Below are positions 1 through 64,000 of a stretch of 64,000 nucleotides of DNA, one piece after another; the first letter of the stretch is position 1, and the number at the start of each line of letters is the position of its first letter. Under the pieces are notes generated by a model, which ran no database searches, was not told the origin of the DNA, and saw nothing but the letters and a program-made list of their open reading frames with translations. The stretch spans positions 64,057-128,056 of the forward strand of contig CACBUE010000002.1 in assembly GCA_902542325.1 (NCBI GenBank), in the 5' to 3' direction. The position numbers were made by a program, and so were the translations under genes. The DNA comes from an uncultured SAR86 cluster bacterium (lineage in GTDB: Bacteria > Pseudomonadota > Gammaproteobacteria > Magnimaribacterales > Magnimaribacteraceae).

Positions 1-1
1 G

Positions 2-184
2 CACTTTATAGAATCAGGCCCTCATATGATGCTAATGCCAAAAGATCCTGCGTCTTTAGAAGGTCAATCTACAGACTATACGACTGGTGCGCCTTATGTA
101 ATGTTTGAAGGCTCGCCTTATGCTCACCTAATGATTCCATTAGTTGACTATTATTCTTACCAACCGGAATCATCACCTAAATAA
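2..184 (+). CDS. 3' end of a CDS truncated by the window edge, product unknown
   Basis: Open frame from base 2 (HFIESGPHMMLMPKDPASLEGQSTDYTTGAPYVMFEGSPYAHLMIPLVDYYSYQPESSPK*) ending TAA at 182-184. Confidence 0.6.
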   Translation, partial: HFIESGPHMMLMPKDPASLEGQSTDYTTGAPYVMFEGSPYAHLMIPLVDYYSYQPESSPK

Positions 185-194
185 ATAAAAATAT

Positions 195-638
195 ATGAAA
201 ATTAAATTAATGAAAAGAATTGGCTTTTTGGCCCTAACAACATTTTTACTTACAAATGTTAGTGCATTATTTGCCTTGGATGTCCAAGGAGATTCATTTG
301 ATGCTGAATTTAAAATAACTTCATGGAGTGCAACAAATACGGATAGCACTATTACATCTGAAGGCATAGTCGGAGAAGGTTTTGGAAAGGTATACCTTAC
401 CCATAACTTTAGATCTAGATCCGGCGACAACACCCAGGGAGATTTTGATGGTCAAGTTAGATCTATCAATAATGATGGTGTCATGGTCACGGCTACCCTC
501 CAAGGAATATGGAAAAGAGAAGGTAAAATTGTGAATATGTATACCTTAGATACTTTTTCTGACGGAGGAATGATTTATGCTGAAGGAAAAGTAGATCTTG
601 TTGAAGGAACCTTAAAATTTAAGGCATTCGAATTTTGA
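195..638 (+). CDS. Hypothetical secreted/periplasmic protein
   Basis: 147-aa ORF with N-terminal signal-peptide-like segment (MKRIGFLALTTFLLTNVSALFA). Confidence 0.7.
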   Translation: MKIKLMKRIGFLALTTFLLTNVSALFALDVQGDSFDAEFKITSWSATNTDSTITSEGIVGEGFGKVYLTHNFRSRSGDNTQGDFDGQVRSINNDGVMVTATLQGIWKREGKIVNMYTLDTFSDGGMIYAEGKVDLVEGTLKFKAFEF

Positions 639-652
639 CACTGCAATCAAAC

Positions 653-682
653 AAAAAAATAGGCCGTGAGGCCTATTTTTTT
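653..682. terminator. Rho-independent terminator, bidirectional, between convergent genes
   Basis: AAAAAATAGGCC-GTGA-GGCCTATTTTTT perfect 12-bp stem. Confidence 0.85.
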
Positions 683-700
683 TCCTCTTTCCTGCAAGAA

Positions 701-1093
701 CTATGTCATATTAAGAATTCCACAAAGTTTATTTCCAGAAGGATCTCTTAAGTAAGCAAGATACATCTTCATTCCCATACCTTCACGTATACCCGGAGGG
801 TCCTCGCACGTAGAACCTCCATTATTAATTCCCACTTCATGCCATTCATCTCCCTGCTCTACACTCTTTACAGAGAAACCTATGGTGCTTCCATTACCAT
901 GAGTTGCAACCTGATCATCAATTGGTTCAGAAATAAGGAAGACATTTCCATCCAAAAAATACATATATCTTTTATGACCAGTTGGGTTTACGGAAAGAAC
1001 TCCCGGTTCCGCTCCTAAGACAGCGAGAGTGCTGTCATAGAATTTTTTAGACTCTTCAATATCATTAGCTCCTACCATTATGTGACTGTACAT
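701..1093 (-). CDS. VOC family (glyoxalase/bleomycin resistance-like) protein
   Basis: N-term YSHIMVGANDIEESKKFYDSTLAVLGAEPG and C-term LRDPSGNKLCGI typical of VOC fold. Confidence 0.8.
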   Translation of the reverse strand: MYSHIMVGANDIEESKKFYDSTLAVLGAEPGVLSVNPTGHKRYMYFLDGNVFLISEPIDDQVATHGNGSTIGFSVKSVEQGDEWHEVGINNGGSTCEDPPGIREGMGMKMYLAYLRDPSGNKLCGILNMT

Positions 1094-1102
1094 TTTTCCC
1101 CC

Positions 1103-1978
1103 TTAATTAGTTGGTACCACTTGTTTTTTATAAAGCCTTGTTTCTGCCAGTAAATCACTGTGGTACTCATTGAAACTAATAATTTTTCCATCAGCAAACT
1201 TATAAACCATAGCATAATTATTGTTATAAGTTCCGTTAATACCTTGCGCTTTTCCAGACACCCTTAAAACAACACTATCACTATCTCCAATGGTGTCGAC
1301 TACCTCAAGAGCTATTCCTTCTGGTATAAGACGTCCTACTTCTGGAAGAAACTCATTAAAAAAACTGTCAGTATCTGCTTTTGTGCATAAGGTACATATT
1401 CCCATAAACTCAAAAGAGAAATTCTCATGGAGAAGCGATCTTGCTTCATCAGGATTGGTAAATGCCGTATCTAAAAATTTTTGAGCTTTAGCAATATTAT
1501 CTTTTCTCTTATTGGTAAGAATATTATCTCTTGTATAGCCCACTCTAGTAGTTTTAAAGTGTTTAAACGGAAACCCGAGAGCTGTTACGGCTTCAAAGGC
1601 CTCTTTAGAAATATTACCGTAGATTTCTATTTCAAAACTATCTGCCAATCTGTCATGCCCATCTACATATTCTGGAATATAAGGAGCATTAAGGTGAAAT
1701 AATAAAGCTTCACTATCTTCATAAACTTCACTCCAGGTAAATTTCAATGGATTCAAAGGGTCTGAATCAAAGTTATGAAACAACATACCAGGTTCAGTTG
1801 CCTGTACCGCATTATCTACGGTATCTGCTATCTCTAAATATTCATTTACCTTTCCAGGTTTAACCTGAATTCTTGCAATAAGAAGAAAAGGATTATCTCC
1901 TTTAACCCCTTCATGATGCATTGGATAAATGATTGTCAGTGGAGCAATCAAGCTTATTACCAATAAAAACTTTTTCAT
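1103..1978 (-). CDS. Secreted two-domain protein: antibiotic biosynthesis monooxygenase (ABM)-like N-terminus plus SnoaL-like C-terminus
   Basis: Signal peptide; PFLLIARIQVKPGKVNEYLEIADTV...EPGMLFHNFDSDPLNP...WSEVYEDSEALLFHL (ABM-like); LRVSGKAQGINGTYNNNYAMVYKFADGKIISFNEYHS (SnoaL/NTF2-like). Confidence 0.65.
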   Translation of the reverse strand: MKKFLLVISLIAPLTIIYPMHHEGVKGDNPFLLIARIQVKPGKVNEYLEIADTVDNAVQATEPGMLFHNFDSDPLNPLKFTWSEVYEDSEALLFHLNAPYIPEYVDGHDRLADSFEIEIYGNISKEAFEAVTALGFPFKHFKTTRVGYTRDNILTNKRKDNIAKAQKFLDTAFTNPDEARSLLHENFSFEFMGICTLCTKADTDSFFNEFLPEVGRLIPEGIALEVVDTIGDSDSVVLRVSGKAQGINGTYNNNYAMVYKFADGKIISFNEYHSDLLAETRLYKKQVVPTN

Positions 1979-2018
1979 TTATTTCTCCTATATAAACGTA
2001 TGATTGATTCAAACATAA

Positions 2019-2648
2019 TTATTTTTTAAACAAAACAATATTCTTATCTGGAAATTCTAAAGTCCAAGACATGTTAGATGCAATATTCGTGAGAGTTTCT
2101 TTAGAGTAAAAGGCTACATGAGTTGGGTCTTTGCGATAATACCAAGAGGCAAAATCTATATTTTTATCATAAAAATTAGTCATGATTCCTAACCATCCAT
2201 CTTTTTTTAGTATTTTATTTAAATCAAAGATTACTTTTGCGGGATCAAAGACATGCTCTAAAACTTCTGTGCAAGATATAAAGTCATAGGGTTTTGAAAA
2301 AATAGTTTCATTAGGAAAAAAATAAGGATCATATACATCCATAATATAACCCGCATCATTAAACATTTTTGCCAGTGCTGGCCCGGGTCCGCATCCAAAA
2401 TCCAACCCCTCTTTATGATTAGATAATCTTTCTTTCAGTGGAATGAAGAGCTTTGAAAGGAATTGTATATATTTCTCATCATCAACAAAGTTTTGATGCT
2501 GCTCATATCTAATTCGCTCATCTTTGTTTGATAAGTAATTTTTGCTATCCAGGAAAATAAGAGAGCATTTAGGACACTTATAATATTTTTTTTGATTCTC
2601 TCTATAAAATAATTGAGTATCAGAATGATTGCAAAGTATGCATTTCAT
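2019..2648 (-). CDS. Class I SAM-dependent methyltransferase with N-terminal zinc-ribbon
   Basis: MKCILCNHSD...YKCPKCSLIF CxxC pairs; GLDFGCGPGPALAKMFNDAG motif I; EVLEHVFDP. Confidence 0.8.
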   Translation of the reverse strand: MKCILCNHSDTQLFYRENQKKYYKCPKCSLIFLDSKNYLSNKDERIRYEQHQNFVDDEKYIQFLSKLFIPLKERLSNHKEGLDFGCGPGPALAKMFNDAGYIMDVYDPYFFPNETIFSKPYDFISCTEVLEHVFDPAKVIFDLNKILKKDGWLGIMTNFYDKNIDFASWYYRKDPTHVAFYSKETLTNIASNMSWTLEFPDKNIVLFKK

Positions 2649-2700
2649 TAGCTAATTATCTTTGTTGAATATGATCGCATTTGGACTAATCATACTAAAA

Positions 2701-2726
2701 AAAAGGGAGGCTATTGCCTCCCTTTT
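2701..2726 (-). terminator. Rho-independent terminator of the small YRG-repeat gene
   Basis: Minus strand AAAAGGGAGGC-AATA-GCCTCCCTTTTTTTT, 11-bp stem then T run. Confidence 0.85.
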
Positions 2727-2740
2727 CTTCTTAATAAAAA

Positions 2741-2905
2741 TTAAGCAACTCTTTCGATGCCGCGGTAAATTCCTTTACCTGGCTGAGTTGACTTACTTTC
2801 TACGATTTTTTGCTGAACGCCTCTGTAAACAGTGTTAACAGGTGTTTCGCTTCCTGCTGCATTGTTTAAAGGAGCAACTTCAACACCTCTGTATATAGTA
2901 GTCAT
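2741..2905 (-). CDS. Small YRG-repeat protein (DUF4278-like), 54 aa
   Basis: MTTIYRGVEVAPLNNAAGSETPVNTVYRGVQQKIVESKSTQPGKGIYRGIERVA, three YRG(V/I) repeats. The start at 2905 is preferred over the track start because of the upstream GGAGGGCACGAT Shine-Dalgarno. Confidence 0.75.
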   Translation of the reverse strand: MTTIYRGVEVAPLNNAAGSETPVNTVYRGVQQKIVESKSTQPGKGIYRGIERVA

Positions 2906-2940
2906 ATCGTGCCCTCCAGTTTTCGTATCGATTTCGTACA

Positions 2941-2956
2941 TATATCTTTCGATATA
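2941..2956 (-). promoter_or_regulatory. Hairpin with GAAA tetraloop in the YRG leader
   Basis: Minus strand TATATC-GAAA-GATATA. Confidence 0.45.
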
Positions 2957-3019
2957 CACCCTTCTCAACGCGTTCCTTCGGTAGATATTCGGTCTCGTTC
3001 CCTTTCGGTACTTGCTTGC

Positions 3020-3039
3020 CTTTCTTTGATCAAAGAAAG
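3020..3039. repeat. Perfect 20-bp palindrome in the YRG leader
   Basis: CTTTCTTTGATCAAAGAAAG is its own reverse complement. Confidence 0.8.
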
Positions 3040-3097
3040 AGGTTTTCCTATCTTCCTACTTCCGTCTTAACCTGCAGATTAAGATGAACGTGCCTGC

Positions 3098-3126
3098 ATT
3101 ATAGTATAAATATAATCAATGTACAA
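3098..3126 (-). promoter_or_regulatory. Sigma70-type promoter for the YRG gene
   Basis: Minus strand TTGTAC (3126-3121), 17-bp spacer, TATAAT (3103-3098). Confidence 0.65.
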
Positions 3127-3190
3127 ACTTTTTTGGCATCATTTAAATCTATATGACTAAGTTTTATTTCTGTATAAACTCCGTCAGGAC

Positions 3191-3586
3191 CTACTTTATA
3201 GAACTAAAGAATCTCGCATTTGAGTGAATATATGCATCTGGATTGGGGTGTTTGGACCAAACTTCTTCCCATTCTGGATCAACATCTAAATTAGCAAAAA
3301 ATGTATCTCTGTCTTCTCTGCTGTTGTACTTTGCAACCCATGTTACATTTGGTTGGCCGTTCGGAGATACTATAGGATTAGTGCCTTCCACAATAGCTTC
3401 ATCTCCCCTACTTACCCAAAAATCTACTATTTCGATTCTTTCCTTTCCATACGGCATGAAGTAATTCTCGGCCCAATACACGTATGCTTCAAAAAACTCT
3501 TCTTCAATTGTGTAATCTCTAATCTCGTAGACAGCAGACTTTAAATTGAATGACAGAATTAGCACTGCGATTGCAGATATTTTCAT
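3191..3586 (-). CDS. Secreted NIPSNAP-like protein
   Basis: Signal-like N-term then YEIRDYTIEEEFFEAYVYWAENYFMPYGK...IVDFWVSRGDEAIVEG...VTWVAKYNSREDRDTFFANLDVDPEW. Confidence 0.55.
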   Translation of the reverse strand: MKISAIAVLILSFNLKSAVYEIRDYTIEEEFFEAYVYWAENYFMPYGKERIEIVDFWVSRGDEAIVEGTNPIVSPNGQPNVTWVAKYNSREDRDTFFANLDVDPEWEEVWSKHPNPDAYIHSNARFFSSIK

Positions 3587-3738
3587 TATTTTCTCCAGTT
3601 ATATAAACAAAGGCTAGATTTTATTCTAACAATAGTCGTCGGGTTTCTTCATAAAATCAAAAATATTTTATAATCATTATTAAAATAACAGATTAGTGCT
3701 TATAGAAGCATATTGGTTAAAAACCTTTTGGTAAATTT

Positions 3739-5568
3739 ATGAAAAAAATAGTCCTAAGTACGGGAATTTTATTAACAGTCATTTTTATTAGTTCTTGTTT
3801 GTACCTGATGAACCTATTTTCGCAGAAACCTGTTTCGATTGATCACTATTTAGCAAAAGATCTAATCAAGAAAATAACTGACTCACCCGAATATATGACT
3901 AATCTTGGTGTGTTTGATAATTTTGGTTTTATCTTTAGACATAACGAAAGGCTGTCAGTGCAAACCTCTGATAAAAGAAATGAGAATTACAAACAAAATC
4001 TAAACCGCTTAAAGATTTTGGAAGGTTTTGATGAAAGCAAACTTAGCAAAAGTCAAAAGATAACTCAAAAGATAGCTATATTTGATACCCAAAACGATAT
4101 TGAAGCATATGAGCGGTTTAAATATCACTCGTATCCATTCAATCAAATAAGTGGTAATCACCTGAACTTAGTAGAGTTTTTGACTGACACTCATCCTATA
4201 AAAAGTTCAAATGATGCACGTAACTATATCGATAGGGTTGAAATGTTTGATGAAGTTCTACTTGAAAATCTAAGCTGGTTAAAAGCACAAAAAGAGCAAG
4301 AAATTTTTCTTCCTAAATTTGTTATGGACCATGTAATTGGACAGCTTGAGGAGCTAATTGGCTACGAAGACTCCAACAACCCCTTAATGCAAATATTTAT
4401 AAAAAAAATTGACGATATTGGAATAGTTGCAGACGAAAGAACTGAGCTAATAAATGAATTAAGTGGAGCTATCAAAGATAATGTTAAGCCGGGCTATCAA
4501 TCAATTCTCAGTTTTATGATTGAGAACTATAAATATGCAAATCAATATCATGGTGTCTGGTCCTTGCCTGATGGTGATGATTTCTATGCTCTCAGGCTGA
4601 GAACTTATACAACAACCGACTACTCCGCAGCTGAAATTCATGAAATTGGCTTGCAAGAAGTAGAAAGAATTGGAAACAGGATGAAAGAAATTTTCTTAGA
4701 GCTTGGTTATGAAGTTAATAAGCCAATCGGAGAGATGATGAGTGATCTTAATGAAAATCCAGAATTTTTATATGAAGACACGCCTGATAGAAAAGAAATA
4801 GTTATTAAAGATTATAATCAGATGGTTAAAGATGCAGAACAAGACGTAAAGCCTTACTTCTTTGATTTTCCAGAAAGCCCGGTAGAAGTAAGGGCGGTGC
4901 CTGAGTACTCAGAAAAGACCGCTGCAGGGGGTTATTATCAGTCACCCAGTTTGGATGGTTCGCGACCTGGAGTCTTCTATGCAAATCTATATGACATAAA
5001 GCAAACACCAAAGTTTGGAATGAGAACATTAACATTTCATGAGGCCGTACCCGGACATCACTTCCAAATAGCATTGAATTTGGAAAATGATGAACTAACT
5101 TTGTATAGACGTCTTGGATACAGAACTTCAGCTTATACTGAGGGCTGGGCCCTTTATGCTGAACAATTAGGAGTTGAAGTAGGGATGACTAAAAGTCTCT
5201 ATGATGAGTTGGGAGTGCTTCAAAGTGAAATGTTCAGAGCTAACAGATTGGTAGTAGATACTGGCTTACATTACAAAAAATGGACTAGGGAAAAAGCTAT
5301 GGAGTATATGAAGAAAGTAACCGGTATGTCTGATACTGAGGTGAGGGTTGAGATTGAAAGATATATTGTTTGGCCTGGACAAGCTACCAGTTACAAGATG
5401 GGCATGATAAAAATCTTAGATTTAAGAGATAAGGCCATGAAAGAACTGGGTGCAAAATTTGATCTTAGAAAATTTCATTCAATAGTTTTAGATCAAGGGA
5501 TAGTCCCTTTATTTATCCTAGATGATTTAATAGATGAATGGATAAATGAAGAGAAAACTGTCAATTAG
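3739..5568 (+). CDS. DUF885 family metallopeptidase-like lipoprotein/secreted protein
   Basis: HEAVPGHHFQ motif, GWALYAEQLG motif, N-terminal LTVIFISSCLYL signal. Confidence 0.88.
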   Translation: MKKIVLSTGILLTVIFISSCLYLMNLFSQKPVSIDHYLAKDLIKKITDSPEYMTNLGVFDNFGFIFRHNERLSVQTSDKRNENYKQNLNRLKILEGFDESKLSKSQKITQKIAIFDTQNDIEAYERFKYHSYPFNQISGNHLNLVEFLTDTHPIKSSNDARNYIDRVEMFDEVLLENLSWLKAQKEQEIFLPKFVMDHVIGQLEELIGYEDSNNPLMQIFIKKIDDIGIVADERTELINELSGAIKDNVKPGYQSILSFMIENYKYANQYHGVWSLPDGDDFYALRLRTYTTTDYSAAEIHEIGLQEVERIGNRMKEIFLELGYEVNKPIGEMMSDLNENPEFLYEDTPDRKEIVIKDYNQMVKDAEQDVKPYFFDFPESPVEVRAVPEYSEKTAAGGYYQSPSLDGSRPGVFYANLYDIKQTPKFGMRTLTFHEAVPGHHFQIALNLENDELTLYRRLGYRTSAYTEGWALYAEQLGVEVGMTKSLYDELGVLQSEMFRANRLVVDTGLHYKKWTREKAMEYMKKVTGMSDTEVRVEIERYIVWPGQATSYKMGMIKILDLRDKAMKELGAKFDLRKFHSIVLDQGIVPLFILDDLIDEWINEEKTVN

Positions 5569-5642
5569 CTTTTAATTCAAAAAAAGCTGGGGCACTTTGG
5601 CATATTTAGTATTTATGAGGTAAAAACAATTTAAATAACTGA

Positions 5643-6068
5643 TTAGGCTGAGTGACAAGAATTACATTCAAGTTTTCGGCAAAGTTTATAATTTTTATAA
5701 TGCGCAAAAACTATAATCGATGCTCCGATAACGGTAAATAATTTCTCTCCGAACTCACCCCAAATAAGTGTGCCAATAGTTACAGCAAAAATTAAAGTAA
5801 TGATCCCGAGCAGTCCAGTGACAAAATAGCTTAATTTTGAATGATTTCTCATTCCTCTAAAGAGTGCATAAAGGCTTACTGGTATTGCAAGCAATAATAG
5901 CAGGTAATGTATCAATTCATTGTTATATGAAAGCGTTACGTAACCTGAAAACAAAACTAACAATATAGGCACCAACAAACAATGAGCCAAACAAATAAGC
6001 GATAGGCCAATTGCTGTTTTATCTGAATATTCTTGTGTAACTTTCATTATGTTTTGAAGGCGATGCAC
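5643..6068 (-). CDS. MerC-domain membrane protein
   Basis: DKTAIGLSLICLAHCLLVPILLVLFSGY and C-terminal Cys-rich KLCRKLECNSCHSA; true start may be MKVTQ. Confidence 0.75.
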   Translation of the reverse strand: MHRLQNIMKVTQEYSDKTAIGLSLICLAHCLLVPILLVLFSGYVTLSYNNELIHYLLLLLAIPVSLYALFRGMRNHSKLSYFVTGLLGIITLIFAVTIGTLIWGEFGEKLFTVIGASIIVFAHYKNYKLCRKLECNSCHSA

Positions 6069-6115
6069 TTTAAATTATTAAATCTAATAATACAAATTTA
6101 AATTTATTAAATTTT

Positions 6116-6637
6116 CTAAACAATGTTGCTATCAATAAGAACAGCTATTAGTAACGCTGGTTCAGTGCCATTATTTACCCAAGCGTGATTTGTACCTCTT
6201 TGAACAACAACATCATGAGGTTGGAGTGAGACCTCCTCTTCATCCAAAATCAGAGTGACATCCCCTTTGAGGAGAATAATATAATCAATGGTATGGGTCT
6301 CATGCATTGCTGCATTTCGTGAGGTGTCAACCCTATGATGAGCTGCTCCCATTTTCTCAAAGGCCTCTGCAGTAGCCGCCTCTATAACATCCTGAGGAAC
6401 TCCTTCAGGAATTGGATTAATCTGAAAATATCTGAATTTTGTTCCGTCTTTGACTGGTGAAAGAACAATATCTATATCTGCTCTGTCATTATCTGACTTA
6501 GTTTCGAACCCAGATCCGTCAGTATTCCAGATTTCAAATAATCCTCCAGCATCTTCTCCCATTGATCGGGCAGGTGGTCCATCTATTGAAATGATGGATT
6601 TACCATTTTCATTGTGGCCAGTAATTATTCGTCTCAT
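6116..6637 (-). CDS. Cupin domain protein
   Basis: HETHTIDYIILLKGDVTLILDEEEVSLQPHDVVVQRGTNHAWVNNG. Confidence 0.85.
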   Translation of the reverse strand: MRRIITGHNENGKSIISIDGPPARSMGEDAGGLFEIWNTDGSGFETKSDNDRADIDIVLSPVKDGTKFRYFQINPIPEGVPQDVIEAATAEAFEKMGAAHHRVDTSRNAAMHETHTIDYIILLKGDVTLILDEEEVSLQPHDVVVQRGTNHAWVNNGTEPALLIAVLIDSNIV

Positions 6638-6656
6638 TGTATTCTCCCATATATGT

Positions 6657-7589
6657 TTATTGACTATGTTCCAAAAGAAACTGGATGGAGTCTTGCATTG
6701 AAGATCTCCTTGCTTGCCAGTTACAACCCAAGTGAGCCCCTATCTTTGCTCTATCTTTAAATAATTTTGTTCTCTCATGTGGCTCATTCATCATAGTTTT
6801 TTTTCCATCTACATCTAGATGATAGTGTGTGCCATCTTTTGCAACAATTGTATGTCGTCTTCCAACTGCTATTGCATTGGGCACAAATACTACTGGGTCT
6901 ACAGAATCAAAAGAATGATGGCTATCTTCATAAGTAATTATCTTACTATTACCCCCATTTTCATTAATGGCTGGAGATAATTCTTCTATCAGAATAGATG
7001 GAGTGTAATCATCGTCTTTACCAATCAGAGTTAAGATAGGTGCATCGCTCCAGCGCATTTCTTCAGGCCACATAAAGGCACCAGGATAGAAAGCTAAGTG
7101 TCCTGCAAATCTTTCACCTGTCGGGGCTAATTTTTCAGCTAAAGGCTCCCAGGCCGAATAAATAGCCGTACTTCCGCCAAGACTCCATCCAGCAATGTAA
7201 ATTTGATTAGAATCTATATCAGGATGATCGGATAAAAGTTTCAGCGCATTAAAGCAATCAGCCAGAACTGTAGCTAAAGTTACTTGTATTTGATCTTCCA
7301 CAATAGAGACGACACCTCTAGCATCAAAACTATTTACTCGAAATACGGCAAAGCCATTATTGAGAAAGTTTACCGAGTGCTCATGGTGATGTCCTCTCCA
7401 TCCCATACTGCCGTGCATACATATAACAAGAGGATATTTTTTTTTCTTTTGCTGAGGAAAGATAAGAGACCCGAACATCTGTTGCTCTTCAGAAGGCTTA
7501 GAATTCAAAATATGAAAGAACTCAAATGGATTTGATGACTTGTAAGTAATTACACCCTCATCACCTGATTGAAATCTGTGCGTCATCAC
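6657..7589 (-). CDS. Alpha/beta hydrolase (dienelactone hydrolase-like)
   Basis: VICMHGSMGWRGHH, GWSLGGSTA nucleophile elbow, DSHHSFD. Confidence 0.75.
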   Translation of the reverse strand: MMTHRFQSGDEGVITYKSSNPFEFFHILNSKPSEEQQMFGSLIFPQQKKKKYPLVICMHGSMGWRGHHHEHSVNFLNNGFAVFRVNSFDARGVVSIVEDQIQVTLATVLADCFNALKLLSDHPDIDSNQIYIAGWSLGGSTAIYSAWEPLAEKLAPTGERFAGHLAFYPGAFMWPEEMRWSDAPILTLIGKDDDYTPSILIEELSPAINENGGNSKIITYEDSHHSFDSVDPVVFVPNAIAVGRRHTIVAKDGTHYHLDVDGKKTMMNEPHERTKLFKDRAKIGAHLGCNWQARRSSMQDSIQFLLEHSQ

Positions 7590-8797
7590 TAGTCTAATTG
7601 TTTCTTGAAGCGTTCACCGCGCTCTTTTGCTAGTTTGAAAGCAGCTTGTGTTTCGGCCTTAACCTCATCATTTTGCTTTTGACGTAACTCAGCATATTCA
7701 TCAGCCCACCAACGCCTAGTTACTTGCGGAAAGGTTCCCATGCGATTTACGCTAGCATTTGCACCTCTGTCTCTTCCAGACTCGTAGCCTGCCGCGCCTA
7801 GAGAGTCAGCTTCAGATTTACCGAAAGGAATCAGATCTCCTTCCATTTTGGGCAATAAAAAATAAGGCATAGAAACTCTAGTTTCTCCTTCGGGTATCAA
7901 GGTTGTATTGACACGATGCAGAGTGGCTGAATATCTCCCTTCGCTTAGGTGCATTAAGGTTCCACCAGTATTAACGATGACTGACCCCGGAATAACTGGC
8001 ACATGGTAGTCGCCAGGTGATGTTTGGCAGGTAACGGGGGCATCGATCCATTGTCCTTCTCCAGCAACCACTTGTAATCCAGGACGATCATTGATCAGCA
8101 GAGCTATAAATGGGGGCCCATCTATATGAGCACCTACTTTGTCACTTGTGAATTTTTTATACTCTTTTCTAACATTTTCCCGATCCTTTTCTGCAAAAGA
8201 ATCAAGACTAAAATTGTGATTAAGACTCGCAGCCAGATCCGGATCATCAAAATCAAAATATTCGCGAAATGATTCAACGTCCTCCCCCAAAGATTCGACA
8301 ATAGCCTCCCCTAGTTCATGAGTGAGGCGGTGATAACAATCATTGAGTTCATCTATTAAAGGTCGAAAGCCCGGCAATGAGTCATCTTCAGGCCAGGTGT
8401 TGGGTCCACGAAAGAGTCTGCGGTGAATTGGTTGAGATTTATCATCGTAGTCACATAATGATTCTTGTTCGAATCCATACTGGAAAGCTTCTATGACTTG
8501 ACCAAAGCCTTGATCAGCAGGAGTAGGCAAGCTATAACCCCGAAAATAAGGAGTATTGGATATATGAGCAGTTTTCTTTAATTCCATTGGTGAATCGAAA
8601 AAGCCACGCACTTCTCGAAACGCGCGTTTTTGAAATTCATCCGATAATCCAGGTGCATTAGTAAGGACCATAAATCCAAATTCAGATAATGCATAAGATA
8701 AATCCTTAAAAAACTTTTCCGGATTTGACTCACGATCAAGCCAATCAACTTCAGGTAGCTCTAGGCTTGCGGCTTTACTATCTATGTTTTCTTTCAT
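7589..8797 (-). CDS. 2-oxoglutarate/Fe(II)-dependent oxygenase, isopenicillin N synthase-like
   Basis: LPEVDW...GFMVLTNAPGLSDEFQKRAF; HIDGPPFIALLINDRPGLQVVAGEGQWIDAPV; LHRV. Confidence 0.85.
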   Translation of the reverse strand: MKENIDSKAASLELPEVDWLDRESNPEKFFKDLSYALSEFGFMVLTNAPGLSDEFQKRAFREVRGFFDSPMELKKTAHISNTPYFRGYSLPTPADQGFGQVIEAFQYGFEQESLCDYDDKSQPIHRRLFRGPNTWPEDDSLPGFRPLIDELNDCYHRLTHELGEAIVESLGEDVESFREYFDFDDPDLAASLNHNFSLDSFAEKDRENVRKEYKKFTSDKVGAHIDGPPFIALLINDRPGLQVVAGEGQWIDAPVTCQTSPGDYHVPVIPGSVIVNTGGTLMHLSEGRYSATLHRVNTTLIPEGETRVSMPYFLLPKMEGDLIPFGKSEADSLGAAGYESGRDRGANASVNRMGTFPQVTRRWWADEYAELRQKQNDEVKAETQAAFKLAKERGERFKKQLD

Positions 8798-8829
8798 CTA
8801 ATCTCCCCCAGATTTAAATGTGATCGTTT

Positions 8830-9627
8830 TCATCCATATTTTTTTATTAAGTTTATTGCCCACTTCTTAACATTTGGATTTTTTTCGATATCCAGAATGA
8901 ATTCTTGGCCAAATCCTCTATAAAAAACTGTGGACTCTTCTTCATTCTCCCACTTCATTCTATTTAAAAAAAGGTCTTTTGAATCTTTAAAGTATTTGGA
9001 GGGTAACTTCCATCTTGATCTGGTTTTACTTTTTTCAGTCAAAATTAAATCATCATGAGTCCTTCTAAATAAACCATGACCTCGGTCAAAAATTTTTCTT
9101 TTGTTAAGTTTTAATTTATTACTGGCTATGTAAATTGTGTTATTTGAAAATCTGGAGACATCTCCATATCCATGAGGGTGTTGAATATTATTCTCACAAA
9201 GATATCTTTTAATTTCTTTTGAACCTTCTATTATTTTCTCTATTTGCAACCAACCAAATAAATGATGCAAATCTCTGCCATTTGCTGAAAAGTTTTTAAA
9301 CCATCCAAAAAATAAAAACAAATCTCCAGGGCCTACATTATTATTCTTTAATTCAGTCTGTGAGGAGCTTGCTTGTCCAAAAATGCCAATTTTTTCGTTT
9401 AGCATTGGGTCATTGTGGCAATAATCCGTATCTCTGACCTTAGCTGAAACTTCTTTCAATAATTTAGAACCTGAAATGCCATTAAAATCTAGGTCTTTGT
9501 ATTTTTTTGGTGAGGGATGATTTTGAGGGATAGGTAATGAAAAAAGGCTTCCGTCATTAAATATAGGTGAAGCACTACCACCCGCCTTTGCGTCAAAGCC
9601 CTTTCTGCTTAATATTAATCTTTTCAA
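8830..9627 (-). CDS. Nmad3-like protein (nucleotide modification associated domain 3)
   Basis: N-term MKRLILSRKGFDAKAGGSASPIFNDGSLFSLPIPQ and FNGISGSKLLKEV...CHNDPML; matches recalled Nmad3 signature (RKGFDS..GG.PSPI..DG.L.SLPIP). Confidence 0.7.
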   Translation of the reverse strand: MKRLILSRKGFDAKAGGSASPIFNDGSLFSLPIPQNHPSPKKYKDLDFNGISGSKLLKEVSAKVRDTDYCHNDPMLNEKIGIFGQASSSQTELKNNNVGPGDLFLFFGWFKNFSANGRDLHHLFGWLQIEKIIEGSKEIKRYLCENNIQHPHGYGDVSRFSNNTIYIASNKLKLNKRKIFDRGHGLFRRTHDDLILTEKSKTRSRWKLPSKYFKDSKDLFLNRMKWENEEESTVFYRGFGQEFILDIEKNPNVKKWAINLIKKYG

Positions 9628-9643
9628 CTAGCCCATAGTTATA

Positions 9644-10003
9644 TTAACCAAAGCCAACAGAACAGAAGCCCGAATATATAATCAGCATTCCGTCATCAAT
9701 TGTGCTGAGCCTGCCTTCTACACCCATATCACCTCCAACCAGATAAACTGTACCCATATCTGTTTCACCTGCTCTGAAAATTTCCTGTGCATCGAGGTTG
9801 GCTAAGAGGGAGTTTTCAATAGGTAGTGACAAATCATCACCAAAAATATCCCATATGTCTTCATAACCAGCTGTACCTATCCAGGCCCCAGAAGAAATAT
9901 CATAAGCTTCACCGGACATAAAACTACAACTAACAGTGGCAGCCTTGATATTGGGTGATAAAAATAAAACTAAAAAGATTAGTTTAAGTAGATTTTTTTT
10001 CAT
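9644..10003 (-). CDS. Hypothetical secreted protein
   Basis: 119-aa ORF with signal peptide MKKNLLKLIFLVLFLSPNIKAA. Confidence 0.65.
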   Translation of the reverse strand: MKKNLLKLIFLVLFLSPNIKAATVSCSFMSGEAYDISSGAWIGTAGYEDIWDIFGDDLSLPIENSLLANLDAQEIFRAGETDMGTVYLVGGDMGVEGRLSTIDDGMLIIYSGFCSVGFG

Positions 10004-10042
10004 AAAAGCTCCTTGTTTCCTATATTCATATATCGATTTATC

Positions 10043-10246
10043 TCATTCTACAAATGGGCCATCTTTTTTTGATAATCGTCCTGTGCCTCTGAGAAAAAAA
10101 TAGTAAGTACATGCAGCAAGCATTACTGTACTGAAAAGATTACCTTCATCAAAAAAAAGATCATAGGCTGTATAAAATGTTACAGCCAAAGAAATTAACC
10201 AAAAATGTCTGCCGTATTTTGCTAAAAAATTCTTAATCATGATCAT
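10043..10246 (-). CDS. Small membrane protein
   Basis: 67-aa ORF with two hydrophobic segments. Confidence 0.55.
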   Translation of the reverse strand: MIMIKNFLAKYGRHFWLISLAVTFYTAYDLFFDEGNLFSTVMLAACTYYFFLRGTGRLSKKDGPFVE

Positions 10247-10290
10247 TAACTATATCATCCTAATTAAGTTCTTATGAGTGTAAGAGTTTT

Positions 10291-10461
10291 TTAGTCTTTG
10301 CTCTGCGAAATTTTTGAGTAAGTTACGATCCAAACAAGCACATAAAGAGGAAGAACATAATCCAACCTTACCTCTCCAAAAATTATATCTATTGGTAGCA
10401 ACAAAAGAACCAGTAGACCTTGTATTAGCAAAAGAGTTTTGACTGGCAGATTAAATTTCAT
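10291..10461 (-). CDS. Small membrane protein, 56 aa (below ORF-track cutoff)
   Basis: Translated by eye: MKFNLPVKTLLLIQGLLVLLLLPIDIIFGEVRLDYVLPLYVLVWIVTYSKISQSKD*. Confidence 0.5.
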   Translation of the reverse strand: MKFNLPVKTLLLIQGLLVLLLLPIDIIFGEVRLDYVLPLYVLVWIVTYSKISQSKD

Positions 10462-10480
10462 TACTTGTTTGGCATGTACG

Positions 10481-10885
10481 CTATTCCACAGTTACCGATT
10501 GTTTTAGAGTAAATGTTAAAACAGTACTTTGAATTAAAAACATTGCAGAAAACATAAAGACATTAAGTGGAATTCCAATTATGAAAGGTTCAGGTACGCC
10601 CTCACCGGTTGCAGCTCCTCCATAAAGTGACATAGTTGCAGCTGAAAAAACAAAGCCTAAGTGTAGACAAAGACTAAGCACTCCAGATAGCACCTCGTTT
10701 TTTTTCACCCATAACAAATATATGCCTAAACAAAAGATAAGGAAATTAGTTGAAAGTCTCCACACTTCATGAACTCGGGCGTGTGCATCCCAGTCAGGGT
10801 TAAATAAGTGGCTTGAACCTATATCAACTATTATTGGTACTATTCCTCCAACAATTAAGCAGAAGGTAGTTATATATTTGCCCAT
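10481..10885 (-). CDS. Hypothetical multi-pass membrane protein
   Basis: 134-aa ORF, about four hydrophobic helices. Confidence 0.65.
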   Translation of the reverse strand: MGKYITTFCLIVGGIVPIIVDIGSSHLFNPDWDAHARVHEVWRLSTNFLIFCLGIYLLWVKKNEVLSGVLSLCLHLGFVFSAATMSLYGGAATGEGVPEPFIIGIPLNVFMFSAMFLIQSTVLTFTLKQSVTVE

Positions 10886-10956
10886 CTATTTAACTTTGTA
10901 CTCTAATTCTCTGTTCAAACTCACTCCACCGTGACTGAGTGTTTTACAACAGTCAA

Positions 10957-11076
10957 TTAGTTTTCGATGGATTGTTGTTTCGTGTCTTTTTTCTTTGCCC
11001 ATTTTGCGATCAAAATCCAAGAATATGCTGTCACCGCAATCGTCAGAATTAACCAAATGTAAAAATTTATTTCCAT
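10957..11076 (-). CDS. Single-pass small membrane protein, 39 aa (below ORF-track cutoff)
   Basis: MEINFYIWLILTIAVTAYSWILIAKWAKKKDTKQQSIEN* with upstream AGGAGATAATT ribosome-binding site. Confidence 0.55.
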   Translation of the reverse strand: MEINFYIWLILTIAVTAYSWILIAKWAKKKDTKQQSIEN

Positions 11077-11106
11077 AATTATCTCCTGTTAATTTACTGT
11101 TGTGAA

Positions 11107-12942
11107 TTACTCCACAGTCACAGACTTAGCGAGGTTTCGTGGCTGATCAATGTCAGTGCCTTTAAGGATGGCAACATGATAAGCAAGTAACTGTAATGGG
11201 ATGGAGTAAATTAGAGGAGCAATCAGCTCAGGAACTTCGGGCAGTTCAATAAACTTAGTTATTGATTCATCTTCCTGATGAGCTGCAGAGTGCCCAAATA
11301 CATATAGCTTTCCTCCTCGCGCTCTTACTTCTTCTAGGTTTGATTGAAGTTTTGCTAGCAGATCGTCATTAGGAGCAACCGCAACAACAGGCATTTCTGA
11401 ATCGACAAGGGCCAATGGTCCATGTTTCAGTTCTCCTGCTGGATATGCCTCTGCATGTATGTAAGAAATTTCTTTAAGTTTTAATGCACCTTCCATTGCT
11501 ACTGGATAATGAATGCCCCTACCTAAAAAGAGTGCATGTTCCTTTTGATCAAAATCTTCTGCCATTTCAATAATTTGATCTTCAAGTAACATTACCGAAT
11601 CTAAAGAATCAGGAAGCGCTCTAAGTGCATTATTTATGGTATTTTCTGCGGCTGCGGATAGACCATGATGCCTTCCGAGAATTAAAGTTAACATCAATAA
11701 GCCGACAAGTTGCGTGGTAAAGGCTTTTGTTGAGGCAACACCAATTTCAGGGCCTGCTTTTGTTAAAAATACTAAATCAGATTCTCTCGCTAAAGAACTT
11801 GAAGGAACATTGCATATGCCAAGGCGGGCTAAGTAGCCTGAATCTTTTGCAGCGCTTAGACAAGCAAGAGTATCTGCTGTTTCGCCAGACTGAGAAATTG
11901 TTATAAACAGAGTATTTGGTGCCACAACTTTATTTCTATATCTAAATTCACTTGCCACTTCTACACTGCAAGGTAGGCCGGCAAGTCCTTCTAGCCAATA
12001 TTTTGCCACGGTTCCTGCATGGAAGCTTGTCCCACAAGCCACAATCTGAACAGCCTCTACTTTCTTGAAAATATCTGGAGCAATAGGACCGAAGATTTCT
12101 TCCTGGACACCCGAATCAGTCAGTTGACCTTCTAACAAGCCTTTAATTTTTGATGGCTGTTCATTAATTTCTTTTAGCATGAAATGTCTGTATTCACCTT
12201 TATCAACCGTCTCTCCTAAAGACTTGGCAACTACAACAGGTCTTTCAACTTCTGTATCATCCAGGTCCCAATAACGAATTCCCTCAGATGTGATTTCAGC
12301 AAGATCGCCATCTTCAAGAAATACAAAATTCTCTGCAAAGTCCGCTAAGGCAAGTTGATCGGAAGCTATGAAATTTTCACCGTGCCCCATGCCGATAACC
12401 AAAGGACTTCCTTTTCTGGCTGAAGCCAAAATGCCTGGTTCGCTCTCACAAACCGCACCTATTGCATAAGCTCCCCTTAGATCTTTCACTGCCGCCTTCA
12501 AGGCATCAATTAGAGATACTTTATTCTCACTCATTTTTGCATGAATCAGATGAGCTATGACTTCTGTATCTGTTTCTGATTCAAAAACATAACCTAAAGC
12601 TTTAAGCGTGGTTCTGATTTCTTGATGATTTTCAATTATTCCATTATGAATAACGAAAATATTATTATTAGAATGATGAGGGTGTGCGTTTGTCTTGGTT
12701 GGAAGGCCATGCGTTGCCCATCTGGTGTGAGCAATACCCGTATTACCGTTCACAGGATTTTCATCAATAGAATTTTGCAGCTCAGCTACCTTACCAGTGC
12801 TTTTAAATACCTGTATTTGCTCTGTTTCATCGAAGATAGCAAGGCCAGCTGAGTCATACCCTCTGTATTCCTGACGCAAAAGTCCTATCAGCAGTTTATC
12901 TACTGAGGGTTTGCTAGAAGCTACTCCGATTATTCCACACAT
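11107..12942 (-). CDS. glmS: Glutamine--fructose-6-phosphate aminotransferase
   Basis: MCGIIGVAS N-term, GYDSAGLA, SQSGETADTLA, C-term LAKSVTVE. Confidence 0.98.
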   Translation of the reverse strand: MCGIIGVASSKPSVDKLLIGLLRQEYRGYDSAGLAIFDETEQIQVFKSTGKVAELQNSIDENPVNGNTGIAHTRWATHGLPTKTNAHPHHSNNNIFVIHNGIIENHQEIRTTLKALGYVFESETDTEVIAHLIHAKMSENKVSLIDALKAAVKDLRGAYAIGAVCESEPGILASARKGSPLVIGMGHGENFIASDQLALADFAENFVFLEDGDLAEITSEGIRYWDLDDTEVERPVVVAKSLGETVDKGEYRHFMLKEINEQPSKIKGLLEGQLTDSGVQEEIFGPIAPDIFKKVEAVQIVACGTSFHAGTVAKYWLEGLAGLPCSVEVASEFRYRNKVVAPNTLFITISQSGETADTLACLSAAKDSGYLARLGICNVPSSSLARESDLVFLTKAGPEIGVASTKAFTTQLVGLLMLTLILGRHHGLSAAAENTINNALRALPDSLDSVMLLEDQIIEMAEDFDQKEHALFLGRGIHYPVAMEGALKLKEISYIHAEAYPAGELKHGPLALVDSEMPVVAVAPNDDLLAKLQSNLEEVRARGGKLYVFGHSAAHQEDESITKFIELPEVPELIAPLIYSIPLQLLAYHVAILKGTDIDQPRNLAKSVTVE

Positions 12943-12945
12943 AAT

Positions 12946-14292
12946 TTATTTCTTCTTATTCAGATTAACTTGTTTGCCTCTTGCAACAGCAAGTTTACCC
13001 TTAGGAACATCCTTAGTTATAACTGATCCAGCTCCAGTGTAAGAGTTTTCTCCAAGAACCAAAGGGGCAACAAGTGAGCTATTAGAGCCTATAAATGTCC
13101 CATCTGCAATTACGGTTTTGTGTTTATTTTTTCCATCATAGTTACAGGTTATAGTCCCAGCGCCCACATTTACTTTAGTACCTAGTCTTGCATCACCCAA
13201 ATAAGTTAGGTGTTTGGCCTTAGAGTTTTTGCCAATATTACTTCTATTGGCCTCAACAAAATTACCAAGTTCGGCTCCTTCTGTTAATTCACTACCTCCT
13301 CTGATTCTTGCAAAGGGCCCAATCTTGCAATTTTTTCCAATTACACTATCTTCCAATACAGTATTGGCATAAATAATAGTGTTATCTTTAATACTACAGT
13401 TAGAAATGTAGCAATTAGGTCCTATGTGAATATTCTTTCCCAAAACATTGTTACCCTCAAAAACATTATTGATATCTACAAAAGAGTTTTGTCCTATCTT
13501 GATGTCTCCCCTGATGTCTATCCTTGAAGTATCGGCAATAGTCAAACCACTTTTAAGCAAATCTTCTGCTAATTTTTTCTGATAAGCCCTTTCAAGCTCA
13601 TGCAACTCCTTTTTGTCATTAGCACCACCAACTTCGTAGGGGTCGCATAGAGTAGCCACAACATCTACTGAATGGTTATTGGCAATTTCAACCAGATCAG
13701 TCAGATAATATTCTTTGGCTGCATTATTATTTTTAACTTTAGAAATAAATTGTTGAAGCAGGCTTGCTTTGATCGCTAAAATGCCAGAATTAACTTCTCT
13801 TATTTTTTTCTCCTCTGATGAAGTATCTTTGTGTTCTGTGATTTTTTGAACATTTTTCCTAGAACCACGGATAATTCTGCCATAACCTGTGGGGTCATCT
13901 TTTATGAAGGTCAATAGCGAAAGGTTTCCTTTTGATGCTAATTTAATAAGCCTATTTAATGTATTCTTTTTTACCAAAGGTACATCACCGTAAAGGATTA
14001 CAGCTACAGAATTCTTTCTAATATTAGGCAGCGCTTGCTTAACAGCATGAGCTGTTCCTAGCTGATTCTTTTGTTTTACAAAACGAAGCTTTTTTTGAGA
14101 AACGACATCTCTTTCAACCTCGTTAGATTTATAACCAACCACAATTGAAGTTTTAGAACTCTGAAATGTATCGACCGTATCGATAAGGTGCTGAACCAAG
14201 GGCTTACCTGCTAAACTCGCAAGCACTTTGGGAGAATCTCCTCCCATCCTTGTGCCTTTACCGGCAGCTAAAATTATAAAATCTATATTCAT
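12946..14292 (-). CDS. glmU: Bifunctional UDP-GlcNAc pyrophosphorylase/GlcN-1-P acetyltransferase
   Basis: LAAGKGTRMGGDSPKVL, hexapeptide repeats, NYDGKNKHKT. Confidence 0.97.
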   Translation of the reverse strand: MNIDFIILAAGKGTRMGGDSPKVLASLAGKPLVQHLIDTVDTFQSSKTSIVVGYKSNEVERDVVSQKKLRFVKQKNQLGTAHAVKQALPNIRKNSVAVILYGDVPLVKKNTLNRLIKLASKGNLSLLTFIKDDPTGYGRIIRGSRKNVQKITEHKDTSSEEKKIREVNSGILAIKASLLQQFISKVKNNNAAKEYYLTDLVEIANNHSVDVVATLCDPYEVGGANDKKELHELERAYQKKLAEDLLKSGLTIADTSRIDIRGDIKIGQNSFVDINNVFEGNNVLGKNIHIGPNCYISNCSIKDNTIIYANTVLEDSVIGKNCKIGPFARIRGGSELTEGAELGNFVEANRSNIGKNSKAKHLTYLGDARLGTKVNVGAGTITCNYDGKNKHKTVIADGTFIGSNSSLVAPLVLGENSYTGAGSVITKDVPKGKLAVARGKQVNLNKKK

Positions 14293-14335
14293 TGGAACAA
14301 TGGCGCATTCGCCCCAAGTGGTTTTCCTTATTTAA

Positions 14336-14749
14336 CTACTTCTTACGCAGTTTCTGCAAGGCTTTTAACCTAGCAGCAGCCTCAGCTAGTTGTGCTGATG
14401 CCAGAGAATAATCCATTTCTGATTTTTGATCTTCTAGTTCTCTTTCTGCTAACTCTTTTGCTCTTTCAGCAGCTGCCGAGTCTATATCATCAGCTCTCTC
14501 TGCTACGTCTGTTAAAAGTGTTACCTCTCCGGGCTGCACTTCTAGGAATCCACCTGATGCAAAAAATATCTCTTCTTCACCTCCCTCCAACACAAGCTTA
14601 ACCGGACCGGGTTTTAGATTGGTAAGAAGTGGAGCATGTCTTGGTGTAATAGCAATTTCTCCAGCACCGCCTTCAGCACTCAATAGCTCGACAGGTCCAG
14701 AGAAAAGCTCCCCTTCTGGACTTACTATATTGCACTGGATAGTTGACAT
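14336..14749 (-). CDS. atpC: F1F0 ATP synthase epsilon subunit
   Basis: IVSPEGELFSGPVELLSAEGGAGEIAITPRHAPLLT. Confidence 0.97.
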   Translation of the reverse strand: MSTIQCNIVSPEGELFSGPVELLSAEGGAGEIAITPRHAPLLTNLKPGPVKLVLEGGEEEIFFASGGFLEVQPGEVTLLTDVAERADDIDSAAAERAKELAERELEDQKSEMDYSLASAQLAEAAARLKALQKLRKK

Positions 14750-14752
14750 AGA

Positions 14753-17031
<2,279 letters not shown>

Positions 17032-17037
17032 AAAAAA

Positions 17038-18582
17038 TTACCAGGTTTGAGTCTCCATAAACTTATCTAAAGCTTCTTTAAAGGCACTTTGGATATCATC
17101 GCCGTACTCTCCAGTCTCGGACACTTTGTCCATAAGCTCTTTATGTTCAGAGTTCATGTAAGCCAGTAAACTTTTTTCAAAGTCCCTGATTTTTTCAACT
17201 TCTACCTTCATGAGGTAGCCTTCGTTAGCTGTGTAAAGCATCAAGCCCATTTCAGCTACAGACATAGGTGAAAATTGGTCTTGTTTTGTGAGTTCAGTAA
17301 CCCTCACTCCGTGCTCGAGCTGCTCTTTGGAAGCCTCGTCTAGATCTGAGGCAAACTGAGCAAACGCTTCTAGCTCTCTGTACTGAGCTAGGGCAGTTTT
17401 AATACCACCACCAAGTTTTTTAATGATGGGTACCTGAGCTGCACCGCCAACTCTAGAAACAGAAATACCTGGATCCATGGCTGGTTTTAATCCCGAACTA
17501 AACAAAGAAGACTCTAAGAAAATTTGACCATCGGTAATAGAGATTACATTGGTTGGCACAAATGCAGATACGTCGCCGGCTTGTGTTTCAATTATTGGAA
17601 GAGCTGTTAAAGAGCCTGTTTTACCTTTAACTTCACCGTTGGTATGTTTTTCTACATATTCTTCGCTTACTCGTGCTGCTCTTTCTAGAAGTCTTGAGTG
17701 TAAATAGAAAACATCACCCGGATAAGCTTCCCTGCCTGGAGGTCTTCTGAGTAGTAAGGACATTTGTCTATAAGCAACAGCTTGTTTAGACAGGTCATCG
17801 TAAATTATTAAGGCATCCTCACCTTTGTCTCTAAAATACTCACCCATAGAGCAGGCAGCAAAAGGTGCAATGTATTGCATGGGAGCTGGGTCCGCTGCAC
17901 CAGCCACAACAACAATAGTGTTTTCCATTGCTCCGTACTGCTCAAGCGTTCTGACCACCTGTGCAATTGAGGATTGTTTTTGTCCAATGGCTACGTAAAT
18001 ACATTTTACGCCAGTATCTTTTTGATTAATGATTGCGTCGATGGCAATTGCCGTCTTGCCAGTTTGCCTATCACCAATAATTAATTCACGCTGACCTCTG
18101 CCAATGGGAACCATGCTATCAACAGCCTTGATTCCAAGCTGGACAGGCTGATCAACTGATTTTCTAGAGATCACACCCGGAGCAACCTTTTCAACCGGGG
18201 CGGTCATGTCGGTTTGAACCTCACCCTTACCATCAATTGGTTCTCCCAAAGAATCTACAACCCTTCCCATAAGGGCTTCGCCTACTGGCACCTCTAAAAT
18301 TCTACCGGTACATTTCGCTGATCCGCCCTCTTCAAGAAGTTTGTAGTCTCCCAAAATAACAGCTCCTACAGAATCAACTTCAAGGTTAAGGGCCATACCC
18401 ATAACTCCGTGCTCAAACTCGATAAGCTCTCCATTCATAACTTCACCTAGGCCATGTATTCTTGCAATACCGTCAGCCAAGAAAACGATTGTGCCTTCAT
18501 TGCTCGGAGCGGAGGCGGTATCAAGTGCATCAATTTTCTGTTTGATAACCTGACTAATTTCTGATGGGTTTAATTCTTCCAT
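17038..18582 (-). CDS. atpA: F1F0 ATP synthase alpha subunit
   Basis: [45 protein letters not shown]. Confidence 0.99.
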
Positions 18583-18586
18583 TGTA

Positions 18587-19099
18587 TTATTTGATTTGAT
18601 TTCTTAATTTTTCAAGTTTTCCTTTAATGCTGTAATCGGTAACCTCATCACCGCATTTGATCGAAAAACCACCTATTAGACTGTTGTCGATAACCTGTTC
18701 TACCGTTAAAGAGTCTCCATATCGGCCCTTGAGCGAATCAGTAACCTTTTCTAACTGTTCTGCTGATAGTTCAAAAGCGGAAGTTATTACAACTTCGCTT
18801 GAACTTTTTGTACCAGAGAGGAGCTTTCTGTATTCTTTACTTATGTGAGGAATCAGGGATATTCTTTTTGATTCCCCCAAAACCTTAACTAAATTACATG
18901 TTTTACTCTCAATTTGACCTTCAAATAAAGACAAAAATACATCGGTTTTTTCTTTATAGGCCAGCTTAGGAGAATCGATAAGCATCTTTACTTCAGGGGT
19001 ATCCAGCGCAAGCTCCAATTGCATAAGATCAGCTTCCCACCCCTCTGAGTGGTCGTATATTGCCTGTGCATAGGGTCTTGCTATGGTTTCAAAATTCAA
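18587..19099 (-). CDS. atpH: F1F0 ATP synthase delta subunit
   Basis: [40 protein letters not shown]; operon position. Confidence 0.96.
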
Positions 19100-19101
19100 A
19101 A

Positions 19102-19572
19102 TTATAACTCCTGAGCTATTTGATCAATAATTTGTGAGTTCTTGTCTTTGTCTATCTCTGAACCAAGTATTTTCTCTGCTCCGGCTACAGCTAAAGCGGC
19201 AACTTCTGATCTGAGTTCTTCTTTAGTTCTCTTAGCCGCCTGGTCGAGATCACTTTGAGCGGAAACCTTTATTCTTTCAGCTTCCTCATGGGCACTTGAT
19301 TTAGCATCTTCAACAAGTTGATTGGCTCTAGCATTAGCCTGATTTACTAAATCGGCAGCCTCTTTTTTTGCTGCCTCTAAAATCTCTGCTTTTTGTAGGT
19401 GTGCTTCATCAAGCTCTCGCTTACCTCTGCTTGCTGCCTCTAATCCATCAGAAATTTCTTTCTCTCTTTCTTCAAGAGCCTCAAGGATATATGGCCATAC
19501 ATACTGCATGGTAAACCACACAAAAAACACAAAGGCCAAAAGCTGGCCGAATAATGTGGCGTTAAAATTCAT
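19102..19572 (-). CDS. atpF: F1F0 ATP synthase subunit b
   Basis: MNFNATLFGQLLAFVFFVWFTMQYVWPYI. Confidence 0.97.
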   Translation of the reverse strand: MNFNATLFGQLLAFVFFVWFTMQYVWPYILEALEEREKEISDGLEAASRGKRELDEAHLQKAEILEAAKKEAADLVNQANARANQLVEDAKSSAHEEAERIKVSAQSDLDQAAKRTKEELRSEVAALAVAGAEKILGSEIDKDKNSQIIDQIAQEL

Positions 19573-19595
19573 TCAAAAACTCCGGGCTAAGTTGC

Positions 19596-19826
19596 TTATG
19601 TAAATAGAAATAAAAGACCGATAGCTAATGAAACTATTGGTATCGCATCCACTAATCCCATACCAATCAATAATTGAGTGAATAGGTAGGGTTGAAGTTC
19701 AGGCTGTCTGGCAATTCCTTCAAGGTATTTTGCAGTAATTAGACCAACACCGATTCCTACGCCTATAGCGCCTCCACCTGTTAGCAGGGCTCCTGCGACC
19801 CTTCTTATAGCTTCTGCTTCTTCCAT
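19596..19826 (-). CDS. atpE: F1F0 ATP synthase subunit c
   Basis: GGAIGVGIGVGLITAKYLEGIARQPEL. Confidence 0.97.
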   Translation of the reverse strand: MEEAEAIRRVAGALLTGGGAIGVGIGVGLITAKYLEGIARQPELQPYLFTQLLIGMGLVDAIPIVSLAIGLLFLFT

Positions 19827-19847
19827 TTTATTCTCCTTAGATAAAAA

Positions 19848-20765
<918 letters not shown>

Positions 20766-20901
20766 TTATTTCGGGCATGATTATAAAGACCCTGCTCTGA
20801 GTCTCCAAGCACTAATATATTTTTTTGATAAAAACTTTTAAAAGGACAGGATCCACGATTCGATTACTTTGTTCACGCAACTTATGATTATGTTTATATT
20901 T

Positions 20902-21750
20902 TTATTTAATTTTTTCGATAATTCCCTGGAGTGCCGCAAGGCTTTTATAGCTGACAATCAGCCTTCCTTTTCCTTTTTTATTGTGTTTTATTTCTACCTT
21001 CGAACCCAAAATCTCAGTTAATTCTTTCTCGAGAGAAAGTGTGTTTGGGTCCTTGGTTAATTGTGTTTTGCGTTGGTTTTTTTTGTTACCGGAGAGTTTG
21101 CTGGCAATTGCCTCACATTCTCTTACCGACAGAGATTCAGAAACCACTCTCATGGCACAATCAAGTTGGTCATTGTCGCTTAAAGTTAAAAGCGCTCGTG
21201 CGTGACCCATTTCGATCTTGCCTTCTTGAAGTAATTCTTGGACTTCTGTTGAGAGCGATAGAAGTCTAAGGAGGTTTGTTATGGTGGATCTGGACTTTCC
21301 TAGTGAGGCGCCCAACTGTTCTTGTGACAAATTAAACTCTCTTTGAAGCCTGAAAAGACCCTTTGCCTGATCAAGGGCATTGAGATCTTCTCTCTGAAGG
21401 TTTTCTATTAAGGCTATTTTGGCTGTTTCTTCATTGTTCCAATCTCTAATAATCGCTGGAACTGAATTAATTCCGGCGAGTTGCGCTGCTCTCCATCTTC
21501 TTTCGCCAACCACTATCTCAAACCTTCCTGAGGCCAGCCTTCTTACAACCAAAGGTTGAAGAATTCCTTGTTCTTTTATGCTTTGCGACAGCTCCTCAAG
21601 AGTAGACTTGTGCATTTTGGTTCTAGGTTGAAACTGCCCTGGAGTAAGGTCATCTAAAGGAATCTGGGTAACCGAAACCCCCTCTGTCTTAGGCCTGTCT
21701 CCCAAAAGAGAGTCTAGTCCAGTGCCTAGGCTAGATTTGTCTTTGTTCAT
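20902..21750 (-). CDS. parB: Chromosome partitioning protein ParB
   Basis: QPRTKMHKSTLEELSQSIKEQGILQPLVVR, GERRWRAAQLAG, LIENLQREDLNALDQA. Start MNKDKSSLGTGLDSLLG preferred over the track start at 21786. Confidence 0.96.
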   Translation of the reverse strand: MNKDKSSLGTGLDSLLGDRPKTEGVSVTQIPLDDLTPGQFQPRTKMHKSTLEELSQSIKEQGILQPLVVRRLASGRFEIVVGERRWRAAQLAGINSVPAIIRDWNNEETAKIALIENLQREDLNALDQAKGLFRLQREFNLSQEQLGASLGKSRSTITNLLRLLSLSTEVQELLQEGKIEMGHARALLTLSDNDQLDCAMRVVSESLSVRECEAIASKLSGNKKNQRKTQLTKDPNTLSLEKELTEILGSKVEIKHNKKGKGRLIVSYKSLAALQGIIEKIK

Positions 21751-22525
21751 GAGCGTTTTCACTATACTGTTGTTCCATCTTGCCAATCAATTCACCGGCC
21801 AGGGCAAGATAAGCCAAAGAGCCTTTAGCGTTAGGCTCGTAAGACAGAACAGACTTACCAAAACTAGGGGCTTCTGCTAATTTTATATTTCTAGGAATGA
21901 CTGTTGAGTAGAGTTCGTTAGAAAAATGTTTCTGCAACTCTCCTGTTACTTGTTGGCCCAACTTATTACGAGGGTCGAACATGGTCCTCACAACGGCTTT
22001 CAATTGTAAGTTGTGACCGGTGCTATCATTTAGTTGTCCTACGGTCTCTAAAAGTCCTGCCAGACCTTCAAGGGCAAAATATTCACACTGCATCGGAACC
22101 AGCAAGTCTTTGGCGGCTCTTAACCCGTTGAGAGTTAATAAATTCAAAGAGGGCGGACAGTCAATTATTATGTAGTCATACTTTTCATTAATGCCGGGTA
22201 GATAGTTTAAAAGGGCCCTTTCCTGGTCCCCGCCTCCTCTTAAGAAAGATTCTGCGGCTATAAGCTCCGGGCCTGATGGCATAATGTCGTAACCAAACTC
22301 TGTTCTAAAAACCACTTCCCCTTGTGTTCCCATTAAAGCAGCTGCGGACCCTTTAGTTTGATCACACTTTTTTATACCTGATCCGGTTGTGGCATTTGCC
22401 TGTGGATCGAGGTCTACCAACAGGACGGCTCTTTTCATTGCACCCAGAGAGGCTGCCAGATTTACAGCAGTGGTTGTTTTGCCAACACCTCCTTTCTGGT
22501 TTGCTATAACTAATGTATTAACCAT
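21731..22525 (-). CDS. parA: Chromosome partitioning ATPase ParA
   Basis: IANQKGGVGKTTTAVNLAASL deviant Walker A. Confidence 0.97.
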   Translation of the reverse strand: MVNTLVIANQKGGVGKTTTAVNLAASLGAMKRAVLLVDLDPQANATTGSGIKKCDQTKGSAAALMGTQGEVVFRTEFGYDIMPSGPELIAAESFLRGGGDQERALLNYLPGINEKYDYIIIDCPPSLNLLTLNGLRAAKDLLVPMQCEYFALEGLAGLLETVGQLNDSTGHNLQLKAVVRTMFDPRNKLGQQVTGELQKHFSNELYSTVIPRNIKLAEAPSFGKSVLSYEPNAKGSLAYLALAGELIGKMEQQYSENAHEQRQI

Positions 22526-23102
22526 TGTTTTGCTCTGCTTCTATTGTAACCAAGATACGCGTCTTGTCTTTCGCTTTTGAAGGAAATTTATCAATTTTTT
22601 TTAAAAAGTAACCGGGCGGTATTCTCTCTTGATCAAACTGCTCTTGAGTCTTCATGAGTTTGAGCTTTACTCCTTTTTTTTGAAGCAAGGACGCCGTTAA
22701 GCTAATGATAAATTCTGTGGAGCCTACTGCTCTGCAGACTATATCGAAAGATTCGGGAAAAGTTTTTATTTCAACCTTTTCTATCCTTTGATTAATGACG
22801 CTTATGTTGTCTAGTCCAAGGCGAGAGGTGGTGTGTAATAAAAATGATGATTTCTTGGTGTTGCTTTCAATTAAGTAAAATTCTTTGTTGGGGTTGGTGA
22901 TAGCTAGTGGTATGCCTGGAAGCCCGCCCCCACTCCCCAAATCAAGTACGTTTTTGTTTAACGAAGGAGAAATGATCAAAGAGTCTGCTATATGATACTC
23001 GATGTTTTGGGCTTGTTTTTTGGATATCAGGTTGTGGGTTTTGTTCCAGGCAATCAGATGAGTTTTATAATCTGCCAGCAGGTTTATTTGGTCTTTACCC
23101 AA
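22518..23102 (-). CDS. rsmG: 16S rRNA (guanine-N7)-methyltransferase
   Basis: [20 protein letters not shown]; synteny with mnmG/parA. Confidence 0.95.
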
Positions 23103-24957
23103 CTGCCCGTCTTTCCTTTTTCAAGTAGATCATTAGTAAAGAAATTGCTGCTGGAGTAACCCCGGGTAGTCTTGATGCTCGCGCCAAACTCCCCGGTCTT
23201 GCTTCAGATAGTTTTTGTTTTACTTCATTAGAAAGTCCAACGACTTTCTCGTAATCTATATGTTCTGGTATCAGGGTATTTTCGCTTCTTTGCAATCTCT
23301 CTATGTCGATTTTTTGCCTTTTTATGTAACCCTCGTATTTAACAGAAGCCTCTATTTCGTCTACTGCGTTCGGAGCAAGTGTTATTTCCCCTTGTGGCAA
23401 GTGTGAATGAAGAACTTTGGGGCGTTTTAACATCTCGAAAAGACTAATGTTTTTTGAAACGCTCTCACCTGTTTGTTCTTTTATTTTTTTTGCCTCTGGC
23501 GTGTTTGGTTTAAGTTTGACTTTTTTTAATCTTAGGATTTCCTGGGTTGTGGTGTCTCTTTTGTCTTGATATTTTTTCCACAACAAATCTGAAACTATGC
23601 CGAGCTTTCTGCCCTTTTCTGTTAAGCGCATGTCTGCATTGTCTTCTCTAAGTATCAGTCTATATTCTGCTCTGCTAGTAAACATTCTATAAGGTTCTTT
23701 TGTACCAAGGCTAACCAGGTCATCTATCAAAACCCCTATATAGGCCTCGTCTCTTTGTAGTTCGAATGCGTCTTGGTTGGTTGCCCTAAGTGATGCGTTT
23801 ATTCCTGCCATTATCCCTTGAGCTGCTGCCTCTTCGTATCCTGTGGTTCCATTAATTTGACCCGCGAAAAATAAACCCGAGATTATCTTTGTTTCTAGAG
23901 AGTGTTTTAAGCCCGTAGGATCAAAGAAATCGTACTCTATTGCATACCCGGGTCTTACTATTTTTGCATTTTCAAAGCCTTTAATAGATTTTATGAGCTG
24001 TTTTTGAGCCTTCAAAGGTAGACTTGTTGAAATGCCATTTGGATAAATAAGATCTGAATTAAGTCCTTCCGGCTCAGCGAATATCTGATGAGAGTCTCTT
24101 TCTGAAAACCTCATAACTTTATCTTCAATAGAGGGGCAATACCTTGGTCCTACACCCTCGATCACACCAGAATACATAGGTGATTCGTCAAGGTGGTTTA
24201 GTATCACTTGGTGTGTTATTTGGTTGGTGCGTGTCATGTAGCAATTTAACTGCTCAGGTCTTTCGCTGGCTTGGGAAGTATAAGAAAGTAGTGGTGTTGG
24301 AGTATCACCTGGTTGTGGTGAAAGAAGAGACCAGTCTATTGTGTGTTTGTTCAGTCTGGGGGGTGTTCCCGTTTTTAGTCTGCCAACTTTTAAATTTAAA
24401 CCTCTAAGTTTATGAGCCAGTTTGTCGCTAGAGGGATCCCCTATTCGCCCGCCAGGAGATTGTTCCAGACCGGTATGCATTACTCCTCCAAGAAAGGTTC
24501 CTGTTGTTAAAATTACTGAATTGGCAGATATTGTCTCCCCTTTTTCGGTAATTACAGACTTAATGGTTGAATTATTTATGTCCAGGTCGATAACTGAGCC
24601 TTCTTTTATTGTGAGGTTGGCAGAAGAAGACAGAAAATTTTGTATTGCAGCTTTGTAAAGCTCTCTGTCAGTTTGCACTCTAGTGGCCCTTACGGCCTGC
24701 CCTTTTGTAGAATTAAGAACGCGATAGTGTATGCCTGCCATATCAGTCGCTCGGGCCATCAGACCCCCAAGGGCGTCAACTTCCTTAGCTAGATGGCTTT
24801 TGCCTATGCCTCCAATTGCTGGATTGCACGACATTTCACCTATCTTTGACTTGTCGTGAGTAATAAGCAAGGTTTTTACACCGAACCTGGAACATACTTC
24901 TGCGGCCTCTACACCTGCGTGCCCCCCACCTATGACTATTACATCGAACTTATCCAC
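23095..24957 (-). CDS. mnmG: tRNA uridine-5-carboxymethylaminomethyl modification enzyme MnmG
   Basis: [42 protein letters not shown] start. Confidence 0.98.
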
Positions 24958-24958
24958 A
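24950..24958 (+). promoter_or_regulatory. Consensus DnaA box overlapping the mnmG start codon
   Basis: TTATCCACA. Confidence 0.6.
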
Positions 24959-25189
24959 GTTTAAAAAAATTAAATTTATTTTATTTGATATTTATATTTT
25001 AACGTAGTTCGTTATTATTAGGGACCTCAATAGCTGGGGAAAACTCGCACGACCCTTTTATTTCATTGATATGTCCCAGGCAAGAAAGCTGTAGAAAACC
25101 AAATTATATACTCTCTATCGATTTGTATATTTAGTTAATAAAAAAAAATAGACACAAACTAAAAATATTTTTCAACAGCGTTTGAACAG

Positions 25190-26506
25190 CTATTTACCTA
25201 TACAAAACTCTGAAAAAATTTCACCCAAAAGGTCATCTGCACTCATAGGCCTTAAGATGTCACCAAGGGCCGCATGAGCAGACCTCAAGTTTTCTGCAAC
25301 CAACTCTAAAACTTGCCCTTCAGCTAAAGTCGTTATAGCCTCCTCCAAAAAGAGACCCCCACTTCTTAAAGAAATCGCATGTCTTTGTCTGGACAGAAAC
25401 ACAGTTTCTTCTCCCTCGTCTATCCCCAATCTTGCAATTAACGCTTTTAGCAAGTCCTCAACCCCCTGACCGGTTGAGCACGATAAGTAGAAAGTGTTGT
25501 CTTTATTAGAGAACTCACCTTCAAGCAAGTCAGACTTATTCAACACAGTCAAAGAATCACCCAAACCAACATCAAATCCTTGAATGGCCGTTGCATCTTG
25601 CACCAAGAGGCTTAAGTTAGACTTTTTAATAACCTCTTTTGACCTCTGTATACCCTCCTCTTCAATAGGTCCTTCAGGATTGAGCCTGACACCTGCTGTA
25701 TCAACAAACTCTATAAGGACACCCCCGATATTTACAGATGTTTTTACCAAGTCGCGCGTAGTTCCAGGAACTTCAGAAGTAATTGCCAGATCTTCACGAG
25801 CCAAGAGGTTCAGCAAAGAAGACTTTCCAGCGTTAGGAGGACCCACAATAGCAACCGAATAACCATCTCTTAACTTCACCCCTTCTTTTACGCGAGACTG
25901 CAATTCATTTATCTTGGCGTGAAATCTTTTGAGCTCCTCTTTAACAGACTCAAGAACCAAACCGTCGATCTCCTCTTCTGGAAAATCGATATTTGCTTCA
26001 ACAACAACTCTTGCCTTAACAATACCATCAAGCAACATGTTTATTTGTTCAGAAAATTGCCCCGATAACGAAGAGTTGGCTGCTACAACAGCGGTTTCGC
26101 TTTGAGCGTTTATTAAATCAGCTACAGATTCAGCCTGAACCAGATCAATTTTTTCGTTTAGAAATGCAGTTTTTGTAAACTCTCCAGGCTCAGCGACTAC
26201 CGCACCACGATTAACAGCCTCTTCTAGCACCAAATTCACTATAGTTGGATTTCCATGACAATGGAACTCAACCACGTCGTCTCCCGTGTAAGAGTTAGGA
26301 GATTTAAAAAAAACAACCATACCATCATCTATTTTAGAACCGCCCCGTGACTTTATAGAACAGCGCTTAAAGCGCCAGGCTTCTGCGAGCTCCCCGCACA
26401 TACCTTCGGCTATGCTCTTAGCAAGCGCTCCAGACATTCTAATTATTGAAACCCCTCCCCTTCCTGGAACAGTCGCAGGAGCAATAATAGTTCTGTTTTT
26501 ACTCAA
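25190..26506 (-). CDS. mnmE: tRNA modification GTPase MnmE
   Basis: TIIAPATVPGRGGVSIIRMSG, GPPNAGKSSLLN, DTAGVR, C-term GEIFSEFCIGK. Confidence 0.98.
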   Translation of the reverse strand: MSKNRTIIAPATVPGRGGVSIIRMSGALAKSIAEGMCGELAEAWRFKRCSIKSRGGSKIDDGMVVFFKSPNSYTGDDVVEFHCHGNPTIVNLVLEEAVNRGAVVAEPGEFTKTAFLNEKIDLVQAESVADLINAQSETAVVAANSSLSGQFSEQINMLLDGIVKARVVVEANIDFPEEEIDGLVLESVKEELKRFHAKINELQSRVKEGVKLRDGYSVAIVGPPNAGKSSLLNLLAREDLAITSEVPGTTRDLVKTSVNIGGVLIEFVDTAGVRLNPEGPIEEEGIQRSKEVIKKSNLSLLVQDATAIQGFDVGLGDSLTVLNKSDLLEGEFSNKDNTFYLSCSTGQGVEDLLKALIARLGIDEGEETVFLSRQRHAISLRSGGLFLEEAITTLAEGQVLELVAENLRSAHAALGDILRPMSADDLLGEIFSEFCIGK

Positions 26507-26521
26507 AGCCGATAAAGCTCA

Positions 26522-28177
26522 TCAGCCAGAGCCAACAGACCCGGTTCCGTACATGGTGCCTCTCGAATACCACCACTGTTGAAATATTTGAATAATCATA
26601 TTCACAAGCCAATACAAAACTAAGCCTGACGGGAACCAAGCAAAAATAACAGCAAAAATAAGAGGAAAGAACTTCATCATTTGAGCTTGCATTGGGTCTG
26701 CATTAGGTGGGGTGGGCGTAAGTTTTTGAGAAAGGTACATGCCAGCCCCATTAAGAATAGGAAGAATAAAGTAAGGGTCCATGGCCGATAAGTCATCTAT
26801 CCACAAAAAGAAAGGAGAGTGTCTTAATTCAACGGTTTCGAGCAAAACCCAATAAAAAGCCAGGAAAAATGGCATCTGAGCCAACATCGGTAAGCAGCCC
26901 CCGAGTGGATTTACACCCTCTTTTTTATACATTTCCATTAATTCTTGGCTCATTGCCTGCCTGTTATCTCCGTGTTTCTCTTGTAAAAGCTGCATTTTGG
27001 GTGCTAATTCTCTCATTTTACCCATTGACACATAGGCTTTTGCCGAAAGAGGCCAGGTTAAGAGTTTCAACGCAACAGTAAGAAAGATAATTGCCAGGCC
27101 CCAATTATTAAAAAGGCTGTGTCCGAGGTCTAAAAACCAATACATTGGCTTGCCCAACCACCACAAAAACCCGTAATCTACGGTTAGATCAAGGTTTTCT
27201 TCAATTTCAACAAGCTGTTTAGGTAGTTTAGGACCTACATAAAGAGTATTTTTTGTAGATACCGTCTCGCCATAGGAAAGAACCGAATCTTTAGAGGTAT
27301 AACCCAGAGAGTATCTTCCGGAATTTTCACCGTACCTTCCCTGGTATAGATATTCTTCATTTTGATCCGGAATCCACGCAGACAGGAAGTAGTGTTGTAT
27401 TAAAGCAACCCAACCCCCTACAGACTTGTTCTGGTAAGAGGATTCCCTAATGTCATCAAAATCATATTTTTCATAAGTATCTCTTGTTGAAGAAAAGACA
27501 GGACCAAGATAGGTATACATCAAACCACCCTCTTCTACTGCCGAGCCATCTCTTTCAATAACCACATAAGGTGTCATTGAAATATCTTCACCCAAAACCG
27601 AGTTCACCGCGTCTTCAACTTTTATAGAATAACCTGTGTTTTCAATTTCTATTTTTCTAGAAAAATTTAACCCACCAGATGTGCCTTCAAGAATATAAAC
27701 TTTTAAATTTCCCTCACTTGATTGCTCTGTTATTTTTTCAAATTGTGGATTCAAATATCCTTGGGTTCGGGTGTAGAAACCGCTGTTTGCAAAATATACA
27801 TTTTCTCTTCCAGAGTTGGCATCATAGGTTTTTCCAAATAAATTTAACCCCTCCTCAGAGCCCTTCTCTTCCGATATATTTTTTAAAGTAGAAACTTCAA
27901 ACCTTCCTGTTCTTGATTCAACCAATAAAGACAAATCGTTATTTTGTATTTCAAAATAATTAAGCCCCTGAACGGCAACCTCAGCCGACCCCTGGCTTAC
28001 CTGTGAAAGAGGGGCAAGAGGCTCTGAAAGTGAACGCTCACTTTCACTGAAAGTGTCAATTTCTATTTGTTCTTGAGAAGAGCTATCATAGACATCATTG
28101 TCTATCGGCCACTGCAAAAGAAGGTAATAAAGAGTAAGGCCGATTCCAATTATCAAGGATGTTTTAATCACGTCCAT
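26522..28177 (-). CDS. yidC: Membrane protein insertase YidC
   Basis: [74 protein letters not shown]. Start MDVIKTSL preferred. Confidence 0.97.
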
Positions 28178-28400
28178 ACTTTGATTCTCCAGGTACATTA
28201 TCTATCCCACTACCGCCCCAAGGATTACATCTAATGATTCTTTTTACGGCCAGGATAGAGCCTCGATAAGTCCCATGAACCTTTAAAGCCTCCAGTGCAT
28301 ACTGAGAGCAGGTTGGATGAAACCTACAGTTTTGACCTAACATTGGGCTCAGAAACCTTTGGTAAAATTTTATAATCTTTATAAGTGTTTTGTTAATCAT
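28164..28400 (-). CDS. yidD: Membrane protein insertion efficiency factor YidD
   Basis: [28 protein letters not shown]. Confidence 0.96.
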
Positions 28401-28731
28401 TATTGCCTATAAACTTTCCCCAGATTTTATCTAAATCTTTTTTAAGCTCCTCTTCCTTTCCTTTTAAATTTTTTTTTACGTACACAACAAAATCTTTATG
28501 GGGCAATTCTAAAACCTTTGCAAGAAAACTTCCTTTTATTTTTCTCTTTATATTATTTCTGTCTACAGCAAGCCTATTATCCTTCTTCCTAATAGCCACC
28601 CCTATTCTTGAAAACCCCAAGGAATTATTTTTTGAAAGAATCAATATGTTTTTGGTGGAATGTTTTTGATCAGGAGTATCGAAAATATCACTAAAACCTT
28701 CTTTAGATGATATAGAGCGCTTAGGGCTCAT
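28393..28731 (-). CDS. rnpA: Ribonuclease P protein component
   Basis: Position between yidD and rpm[25 protein letters not shown] (RNR-type motif). Confidence 0.9.
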
Positions 28732-28866
28732 TTAGACAGTAAGGGAAAGCCTCCCCTTTTTCCTTCTATTGCTTAGCACCTTTCTACCTCCGAGTGTAGA
28801 ATTTCTCGAACGGAAACCATGAGTTCTAGCTCGTTTGATTTTACTGGGCTGATATGTTCTTTTCAT
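28732..28866 (-). CDS. rpmH: 50S ribosomal protein L34 (missed by ORF-track cutoff)
   Basis: Translated by eye: [44 protein letters not shown]. Confidence 0.97.
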
Positions 28867-28953
28867 AGTGCACAAAAGGTAATTGGGCTGCGAATGATAG
28901 AGTTTTTGTTGATTTAAGACAAGTAAAATAATTAAAACAATATATCAACAAGT

Positions 28954-28962
28954 TATCCACAA
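28954..28962 (+). promoter_or_regulatory. Consensus DnaA box
   Basis: TTATCCACA in the rpmH-dnaA intergenic region. Confidence 0.75.
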
Positions 28963-28981
28963 TAAATATCTGTGTTTATAC

Positions 28982-28990
28982 TGTGGATAA
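28982..28990 (-). promoter_or_regulatory. Consensus DnaA box, inverted
   Basis: TGTGGATAA (reverse complement of TTATCCACA). Confidence 0.75.
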
Positions 28991-29018
28991 CTCTGTCATT
29001 CTATATATAATCAATTTC

Positions 29019-30389
29019 ATGAACGAATTGCACTTTTGGGGAGAATGTAAGAAAACCTTGGAAAGAGATTTGCCTATAGAGGAGTATTCTACGTGGATTG
29101 CACCATTAACTCTAGAACAAAATAATGGCTCAAACCCTCTTTCTTACAGTGTTTTAGCACCAAACAAGTTTATATCTGATTGGGTTGAAGACAATTATGG
29201 AATGACTATTAAAGAGAGATTAAGTGCCATTACTAGCATGAGAGACCTTAATCTTAATTTTGAAATATTTGTTGACTACCATGGCAAGCGTCCTGATGAA
29301 GATCCAGGAACTGATAGTAATACGTCTGAAATAATAGCCAAAACCGCCCAGTCTGAGGGAGTTCCCAAAAAAAATAATTTAATAGATAATTTCACTTTTG
29401 AAACATTTGTAGAGGGCAAGTCTAACCATATTGCATTGGCTGCTTCTAGACAAATAGGTGATGGTCTTAAAAATTCATATAACCCTCTTTTTATATACGG
29501 CGGCGTGGGACTGGGAAAAACTCACCTCATGCACGCTGTGGGAAATGAGATTTTGAAACACGATCCTAACAAGAAAATAGCTTATGTTCATTCTGAGAAG
29601 TTTGTGAGTGATATGGTAAAATCTCTACAATTAGGAGCAATTAATGAATTTAAGCAACACTATAGATCCTTAGATGCGTTATTGATTGATGATATTCAGT
29701 TTTTTGCAAAAAAGGAGCAATCACAAGAAGAATTATTTCACACTTTCAATTCTTTACTGGAAAAAGGAAGTCAAATGATTCTAACTTGCGATAAGTATCC
29801 TAAAGAAATAGATGGATTAGAGGACAGGCTAAAGTCGAGATTGGGGTGGGGTTTGCCAGTTGTTATAGAGCCACCTGAATTAGAAACAAGAGTTGCAATA
29901 CTCTTAAGCAAGGCAATGTGTTTGAATCATGAGCTCAATGAAGAATCTGCTTTTTTTATAGCCCAAAAGGTAAGATCTAATGTAAGAGAGCTTGAGGGAG
30001 CCTTAAAAAGAGTAATTGCTAACTCGAATTTTACTGGAAGACCAATAACTGTTGAATTAATCAAAGACTCTTTAAAAGATCTTTTGGCCATTCAAGCAAG
30101 ACAAGTAAGTGTAGAAAATATTCAAAAAATTACAGCTGAGTATTACAACATAAAAATAAGCGACATCCTTTCTAAAAGACGCAGCAGATCGGTCGCTAGA
30201 CCCAGACAGATGGCAATGTTTTTAGCAAAAGAGCTGACAAATTACAGTTTGCCTGAAATAGGTGAGTCTTTTGGTGGAAGAGATCACACAACAGTTATAC
30301 ATGCTTGTAAAAAAATAAATGAACTAAGGTCATTTAACCTGGATATAGAAGAAGATTATAGAAAGCTTTTAAGGGTTTTAACTATATAA
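29019..30389 (+). CDS. dnaA: Chromosomal replication initiator protein DnaA
   Basis: [62 protein letters not shown]. Start [12 protein letters not shown] preferred over the upstream GTG. Confidence 0.98.
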
Positions 30390-30396
30390 TACAAGA

Positions 30397-31497
30397 ATGA
30401 AGTTCATCACAGAAAAAGCACAAATAGTTGATTCTTTACAAAATGCAGCAGCTGTAGCTGAAAGACGCCAAACAATACCTATTTTAGCAAATTTAAGGTT
30501 AAAAACAGTTAATGGAAAATTGGAAGTTACCGCAACAGATTTAGAAATACAAATAAAAACTTTTTCTGATTTAATTAAAATTGAAGAGGAGGGTGAAACT
30601 ACAGTTTCTGCAAGAAAAATGTCAGAATTATGCAGATCACTGCCAGAAGGAGAAAACCTTAACTTTTCTTTATCAAATGGAAAATTGACTGTTAGCTCAA
30701 GTAATTTTCATGCAGATTTTGCAACAATTTCTTCAGATGATTTTCCTGAAATAGAAATCAATGAAGAGCAGACCCCAATTACTGTAGAGTCTAGTGTTCT
30801 AAAAAGATTATTATCTAAAATATCATTTTCTATGGCCTCACAAGATGTGAGATATTATTTAAATGGCATGCTTTTAGAGATAGAAGGCAATAAGATAAAT
30901 GGAGTAGCAACTGATGGGCACAGATTGGCCTTTTCATCAGCAACAACTAATGCTGAAGATTTAGAACTAAGAAACATAGTTCCAAGAAAAGCAGTTCTAG
31001 AACTTTCAAAACTTCTTTCACCGAATGAAGGGACTGTAGAGCTTCTCATAGGTGCTTCTTATGTAGATGTGCGTTCTGAAAATCTTAGTTTTTCAAGCAA
31101 ATTAATAGATGGAAAGTATCCAGACTATAATAAAGTTTTTCCAACTGGGGAGCCCCTGCCTCTAGAAATAAGCAAAGAAATTCTTCAATCAGCTCTCTCT
31201 AGAGCCTCTGTTTTGTCGAATGAAAAGTACAGAGGTGTAAGATTCCAATTATCTCAAAATAAGCTTAAACTTACTGCTAACAATCCAGAACAAGAATCAG
31301 CTGAAGAAGAAGTAGATGTGATTTATAAAGGCTCTGACCTTGAAGTTGGGTTTAATATAGGATATCTGTTAGATGTTCTTAACTCTATAGAAAGTGAAAC
31401 TGTTTCTTTTGAATTCTATGGCGAAGATTCTAGTTGTATTATCAAAGAACAAAATTCTGAAGATGACGTGTATGTCATCATGCCAATGAGGCTGTAA
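30397..31497 (+). CDS. dnaN: DNA polymerase III beta clamp
   Basis: MKFITEKAQIVDSLQNAAAVAERRQTIPILANL; C-term YVIMPMRL. Confidence 0.98.
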   Translation: MKFITEKAQIVDSLQNAAAVAERRQTIPILANLRLKTVNGKLEVTATDLEIQIKTFSDLIKIEEEGETTVSARKMSELCRSLPEGENLNFSLSNGKLTVSSSNFHADFATISSDDFPEIEINEEQTPITVESSVLKRLLSKISFSMASQDVRYYLNGMLLEIEGNKINGVATDGHRLAFSSATTNAEDLELRNIVPRKAVLELSKLLSPNEGTVELLIGASYVDVRSENLSFSSKLIDGKYPDYNKVFPTGEPLPLEISKEILQSALSRASVLSNEKYRGVRFQLSQNKLKLTANNPEQESAEEEVDVIYKGSDLEVGFNIGYLLDVLNSIESETVSFEFYGEDSSCIIKEQNSEDDVYVIMPMRL

Positions 31498-32567
31498 TGC
31501 CTCTTCAGAGGCTTCACCTAAAGAACTTTAGGCTTTTTCAAGATAAAACCTTCTCCTTCTCCGATGGTATAAATCTCATATTAGGAGAAAATGGTTCGGG
31601 AAAAACAACAGTTTTAGAATCATTAAATGTCCTGTTAACTGGAAATTCTTTTAGAGCAAAGGAAACCAAGGAATGTATTCATTCTGATAAAGAATTTTAT
31701 AATGTATCTGCAAAAGGAATCATTAATGGGAAAAACCTTAATCTTTTCGTTGAAAATAGTCACAACAAAAAACTATTCTCAAAAAGATTGCTTGCAGAAA
31801 AATCTGTAAAAAAAGAAGAGTTATATTTTTTACAAGTTGTACTTGCTAAAAACCTTAGAATGATAGATGGAGAGCCAGAAATCAGGAGGGAGTTTTTTAA
31901 TGATCTTATGTTCCACGTGAAACCTGAGATAAAAAAATTGCATAATGCCTATCAAAAAGTTCTCAAACAAAGGAATAGGGCGCTAAAGAAAAAGCTTTCT
32001 AGTTCAGAAGTCTCCTTGTGGAGTAAAGAGCTATCAACATTAGGTTTAAAACTCAGCCTTGAGCAATATAATTTTTTTAATGTTTTTAAAGAACATACTT
32101 TACAATCAATAGAAAAAAATATTTCTATCGGCTCTTTTAGTTACCTAGATAAATTAAGTGTAACTTTTTCGAAAGGGTGGGAACGCTCAAAAAAACTAGA
32201 AGAGTCTTTGCTGGAAAGTCTTGAGAGGGATATGGCATTGGGATATACGTCAAAAGGGCCTCATAGAATGGATTTTACGTTTAAAGTAGAAAATAAAAAG
32301 GCTTCCTCTAATCTTTCCCGAGGTCAAATTAAGATATTGATTTTGTTAGTTTTTTTATCTAGCATAAAACTTTTGAAAGACTTAAAAGATACTGAAATTC
32401 TTCTTATGATAGATGATCTGGGCTCAGAATTAGATCTGAGCAACCTAACATCTATAATCATGAAGATTCTCGAATCTGAGAATCAAATAATCTTGACAGG
32501 GATTGAGGGTGAAGAGATGCATAAATCTTTAAAAAAAACAACAAACTTTACACAGATTAATATCTAA
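31497..32567 (+). CDS. recF: DNA replication/repair protein RecF
   Basis: LHLKNFRLFQDKTFSF, LGENGSGKTTVLES; synteny dnaN-recF-gyrB. Confidence 0.96.
   Translation: MPLQRLHLKNFRLFQDKTFSFSDGINLILGENGSGKTTVLESLNVLLTGNSFRAKETKECIHSDKEFYNVSAKGIINGKNLNLFVENSHNKKLFSKRLLAEKSVKKEELYFLQVVLAKNLRMIDGEPEIRREFFNDLMFHVKPEIKKLHNAYQKVLKQRNRALKKKLSSSEVSLWSKELSTLGLKLSLEQYNFFNVFKEHTLQSIEKNISIGSFSYLDKLSVTFSKGWERSKKLEESLLESLERDMALGYTSKGPHRMDFTFKVENKKASSNLSRGQIKILILLVFLSSIKLLKDLKDTEILLMIDDLGSELDLSNLTSIIMKILESENQIILTGIEGEEMHKSLKKTTNFTQINI
31909..31924. promoter_or_regulatory. Candidate parS centromere site inside recF
   Basis: TGTTCCACGTGAAACC versus consensus TGTTTCACGTGAAACA (14/16). Confidence 0.7.
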
Positions 32568-32587
32568 TTATGTATTAAAATAAATAA

Positions 32588-35068
<2,481 letters not shown>

Positions 35069-35074
35069 TTTGAT

Positions 35075-35770
35075 CTAAGAGTTTAGTTTTTTTTCTACCC
35101 ACTCTTTTACATCGCTTGCTGATTGCTTTGAATCTTCAACATAAAAAGGCTCCCCAATAATTAACGTAATTTTTCCAGGTTTTTTAATAAATTTATGTGC
35201 TGGCCAGCAATCTCCCGAGTTATGACATAATGGCAATACCATAACGCCATTTCTTTTGGCCAATTCAAAACTACTCCTTGCATATTTTCCAACCCTACCA
35301 GCTTTGACCCTTGTTCCTTCTGGGAACAATAAAACATACATACCCTTTTTCAATCTATCCGAGCCTTCTTCAAGTGTTTGTAAAATAGCTTCTTTTGGTT
35401 TGTTTCTATTAATTGCAATTGGATTTAACATTTTCATTGCCCAACCCCAGAGAGGAATGTACAGCAATTCTTTTTTCAGCAAGGTACACATGGGATGAAA
35501 AAGGTATTGCATCGAATAGGTTTCCCATTGACCTTGATGATTAGAAACAATGACACAAGGTTCAGTTGGTAAATTCTCTTTTCCAATAACCTCTACTTTA
35601 ATCCCGCAAGATATATGTAAAAACCAATTTGCAAACTTTGGCCATTGTGAAAAAAGCTTTAGTCTATCTTCCAGTCCTAAAAAAGGCCCTATAACACAGG
35701 CTAAGAAGCTAGCTATTATTCCTGAACTTAAATAGCCAAGGTAAAAAATAGTAGATCTAATAACAATCAC
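35075..35770 (-). CDS. plsC: 1-acyl-sn-glycerol-3-phosphate acyltransferase
   Basis: VSNHQGQWET (NHx4D/E-type), FPEGTRVKAG. Confidence 0.88.
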   Translation of the reverse strand: MIVIRSTIFYLGYLSSGIIASFLACVIGPFLGLEDRLKLFSQWPKFANWFLHISCGIKVEVIGKENLPTEPCVIVSNHQGQWETYSMQYLFHPMCTLLKKELLYIPLWGWAMKMLNPIAINRNKPKEAILQTLEEGSDRLKKGMYVLLFPEGTRVKAGRVGKYARSSFELAKRNGVMVLPLCHNSGDCWPAHKFIKKPGKITLIIGEPFYVEDSKQSASDVKEWVEKKLNS

Positions 35771-36314
35771 TTTTGGATTTTAAAATATACTCTGCAGCTT
35801 CAAGCAGGTTATTAAAACAGTGCTCGTCAGGAGGGCTTATATCCGTACCATACACGTTCTCTCCATAACCACCTGTTTTAATGAGCATAGGAACACAACC
35901 ATATCTTCTCCCTGCCAAAATGTCTGAATCTTTGTCTCCTATAAAATATTTTCCTTTGAGATTAACATTCATAGACTTCTCAATATCTTCTAGAAGACCA
36001 GTCTCAGGCTTTCTACATTTACATTTAGTTTCAGGTGCATGAGGACAGTAAGCGATATAAGAAATTTCCCCTCCTACTTCTTTGAGCAGTTGTTTCATAT
36101 AGTCATGAATTTTTAATAAATCAGTGTCTGTAATAATTTTTTTTTCAATACAAGCCTGATTTGTGGCAATCGCAACCTTAAAGCCATATTTATTAAGAAG
36201 CGCAATAGCCTCTAAGCTACCCTTAATAGGCTCAAAATCTTCAGGTCTAGTCACATAAGTCATGAGGTCAACATTAATCACCCCGTCCCTGTCTAAGACC
36301 AAAACGTCGTCCAT
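35757..36314 (-). CDS. gmhB: D-glycero-beta-D-manno-heptose 1,7-bisphosphate 7-phosphatase (HAD)
   Basis: VLDRDGVINVD, APETKCKCRKPETGL zinc site, FIGDKDSDI. Confidence 0.93.
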   Translation of the reverse strand: MDDVLVLDRDGVINVDLMTYVTRPEDFEPIKGSLEAIALLNKYGFKVAIATNQACIEKKIITDTDLLKIHDYMKQLLKEVGGEISYIAYCPHAPETKCKCRKPETGLLEDIEKSMNVNLKGKYFIGDKDSDILAGRRYGCVPMLIKTGGYGENVYGTDISPPDEHCFNNLLEAAEYILKSKSDCY

Positions 36315-36320
36315 TATTTT

Positions 36321-37670
36321 TTAAATATTATAATTTAGTGTCAAAAAGTCTCTAACTTCGTCTATTTTCAACCTTTTTTGATCCATTGTATCTCTATCTC
36401 TTATAGTTACACTATTGTCTTCAAGAGTTTGAAAATCTACGGTGATACAAGCGGGTGTACCAATTTCATCATGTTTTCTGTAGTTTTTACCGATGTTACC
36501 GGTATTTTCTAGAAGAACTCTCCCTTCAATTGTTCGCTGTAAATCATTTTTTAGATCTATTGATGTCTTTACTATAGAATCTTCATTCCTTTTAAGAGGA
36601 ATAACTGCTATTTTTATAGGTGCAAGGTGTGGTTTTAGAGATAAAACGGTCCTTTCTTTATTGTTTTCAAGACTCTCAACCTTATACGCTTCGTTGAGAA
36701 TTGCTAAAAAGCCCCTATCAACCCCAGCAGAAGGCTCAATTACGTATGGAACAACCCATTTCTTAGTTTCTAGGTCTTGAACAGCTAGTTTTGCATTGGA
36801 TTGAGTATTTTCTGCAACAGTTGCATCTATGTTAAGTTCCTTTTGACCCCTAGTATGCGATCCTAAATCAAAATCAGTTCTATTGGCTATTCCTTCCAGC
36901 TCCTCTAGGCCATGCGGAAAATTATACATAATGTCCACAGTGGCTTTAGAGTAATGTGCCAACTCATCACTAGGCACATGATATAGCTCTAAACTATCTT
37001 TGCTTACTCCTTGATCTTCCCACCACTGCAATCTTAAATCAGTCCACTTTTTATGCCATTCCTCGTCTTCACCAGGTTTTACAAAAAATTCCAGTTCCAT
37101 TTGTTCAAATTCGCGCACCCTGAATATAAAGTTTCTGGGCGTAATTTCATTTCTAAATGCTTTACCTATCTGAGCGATACCAAACGGAAGAGGGTGAGGA
37201 TTAGAATCTAAAACATTTTTAAAATTGGTAAAAATATTTTGTGCTGTCTCAGGTCTTAAGTAAGCAAATGAATTGCCATCTTCGATCGGTCCAACATTTG
37301 TTTTGAACATTAGGTTGAACTGTCTTGGTTCTGTTAAATCTTCTTTTTTACAATAATCTGGTACCTGATCTGCTCTAAACCTTTCACCACAAGTCTTACA
37401 GTCTACTAAGGGATCAGTAAAGGTATTCTCATGTCCAGAATATTTTAGAACCAGAGGATTAGTTAAAATGGACGAGTCTATTCCTTCTATATCATCTCTT
37501 TCATATATCATGGATTTCCACCATGAATTTTTGAGATTATTTTTGAGTTCAACTCCCAGAGGGCCGTAATCATAAAGCCCCTGTAGACCCCCATAAATTT
37601 CATTAGATTGAAATATAAAACCTCGCCTTTTACATAAAGATACTAAGTCTTCCATGGAGGTATTTTTCAT
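36321..37670 (-). CDS. glyQS: Glycyl-tRNA synthetase, alpha2 (single-chain) type
   Basis: [75 protein letters not shown]. Confidence 0.95.
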
Positions 37671-37702
37671 AATGTTAGTGAGTACTTACTATGTTTTAAT
37701 TG

Positions 37703-38578
37703 TTATTTATATATGGAATCTAGCTCTGTTCTCTTAAATTTTTTATATTCCCAAGAATACTGTCCAGGTAACTTCATTATACATTTTTCAAACTCGTTAT
37801 TCATTTTATCTACTCCGTCTTGAATATTTGAAGATAGATCAATTTTGCTATCGAAATGAATTACAAAACCTTTACCATTTTCTTTTCTCTCACAATACAT
37901 CAAGTGAGCAGCGCATCCAGTTCTTTGTTGTAATTTCGGTAAAAGAGACATGGAATAGATTTCACTATTGAAAAACTTTGAGATTATGCCAGCTCCTTTC
38001 TTTGGGACTTGGTCCGATGCTACAGCCACCAACTTTTTATTGTTTAAAGCCGAAAGCATTTCTTTTATTCCGCTTACATTTATATCGACCATTTTTACAC
38101 CAGATTTATTTCTTGAATTAGTGATAATTTTATCCAAGTCTTTATTTTTTGGTTGCGTATATGGAATAGTGCAATCTGTATGCTGGCCAAGAAAATTAAT
38201 GATAATTTCTATATTACCGATGTGGGGGGTAAAAAGAAGTACACCTTTATCAGATGACAAAGCAGTTTCTATCTCTGCAAAATTTTTAACATCTATAAAG
38301 CCCGGTATTTTTTTATAATCTTGCATACCCCAAACAAGTCCCGTTTCAAGCATATTCATTATGCTGTGAAACAAGCTGTCTTTTAATATGGAATTAATTT
38401 GCAAGGAAGTTTTGTGAGGAAAGACTAATTCAAGGTTAGCCTTAGAAATTCTTTTATGCTTATTTGGCAGTGCGTATAACAGAAGAGCCAAAACTTTACC
38501 AATATAGAATAGCCCTTTATAAGGTATTGCCTCTAAGGTTTTTATGATTAATATATATAACATTTCATAACGTGACAT
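37703..38578 (-). CDS. Lipid A biosynthesis lauroyl/myristoyl acyltransferase-like (LpxL/HtrB family)
   Basis: LLFTPHIGNIEIIINFLGQH, VASDQVPKKGAGIISKFFNSE. Confidence 0.85.
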   Translation of the reverse strand: MSRYEMLYILIIKTLEAIPYKGLFYIGKVLALLLYALPNKHKRISKANLELVFPHKTSLQINSILKDSLFHSIMNMLETGLVWGMQDYKKIPGFIDVKNFAEIETALSSDKGVLLFTPHIGNIEIIINFLGQHTDCTIPYTQPKNKDLDKIITNSRNKSGVKMVDINVSGIKEMLSALNNKKLVAVASDQVPKKGAGIISKFFNSEIYSMSLLPKLQQRTGCAAHLMYCERKENGKGFVIHFDSKIDLSSNIQDGVDKMNNEFEKCIMKLPGQYSWEYKKFKRTELDSIYK

Positions 38579-38585
38579 ATGTCAC

Positions 38586-40037
38586 TTAATTTCTCCAAAA
38601 GGCTGGAGTAAATATCAAAAGCAATGTGAATATTTCTAATCTCCCTAATAACATTGCCATACAAAGTGCAAGTTTTGAGCCATCGGAGATATCCTTATAA
38701 TTCTCGGCAACAATGCCTAGTCCAGGACCTAGATTATTCAAAGTAGCTCCTACTGCAGAGAATGCACTTAGAAAATCTATGTTTTGAGACAAGAGAAACA
38801 TTAATATAATTAGAAAAGTAGCAACATAGACTGCAAAAAATCCCCACACAGATTCTGAAACTCTTGGATCTAAAGATCTTTTCCCAAACTTTATTGTCAC
38901 CACTGCATTAGGGTGTATAAGCTTGGTTATTTCGCTAGATCCCTGCCTTATGAGAATAAGGGCTCTTATGACCTTGATTCCACCTCCAGTAGAACCGGCA
39001 CAAGCCCCTATAAAAGCCGCTATGAGAAGCATAATTGGAACAAATAAGGGCCAACTTGAATAGTTAGAAGTAAGAAAACCAGAAGTTGTTCCAATAGAGA
39101 CTGCTTGAAACACGCTATCTACTAAAATTTCATCATATATAGTATCGCTAAAGTAGAGAGTAAGGTAAGTTATGGATGCTGTGCTTGCCAATAATGACAG
39201 GTAAAGCTTTACTTCAGAATCATAAAAATAGTGAAACAATCTTTTTTTAGTCCACGCCAAGTAATGGAGTGCAAAATTTACTCCTGAAATGACCATAAAT
39301 ACAATTGCAGTCCATCTTAAACTGCTATTCTCAAAATAAGCAAAGTTCTCATCATGAGTTGAAAAGCCTCCGATAGATATAGTTGAGAATGCATGACATA
39401 TGGCATCAAACCAGCTCATTCCAAAATACTTGTATAAAAATGAACAGGATATTGTCATCAATACATAAACAAACCACAAAGCCTTTGCGGTCTGAGTGAT
39501 TCTGGGTGTTAGCTTGGAGTCTTTAAGAGGTCCAGGAGTTTCTGCTTTGTATAGCTGCATACCTCCAACTCCCAATAAAGGAAGAACTGCCACAGCAAGG
39601 ACAATAATACCCATACCTCCCAGCCACTGCAGTAAATGGCGGTAGAAAAGCAAGGACCTAGGCATTTCGTCTAAACCTACCAAAACTGTTGCACCCGTAG
39701 TCGTTAAACCTGAGATCGACTCAAATAGAGAGTCTATGTATGAAACTCCTTCTAAATCCGCTAAAAAGAATGGAACAGAACCAAAAAATCCTAGAACAGT
39801 CCAGAAATAAATAGTTATTATGAAACCATCTTTTGTCCTTAGATCTCCATCCTTTTCTGAAGATAAAAAATAAAGAAAACACCCTATAATGAAAGTTATA
39901 AAGCCAGTTAAACCAAAGTTATAAATAAATCCAGTTTCTTGCATAAAGTAAGCCAGAAACGCTGGTATAAACAGTGCTACTCCACTGAATAACATCAAAA
40001 GTGCGCCTAGAATGCTGGTTGTATAGGGAAACTTCAT
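38586..40037 (-). CDS. trkH: Trk potassium uptake system, TrkH family
   Basis: SGLTTTGATVL, LLQWLGGMGIIVLAVAVLPLLGVGGMQLYKAE, GACAGSTGGGIKVIR. Confidence 0.95.
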   Translation of the reverse strand: MKFPYTTSILGALLMLFSGVALFIPAFLAYFMQETGFIYNFGLTGFITFIIGCFLYFLSSEKDGDLRTKDGFIITIYFWTVLGFFGSVPFFLADLEGVSYIDSLFESISGLTTTGATVLVGLDEMPRSLLFYRHLLQWLGGMGIIVLAVAVLPLLGVGGMQLYKAETPGPLKDSKLTPRITQTAKALWFVYVLMTISCSFLYKYFGMSWFDAICHAFSTISIGGFSTHDENFAYFENSSLRWTAIVFMVISGVNFALHYLAWTKKRLFHYFYDSEVKLYLSLLASTASITYLTLYFSDTIYDEILVDSVFQAVSIGTTSGFLTSNYSSWPLFVPIMLLIAAFIGACAGSTGGGIKVIRALILIRQGSSEITKLIHPNAVVTIKFGKRSLDPRVSESVWGFFAVYVATFLIILMFLLSQNIDFLSAFSAVGATLNNLGPGLGIVAENYKDISDGSKLALCMAMLLGRLEIFTLLLIFTPAFWRN

Positions 40038-40039
40038 TT

Positions 40040-41407
40040 CTATTCGGGAGAGAAGGTTTCTTTGACTTGCTTTATAACACCTTTGTCTGTTAAAAATACT
40101 ATGACATGGTCGTTCTCCCTTAAATGAACGTGATCATGCGCTATTTTCCCTTTATTGTCTCTTATTAGAGCACCAATGGTAGCTCCATCTGGCAAAGATA
40201 TCTCACCTAACTCTTTACCAATACTACTTTTCTTTCCAGAGGGTGATTCTTTTGCAATAGCTTCGATTGCCTCTGCCGCACCTCTTCTTAATGAATGCAC
40301 TTTTACCACATCCTTTCCCTCTATTTCTGCTATGAAAGTTCCAATCGTTATTTGAGAGGGTGCAATAGCTATATCTATACCTTTATCTTGAACAAGATCT
40401 ACATAAGCTGGATTATTAATTAGTGCCACTACTTTATGAGCCCCCATGTCTTTTGCTAGCAGACATGACATTACATTTGCCTCATCATCATTTGTTACGG
40501 CAGCAAATACGTCAGTCCCTTCAATATTTTCTTCATGAAGCAAATGCTTGTCGCAAACATTGCCTTCCAGTACTATAGATTGTTCCAACTTTTCCGATAA
40601 TCTTTTCGCCCTGTTGTGATCAGAGTCTATGATTTTTACTCTGTGATTGTTTTCAATTCTTTTCGCCAATCTACTTCCTATCTTGCCTCCGCCAGCTATT
40701 ATTACGTTTTTATATGGTTCCTCTTTTTTACGCATTTCATTTACAACCTTAGAAGCTTCCCCTTTTTTTGATATGAAAAATACTTCATCGCCAGCACTTA
40801 TAGTTGTTTGGCCTGTTGGTACAATTGATTGACCGTCTCTAAAAATAGCCGCTACGCGTGAATCAACTTTGGGCATATGTTTTTTTAGATCTCCTATTTC
40901 GTGTCCTATCATAGGACCTCCATCTACAGCTTTTACGGCTACTAGATTGAGTTGACCTTGACCGAATTCCATAACCTGTAAGGATCCAGGAACTTCAATC
41001 AGTCCCTCAATATGATCTGTGATAAGTTGCTCTGGGCTTATGTGAATGTCCACTGGAATTTGTCCTGATTCCATTGCTTCTTTTGTTTTACCTTTTAGAT
41101 AAGAAATTTCCCTGACCCTGGCAATGGTTTTGACAGAATCATTTAATACTTTAGATATCATGCAAGACACTATATTAATCTCATCACTTCCTGTTACAGC
41201 TACAACCATGTCTGCCTCTTTGATGCCAGCTGTAACCTGAATATTTGGATAAGATGCGCTGCCAAGCACCGTTCTTATGTCAGCTTCTTCTTCTAATTTA
41301 TGCAGCTTGACAGGATCATTGTCTACAATGGTTAAATCATTTTCCTCAGACAATAGGTCCGCTAGCGTGCTACCTACAGCTCCGGCCCCCAAAATGACTA
41401 TTTTCAC
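40040..41407 (-). CDS. trkA: Trk potassium transporter regulatory protein TrkA
   Basis: Two Rossmann NAD sites (MKIVILGAGAVGSTLADLL; VIIAGGGKIGSRLAKR) and TrkA_C regions. Confidence 0.95.
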   Translation of the reverse strand: MKIVILGAGAVGSTLADLLSEENDLTIVDNDPVKLHKLEEEADIRTVLGSASYPNIQVTAGIKEADMVVAVTGSDEINIVSCMISKVLNDSVKTIARVREISYLKGKTKEAMESGQIPVDIHISPEQLITDHIEGLIEVPGSLQVMEFGQGQLNLVAVKAVDGGPMIGHEIGDLKKHMPKVDSRVAAIFRDGQSIVPTGQTTISAGDEVFFISKKGEASKVVNEMRKKEEPYKNVIIAGGGKIGSRLAKRIENNHRVKIIDSDHNRAKRLSEKLEQSIVLEGNVCDKHLLHEENIEGTDVFAAVTNDDEANVMSCLLAKDMGAHKVVALINNPAYVDLVQDKGIDIAIAPSQITIGTFIAEIEGKDVVKVHSLRRGAAEAIEAIAKESPSGKKSSIGKELGEISLPDGATIGALIRDNKGKIAHDHVHLRENDHVIVFLTDKGVIKQVKETFSPE

Positions 41408-41465
41408 AAGTTTATTTAAGACAACTTTTGATTGATTATAATCCTATTTTTTCAATAGAGAATAA

Positions 41466-42416
41466 TTATTGGATAGTAAGTTCGAAATTTTCATTTTCCC
41501 TTATCAGGCCAATATAGCCAGCAATAAAATCTTTACCGGAGACTTTATTTTTTCCTTCCATTTGTACTTGCTCTATCAATATCGCTGAAGCATCCTTACA
41601 AAAAACAACCAACTGATCGTCTTTAATGCTGATGTAACCTGGATCAAGATTGATATCTGATTCAAAGCTTTGGGCTCTATGTATCTTAATTCTTTTCTCT
41701 CCTAAAAAAGTATACGTACCATATTTTGAGCTTAAAGCATTTATTTTTCTAATTATCTCTGTGGAAGAATTACCTTGCCAATCGATCTGTAATAATTTTT
41801 TATCAATTTTTGGCGAAAATGTCGCTTTATTTTCATCTTGTGCTTGATGTTTGATAGTTCCAGATTCGAGGTTATCCAGAAAAGGAACTAATTTTTTTTC
41901 ACTAAGCTGGATAAACTTCTCTTCAACTGTAGATAGAGTATCACTTTGTTCAAGTGGACATTCATGCATTTCATAAACCGGTCCTTCATCCAAACCCTGT
42001 GACATTTCCATATAACTTATCCCAATATTTTTGTCTCCTGACATGATTGCATGCTCCATTGGTGAAGCGCCTCTCCATCTAGGCAGAAGGGAAGCATGAA
42101 TATTGACACAACCAAATTTGGGCAGCTCTAATATGTCCTTTGGTAGGAGGAGTCCATATGCAACTACCAGTATCAGATCCGGATCCGTATTTTTTAATTT
42201 ATCAAATACCTCTTTTGTTTTAAGAGATTCTGGTTGATACACATCTATGTCATTGTCTAATGCAGTTTGCTTTACTGGACTCAGATTGATCTTTTTCCCT
42301 CGACCAGATTCTCTATCTGGCTGTGTTAGAACGCTCAAGACCTCATGCTTAGACTGCAAGACAATCTCTAAATGTTTGGCAGCAAAGTCAGGAGTTCCTG
42401 CAAAAATAATTTTCAT
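41466..42416 (-). CDS. fmt: Methionyl-tRNA formyltransferase
   Basis: MKIIFAGTPDFAAKHL, GCVNIHASLLPRWRGASPMEHAIMSGD. Confidence 0.97.
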   Translation of the reverse strand: MKIIFAGTPDFAAKHLEIVLQSKHEVLSVLTQPDRESGRGKKINLSPVKQTALDNDIDVYQPESLKTKEVFDKLKNTDPDLILVVAYGLLLPKDILELPKFGCVNIHASLLPRWRGASPMEHAIMSGDKNIGISYMEMSQGLDEGPVYEMHECPLEQSDTLSTVEEKFIQLSEKKLVPFLDNLESGTIKHQAQDENKATFSPKIDKKLLQIDWQGNSSTEIIRKINALSSKYGTYTFLGEKRIKIHRAQSFESDINLDPGYISIKDDQLVVFCKDASAILIEQVQMEGKNKVSGKDFIAGYIGLIRENENFELTIQ

Positions 42417-42419
42417 GAG

Positions 42420-42923
42420 CTACCCTCCTTTTGCTTTTAAGAGTTTTTTTCTAATCATTTCTCTTTTGATATTAGAGATAAAATCAACCATCATTTTTCC
42501 ATCAAGGTGATCCATTTCATGTTGAATTACTACTGCCAAAAGGTCATTTGCTGAAAGTAATTTTCTCTCTCCATCAATGTCGAGATATGAAATTTCAACT
42601 GAACTAGGCCTTTTAAGTTCTTCATAAAATCCAGGAACGGAGAGGCACCCTTCAGAAAATATTTTTTTATTCGGATCAATAATTTTTTTTATTTCGGGAT
42701 TTATTAATATCAAGGGCTCATCTTTAGACTCACTTATATCCAAGACAATAACTCTTTTGTGAACATTTACCTGAGTAGCTGCTAAACCTATACCCGATCC
42801 TTGATACATAGTCTCTAACATATCTTGGGCCAGTTTCTTAATGGAATCGTCAACTACCTCTACAGTTTTTGCAACTGTGCGTAGACGGGGGTCAGGGAAT
42901 ATAAGTATTTTTAATAATGCCAT
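42420..42923 (-). CDS. def: Peptide deformylase
   Basis: [31 protein letters not shown]. Confidence 0.98.
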
Positions 42924-42959
42924 TATTTAATTTAGATATATTAGTATACAATTTTTGTT

Positions 42960-43466
42960 TTGGAGAAAACTGTGATTGTAACTGTATCAATACTAATAGG
43001 GTCTGAATCAGATTTGGACTTGGCAAATAAGTGTTCTGAAACTCTGGATTCACTTTCAATTTCAAATTCAATTCAAGTTCTTTCAGCTCATAGAACCCCA
43101 ACCCTTCTTGAAAGTCACATCAGAGAATGTGAAGCAGGCGGTACTAAAGTTTTTATTGCGATGGCTGGATTGGCGGCGCACTTAGCAGGTGCTGTAGCCT
43201 CTAAAACAGTTCTTCCTGTTATAGGAGTTCCCGGTGACGGGGGTCCTTTAAGTGGCATGGATGCTCTTTTGTCTACCGTACAAATGCCAAAAGGTATTCC
43301 GGTGGCAACGGTCGCAATAGGTTCTGCCGGAGCAATTAACTCCGCATACTTGGCAGCACAAATGTTGGGTATAGAGTCTTCTGAAATACAAGCAGCATTG
43401 TTAAAAGTAAGACAAGACGGAATTGAAGCAATAAAAGAATCAAATAAGAAGCTAGAAAATTCTTAG
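42960..43466 (+). CDS. purE: N5-carboxyaminoimidazole ribonucleotide mutase
   Basis: ILIGSESDLDLANKCSETL, SAHRTP, AAHLAGAVASKTVLPVIGVP. Confidence 0.95.
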   Translation: MEKTVIVTVSILIGSESDLDLANKCSETLDSLSISNSIQVLSAHRTPTLLESHIRECEAGGTKVFIAMAGLAAHLAGAVASKTVLPVIGVPGDGGPLSGMDALLSTVQMPKGIPVATVAIGSAGAINSAYLAAQMLGIESSEIQAALLKVRQDGIEAIKESNKKLENS

Positions 43467-43470
43467 AAAG

Positions 43471-44004
43471 ATGAGCTCTCTTGGCTCTGTTCTTCAACAC
43501 TTAAAGTCCGGAAAACCTATAGCTTATCCGACCGAAGGAGTTTGGGGCTTAGGATGCGATCCTGAAAACCAGGATGCTATTGAAAGCCTATTAAGACTCA
43601 AGGCACGTTCTCATGAAAAGGGATTAATTTTGATTGGTTCAAAATTTGAGCATTTCCTCAACTTTTCTTATGTAGAAGATTACAAGGATAAACTATTATC
43701 TAAATGGCCAGGACCCCATACCTGGTTAGTGCCCTCAAAACCAAACTTGAGTCTACTTATTAAGGGTAATAATGACAAGGTCGCTCTAAGATTAAGCAAT
43801 CATCAGATCGTATGTAATTTATGCGATGCTTTTGGTGGACCAGTTGTTTCGACTTCGGCCAATAAAGAAGGGCAACCTACTTTAAGTGGACCAGATGAGA
43901 TTTTAGAATACTTTCCTGAAGTTAAGGTGTTAAATGGCAAACTAGGCGGCCTTGAAAAACCTTCTACCATTCAAGATGTAGTCACGGATATAATTCTGAG
44001 GTAG
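43471..44004 (+). CDS. tsaC: Threonylcarbamoyl-AMP synthase (Sua5/YciO/YrdC)
   Basis: GKPIAYPTEGVWGLGCDPEN, WPGPHTWLVP, VVSTSANKEGQPT. Confidence 0.93.
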   Translation: MSSLGSVLQHLKSGKPIAYPTEGVWGLGCDPENQDAIESLLRLKARSHEKGLILIGSKFEHFLNFSYVEDYKDKLLSKWPGPHTWLVPSKPNLSLLIKGNNDKVALRLSNHQIVCNLCDAFGGPVVSTSANKEGQPTLSGPDEILEYFPEVKVLNGKLGGLEKPSTIQDVVTDIILR

Positions 44005-44006
44005 TT

Positions 44007-44822
44007 ATGACAGAATTAAAAAAGTTTGCAGTAATAGGCAGTCCGATCGATCATTCCCTCTCTCCCAAGATACATTCAATTTTTGCAAAAGAATTAGGTA
44101 TAGAAATTACTTACGAAGCAATCAATGTTGAACCGCAGCATTTCGATTCTTCTGTTACTAGACTTTTTGAAGAGGGGTACGCAGGACTGAATGTTACTTT
44201 ACCCTTAAAAGAATTGGCTTTTAAACTTGCCGATGAATTAAGTGATGACTCTAATTTGTCTGGATCAGTCAATACCCTTTGGAAAGAAGAGGGCATTATT
44301 TACGGTGATAGTACAGATGGAAAAGGCCTGATCAGAGACCTTCAAGAAAAGAAAATAAATCTCAAAAATAAGGAGATAGTCATTTTGGGAGCTGGTGGAT
44401 CCGCAAAAGCGATTATTCCAAGCTTGCTTAAAGAAGATCCACAAAGAATAAGTATTGGTAACAGAACGATTTCAAAAGCTGAGGAACTCTTAGAGAGCTT
44501 TTCCTCTTTCAGAGATAGAATGAATCTTTTTCAAATGACCGATAATTTAAATTTTAAGCCTGAAATTCTCATCAATAGTACTTCTGCGGGCATAAAGAAT
44601 CAAAGTCTTGAATTACCTGAGGATATACTGACAAAAGACATGTGCATTTATGACCTGTCTTACTCTTTTGAAGATACTCCTTTTCTAAAGTTAGCGAAGT
44701 CTAAGGGCATAGAAAATTATCATGATGGAATAGGGATGTTAATTCATCAAGCGGCCCTAAGTTTCAAAATCTGGACCGGACAAGTACCTAATTCTAGTAT
44801 AAGTAAAGACGAGCTTTTGTAG
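44007..44822 (+). CDS. aroE: Shikimate dehydrogenase
   Basis: FAVIGSPIDHSLSPKIHS, GLNVTLPLKE, ILGAGGSAKAI. Confidence 0.97.
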   Translation: MTELKKFAVIGSPIDHSLSPKIHSIFAKELGIEITYEAINVEPQHFDSSVTRLFEEGYAGLNVTLPLKELAFKLADELSDDSNLSGSVNTLWKEEGIIYGDSTDGKGLIRDLQEKKINLKNKEIVILGAGGSAKAIIPSLLKEDPQRISIGNRTISKAEELLESFSSFRDRMNLFQMTDNLNFKPEILINSTSAGIKNQSLELPEDILTKDMCIYDLSYSFEDTPFLKLAKSKGIENYHDGIGMLIHQAALSFKIWTGQVPNSSISKDELL

Positions 44823-44946
44823 CATTTTTGTTGTTTAAAAACTTTAAATAAGTTTAGCTTTTAACTATTGTTTGAGGTATCTGATTGGTTTAGAATACGC
44901 TCGCTATTCGGTACGCCCACCTACAAAAATAAATATATAAAATTTA

Positions 44947-46095
44947 ATGGCTTATATTAGAAAAGTTTTCACAGGGTTTATCCTTGTATCGCCTCTCATA
45001 TTTTCATCGCTTATTTTTTCCGAAAGCTCAGATTACAACATGCCGATTGGTGTGACTGAAGTTAGTGAGAGTATCTTTGGTCTCCACATGCTCATATTTT
45101 GGATATGCGTTGTTATCGGAGTAATAGTTTTCTCGATAATGTTCTGGTCTTTATGGAAGTATAGAAAATCTAAAGGAGCAGTTGCTGCAGATTTTGACGA
45201 TAATTTTTGGTTAGAAATAGGATGGACTGTAGCTGCAACCTTAGTTCTTGTCTGGATGGCTGTTCCATCTACTCAGGTAATGGTTGAAGCGTATGATGAT
45301 GCGGAAGGCGAAATAAACATACTTATAACGGGTCATCAGTGGAAATGGCATTATGAATACCTAGAAGATGAGGTCGGTTTTTTCAGCAACTTATCTACTA
45401 GCCAAGAGCAAATAGATGGGGAAGTGCCAAAGGGAGAGTTTTACTTAAGAGAGGTTGATGAACCTCTCGTTATTCCAACCAATACGAGAGTTAGATTTTT
45501 AATTACTGGAAATGATGTTATCCATTCATGGTGGGTACCTGACTTTGCAGTAAAACAAGACGCAATACCTGGTTTTATCAATACAGCTTGGACAAATGTA
45601 CCCGAACCAGGAATTTTTAGAGGGGCCTGCACAGAACTCTGTGGCATTAAACATGCTTTCATGCCTGTAGTGGTAAGGGCTGTAGAAAGAGAAGAATTCG
45701 ATGCATTTATAGCTGAGAAAGTGGCTTTAGCTGAAGAAGAAAGGATGCTTACCTCAAAGGTTTGGACTAAGGATGAGCTAATGGCAAGAGGTGAAAGTTT
45801 TTATGCTACAAACTGCGCAGCCTGCCATCAAGCCAATGGACAAGGCATACCGCCAGTATTTCCTTCTTTAGTGGGCAGCCAAATTACTATGTTTGACAGT
45901 AACAAACACATAGAGATATTAATGGAAGGAGTACAAGGGTCGGCAATGGCAGCCTTTGGGGAATCCTATAGTGAAGTAGATATAGCCTCTGTAATAACTT
46001 ACACAAGACAAGCTTGGTCTAATGGCGAAAAAGGAGATGGTGTTATTGTTACTCCACAAGATATCGTCGCATACAAAAATAGAATTGATTTATAA
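44947..46095 (+). CDS. coxB: Cytochrome c oxidase subunit II with C-terminal cytochrome c domain
   Basis: GHQWKWHYEY; GACTELCGIKHAFM CuA site; CAACHQANGQGIPPVFP heme c site. Confidence 0.96.
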   Translation: MAYIRKVFTGFILVSPLIFSSLIFSESSDYNMPIGVTEVSESIFGLHMLIFWICVVIGVIVFSIMFWSLWKYRKSKGAVAADFDDNFWLEIGWTVAATLVLVWMAVPSTQVMVEAYDDAEGEINILITGHQWKWHYEYLEDEVGFFSNLSTSQEQIDGEVPKGEFYLREVDEPLVIPTNTRVRFLITGNDVIHSWWVPDFAVKQDAIPGFINTAWTNVPEPGIFRGACTELCGIKHAFMPVVVRAVEREEFDAFIAEKVALAEEERMLTSKVWTKDELMARGESFYATNCAACHQANGQGIPPVFPSLVGSQITMFDSNKHIEILMEGVQGSAMAAFGESYSEVDIASVITYTRQAWSNGEKGDGVIVTPQDIVAYKNRIDL

Positions 46096-46107
46096 AGGAA
46101 ATAAATT

Positions 46108-47694
46108 ATGAGTACAGTAGTAGAATCACACGACCACGGACATCACGGTCCGGCAAAAGGCCTTTCTAGATGGCTTTTTACAACAAATCATAAAGACATA
46201 GGTACTTTGTATTTATGGTTTAGCTTTATTATGCTCTTTATCGGCGGTGCTATGGCAATGGTAATAAGAGCTGAGCTTTTTCAACCAGGACTTCAGATAG
46301 TTCAGCCTGAATTCTTTAATCAGATGACCACTAACCATGGTCTGATAATGGTTTTTGGCGTGATCATGCCAGCTTTTGTAGGACTCGCTAATTGGATGTT
46401 GCCTATGCAGATAGGAGCACCTGATATGGCTTTACCAAGATTAAACAACTTGAGTTTTTGGTTGTTACCAATGGCTTTCGGTATATTAATTTCAACCTTG
46501 TTTATGCCTGAAGGTGGACCCAACTTTGGATGGACTTTCTATGCACCTCTTTCAACAACCTATGCTCCCTCTACTGTTAACTTTTTTATTTTTTCAGTTC
46601 ACATAATGGGAGTGTCATCGATATTAGGCTCTATAAACATCATTACTACTATCTTTAATATGAGAGCGCCTGGAATGACTTTAATGAAAATGCCTCTTTT
46701 TGTTTGGAGTTGGTTAATAACAGCTTATTTGCTAATTGCAGTGATGCCTGTTTTAGCAGGTGTTGTAACCATGATGTTGATGGATATAAATTTTGGTACA
46801 AGTTTCTTCAATGCTGCCGGCGGTGGTGATCCAGTTTTATTTCAACATGTCTTTTGGTTCTTTGGTCATCCAGAAGTCTATATCATGATCTTACCAGCTT
46901 TCGGTATTGTTTCTCATATCATTGAGACCTTCTCTAGAAAGCCAATTTTTGGATATTCTTCTATGGTTTACGCTATGGCTTCAATAGCCATTTTATCTTT
47001 CGTTGTCTGGGCTCACCATATGTTTACAGTCGGTATGCCTCTAGCAGGAGAGTTATTCTTCATGTACTCAACAATGCTAATTGCTATTCCTACCGGTGTG
47101 AAAGTTTTCAATTGGGTTGCAACGATGTTTAGAGGCTCAATTACCTTCGAGACGCCAATGTTATTCTCCATTGCTTTTGTGGCTTTATTTACAATTGGCG
47201 GATTCTCAGGATTAATGCTTGCAATAGTACCTGCAGATTTCCAGTATCATGATACTTACTTTGTGGTAGCGCACTTTCACTATGTGCTAGTGCCGGGAGC
47301 ACTATTTGGAATAATAGCTGCTGCATACTATTGGCTGCCTAAGTGGACAGGAAATATGTACGACGAGACTCTTGGAAAATTACATTTTTGGTTAACATTT
47401 ATATCCGTAAATGTTACTTTCTTCCCAATGCATTTTGTCGGATTAGCTGGAATGCCTAGACGATATCCTGATTATGCACTGCAGTTTGCAGACTTCAATG
47501 CTTTAATAAGCGTTGGTGCCTTTATGTTTGGCTTAACTCAGCTTTTATTCTTATTTATTGTTATTAAAACAATTAGATCAGGCAAACAAGCTAAGCCGGA
47601 GGTTTGGGAAGGTGCAGGAGATTTAGGTCTGGAGTGGACGTTAACTTCACCTCCTCCTTATCACTCGTTTACAATTCAACCGCAAGTAAAATAG
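46108..47694 (+). CDS. coxA: Cytochrome c oxidase subunit I
   Basis: FWFFGHPEVYIMILPAFG, VWAHHMFTVG, YFVVAHFHYVL. Confidence 0.99.
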   Translation: MSTVVESHDHGHHGPAKGLSRWLFTTNHKDIGTLYLWFSFIMLFIGGAMAMVIRAELFQPGLQIVQPEFFNQMTTNHGLIMVFGVIMPAFVGLANWMLPMQIGAPDMALPRLNNLSFWLLPMAFGILISTLFMPEGGPNFGWTFYAPLSTTYAPSTVNFFIFSVHIMGVSSILGSINIITTIFNMRAPGMTLMKMPLFVWSWLITAYLLIAVMPVLAGVVTMMLMDINFGTSFFNAAGGGDPVLFQHVFWFFGHPEVYIMILPAFGIVSHIIETFSRKPIFGYSSMVYAMASIAILSFVVWAHHMFTVGMPLAGELFFMYSTMLIAIPTGVKVFNWVATMFRGSITFETPMLFSIAFVALFTIGGFSGLMLAIVPADFQYHDTYFVVAHFHYVLVPGALFGIIAAAYYWLPKWTGNMYDETLGKLHFWLTFISVNVTFFPMHFVGLAGMPRRYPDYALQFADFNALISVGAFMFGLTQLLFLFIVIKTIRSGKQAKPEVWEGAGDLGLEWTLTSPPPYHSFTIQPQVK

Positions 47695-47695
47695 T

Positions 47696-48244
47696 TTGGA
47701 AGCAACAAAAACATTACGTAATCTAATAGGTATCGTCGTAGGTATGTTTGCCTTCGGTTGGCTGCTCGTCCCCATGTATGACGTGTTTTGTGAGATTACT
47801 GGATTGAATGGAAAGGTAACTGGCCCGAGTTCTTTGAGTCAAGAATCACTTGCAATCACTGAACAGAGAGAACTCCTAGTTCAGTTTATGACACATAATA
47901 ACGAATCAATGCCTTGGTTCTTTGATTCAGAAAAATCTCAGATGAGGGTCATTACTGGAAATCAATATGAAGCTACTTTTGTTTTCCACAACACAACAGC
48001 AAAAGAGATGGTTGGACAGGTAATTCCTAGTGTTTCACCGGGTAGAGGTGCGGAATATTTCCATAAGACTGAATGTTTTTGTTTTGAGAGACAAGTCTTA
48101 GCTGCAGGAGAAAGAATCGAACTGCCTGTAAGGTTTATAATCGATCCTGCCCTGCCTGAAGAAATTGGATCTCTAAGTCTTGGCTACACACTATTTGATA
48201 TAACAGACAGAGTACAACCGGAAAAAGAAATAGCTAAATTATAA
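47696..48244 (+). CDS. ctaG: Cytochrome c oxidase assembly protein CtaG/Cox11
   Basis: GWLLVPMYDVFCEITGLNGK; FHKTECFCFERQVLAAGE; TTG start. Confidence 0.95.
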   Translation: MEATKTLRNLIGIVVGMFAFGWLLVPMYDVFCEITGLNGKVTGPSSLSQESLAITEQRELLVQFMTHNNESMPWFFDSEKSQMRVITGNQYEATFVFHNTTAKEMVGQVIPSVSPGRGAEYFHKTECFCFERQVLAAGERIELPVRFIIDPALPEEIGSLSLGYTLFDITDRVQPEKEIAKL

Positions 48245-48256
48245 AAAGGGGAGATT

Positions 48257-49171
48257 ATGTCACAACAAGCTTATTACGTACCTGAATCTAGCAAGTTACC
48301 TTTTGCGATGGCTATAAGCCTGCTTGTATTCATCATTGGTGCAGCGAAGACAGTTATAGATGCCGGAACTGAATCCAACTCCTACATGATACTGCTTCTT
48401 TCATTCGCGATGATATGGGTAACGATGTATTTTTGGTTTAAACAGACGATTATTGAAAATCAAGCTGGGTTAAATAATCCTATGCTCAAGGATTCATATG
48501 TATATGGAATGGCTTGGTTTATTTTTTCAGAGGTAATGTTCTTCTTTGCTTTCTTCTTTGCTTTGGCTTACATAAGAAATTTTGCCGTTCCATGGTTGGG
48601 AGGCGAAGGAGAAAAGGGTCTTGCGAACATGTTATGGCCAGGATTTGAAGCAAATTGGCCTTTGATGATAACCCCTGATCAGGCAGTATTTGCTGGGCCT
48701 GAGAAGGATATGTCTCTCGCTACTGCATACGCCTCAGGCGGTTTAGGGGGTGTTTTAGGATGGTTACCATTATGGAATACAGTACTTTTATTAACTTCAA
48801 GTCTGACAGTTCATATAGCCCATTTAGGACTTAAAAACGGAAATAGGAAACAATTTAATCTCTGGCTTGGTGCAACTTTAGTTCTTGGCTATGCTTTCGT
48901 AGTAGTACAAGGCATTGAGTATTATGAGGCATATACCCATTACGGATTAACACTTAACACTGGTATTTATGGAACCACGTTCTTCATGCTCACAGGCTTT
49001 CATGGTTTTCACGTATGTCTTGGCGCTATAATTTTGACCATAATGCTTTTTAGGAGTTTGAAAGGACACTTTTCTTCTGATGATCATTTCGGTTTTGAGG
49101 CCGGATCATGGTACTGGCACTTTGTAGACGTTGTTTGGGTTTGCCTAGTCGCTTTTGTATACGTAATGTAA
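48257..49171 (+). CDS. coxC: Cytochrome c oxidase subunit III
   Basis: FFMLTGFHGFHVCLGAIIL; SWYWHFVDVVWVCLVAFVYV. Confidence 0.97.
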   Translation: MSQQAYYVPESSKLPFAMAISLLVFIIGAAKTVIDAGTESNSYMILLLSFAMIWVTMYFWFKQTIIENQAGLNNPMLKDSYVYGMAWFIFSEVMFFFAFFFALAYIRNFAVPWLGGEGEKGLANMLWPGFEANWPLMITPDQAVFAGPEKDMSLATAYASGGLGGVLGWLPLWNTVLLLTSSLTVHIAHLGLKNGNRKQFNLWLGATLVLGYAFVVVQGIEYYEAYTHYGLTLNTGIYGTTFFMLTGFHGFHVCLGAIILTIMLFRSLKGHFSSDDHFGFEAGSWYWHFVDVVWVCLVAFVYVM

Positions 49172-49175
49172 AACG

Positions 49176-49373
49176 TTAAACACCAGGCCCAATTTGCCCA
49201 GTAATAAAACCATAAACTAGAGTTATAAATAGAACTACAGCAATAGAAACTCTGACGCCCAAGCTATGAACGGTTCTTTTGGAAGACCCTCCATCTTTTA
49301 TTAGAAAGAAGGCACCTCTAAATAGACTAATAAACATAGCTACGATTAGGAATAATATAAAGTATTTGATCAT
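49176..49373 (-). CDS. DUF2909-type twin-transmembrane protein
   Basis: MIKYFILFLIVAMFISLFRGAFFLIKDGGSSKRTVHSLGVRVSIAVVLFITLVYGFITGQI; position between coxC and surf1. Confidence 0.75.
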   Translation of the reverse strand: MIKYFILFLIVAMFISLFRGAFFLIKDGGSSKRTVHSLGVRVSIAVVLFITLVYGFITGQIGPGV

Positions 49374-49415
49374 CTGAGAGGACGTGAATTATACACCTAG
49401 GATGATAAAAAAAAT

Positions 49416-50114
49416 ATGAGTAAATTTAGTCCAGGAAAATTAATGACTGCCTTTGTAGTGTTTTTTTTCCCTATCTTGATCTACTTGGGCTCATGGCAAG
49501 TAATGAGAGGGCTAGAAAAAAAAGACATAGTTAGTCAACATTATGAAAATAAATCTTTACCAGTTATCAGCGAACAAGAAATGACTACATTGAATTCTGA
49601 AAACCTTATTTATAGATCAGTGAGTCTTGAAGGAGAATATCGACCAGAGTCTTATATATTGGACAACAGGCTTTACAGGCAAGAAGCAGGTTATGAGATT
49701 TTTACAGCTTTTGAAACATCTGAAAACAATCTTTTTCTTGTGAACAGAGGATGGGTTTCAAAAGAAGATTTCAATTACGAGGAAGGAACCGAGACATATC
49801 AAGAAAAGGTGTCTATTCAAGGAGTTCTTTCTCCATTCAAGAGATTTGGATTAAATTTAGTTAATCAAACATACCTTGACGACTGGCCCAAGTTAGTCCA
49901 GCAGGTGGATTATGAAACTACAAAAAATGACATAAGTGATTCTATAAATAAATCAGTTATTCAATTATCTGCTGCATCAATCGGCGCCTTTGAGCCAATC
50001 TGGAAGCCAGTTGATTTAAAACCATCCAGACACTTTGGATATGCCCTGCAATGGTTCGGTTTGGCATTGGTTTTAATATGTTCATATTTTTATTATGGAT
50101 ATAAGAAGGATTAA
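49416..50114 (+). CDS. SURF1 family cytochrome oxidase biogenesis protein
   Basis: FFPILIYLGSWQVMRGLEKK; LVNRGWVSKEDF; GYALQWFGLALVLI. Confidence 0.92.
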   Translation: MSKFSPGKLMTAFVVFFFPILIYLGSWQVMRGLEKKDIVSQHYENKSLPVISEQEMTTLNSENLIYRSVSLEGEYRPESYILDNRLYRQEAGYEIFTAFETSENNLFLVNRGWVSKEDFNYEEGTETYQEKVSIQGVLSPFKRFGLNLVNQTYLDDWPKLVQQVDYETTKNDISDSINKSVIQLSAASIGAFEPIWKPVDLKPSRHFGYALQWFGLALVLICSYFYYGYKKD

Positions 50115-50116
50115 AT

Positions 50117-50701
50117 ATGATCATTAGCAAACAAAATTCCGGAAGAATAGTTGCATCTTTAATTTTTCTTACACCTATTATTGTTCTTTTTGCCAGTTCA
50201 GCTTTGTTCTACAGTGGATATTCTCCTCAAGGCACTATCAATAAAGGTACATTACTTGATGATCCCATTCAGTTAAGTGGGCTAAAGCTTGATGTTGATT
50301 CAGGTCCTTTGAAAGATGAGTTTCCGGGGAAATGGTCAATCGTACAATTTGTTTCAGGAGACTGTTTAGAAAAATGTTGGGATACGCTGTATTCTTCGAG
50401 ACAAATTAACATAAGACTTGCTAAGAATAGCGATAGAGTTGTCAGATATCTTATAAATGTAGATACCAATAATTTGTCCAGCCAATCTATTGAAAAGATT
50501 TCTGAAGAATATCCTTCACTATTTATCGGAACAATTCAGTCAGAGCTGTTACCTTTGTCGGTTTCAGAAAAATTACAAGACTCTCCTTATGTCTTATTTG
50601 ATCCTTTAGGGAATGGGATATTAATTTATGACTCCACTTTGCCCAGTGGCGAATTATTAGAAGATATTAAGAAAGTCCTTCAAAACTCAAAAATAGGATA
50701 A
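50117..50701 (+). CDS. Membrane-anchored thioredoxin/SCO-like protein of the cox cluster, uncharacterised
   Basis: N-terminal TM, KWSIVQFVSGDCLEKCWDTLYSSRQI with CxxxC motif. Confidence 0.6.
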   Translation: MIISKQNSGRIVASLIFLTPIIVLFASSALFYSGYSPQGTINKGTLLDDPIQLSGLKLDVDSGPLKDEFPGKWSIVQFVSGDCLEKCWDTLYSSRQINIRLAKNSDRVVRYLINVDTNNLSSQSIEKISEEYPSLFIGTIQSELLPLSVSEKLQDSPYVLFDPLGNGILIYDSTLPSGELLEDIKKVLQNSKIG

Positions 50702-50703
50702 CA

Positions 50704-51681
50704 ATGGAACGAATAAAAACACTTTCACTATGGTCGGGTATTCTCGGTTTTGTCGTAGTTGCACTTGGAGCTTGGACTAGACTTGCTGATGCTGGACTAG
50801 GATGTCCTGACTGGCCCGGTTGTTACGGTTTTGTAACCATCCCAGTTAGCCCTGAAGAGATTAACATTGCAAATGCAAAATTTCCAGACACTCCCTATGA
50901 GGTAGCTAAAGCTATCCCCGAAGTAGTCCATAGATATTTTGCTGCAGCACTAGGTTTCATGATTCTATGTATTGCATTTCTAGCTTTTCGATATAAAGAT
51001 TTACCTTCGGATGTAAGAAAGTTAAGTTTCTTCTTAATCGCTTGGGTGATTATGCAAGGAACTTTTGGTTATTGGACAGTTAGTCTAAAGTTATGGCCAC
51101 AAGTTGTAACGACACATCTTATGTCAGGTTTCTTAACTACCGGACTTCTATGGTTACTGTATTTCAAAACAAAGGATCGTCTACACAATAGAACAAAATG
51201 GAATTTTGGGGCAACCACAAAGAAGTTATTCAATGTCTCTATCGCATTAGTGGCAATTCAGATATTTTTAGGAGCTTGGACTAGCACAAATTATGCTTCT
51301 TATTCATGTGTAGACTTCCCTTTATGTCAAGGACAGGTCCTGCCTGAATCAAATTTCAAAGAAGGATTTAATTTTTTTCAAAGCATCGGCCCAAATTATC
51401 TAGGAGGACAACTAGATCATGAGTCTAGAGTAGCAATTCACATTACACATAGATTTGGAGCAGTCATAGTTACAGCTTTCCTCTTATTTCTAAGTTATCA
51501 CTTGTATGTAAGGAGGTTCGCTCTTTTATCGGTTGGGCTCATAAGCTTTTTAACTCTTCAAGTATTGCTTGGAATTTCAAATGTTATTTTCGCATTGCCA
51601 CTATTAATAGCTGTAGGTCATAACTTAGGTGGGTTATTATTGATTACTTATCTGGGAGTCCTACGACTTAGAGAAACATAA
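50704..51681 (+). CDS. ctaA: Heme A synthase (COX15/CtaA)
   Basis: GAWTRLADAGLGCPDWPGCYG; EVVHRYFAAALGF; GAWTSTNYASYSC. Confidence 0.96.
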   Translation: MERIKTLSLWSGILGFVVVALGAWTRLADAGLGCPDWPGCYGFVTIPVSPEEINIANAKFPDTPYEVAKAIPEVVHRYFAAALGFMILCIAFLAFRYKDLPSDVRKLSFFLIAWVIMQGTFGYWTVSLKLWPQVVTTHLMSGFLTTGLLWLLYFKTKDRLHNRTKWNFGATTKKLFNVSIALVAIQIFLGAWTSTNYASYSCVDFPLCQGQVLPESNFKEGFNFFQSIGPNYLGGQLDHESRVAIHITHRFGAVIVTAFLLFLSYHLYVRRFALLSVGLISFLTLQVLLGISNVIFALPLLIAVGHNLGGLLLITYLGVLRLRET

Positions 51682-51684
51682 TTT

Positions 51685-52560
51685 ATGACGGGAGTTTTAT
51701 CAAATTGGAGAGGCTATCTAGAGCTGACCAAGCCAGGCGTGCAAGCACTTTTGTTTGTATCTTGTGCAAGTGGGATGCTCATCGGATCGGATTTTAATCC
51801 TCCAATAGAAGTATTCTTTTTTGGATTGATTGGAATAAGCTTCTTGGCTGCATCATCCGCTGTAATAAATCATTTTTTTGATAAGCAAATTGATTCGAAG
51901 ATGATTCGAACCTCTGAAAGACCATTAGTAATGGGTGATATTACAGATAAGGCGGCCATAAGTTTTTCTATCGTTTTATATGTAGTTGGTGCATTAATGC
52001 TTTTATATTTCACCAATTTCCTCACATGGATCCTGACAACTCTGACTTTTATATTTTATGGGTTTATTTATACAAAATATCTTAAATTCATGACAAGCCA
52101 AAACATTGTTATAGGAGGTCTTGCCGGCGCGATGCCACCATTACTCGGATGGACTGCAATCTCCAACACGATAGAGCCAAATGCATTACTACTTGTTCTT
52201 ATAATTATGGTTTGGACTCCTCCCCATTTCTGGGCCTTGGCTGTCTATAGAGTTGATGATTATGCTGATGCGGAGGTTCCTATGTTGCCTGTGCAAAAAG
52301 GAGTTCCTTTCACAAAACAACACATACTTCTTTATACCGTACTTCTTATCGTTGCCACTATGCTTCCATATACTGTTCAGATGTTTGGTGAAATCTATTT
52401 GATTTCAGCACTTATACTAGGACTAATTTTTTTAGCTTATTCCTTCAGGCTATATAGAGATGATACGAATGCTCTTGCGATGCCTACCTTTGCTTATTCC
52501 ATATTTTATTTGGCTGCTTTATTCGCAGCGATGCTAATCGATCATTATATTTACCTATGA
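51685..52560 (+). CDS. ctaB: Protoheme IX farnesyltransferase
   Basis: YLELTKPGVQALLFVS; AVINHFFDKQIDSKMIRTSERPL; VWTPPHFWALAVYRVDDYADAEVPMLPVQKG. Confidence 0.97.
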   Translation: MTGVLSNWRGYLELTKPGVQALLFVSCASGMLIGSDFNPPIEVFFFGLIGISFLAASSAVINHFFDKQIDSKMIRTSERPLVMGDITDKAAISFSIVLYVVGALMLLYFTNFLTWILTTLTFIFYGFIYTKYLKFMTSQNIVIGGLAGAMPPLLGWTAISNTIEPNALLLVLIIMVWTPPHFWALAVYRVDDYADAEVPMLPVQKGVPFTKQHILLYTVLLIVATMLPYTVQMFGEIYLISALILGLIFLAYSFRLYRDDTNALAMPTFAYSIFYLAALFAAMLIDHYIYL

Positions 52561-53183
52561 GTAGAGGAATATTTATAACCGTTGCTAGCTGTCTCGGATT
52601 GATAGCATTAATATTAGCTTTATTCTTATCTAGATTTTATACACCAAGAGAGCTGACTCAGGACGAATACAAAATGCTGGGGGCATATTTCATAGATCCA
52701 CCAAGACAACTCACAGAATTTCAGTTAGTCGATGATAGGGGCGCAACTTTTCTGCCTGAACAATTTAAGAATAAATGGAATATTCTTTTTTTTGGTTTTA
52801 CTTTTTGTCCTGATATTTGCCCACTAACTATGAAACAAATGTCTGATGTAAAAGAATCATTAGGCGATAATGCGGAGAAAATAAGAATCTTTCTTGTCTC
52901 GGTTGATCCAGATCGGGATAAACCTGAGAACTTGAGAGTTTATCTTGATAATTTTGATAGTGACTTTATTGGCCTTACTGGCGAGATTGATCAGATTTAT
53001 AGGTTTTCAACTCAAGTAAATGCCCCTTTTTTTCCAGTAGTTAATAATCCTGAGCCTAACTATACAGTAGACCATTCAGGAGGCTTAGTCTTGATCAGTC
53101 CTGATGCTAAATATGCCGGTTTTTTTAGAGCTCCGCATGACACAGACAAGATAATAAAAGCTCTTGTTTCTGTCCTGAATTAA
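52557..53183 (+). CDS. SCO1/SenC copper chaperone family protein
   Basis: NILFFGFTFCPDICPLTMKQM; VSVDPDRDKPENLRVYL. Confidence 0.93.
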   Translation: MSRGIFITVASCLGLIALILALFLSRFYTPRELTQDEYKMLGAYFIDPPRQLTEFQLVDDRGATFLPEQFKNKWNILFFGFTFCPDICPLTMKQMSDVKESLGDNAEKIRIFLVSVDPDRDKPENLRVYLDNFDSDFIGLTGEIDQIYRFSTQVNAPFFPVVNNPEPNYTVDHSGGLVLISPDAKYAGFFRAPHDTDKIIKALVSVLN

Positions 53184-53204
53184 ATTTATATTGCGTAATC
53201 CAAT

Positions 53205-53483
53205 ATGAACTTGAAGCAAAAACTTGGATTTATCCTTGGATTACTTTTTGTAATCGGCATATCAGCTGATCCAATTTTCCATTCCTTCGAAGAAGATGAA
53301 CATCATCATGAAGTTCATGAGTCTTCTGACTGCCAGGTTTGCGAGTCAGAATCTTTCAAAGCATTTGCTCTTAGGGTTAATGAAGAGCATGCCCTAGTTA
53401 CAAATATTTCTATCAACTCAGAAGAAGATCATGTTGCTCATTTTTCTTCAGATTTTAGTGCGAGGGCACCACCAAACTCTTAA
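53205..53483 (+). CDS. Small His-rich secreted protein
   Basis: Signal peptide then HSFEEDEHHHEVHESSDCQVCESES; C-term SARAPPNS. Confidence 0.65.
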   Translation: MNLKQKLGFILGLLFVIGISADPIFHSFEEDEHHHEVHESSDCQVCESESFKAFALRVNEEHALVTNISINSEEDHVAHFSSDFSARAPPNS

Positions 53484-53526
53484 GTTTATTTAAAACATAT
53501 TTTTTAATTTAAATTTAGGAGAAAAC

Positions 53527-55776
53527 ATGAAAGTTTCCTTTTATATGCTCATGGCGATGAGCTTAACAGTAACGCAAATAAATGCCGATGAACCGACACC
53601 TCTTGATACAGAGAAAGTAGACGAAGTCGTAGTTACTTCTTCAATACTTAATACAAGCAGGATATTAAATCCTCTATATGTTATCGATGGCGATGAAATA
53701 AAAGATGACGCAACTACTTCACTAGGTGAAGCAGTTGATAGTTACTTAGGTGTTTCAATTGCCGATTATGGTGCCGCAGTTGGTCAGCCTTCCATAAGAG
53801 GTATGTCTGGACCTCGAGTGAAAATTCTAAAAAATGGAATGGTAAATAGAGATGTCTCAGGACTTGGTGTAGATCACTTAAATGATGTTGATTTACATGA
53901 CATCGAACAAATTGAAATCATCAAAGGACCATCCTCTTTACTTTATGCCAATGGAACCATTGGTGGAATTATCAATGTTGTAAACAATACCATTGCTAGG
54001 GAGGATTTTGATGGTCAAGAAGTTAATGCAGGATTGGAAACTCAATCCGCAAACGATGGTGATATTCAAGAGTTCAATTACAAAAATCTTCTAGGCGGAT
54101 GGCTTAATTTTAGTCTGGGCTATAAAAATACCGAATTAGGCAATTTTGATATACCTTATGGGGCTGTAGTTCACGAAGAAGAAGATCATGGTGATGATGA
54201 TCACGATGAGCATGAAGAAGAAGCTCTTTCTTATGTTGAAAACTCTGATTTTGCTTCTGAAGCAAAGCAATTCGGTGTTTCAAGAACAGGAGAATGGGGA
54301 TATTTCGGAATGAGTTATGAAAATTTAGAGAGCTTATATGGAATACCTTTTCACGGAGACGAGCACGGAGATGAGCACGGAGACGAGCACGGAGACGATG
54401 ATCACGATGATGAGCACGGAGACGATGATGATGAGCACGGAGATGAGCACGAAGGAGAGAGAATTTTCTCTACTACTGACCAAACGAGCTATAACTTAGC
54501 CGGCTTATACAATATTAATGGAGGTTTAATTAATTCTATAAGCTATAACTGGAGAGACACAGAGTACTCATTAACAGAAGGTCATGCAGAAGAGGAAGGT
54601 CATGATGATCATGAAGAAGAAGAGCATGAAGAACATGCACCAACTGTCTTTACAAATGATGCAACTGAATACGGCGCTATCTTTGATCTATCTTCAGACT
54701 CATTTACTCAAAAAGTAGCATTAAATTTCGTTGATGAAGATTCCGCAATTGTTGGTGAAGAAGCTTTTATGAACCCTGCTAATAGTGAAGAGTTCACTAT
54801 TGGTTATTTTGTCAGTACAGACTTTGACCTATTTTATCTTGATGCAGGTTTTAGACTTGACCAAATAGAGAGGACTGGAAGTGTCACCGATGAAGATCAT
54901 GGAGATATCGACTACTATAAGGTAGATGATGACACTAATAGTTTCGCTCTTACTCTCGGCAGAGATATAAGTGACAGTCTGGATATAAGCGTAGGTTTTG
55001 CTAGCGTTGAAAGATTGCCTTCAGTAATTGAGCTTTTCATGAATGGTCCACATATGGCAACTGGAAGACTTGAAACTGGTAATCCAAACCTTCAAAGCGA
55101 AACATCGGATAATTTTGATATAACATTAAACTTTGATAATGGTAATTTTTACGCATCAGCCAGTTACTACATAAATGACGTAGATAATTACATAGCACTG
55201 CAAGACGAGCTCGATGATCATGACGAACACGGAGATGACGACCATGGCGATGATGATCATGACGAACACGGAGATGACGACCATGGCGATGATGATCATG
55301 CAGCACATGCTAATTTGATTCACGCTAATTACATTCAAGAAGACGCAGAATTCAAAGGTTATGAATTTGAGATCGGAACAACTGTGAGCTTAGGATCCGG
55401 TGATTTAACATTCTCTTTTGGAAGAGATGATGTCACTGCTGAATTTTCTGATGGACATAATGTACCTAGAATAAATCCCGCAAGAAATATCTATTCTTTG
55501 ACTTATGTTGAAAACGATTGGGTTTTCAAAATGAGCTTGAAAGATGTTGATGAGCAAGACGAAATAGGTGAGGGAGAGACTGTTACTGAATCCTATCAAT
55601 TGCTAAATGCCAGATTAACAAAAACCTATGATCTACCTGGTTCAGCTGAATTAAAAGTTTCTATCTTTGGTAGCAATTTGCAGGATGAGGTTGCAAGAAA
55701 TCATTCATCATTTGTTAAGAATGAAGTGCCTCTAGCTGGTAGAAATTATGGTGCTAAATTTAACTACAAATTTTAG
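53527..55776 (+). CDS. TonB-dependent outer membrane receptor with His/Asp/Glu-rich loops (ZnuD-like)
   Basis: Plug domain VDEVVVTSSILN...PSIRGMSGPRVKILKNGM...IEIIKGPSSLLYANGTIGGIINVV; His-rich loops HGDEHGDEHGDDDHDDEHGDDDDEHG. Confidence 0.92.
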   Translation: MKVSFYMLMAMSLTVTQINADEPTPLDTEKVDEVVVTSSILNTSRILNPLYVIDGDEIKDDATTSLGEAVDSYLGVSIADYGAAVGQPSIRGMSGPRVKILKNGMVNRDVSGLGVDHLNDVDLHDIEQIEIIKGPSSLLYANGTIGGIINVVNNTIAREDFDGQEVNAGLETQSANDGDIQEFNYKNLLGGWLNFSLGYKNTELGNFDIPYGAVVHEEEDHGDDDHDEHEEEALSYVENSDFASEAKQFGVSRTGEWGYFGMSYENLESLYGIPFHGDEHGDEHGDEHGDDDHDDEHGDDDDEHGDEHEGERIFSTTDQTSYNLAGLYNINGGLINSISYNWRDTEYSLTEGHAEEEGHDDHEEEEHEEHAPTVFTNDATEYGAIFDLSSDSFTQKVALNFVDEDSAIVGEEAFMNPANSEEFTIGYFVSTDFDLFYLDAGFRLDQIERTGSVTDEDHGDIDYYKVDDDTNSFALTLGRDISDSLDISVGFASVERLPSVIELFMNGPHMATGRLETGNPNLQSETSDNFDITLNFDNGNFYASASYYINDVDNYIALQDELDDHDEHGDDDHGDDDHDEHGDDDHGDDDHAAHANLIHANYIQEDAEFKGYEFEIGTTVSLGSGDLTFSFGRDDVTAEFSDGHNVPRINPARNIYSLTYVENDWVFKMSLKDVDEQDEIGEGETVTESYQLLNARLTKTYDLPGSAELKVSIFGSNLQDEVARNHSSFVKNEVPLAGRNYGAKFNYKF
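54352..54453 (+). repeat. Degenerate 12-bp (CACGGAGAYGAG) tandem repeat encoding HGDE/HGDD
   Basis: Seen directly; expanded in multiples of 3. Confidence 0.85.
55222..55299 (+). repeat. Perfect 39-bp tandem duplication encoding DEHGDDDHGDDDH x2
   Basis: GACGAACACGGAGATGACGACCATGGCGATGATGATCAT repeated twice. Confidence 0.9.
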
Positions 55777-55825
55777 TTAGAAGAACTTTTACAAGGCTAG
55801 CTTTTTGTACTAGAGGCATTACAGT

Positions 55826-55863
55826 AAAAAGGGTCAAGATACGAATCTTGACCCTTTTTTTAA
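55826..55863 (+). terminator. Rho-independent terminator downstream of the TonB receptor
   Basis: AAAAAGGGTCAAGAT-ACGA-ATCTTGACCCTTTTT + T run, 15-bp perfect stem. Confidence 0.92.
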
Positions 55864-55906
55864 AAAAATAATATAATGATTTAAAGGAATATATAAGGAG
55901 AAAACT

Positions 55907-56362
55907 ATGGAAAATTTAATTCAATTCAATGAGTCTGAAATAGACTGGAAACCTGCACCCGGACCAGATGGAGAACCCTTGGATCATGTGTCCTTGTCCT
56001 TTTTGAATGTAGATGAGAACGCCAAAATAGTTGATCTCTTATTTAAATTCTCTGCTAACGAAAAAATACAAATGCATAGACATTGCTCTAACTATAGTAC
56101 TTTTACTGTACAAGGCGAGTTAAAAACTTACTATCCTGACGGAAGCTTGAAAAGTGTTCGACCTGCAGGAGTATTTAAGGCAGGCACTCCTGGGGAACCT
56201 CACACGGAAGGTGGCGGAGATGAAGATGTTATTGTTTATTTCAGTCTACGTCCTTATACAACTACCGATCCAATATATGAACTTTTGGATGAGAATATGG
56301 AAGTTGTTCAGATGATGAATTTCGAGGCTTTGCAAGAACTAAATGAGGAATACTCAGCTTAA
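55907..56362 (+). CDS. Cupin-like (ChrR-type/acetylacetone-cleaving-like) protein
   Basis: KIQMHRHCSNYSTFTVQGELKTYYPDGSLKSVRPAGVFKAGTPGEPHTEGG. Confidence 0.65.
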   Translation: MENLIQFNESEIDWKPAPGPDGEPLDHVSLSFLNVDENAKIVDLLFKFSANEKIQMHRHCSNYSTFTVQGELKTYYPDGSLKSVRPAGVFKAGTPGEPHTEGGGDEDVIVYFSLRPYTTTDPIYELLDENMEVVQMMNFEALQELNEEYSA

Positions 56363-56379
56363 GCTACAATCTTAAAAAT

Positions 56380-56823
56380 TTAGTTATTGCCCCTGATAGC
56401 GTAGAAAGTTCCTAATAGCAAAAGAAATAGTTGTTCGCTGGCAAAGAGAACAGATCCTCTTTCTCCGAAGAATATTCCCCAATCTGAGTGGGCAATTAAC
56501 AAAGCGAATATCATTATTACTCCTATTGCTCCACCTGATACCCTAGTGATTAAGTGGCCTAGTTGGACCATTGGTTTCGCCAAAATCCCACCTACTATTA
56601 TTCCCAATCCAGCTAATATTTCTCCCCACGCAACTAAGTAAGCAGCTGCCTCTGCCAGAGGAACTCCCTTAGAGTCTAGATAACCTATAAAACCATCAGA
56701 AATAGGTAATTTTCCATATCCATGTAAAAAGAAAGCTATGCCAAGGCCTAGCCTTAAAAGCCAATCAGCAATGCCACTTAAAGGCGCTGCGATTCCGTCA
56801 AAAAAGTTATTTATTTTTTCCAT
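56380..56823 (-). CDS. DoxX family membrane protein
   Basis: LLRLGLGIAFFLHGYGKL; YLVAWGEILAGLGIIVGG. Confidence 0.8.
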   Translation of the reverse strand: MEKINNFFDGIAAPLSGIADWLLRLGLGIAFFLHGYGKLPISDGFIGYLDSKGVPLAEAAAYLVAWGEILAGLGIIVGGILAKPMVQLGHLITRVSGGAIGVIMIFALLIAHSDWGIFFGERGSVLFASEQLFLLLLGTFYAIRGNN

Positions 56824-56851
56824 TTGTTTACTCTACATTCTATGAATTTAA

Positions 56852-58051
56852 TTACCAACTTCTAAATATATTAACCATTTCTGGTCCATTTGTATTGATA
56901 TCTTTATCGAGATCCAGGGCATCACTCATGCCATTTAGTTCTTTAAAAAAATCATAAGGATTTATGGCTCCCTCAGGAGCAAAAACCCCTTTTTTTTGAA
57001 TTTTTCCATCTATTAAAAGTTTTAAGCCACAAGCCAGGGGAATGCCCGTAGCTTCACCCATACTTATCAGACCGGAGGATTTGAATGTTGCGGTGCATGC
57101 TGCCTCTACACCGTCTTTCTTTCCTGAGGCTACCGCATACAGAGGAGGAGGATCTTCAGAATTTGCACCACTCAGATCAATCCCATTTTCCATTCCCGCC
57201 TCCTCAAGTTCTTTCCTTTTATCTGAAGATAGATTCTGGACGATACTTGCAGCTTTTTCTACAGAGATAATTTTCCAATCGACAAGTTTCATAATCCATC
57301 TGAGTAAACCGAAGCCACTACCATGAGCTAAATTAATACTATTTTTGATCGAATCAAAATGATGAGGAAAAGTAATTGCTTCTGGATGCCCGAAAATACG
57401 AGGCTTAAATTTATTAAAACCAGGTAAATCGACTTCAATCTCTTTCAATGGCTTGACCATTTTTGCTTCACCCTTATCTTGTATTCTGACCTTTCCAGTC
57501 ATTTGCTGAACGGCATGAATCATGGCGGCATTTAGTCCAGATTGGGATGATTCTTCCTCTGGCGCAGCACCATCCATAGTCCAGCCCGTATAAAGTGTCT
57601 CAGTTTCATCTAATTCTTGTATCGCAGCAGCTCCAAGCATATTTGTAAGACCTGGACTTGCACCCATTCCAAGAATAGCTGTTATTGAGTTACTTTTTGC
57701 CTTTTCGTGAAACGCAAGCATTTCTAAGGTCGGCTCCCAGTCGTCATTTATATCAAGATAGTGGCAGGATTTATCAATAGCAGCTTCTAAAATCGGAGGT
57801 CCATATTTATAGAAGGGGCCTACGGTATTTATAACTACATCTACTTTTTCCATTTCCGATTTTAGTGCATTAGTATCCGTTACGTCCAAACCAATACCTG
57901 AGACTTTTTCGTTCATAGATGTTGCAAATGCTATTGCAGCATCAGCATTAATGTCAGCAACAATAACCTCACTAACATTATCAAAGGCCATACAAGTTGC
58001 GACGGCAAATCTACCCATTCCGCCACTACCACCCAAAGCCAAGACTTTCAT
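56852..58051 (-). CDS. Saccharopine dehydrogenase-like NADP-binding oxidoreductase
   Basis: MKVLALGGSGGMGRFAVATCM; VDVVINTVGPFYKYGPPILEAAIDKSCHYLDINDDWEP; ILGMGASPGLTNML. Confidence 0.85.
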   Translation of the reverse strand: MKVLALGGSGGMGRFAVATCMAFDNVSEVIVADINADAAIAFATSMNEKVSGIGLDVTDTNALKSEMEKVDVVINTVGPFYKYGPPILEAAIDKSCHYLDINDDWEPTLEMLAFHEKAKSNSITAILGMGASPGLTNMLGAAAIQELDETETLYTGWTMDGAAPEEESSQSGLNAAMIHAVQQMTGKVRIQDKGEAKMVKPLKEIEVDLPGFNKFKPRIFGHPEAITFPHHFDSIKNSINLAHGSGFGLLRWIMKLVDWKIISVEKAASIVQNLSSDKRKELEEAGMENGIDLSGANSEDPPPLYAVASGKKDGVEAACTATFKSSGLISMGEATGIPLACGLKLLIDGKIQKKGVFAPEGAINPYDFFKELNGMSDALDLDKDINTNGPEMVNIFRSW

Positions 58052-58060
58052 AGACAGACT

Positions 58061-58354
58061 TTAGGTTGGAATAATGTCAAATATTCTAATTGAAGGAGCA
58101 TCTTCACATAATGAAGCAACAGCATCTAGAGTTCCGTCTTCGGTCCTGAATTGTAGATATTTCTCATAATGTTGCTTAGAATCCCAAACTTCTGTAAAGA
58201 TCCAATTTTTAGGATTTTCTGTATTGTAAGTTAAATCAATTCCCTGACATCCATCAAAGGCCCTCGTGACCTCAAATGCCTCTTTACATATCCCAGTAAA
58301 TTTTTCTATTTCTCCATCTTTTAGAGTCCCTTCCAATATCACACTTACTGTCAT
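58061..58354 (-). CDS. Antibiotic biosynthesis monooxygenase (ABM)-like protein
   Basis: TRAFDGCQGIDLTYNTENPKNWIFTEVWDSKQHYEKYLQFR. Confidence 0.75.
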   Translation of the reverse strand: MTVSVILEGTLKDGEIEKFTGICKEAFEVTRAFDGCQGIDLTYNTENPKNWIFTEVWDSKQHYEKYLQFRTEDGTLDAVASLCEDAPSIRIFDIIPT

Positions 58355-58532
58355 AGTTACCTCACTCCTTTAAATATCTTAATACATAAATATTAACAGA
58401 CTAGTGTCTTAAATGCCTGATGTCGAGGAAAGGTTAATGCTGCTTAGTATCTAAAACAGATAGATGATGTGCTGCCTGTAATCCCCAATCCATATCCTGA
58501 GATACAATATTGTGGCAATTTGAAGGAAGTAA

Positions 58533-58799
58533 TTAAGTTTGCCTTTTTAGTGTTTTTAATATTTCTTCAACCTTATCATCAAAATCCTTTTCATCACTTA
58601 ATGCTTCTCTAACACATTCTTTCATATGTTTTTTTAATATTCTTCCTTCAACACCCGCAATAGCATTTCTAACTGCCTTGATTTGATTGAGTATATCAAT
58701 GCAATATTTATCGTCATCAATCATGTTGGCAATTCCGCGAATTTGCCCCTCAATCCTGTTAAGACTAGGAATTTCTTCTTTATGGCATGGATTTTTCAT
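58533..58799 (-). CDS. CsoR/FrmR/RcnR (DUF156) metal-sensing transcriptional regulator
   Basis: LNRIEGQIRGIANMIDDDKYCIDILNQIKAVRNAIAGVEGRILKKHMKECV. Start MKNPCHKEEIP preferred over the longer track start. Confidence 0.9.
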   Translation of the reverse strand: MKNPCHKEEIPSLNRIEGQIRGIANMIDDDKYCIDILNQIKAVRNAIAGVEGRILKKHMKECVREALSDEKDFDDKVEEILKTLKRQT

Positions 58800-59161
58800 A
58801 TGAATACAGGAATTATATAAGTAAATATCGTAGCAAAAATGAACAATACAACTGAAATGTAATAGACGTATCTTGATCGTTTTCTTGTTTGCATGCATAA
58901 CCTTCCTAACTCGGGATCTGAGGGACAGGGCATATGATAGGTTTTATAGTTGGCATAACCCGCTGTTATCAACATGACAAGTGCAAAAATAGTTATTTGT
59001 GTCTTGTATTGAGACAAGGTAATAAGAAAAGGTAAATACGTAAGTAGTGAAGCAAAAGAAGCGCCAGCACCTAAAGCAACAAACATTGCAGGTAGGGCGC
59101 AACATATCAACGTTGATGAAGAAGCAAACAGTGATAGAAAGTTGACCGATTTATCTTCCAT
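58796..59161 (-). CDS. MerT-like membrane transporter
   Basis: SSTLICCALPAMFVALGAGASFASLLTYLPFL with CC pair; C-terminal hydrophobic helices. Confidence 0.7.
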   Translation of the reverse strand: MEDKSVNFLSLFASSSTLICCALPAMFVALGAGASFASLLTYLPFLITLSQYKTQITIFALVMLITAGYANYKTYHMPCPSDPELGRLCMQTRKRSRYVYYISVVLFIFATIFTYIIPVFI

Positions 59162-59565
59162 TAATTTATATTAATAATTTTTAAGCCAGTAGCATTCTGG
59201 CCATTAGCTAGAATTTTTTGCTCTATTTCCTTATATTCAATAGCTTTATCTTGTGAGTAAGCAATTAAAACTTTTCCTTTGTTAAGGTCCACATCAATTT
59301 TTTTTACGTTTCTATCTTTCTCGAACGTCTTCTCTAGACCTTGGGCGCAAAAATCACATACCATGCCAATTACACTAACTACCGCAATTTGGCAGTCTTC
59401 AAGATCTTTAATAAAGTTTTGGTACCTATCAGGATCTACATCAAGATCTGTTCCATCAATCAGTTCTCCGTGAACATGACTTTTATGGTCATGATTCATA
59501 TCATCCGTAGCAAACAAAGAATGAGAAATCATAAAACTAAGGCCAATAATCAAAAATTTATTCAT
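59161..59565 (-). CDS. Periplasmic heavy-metal-associated (HMA, MerP-like) protein
   Basis: Signal peptide; VVSVIGMVCDFCAQGLEKTFEKDRNVKKIDVDLNKGKVLIAY (GMxCxxC). Confidence 0.85.
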   Translation of the reverse strand: MNKFLIIGLSFMISHSLFATDDMNHDHKSHVHGELIDGTDLDVDPDRYQNFIKDLEDCQIAVVSVIGMVCDFCAQGLEKTFEKDRNVKKIDVDLNKGKVLIAYSQDKAIEYKEIEQKILANGQNATGLKIININ

Positions 59566-59573
59566 ATCATCTC

Positions 59574-60176
59574 CTAAAATCTATACATCAAATGTGAGTC
59601 CCATTCAGTCTTGTTGTTATATCCAAACTCAATTAAAAAATTTCCTTTGAAAAATTTAAGTACGGGAAAAGTTGACCAATTCTTCAAAAGATCATTTTTT
59701 TTGGATTTCACCATAATCCAAGTGTGAAAGTCTCCGTATTCGCCCAAATAGGGTGCTAAACCAATCTGCAAGTATTGATCTTCAAAATCTATAATCTCAT
59801 TCTCTACTTTTTTGTAACCAAAACCAGCAAACCATCGTCTAGTTTCCCAATCTCCATGAAGACCATAAAATTTATTCTCAATCCCTTTGGAGCTTACTCC
59901 AGATTGGAAATATAGGTTTCTTTGGGAATATTGAGTGTTTTTTCTATTCAAAAGGTAAGTGAGTCTGAAATACGAATAGTTGGAGCTCAAAAAATCATCT
60001 TTTATAGCCTCAAAACCTAATGAGTACTTATAAGTTGGTGAATAATGAAGATATAGAGAATCACGCATGTTATCTGAGTGACTCATTAGTGTTGAGCCTC
60101 CTGAATAAGAGATGGGTCTTGCTTCTGCAACACTGCTTACAGCAAGAATGAGAAATAATAGTTTCTTTATACCCAT
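59574..60176 (-). CDS. Predicted outer-membrane beta-barrel protein of unknown function
   Basis: Signal peptide MGIKKLLFLILAVSSVAEA, alternating aromatic strands, C-terminal HLMYRF. Start at 60176 preferred over the track start. Confidence 0.6.
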   Translation of the reverse strand: MGIKKLLFLILAVSSVAEARPISYSGGSTLMSHSDNMRDSLYLHYSPTYKYSLGFEAIKDDFLSSNYSYFRLTYLLNRKNTQYSQRNLYFQSGVSSKGIENKFYGLHGDWETRRWFAGFGYKKVENEIIDFEDQYLQIGLAPYLGEYGDFHTWIMVKSKKNDLLKNWSTFPVLKFFKGNFLIEFGYNNKTEWDSHLMYRF

Positions 60177-60274
60177 GGGGGGTATATTAGCACAAACTAC
60201 ATAGGTTAAAAGTATTCTAATAAAAGAGAGAACACTTCCTTTTTTTAAGAGGAACCTTATTCTCATTCTTGAGG

Positions 60275-62059
60275 TTATCTTATATCTTTTTTCCTTAATC
60301 GGATGGATTTTGGTGTAACTTCAACAAGCTCATCGTCTTCTACAAATTCTAAGGCTTGCTCTAAAGTATGTTCAATATGAGGTGTAAGAATAAGGTTTTC
60401 ATCCGTACCGGCAGCCCTTATATTAGTTAACTGTTTGGCTTTTGTTGGATTTACTGGCAAGTCATTATCTCTTGAATGAAGGCCTACTATTTGACCTATG
60501 TAAACTTCGGTTCCATGACCAAGAAACATCCTGCCTCTCTCTTGTAAATTGAACAGTGAATAAGCAAGCGTTTTGCCAGCTGCCATAGAGACCAGCACCC
60601 CATTTTGTCTTTTGGCCAATTCACCATCCTTTGCTTTTCCATAATGATCAAAAACACTAGTCATAATTCCTGTGCCGCTGGTCATTGTTAAAAAACTTGA
60701 TCTAAAACCTATCATTCCCCTAGATGGGGCCAAGAACTCTAGCTTTATTCTTCCTTTTCCATCAGGTTCCATATTTTGCAAATCAGCTTTCCTTTGTCCC
60801 ATTTCTTCCATTACAGCACCTTGGTGCTGATCTTCTATATCAATTACTATTTGCTCATAAGGTTCATGTATTTCACCGTTTACTTCCTTTTGAATAACTT
60901 CTGGTTTGGAAACACCTAATTCATAATCTTCGCGTCGCATATTTTCTATCAAGACTGATAGATGCAGTTCACCACGTCCAGAAACTTTAAATTTATCTGG
61001 AGAATCGCCTTGTTCTACTCTTAAAGCAACATTATGAATTAACTCTTGCTCAAGTCGTTCTTTCAAGTTTCTTGAGGAAATATATTTCCCTTCCCTTCCT
61101 GCAAAAGGAGAATTATTTACTTGAAAGGTCATACTCACCGTAGGTTCGTCAACACTAAGAGGTGGCAAAGCTTCAATTTTTTCGGGGTTACATATAGTGT
61201 CAGAAATATTGAGTTTATCTATTCCTGTAATACAAATAATATCGCCTGCTTGTGCTTCAGGCACTTCAACTCTTTCAAGTCCGTTATAACCCATGACTTG
61301 TAACACTTTTCCCCGTCGCTCAGAATTATTGGAATCAATTACAGCAACCTGTTCGTTAGGTTTGATTTTCCCTCTCTTTATTCTGCCAATTCCAATTACA
61401 CCAACGTAGCTGCTGTAATCAAGAGCACTAATCTGCATTTGAAGAGGGCCATCATCATTTACCTCTGGAGGATTGACTTTCTCTATAATCAGATCCATCA
61501 AAGGAGACATATCTTCAGACATCTTTTCTTCATCTAAGCCAGCAATCCCATTAAGGGCTGAGGCATAAATAACTGGAAAATCTAATTGCTCATCATTACC
61601 GCCAAGTCTATCAAACAGATCAAACACTTGATCTAATACCCAGTCAGGTCTAGCTCCCGGTCTATCCACTTTATTTATAACTAAAATAGGATTTAAACCT
61701 TGATCAAAAGCTTTCTGAGTTACGAATCTTGTCTGGGGCATAGGTCCATCCACTGCATCAACAAGTAGCAAGACAGAATCAACCATTGAAAGAACCCTCT
61801 CAACTTCCCCTCCGAAATCAGCATGACCAGGAGTATCCACAATATTTATTCTGTGATCTTTCCATTCAATAGCAGTATTTTTCGCAAGAATAGTAATCCC
61901 TCTCTCTTTCTCTTGGTCATCGGAATCCATAATTCTTTCAGAATCCATATTCTTTCTATCAAGAGTTCCAGATTGCTGAAGTAATTTGTCGACAAGGGTA
62001 GTTTTCCCATGATCTACGTGGGCAATAATAGCTACATTTCTGAGTTTTTTAGTCGACAT
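60275..62059 (-). CDS. typA: Ribosome-associated GTPase TypA/BipA
   Basis: [37 protein letters not shown]. Confidence 0.98.
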
Positions 62060-62105
62060 CGCTTTAGGAAAGCCGCGATTATAAGCTTTTATTTAGAATC
62101 TTCTA

Positions 62106-62567
62106 TTAGTTTTTTGGGATCATTGAATGGCTTAGAGGCTCTGGGCAACAAAATTTTAAAAGAGCCTCTCTAAGATCTAGATTATCAGCTCTTCTTAGCT
62201 TATCTAAAAATTCTTTTGCATGCTTATTGCCCCGTTCTTCTGCAACTAGAAAATACTCTAGCGCAAGCTCAGGATCGGGATCTGTATTGATACCATCAAC
62301 ATAAAATATTGCTATATTAAATGGAGCTTTTGAATGACCTTGCTCATTAGCACGCTGGTACCAATAAACTGCCTTCTCTACGTCTTTGTTAATGCCTCTT
62401 CCAATTGAGTAATTTACGCCTGTGTTGTACTGTGAAACAGAAATTCCTTGAGTTGCCAGTGAAAGATCGTAAACAAAATCATCTTTCTCATTTACTGCTA
62501 CTAGTTGAAGACATAAGAAAGTTAAGAGGAAAAAAATTGTTTTTTTAGAGAGGCCTTTTATCAACAA
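62106..62567 (-). CDS. Sel1-repeat secreted protein
   Basis: YNTGVNYSIGRGINKDVEKAVYWYQRANEQGHSKAPFNIAIFYVDG. Confidence 0.8.
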   Translation of the reverse strand: MLIKGLSKKTIFFLLTFLCLQLVAVNEKDDFVYDLSLATQGISVSQYNTGVNYSIGRGINKDVEKAVYWYQRANEQGHSKAPFNIAIFYVDGINTDPDPELALEYFLVAEERGNKHAKEFLDKLRRADNLDLREALLKFCCPEPLSHSMIPKN

Positions 62568-62573
62568 AAGTCT

Positions 62574-63566
62574 TTATTCCATAGACACGACAACTTTTCC
62601 AAGAACTCTTCTATCTTCTAAGGTTTTTATAGCTGTAGCTGATTCATCAAGCGAGTAGGTCTCTGTTACAAAGGGTTTAATTTTACCTTCTGCATGGAGG
62701 TCAAAGAGTTCTTTGAAGTTTTGTTGATTCTCAGCAAATTCAACTCCAGCAAATTGACCCCAGAAAACACCAACTATTTGACACTCTTTCAATAAAGTTA
62801 GATTCAAAGGCATTTTTGGAATACCAGCCGTGAAGCCTATTACAAGATATTTTCCATGTCTTGCAATTGCTCTCAATGCAGGCTCAGCATAATCCCCACC
62901 TACAAGATCATAAATCATATCAACTCCACCACCAGTTACTTCTTTGATCTGATCAGAGAATTTCTTTTGAAGATCTCTGTCCATTTCCCTTTCATAAATG
63001 ATTCCTTCATCTGCACCTTCTTTTTTGCAAAGATCTATTTTTTCTTGAGAAGAGGCTGCGGCAATAACTTTTGTGCCCATTGCTTTTGCAATATGAATTG
63101 CAGTAATACCAAGACCACCACCGGCCCCAAGAACTAAAACTGACTGTCCGGCTTTAAGCTCACCTCTTTGTTTGAAAGCATGGTAAGTAGTGCCATAATT
63201 AAGTGGAAACCCAGCCGCCGTATTGAAGTCCATTGTTTCTGGTAAAGGCATTAATTGTTGTTCGAGATAAACTCCTTTTTCTCGTAAACCTCCTGATCCT
63301 ATGCTGCCCATTACTCTGTCTCCTTCCTTGTGCATGGTTACGCCTTCTCCAACGGAGGATACAACACCTGAAATTTCACTTCCTGGGCTAAAGGGAAAAG
63401 GGGGTTTGAACTGATACAAACCTTGAACTATAAGTACATCAGGAAAGCTTATTCCTGTTGCTTTAATATCAACAACCACCTGTCCCGGGCCGGCAATCGG
63501 CTCATCAATCTCTTCAACTTGATGTGAGTCCACTGGTCCGAACTCTTTACATAGAAATGCTTTCAT
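62574..63566 (-). CDS. NADPH:quinone oxidoreductase-like zinc-type alcohol dehydrogenase family protein
   Basis: ATGISFPDVLIVQGLYQFKPPFPFSPGSEISGVV; GQSVLVLGAGGGLGITAIHIAKAMG. Confidence 0.92.
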   Translation of the reverse strand: MKAFLCKEFGPVDSHQVEEIDEPIAGPGQVVVDIKATGISFPDVLIVQGLYQFKPPFPFSPGSEISGVVSSVGEGVTMHKEGDRVMGSIGSGGLREKGVYLEQQLMPLPETMDFNTAAGFPLNYGTTYHAFKQRGELKAGQSVLVLGAGGGLGITAIHIAKAMGTKVIAAASSQEKIDLCKKEGADEGIIYEREMDRDLQKKFSDQIKEVTGGGVDMIYDLVGGDYAEPALRAIARHGKYLVIGFTAGIPKMPLNLTLLKECQIVGVFWGQFAGVEFAENQQNFKELFDLHAEGKIKPFVTETYSLDESATAIKTLEDRRVLGKVVVSME

Positions 63567-63621
63567 AAAATGGTCCTTATTAAATATCTAGGTGATTAAA
63601 TTAACGCTAAAATAAAAAACG

Positions 63622-63978
63622 TCAAGAAATCTTATTTAAAAAATCTTTTAAATAATCTTCGAAGTTTTCCTGATTACTCTCTTCAATTTTTTTTGCTGTT
63701 TCAAGAGAATCTCTAGAGGTTGTTGTGAAAAAGTACTCATCATCTGTTGCAATACTATCCATATGTTCTTTATGAAGAAGTGACATCTTCATTCCATATT
63801 CTTGTAAGGTCATATCATTAGCTTGGATCTCTTCTAACAAGGATCCACTTAAAGATTTATCAAGACTATTTATAACTTCTTTTTGATTAATAAGAGTGTC
63901 AGTCCACTTACTATCACCTTGAGATACTTCCTTACTCATGAATTCAGCGATGTCTTGCATTCCATCGAGTATTCTCAT
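63622..63978 (-). CDS. Hypothetical protein, possibly truncated at the N-terminus by the window edge
   Basis: 118-aa ORF; the frame stays open (ISIREEA) to the window end. Confidence 0.45.
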   Translation of the reverse strand: MRILDGMQDIAEFMSKEVSQGDSKWTDTLINQKEVINSLDKSLSGSLLEEIQANDMTLQEYGMKMSLLHKEHMDSIATDDEYFFTTTSRDSLETAKKIEESNQENFEDYLKDFLNKIS

Positions 63979-64000
63979 AGCCTCTTCTCTGATGCTTATT

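Follow-up and report, generated by a model that had tools for sequence, protein, structure and literature searches.

The cassette studied here lies at positions 58533-60176 on the minus strand of the window, i.e. the whole stretch of 64,000 nucleotides which was analysed. Its source is a SAR86-type marine gammaproteobacterium with a streamlined genome (1.31 Mb in 38 contigs, 89% complete). The ORF list has placed here the four tightly packed minus-strand genes described by the initial annotation, including the overlap of the repressor gene with the end of the MerT-like gene. In the order of transcription, these encode a barrel protein of 200 amino acids (59574-60176), a secreted HMA protein of 134 amino acids (59161-59565), a MerT-like membrane protein of 121 amino acids (58796-59161) and a CsoR repressor of 88 amino acids (csoR, 58533-58799). 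A gap of 8 nt separates the barrel and HMA genes, the HMA and MerT-like genes overlap by 1 nt and the MerT-like and csoR genes by 4 nt; the AGGAG motif at the HMA start overlaps the stop codon of the barrel gene.

The barrel protein begins with MGIKK and ends with MYRF. AlphaFold has predicted 12 strands after its signal peptide with a mean pLDDT of 68 (moderate confidence), which agrees with the earlier assignment of this terminal gene as an outer-membrane barrel, and the protein combines the signal peptide, even strand number and aromatic last residue (F) expected of outer-membrane beta-barrels. With this model as query, the top Foldseek matches were membrane barrels with KdgM first, none of them at E <= 0.001, and no sequence family was matched in Pfam and further profile and database searches. 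The barrel protein is similar to the 12-strand porins KdgM and NanC in predicted strand number and size, whereas the sequence and fold matches to them are not significant and it stays without family assignment; the search for a database homologue was given up, as Foldseek returned generic barrels only. Carriage of the cassette by phages or plasmids was also dropped, since the barrel had no match in viral contigs and plasmids.

The HMA protein scores 32.1 bits against PF00403 (cut-off 24.8, E 1.5e-7) and contains the CxxC site GMVCDFC, in line with the signal-peptide HMA protein first read from the sequence; it carries a His-rich arm as well. It is closer to CopZ and the Cu-ATPase domains than to MerP. 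It does not reach the cut-off of the MerP model TIGR02052 (18.0 bits against 92.55) and also falls short of the curated CopZ cut-off. In the MerT-like protein, C20 and C21 are located in helix 1 and C79 and C89 in the loop between helices 2 and 3, and these four residues are kept in at least 97% of 88 members. Its score against PF02411 (26.2 bits, E 9e-6) is under the cut-off of 32.9, though the conservation of both Cys pairs and an hhalign probability of 91% with one canonical MerT bear out its description as a CC-containing MerT-like membrane protein. The structural model of this protein is weak and unfit as a fold-search query.

The repressor scores 97.2 bits against PF02583 (Trns_repr_metal; cut-off 22.8, E 7e-28), and its proposed membership of the CsoR/FrmR family is well founded. 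Its best match among PDB sequences is the copper repressor of Streptomyces lividans (4adz, E 2e-22), followed by another CsoR (4m1p). Analysis of the ligand residues has highlighted the Cu(I) set C33, H58 and C62 with the second-shell residues Y32 and E79 in all the aligned members (98 sequences), and this C-H-C ligand scheme is established for the CsoR family (PMC10141476). His6 in the N-terminal arm is likewise invariant (98/98), with no role assigned to it. A CsoR of the C-H-C type lets go of DNA at high Cu(I), and therefore the genes of the cassette should be switched on under excess metal; the Ni-sensing relatives InrS and RcnR use a fourth ligand. Cu(I) is probably the metal which is sensed and handled.

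Published Cu-CsoR sites are type-2 inverted repeats, TAC-N9-GTA, flanking G/C tracts, with ATATACCCCTNAGGGGTATAT as the Streptomyces consensus (PMC3902906). Of the 20 positions which this consensus specifies, 17 are matched by the box of the window, ATATACCCCCCATGGGTATAA. The operator ATACCCCCCATGGGTAT (TAC-N9-GTA; 60169-60185, minus strand) encloses the start codon of the barrel gene, an ATG at 60174-60176, a feature which was recognised in the present analysis and does not appear in the initial annotation. Of the csoR-bearing loci whose upstream DNA is intact, 82/82 have the box (one of them with N8 instead of N9); locus L103 carries it, and it is absent from the three CsoR-less sets L106, L107 and L109. 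Box and start codon overlap in 78 of 83 unique loci, at offset 8 in 71, offset 7 in one and offset 14 in six. Among the 71 unique loci with offset 8, the start is ATG or GTG, codon 2 is always GGT (71/71) and codon 3 varies between ATA, ATT, ATG and ATC. The start-codon operator is thereby a clear case of a DNA-binding constraint setting the coding sequence. In the six offset-14 loci, all from SAR92/Porticoccaceae, the box is asymmetric in the opposite sense, with the start codon at its right edge. As the open frame of the barrel begins at the box codon in many loci, an earlier start is not available there.

The -10 element TAATAT (60184-60189, minus strand) ends 7 nt before the barrel ATG, and the -35 of the window is weak. 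Across 73 unique promoter regions the -10 element is conserved and a TTGAC -35, where present, lies mostly 16-17 nt upstream of it. A Shine-Dalgarno (SD) motif is missing at 79 of 82 barrel starts, whereas it is found at 64 of 94 HMA starts. The spacing of the -10 element and the missing SD motif together favour a leaderless mRNA, the first nucleotide of which would be the A of the ATG. Elsewhere in the genome TACCC-N5-GGGTA has a single exact match, which is intragenic (L018); this match and an N4 variant (L016), also inside a gene, look like chance and were set aside as further CsoR targets. A class-wide scan for the operator returned mostly chance matches besides the true cassettes.

The MerT-like gene was detected in 15 of the 61 relatives' genomes, all of which have the four genes in the same order. 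A scan of named contigs yielded 223 relatives, and in the best 80 of these 223 the order is also kept, barring cuts at contig ends and locus L078, in which csoR was not recognised. Hence the conserved neighbourhood, on which the initial annotation had made its proposal depend beforehand, has been observed in 15/15 relatives and in nearly all the uncut loci among the best 80 of 223. The best 80 of 223 come from SAR86, SAR92/Porticoccaceae, OM182, K189A, AqS3 and, with a few records, from alphaproteobacteria; metagenome bins, which could be mis-binned, are among these records. When the three structural proteins are placed in a tree, those of the alphaproteobacteria and some of those of SAR92 are interspersed with the rest, positions which would be compatible with transfer between lineages. 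The distantly related loci L106, L107 and L109 have the barrel, HMA and MerT-like genes without CsoR, and in L106 and L109 a gene for a small secreted Cys/His-rich protein is situated immediately upstream of the set. CsoR was matched in 15/15 carriers and in only one other of the 61 genomes, G022. There, a promoter of the cassette's design with its start-codon CsoR box is followed by a DUF4396 gene, csoR and a CDF efflux gene (L127:5962-7602); the MerT-like cassette was sought in the G022 genome and not found.

P-type ATPases (PF00122) are missing in 60 of the 61 genomes of the SAR86 order, against matches in 14/14 control genomes. A P1B Cu+ ATPase was found neither in the window genome (89% complete) nor in the one-contig relative G005 (95% complete). 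In a class sample of 369 genomes, 11 of which carry the barrel, the copper ATPase CopA exceeds the cut-off in 0/11 carriers compared to 288/358 others (Fisher P=3e-8, a value inflated by shared ancestry and streamlining). Among 42 genomes with named loci, of unstated completeness and picked mostly outside typical SAR86, CopA occurs in two, scoring 408 and 418 bits (cut-off 397). Many of these 42 carrier genomes measure 2-3.5 Mb, so the loss of CopA is not explained by small size alone. Genome streamlining is nevertheless a confounder for the absence of CopA from cassette carriers. The sole family-matched contrast, within the SAR92 family, gives CopA in 2/10 known carriers and in 44/102 others which were not sorted by carrier status, and is not significant (P=0.19); the order of G302, taken as a control, comprised three genomes only. 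The cassette itself is not indispensable, since 46 of the 61 SAR86-order genomes have no match to it though nearly all of them are without P-type ATPases (many of these genomes are incomplete).

A repressor which Cu(I) should release, a membrane protein carrying two pairs of Cys residues, a secreted HMA protein and a barrel, in genomes where CopA is missing, make copper clearing the best reading of the locus. We consider it slightly probable (roughly 55%) that this is a Cu(I)-inducible, ATP-independent cassette for trans-envelope copper handling, probably export, which stands in place of CopA. According to this reading, at low copper apo-CsoR would occupy the box, covering the end of the -10 element as well as the probable transcription start and the barrel ATG, and transcription would be blocked. 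Binding of Cu(I) at Cys33, His58 and Cys62 would release CsoR from the box, and the leaderless mRNA would then give the barrel, HMA, MerT-like and CsoR proteins, with CsoR autoregulated. The MerT-like protein may pass Cu(I) between its Cys79/Cys89 loop on the cytoplasmic side and the helix-1 pair Cys20/Cys21. In the periplasm the metal may be received by the secreted HMA protein, and the barrel may either release it outward or keep it at the outer membrane. The more specific proposal can be put forward tentatively, at somewhat below even odds: an undescribed ATPase-free export of Cu(I) over both membranes by a MerT-like carrier, an HMA shuttle and a barrel, replacing CopA in abundant marine bacteria, in which an operator fused to the start codon fixes the first residues of the protein.

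The direction of transport is the weakest step of the copper-clearing reading. In mer systems MerT works inward, which speaks against export, and the inward transport of Hg(II) by MerP and MerT is the precedent for an uptake cassette in which the barrel, HMA and MerT-like proteins would bring copper or another soft metal in for cuproenzymes, e.g. the cytochrome oxidase for which the window has a gene. The retention of both Cys pairs in the MerT-like protein and the ZnuD-like TonB receptor which lies close to the cassette in 7/80 loci (best 80 of 223) would also suit uptake. However, CsoR-type control turns the genes on when copper is already high, so that import would defeat itself, and the absence of CopA from carriers suits export better; uptake is unlikely for these reasons. 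The initial annotation had suggested the uptake or handling of a metal other than mercury, or else an undescribed trans-envelope route, with a CsoR regulator. A coherent and conserved non-mercury, trans-envelope cassette under this regulator is upheld, whereas uptake is less well supported, as the CsoR control in genomes without CopA points to efflux or detoxification. About equally improbable is a buffering role in the envelope, where copper would be bound and passed on within the periplasm, either to sequester it or to supply cuproproteins, with no net transport by the barrel. The His-rich arm and CxxC of the HMA protein fit such a role, as does the PepSY_TM gene adjoining the cassette in 21/80 loci (best 80 of 223), which might carry out metal reduction, but the barrel and the inner-membrane MerT-like protein are always kept, even in the CsoR-less sets, and this suggests movement across membranes.

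The identity of the metal may also be questioned, as the invariant His6 of CsoR could complete a four-ligand sensor of the Ni/Zn type and the related G022 locus has csoR beside a CDF efflux gene. Sensing and handling of Ni(II), Zn(II) or Co(II) instead of copper is still improbable, since His6 is off the InrS/RcnR W position by the alignment offset, the nearest CsoR matches are copper repressors, the Tyr/Glu second shell is conserved, and the copper ATPase is missing where the cassette occurs. A variant of mercury resistance, which the MerT-like and HMA genes and a MerC gene elsewhere in the window could bring to mind, is very improbable and was rejected. MerA was over the cut-off in 0/61 genomes, its best matches resembling lipoamide-dehydrogenase relatives, and the cassette contains no MerR gene, just as had been noted at the outset for both; import of mercury without MerA would make the cells more sensitive.

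Compared with the known systems, the cassette shares with mer MerT/MerP a three-helix protein (helix-1 Cys pair and loop Cys residues) beside a secreted HMA protein. It differs from the mer operon in having CsoR instead of MerR and no MerA, in its added outer-membrane barrel and in scores below the MerT and MerP cut-offs; the loop Cys residues are 10 apart in the MerT-like protein and 6 apart in mer MerT. With the csoR-copZA efflux operons it has in common the C-H-C CsoR and the TAC-N9-GTA type-2 operator, whereas it has MerT-like, HMA and barrel proteins in place of a P1B ATPase and its operator holds the start codon. A likeness to the predicted promoter is seen in nreAXY of Mesorhizobium, in which a CsoR/RcnR-family repressor acts on an mRNA found to be leaderless by 5'-RACE; its metal is Ni(II) and its type-1 operator lies between -35 and -10, unlike the cassette box over the -10 end, likely +1 and ATG (PMC12724321). 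Except for the barrel, the parts are of known kinds, and the literature searched held no description of the assembly, promoter or distribution of the cassette.

Copper toxicity is of importance for the plankton of the surface ocean, and CopA ranks with the most common defences of bacteria against copper. Abundant lineages without a detected P-type ATPase need another copper defence, for which the cassette is a concrete candidate that can be tested, as its inducer, promoter and carrier are predicted.

The surroundings of the cassette have shown some further genes. The PepSY_TM-like gene, possibly a metal reductase, is directly downstream of csoR in 16 and divergent upstream in five of its 21 loci (e.g. 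L051:6627-7289). In the window, a ZnuD-like TonB receptor gene preceded by one for a small secreted His/Cys-containing protein occupies 53205-55776, and in L103 such a receptor is next to the barrel gene. The MerC-family gene (PF03203) of the window is located at 5643-6068, and MerC genes are found near the cassette in 7/80 loci (best 80 of 223).
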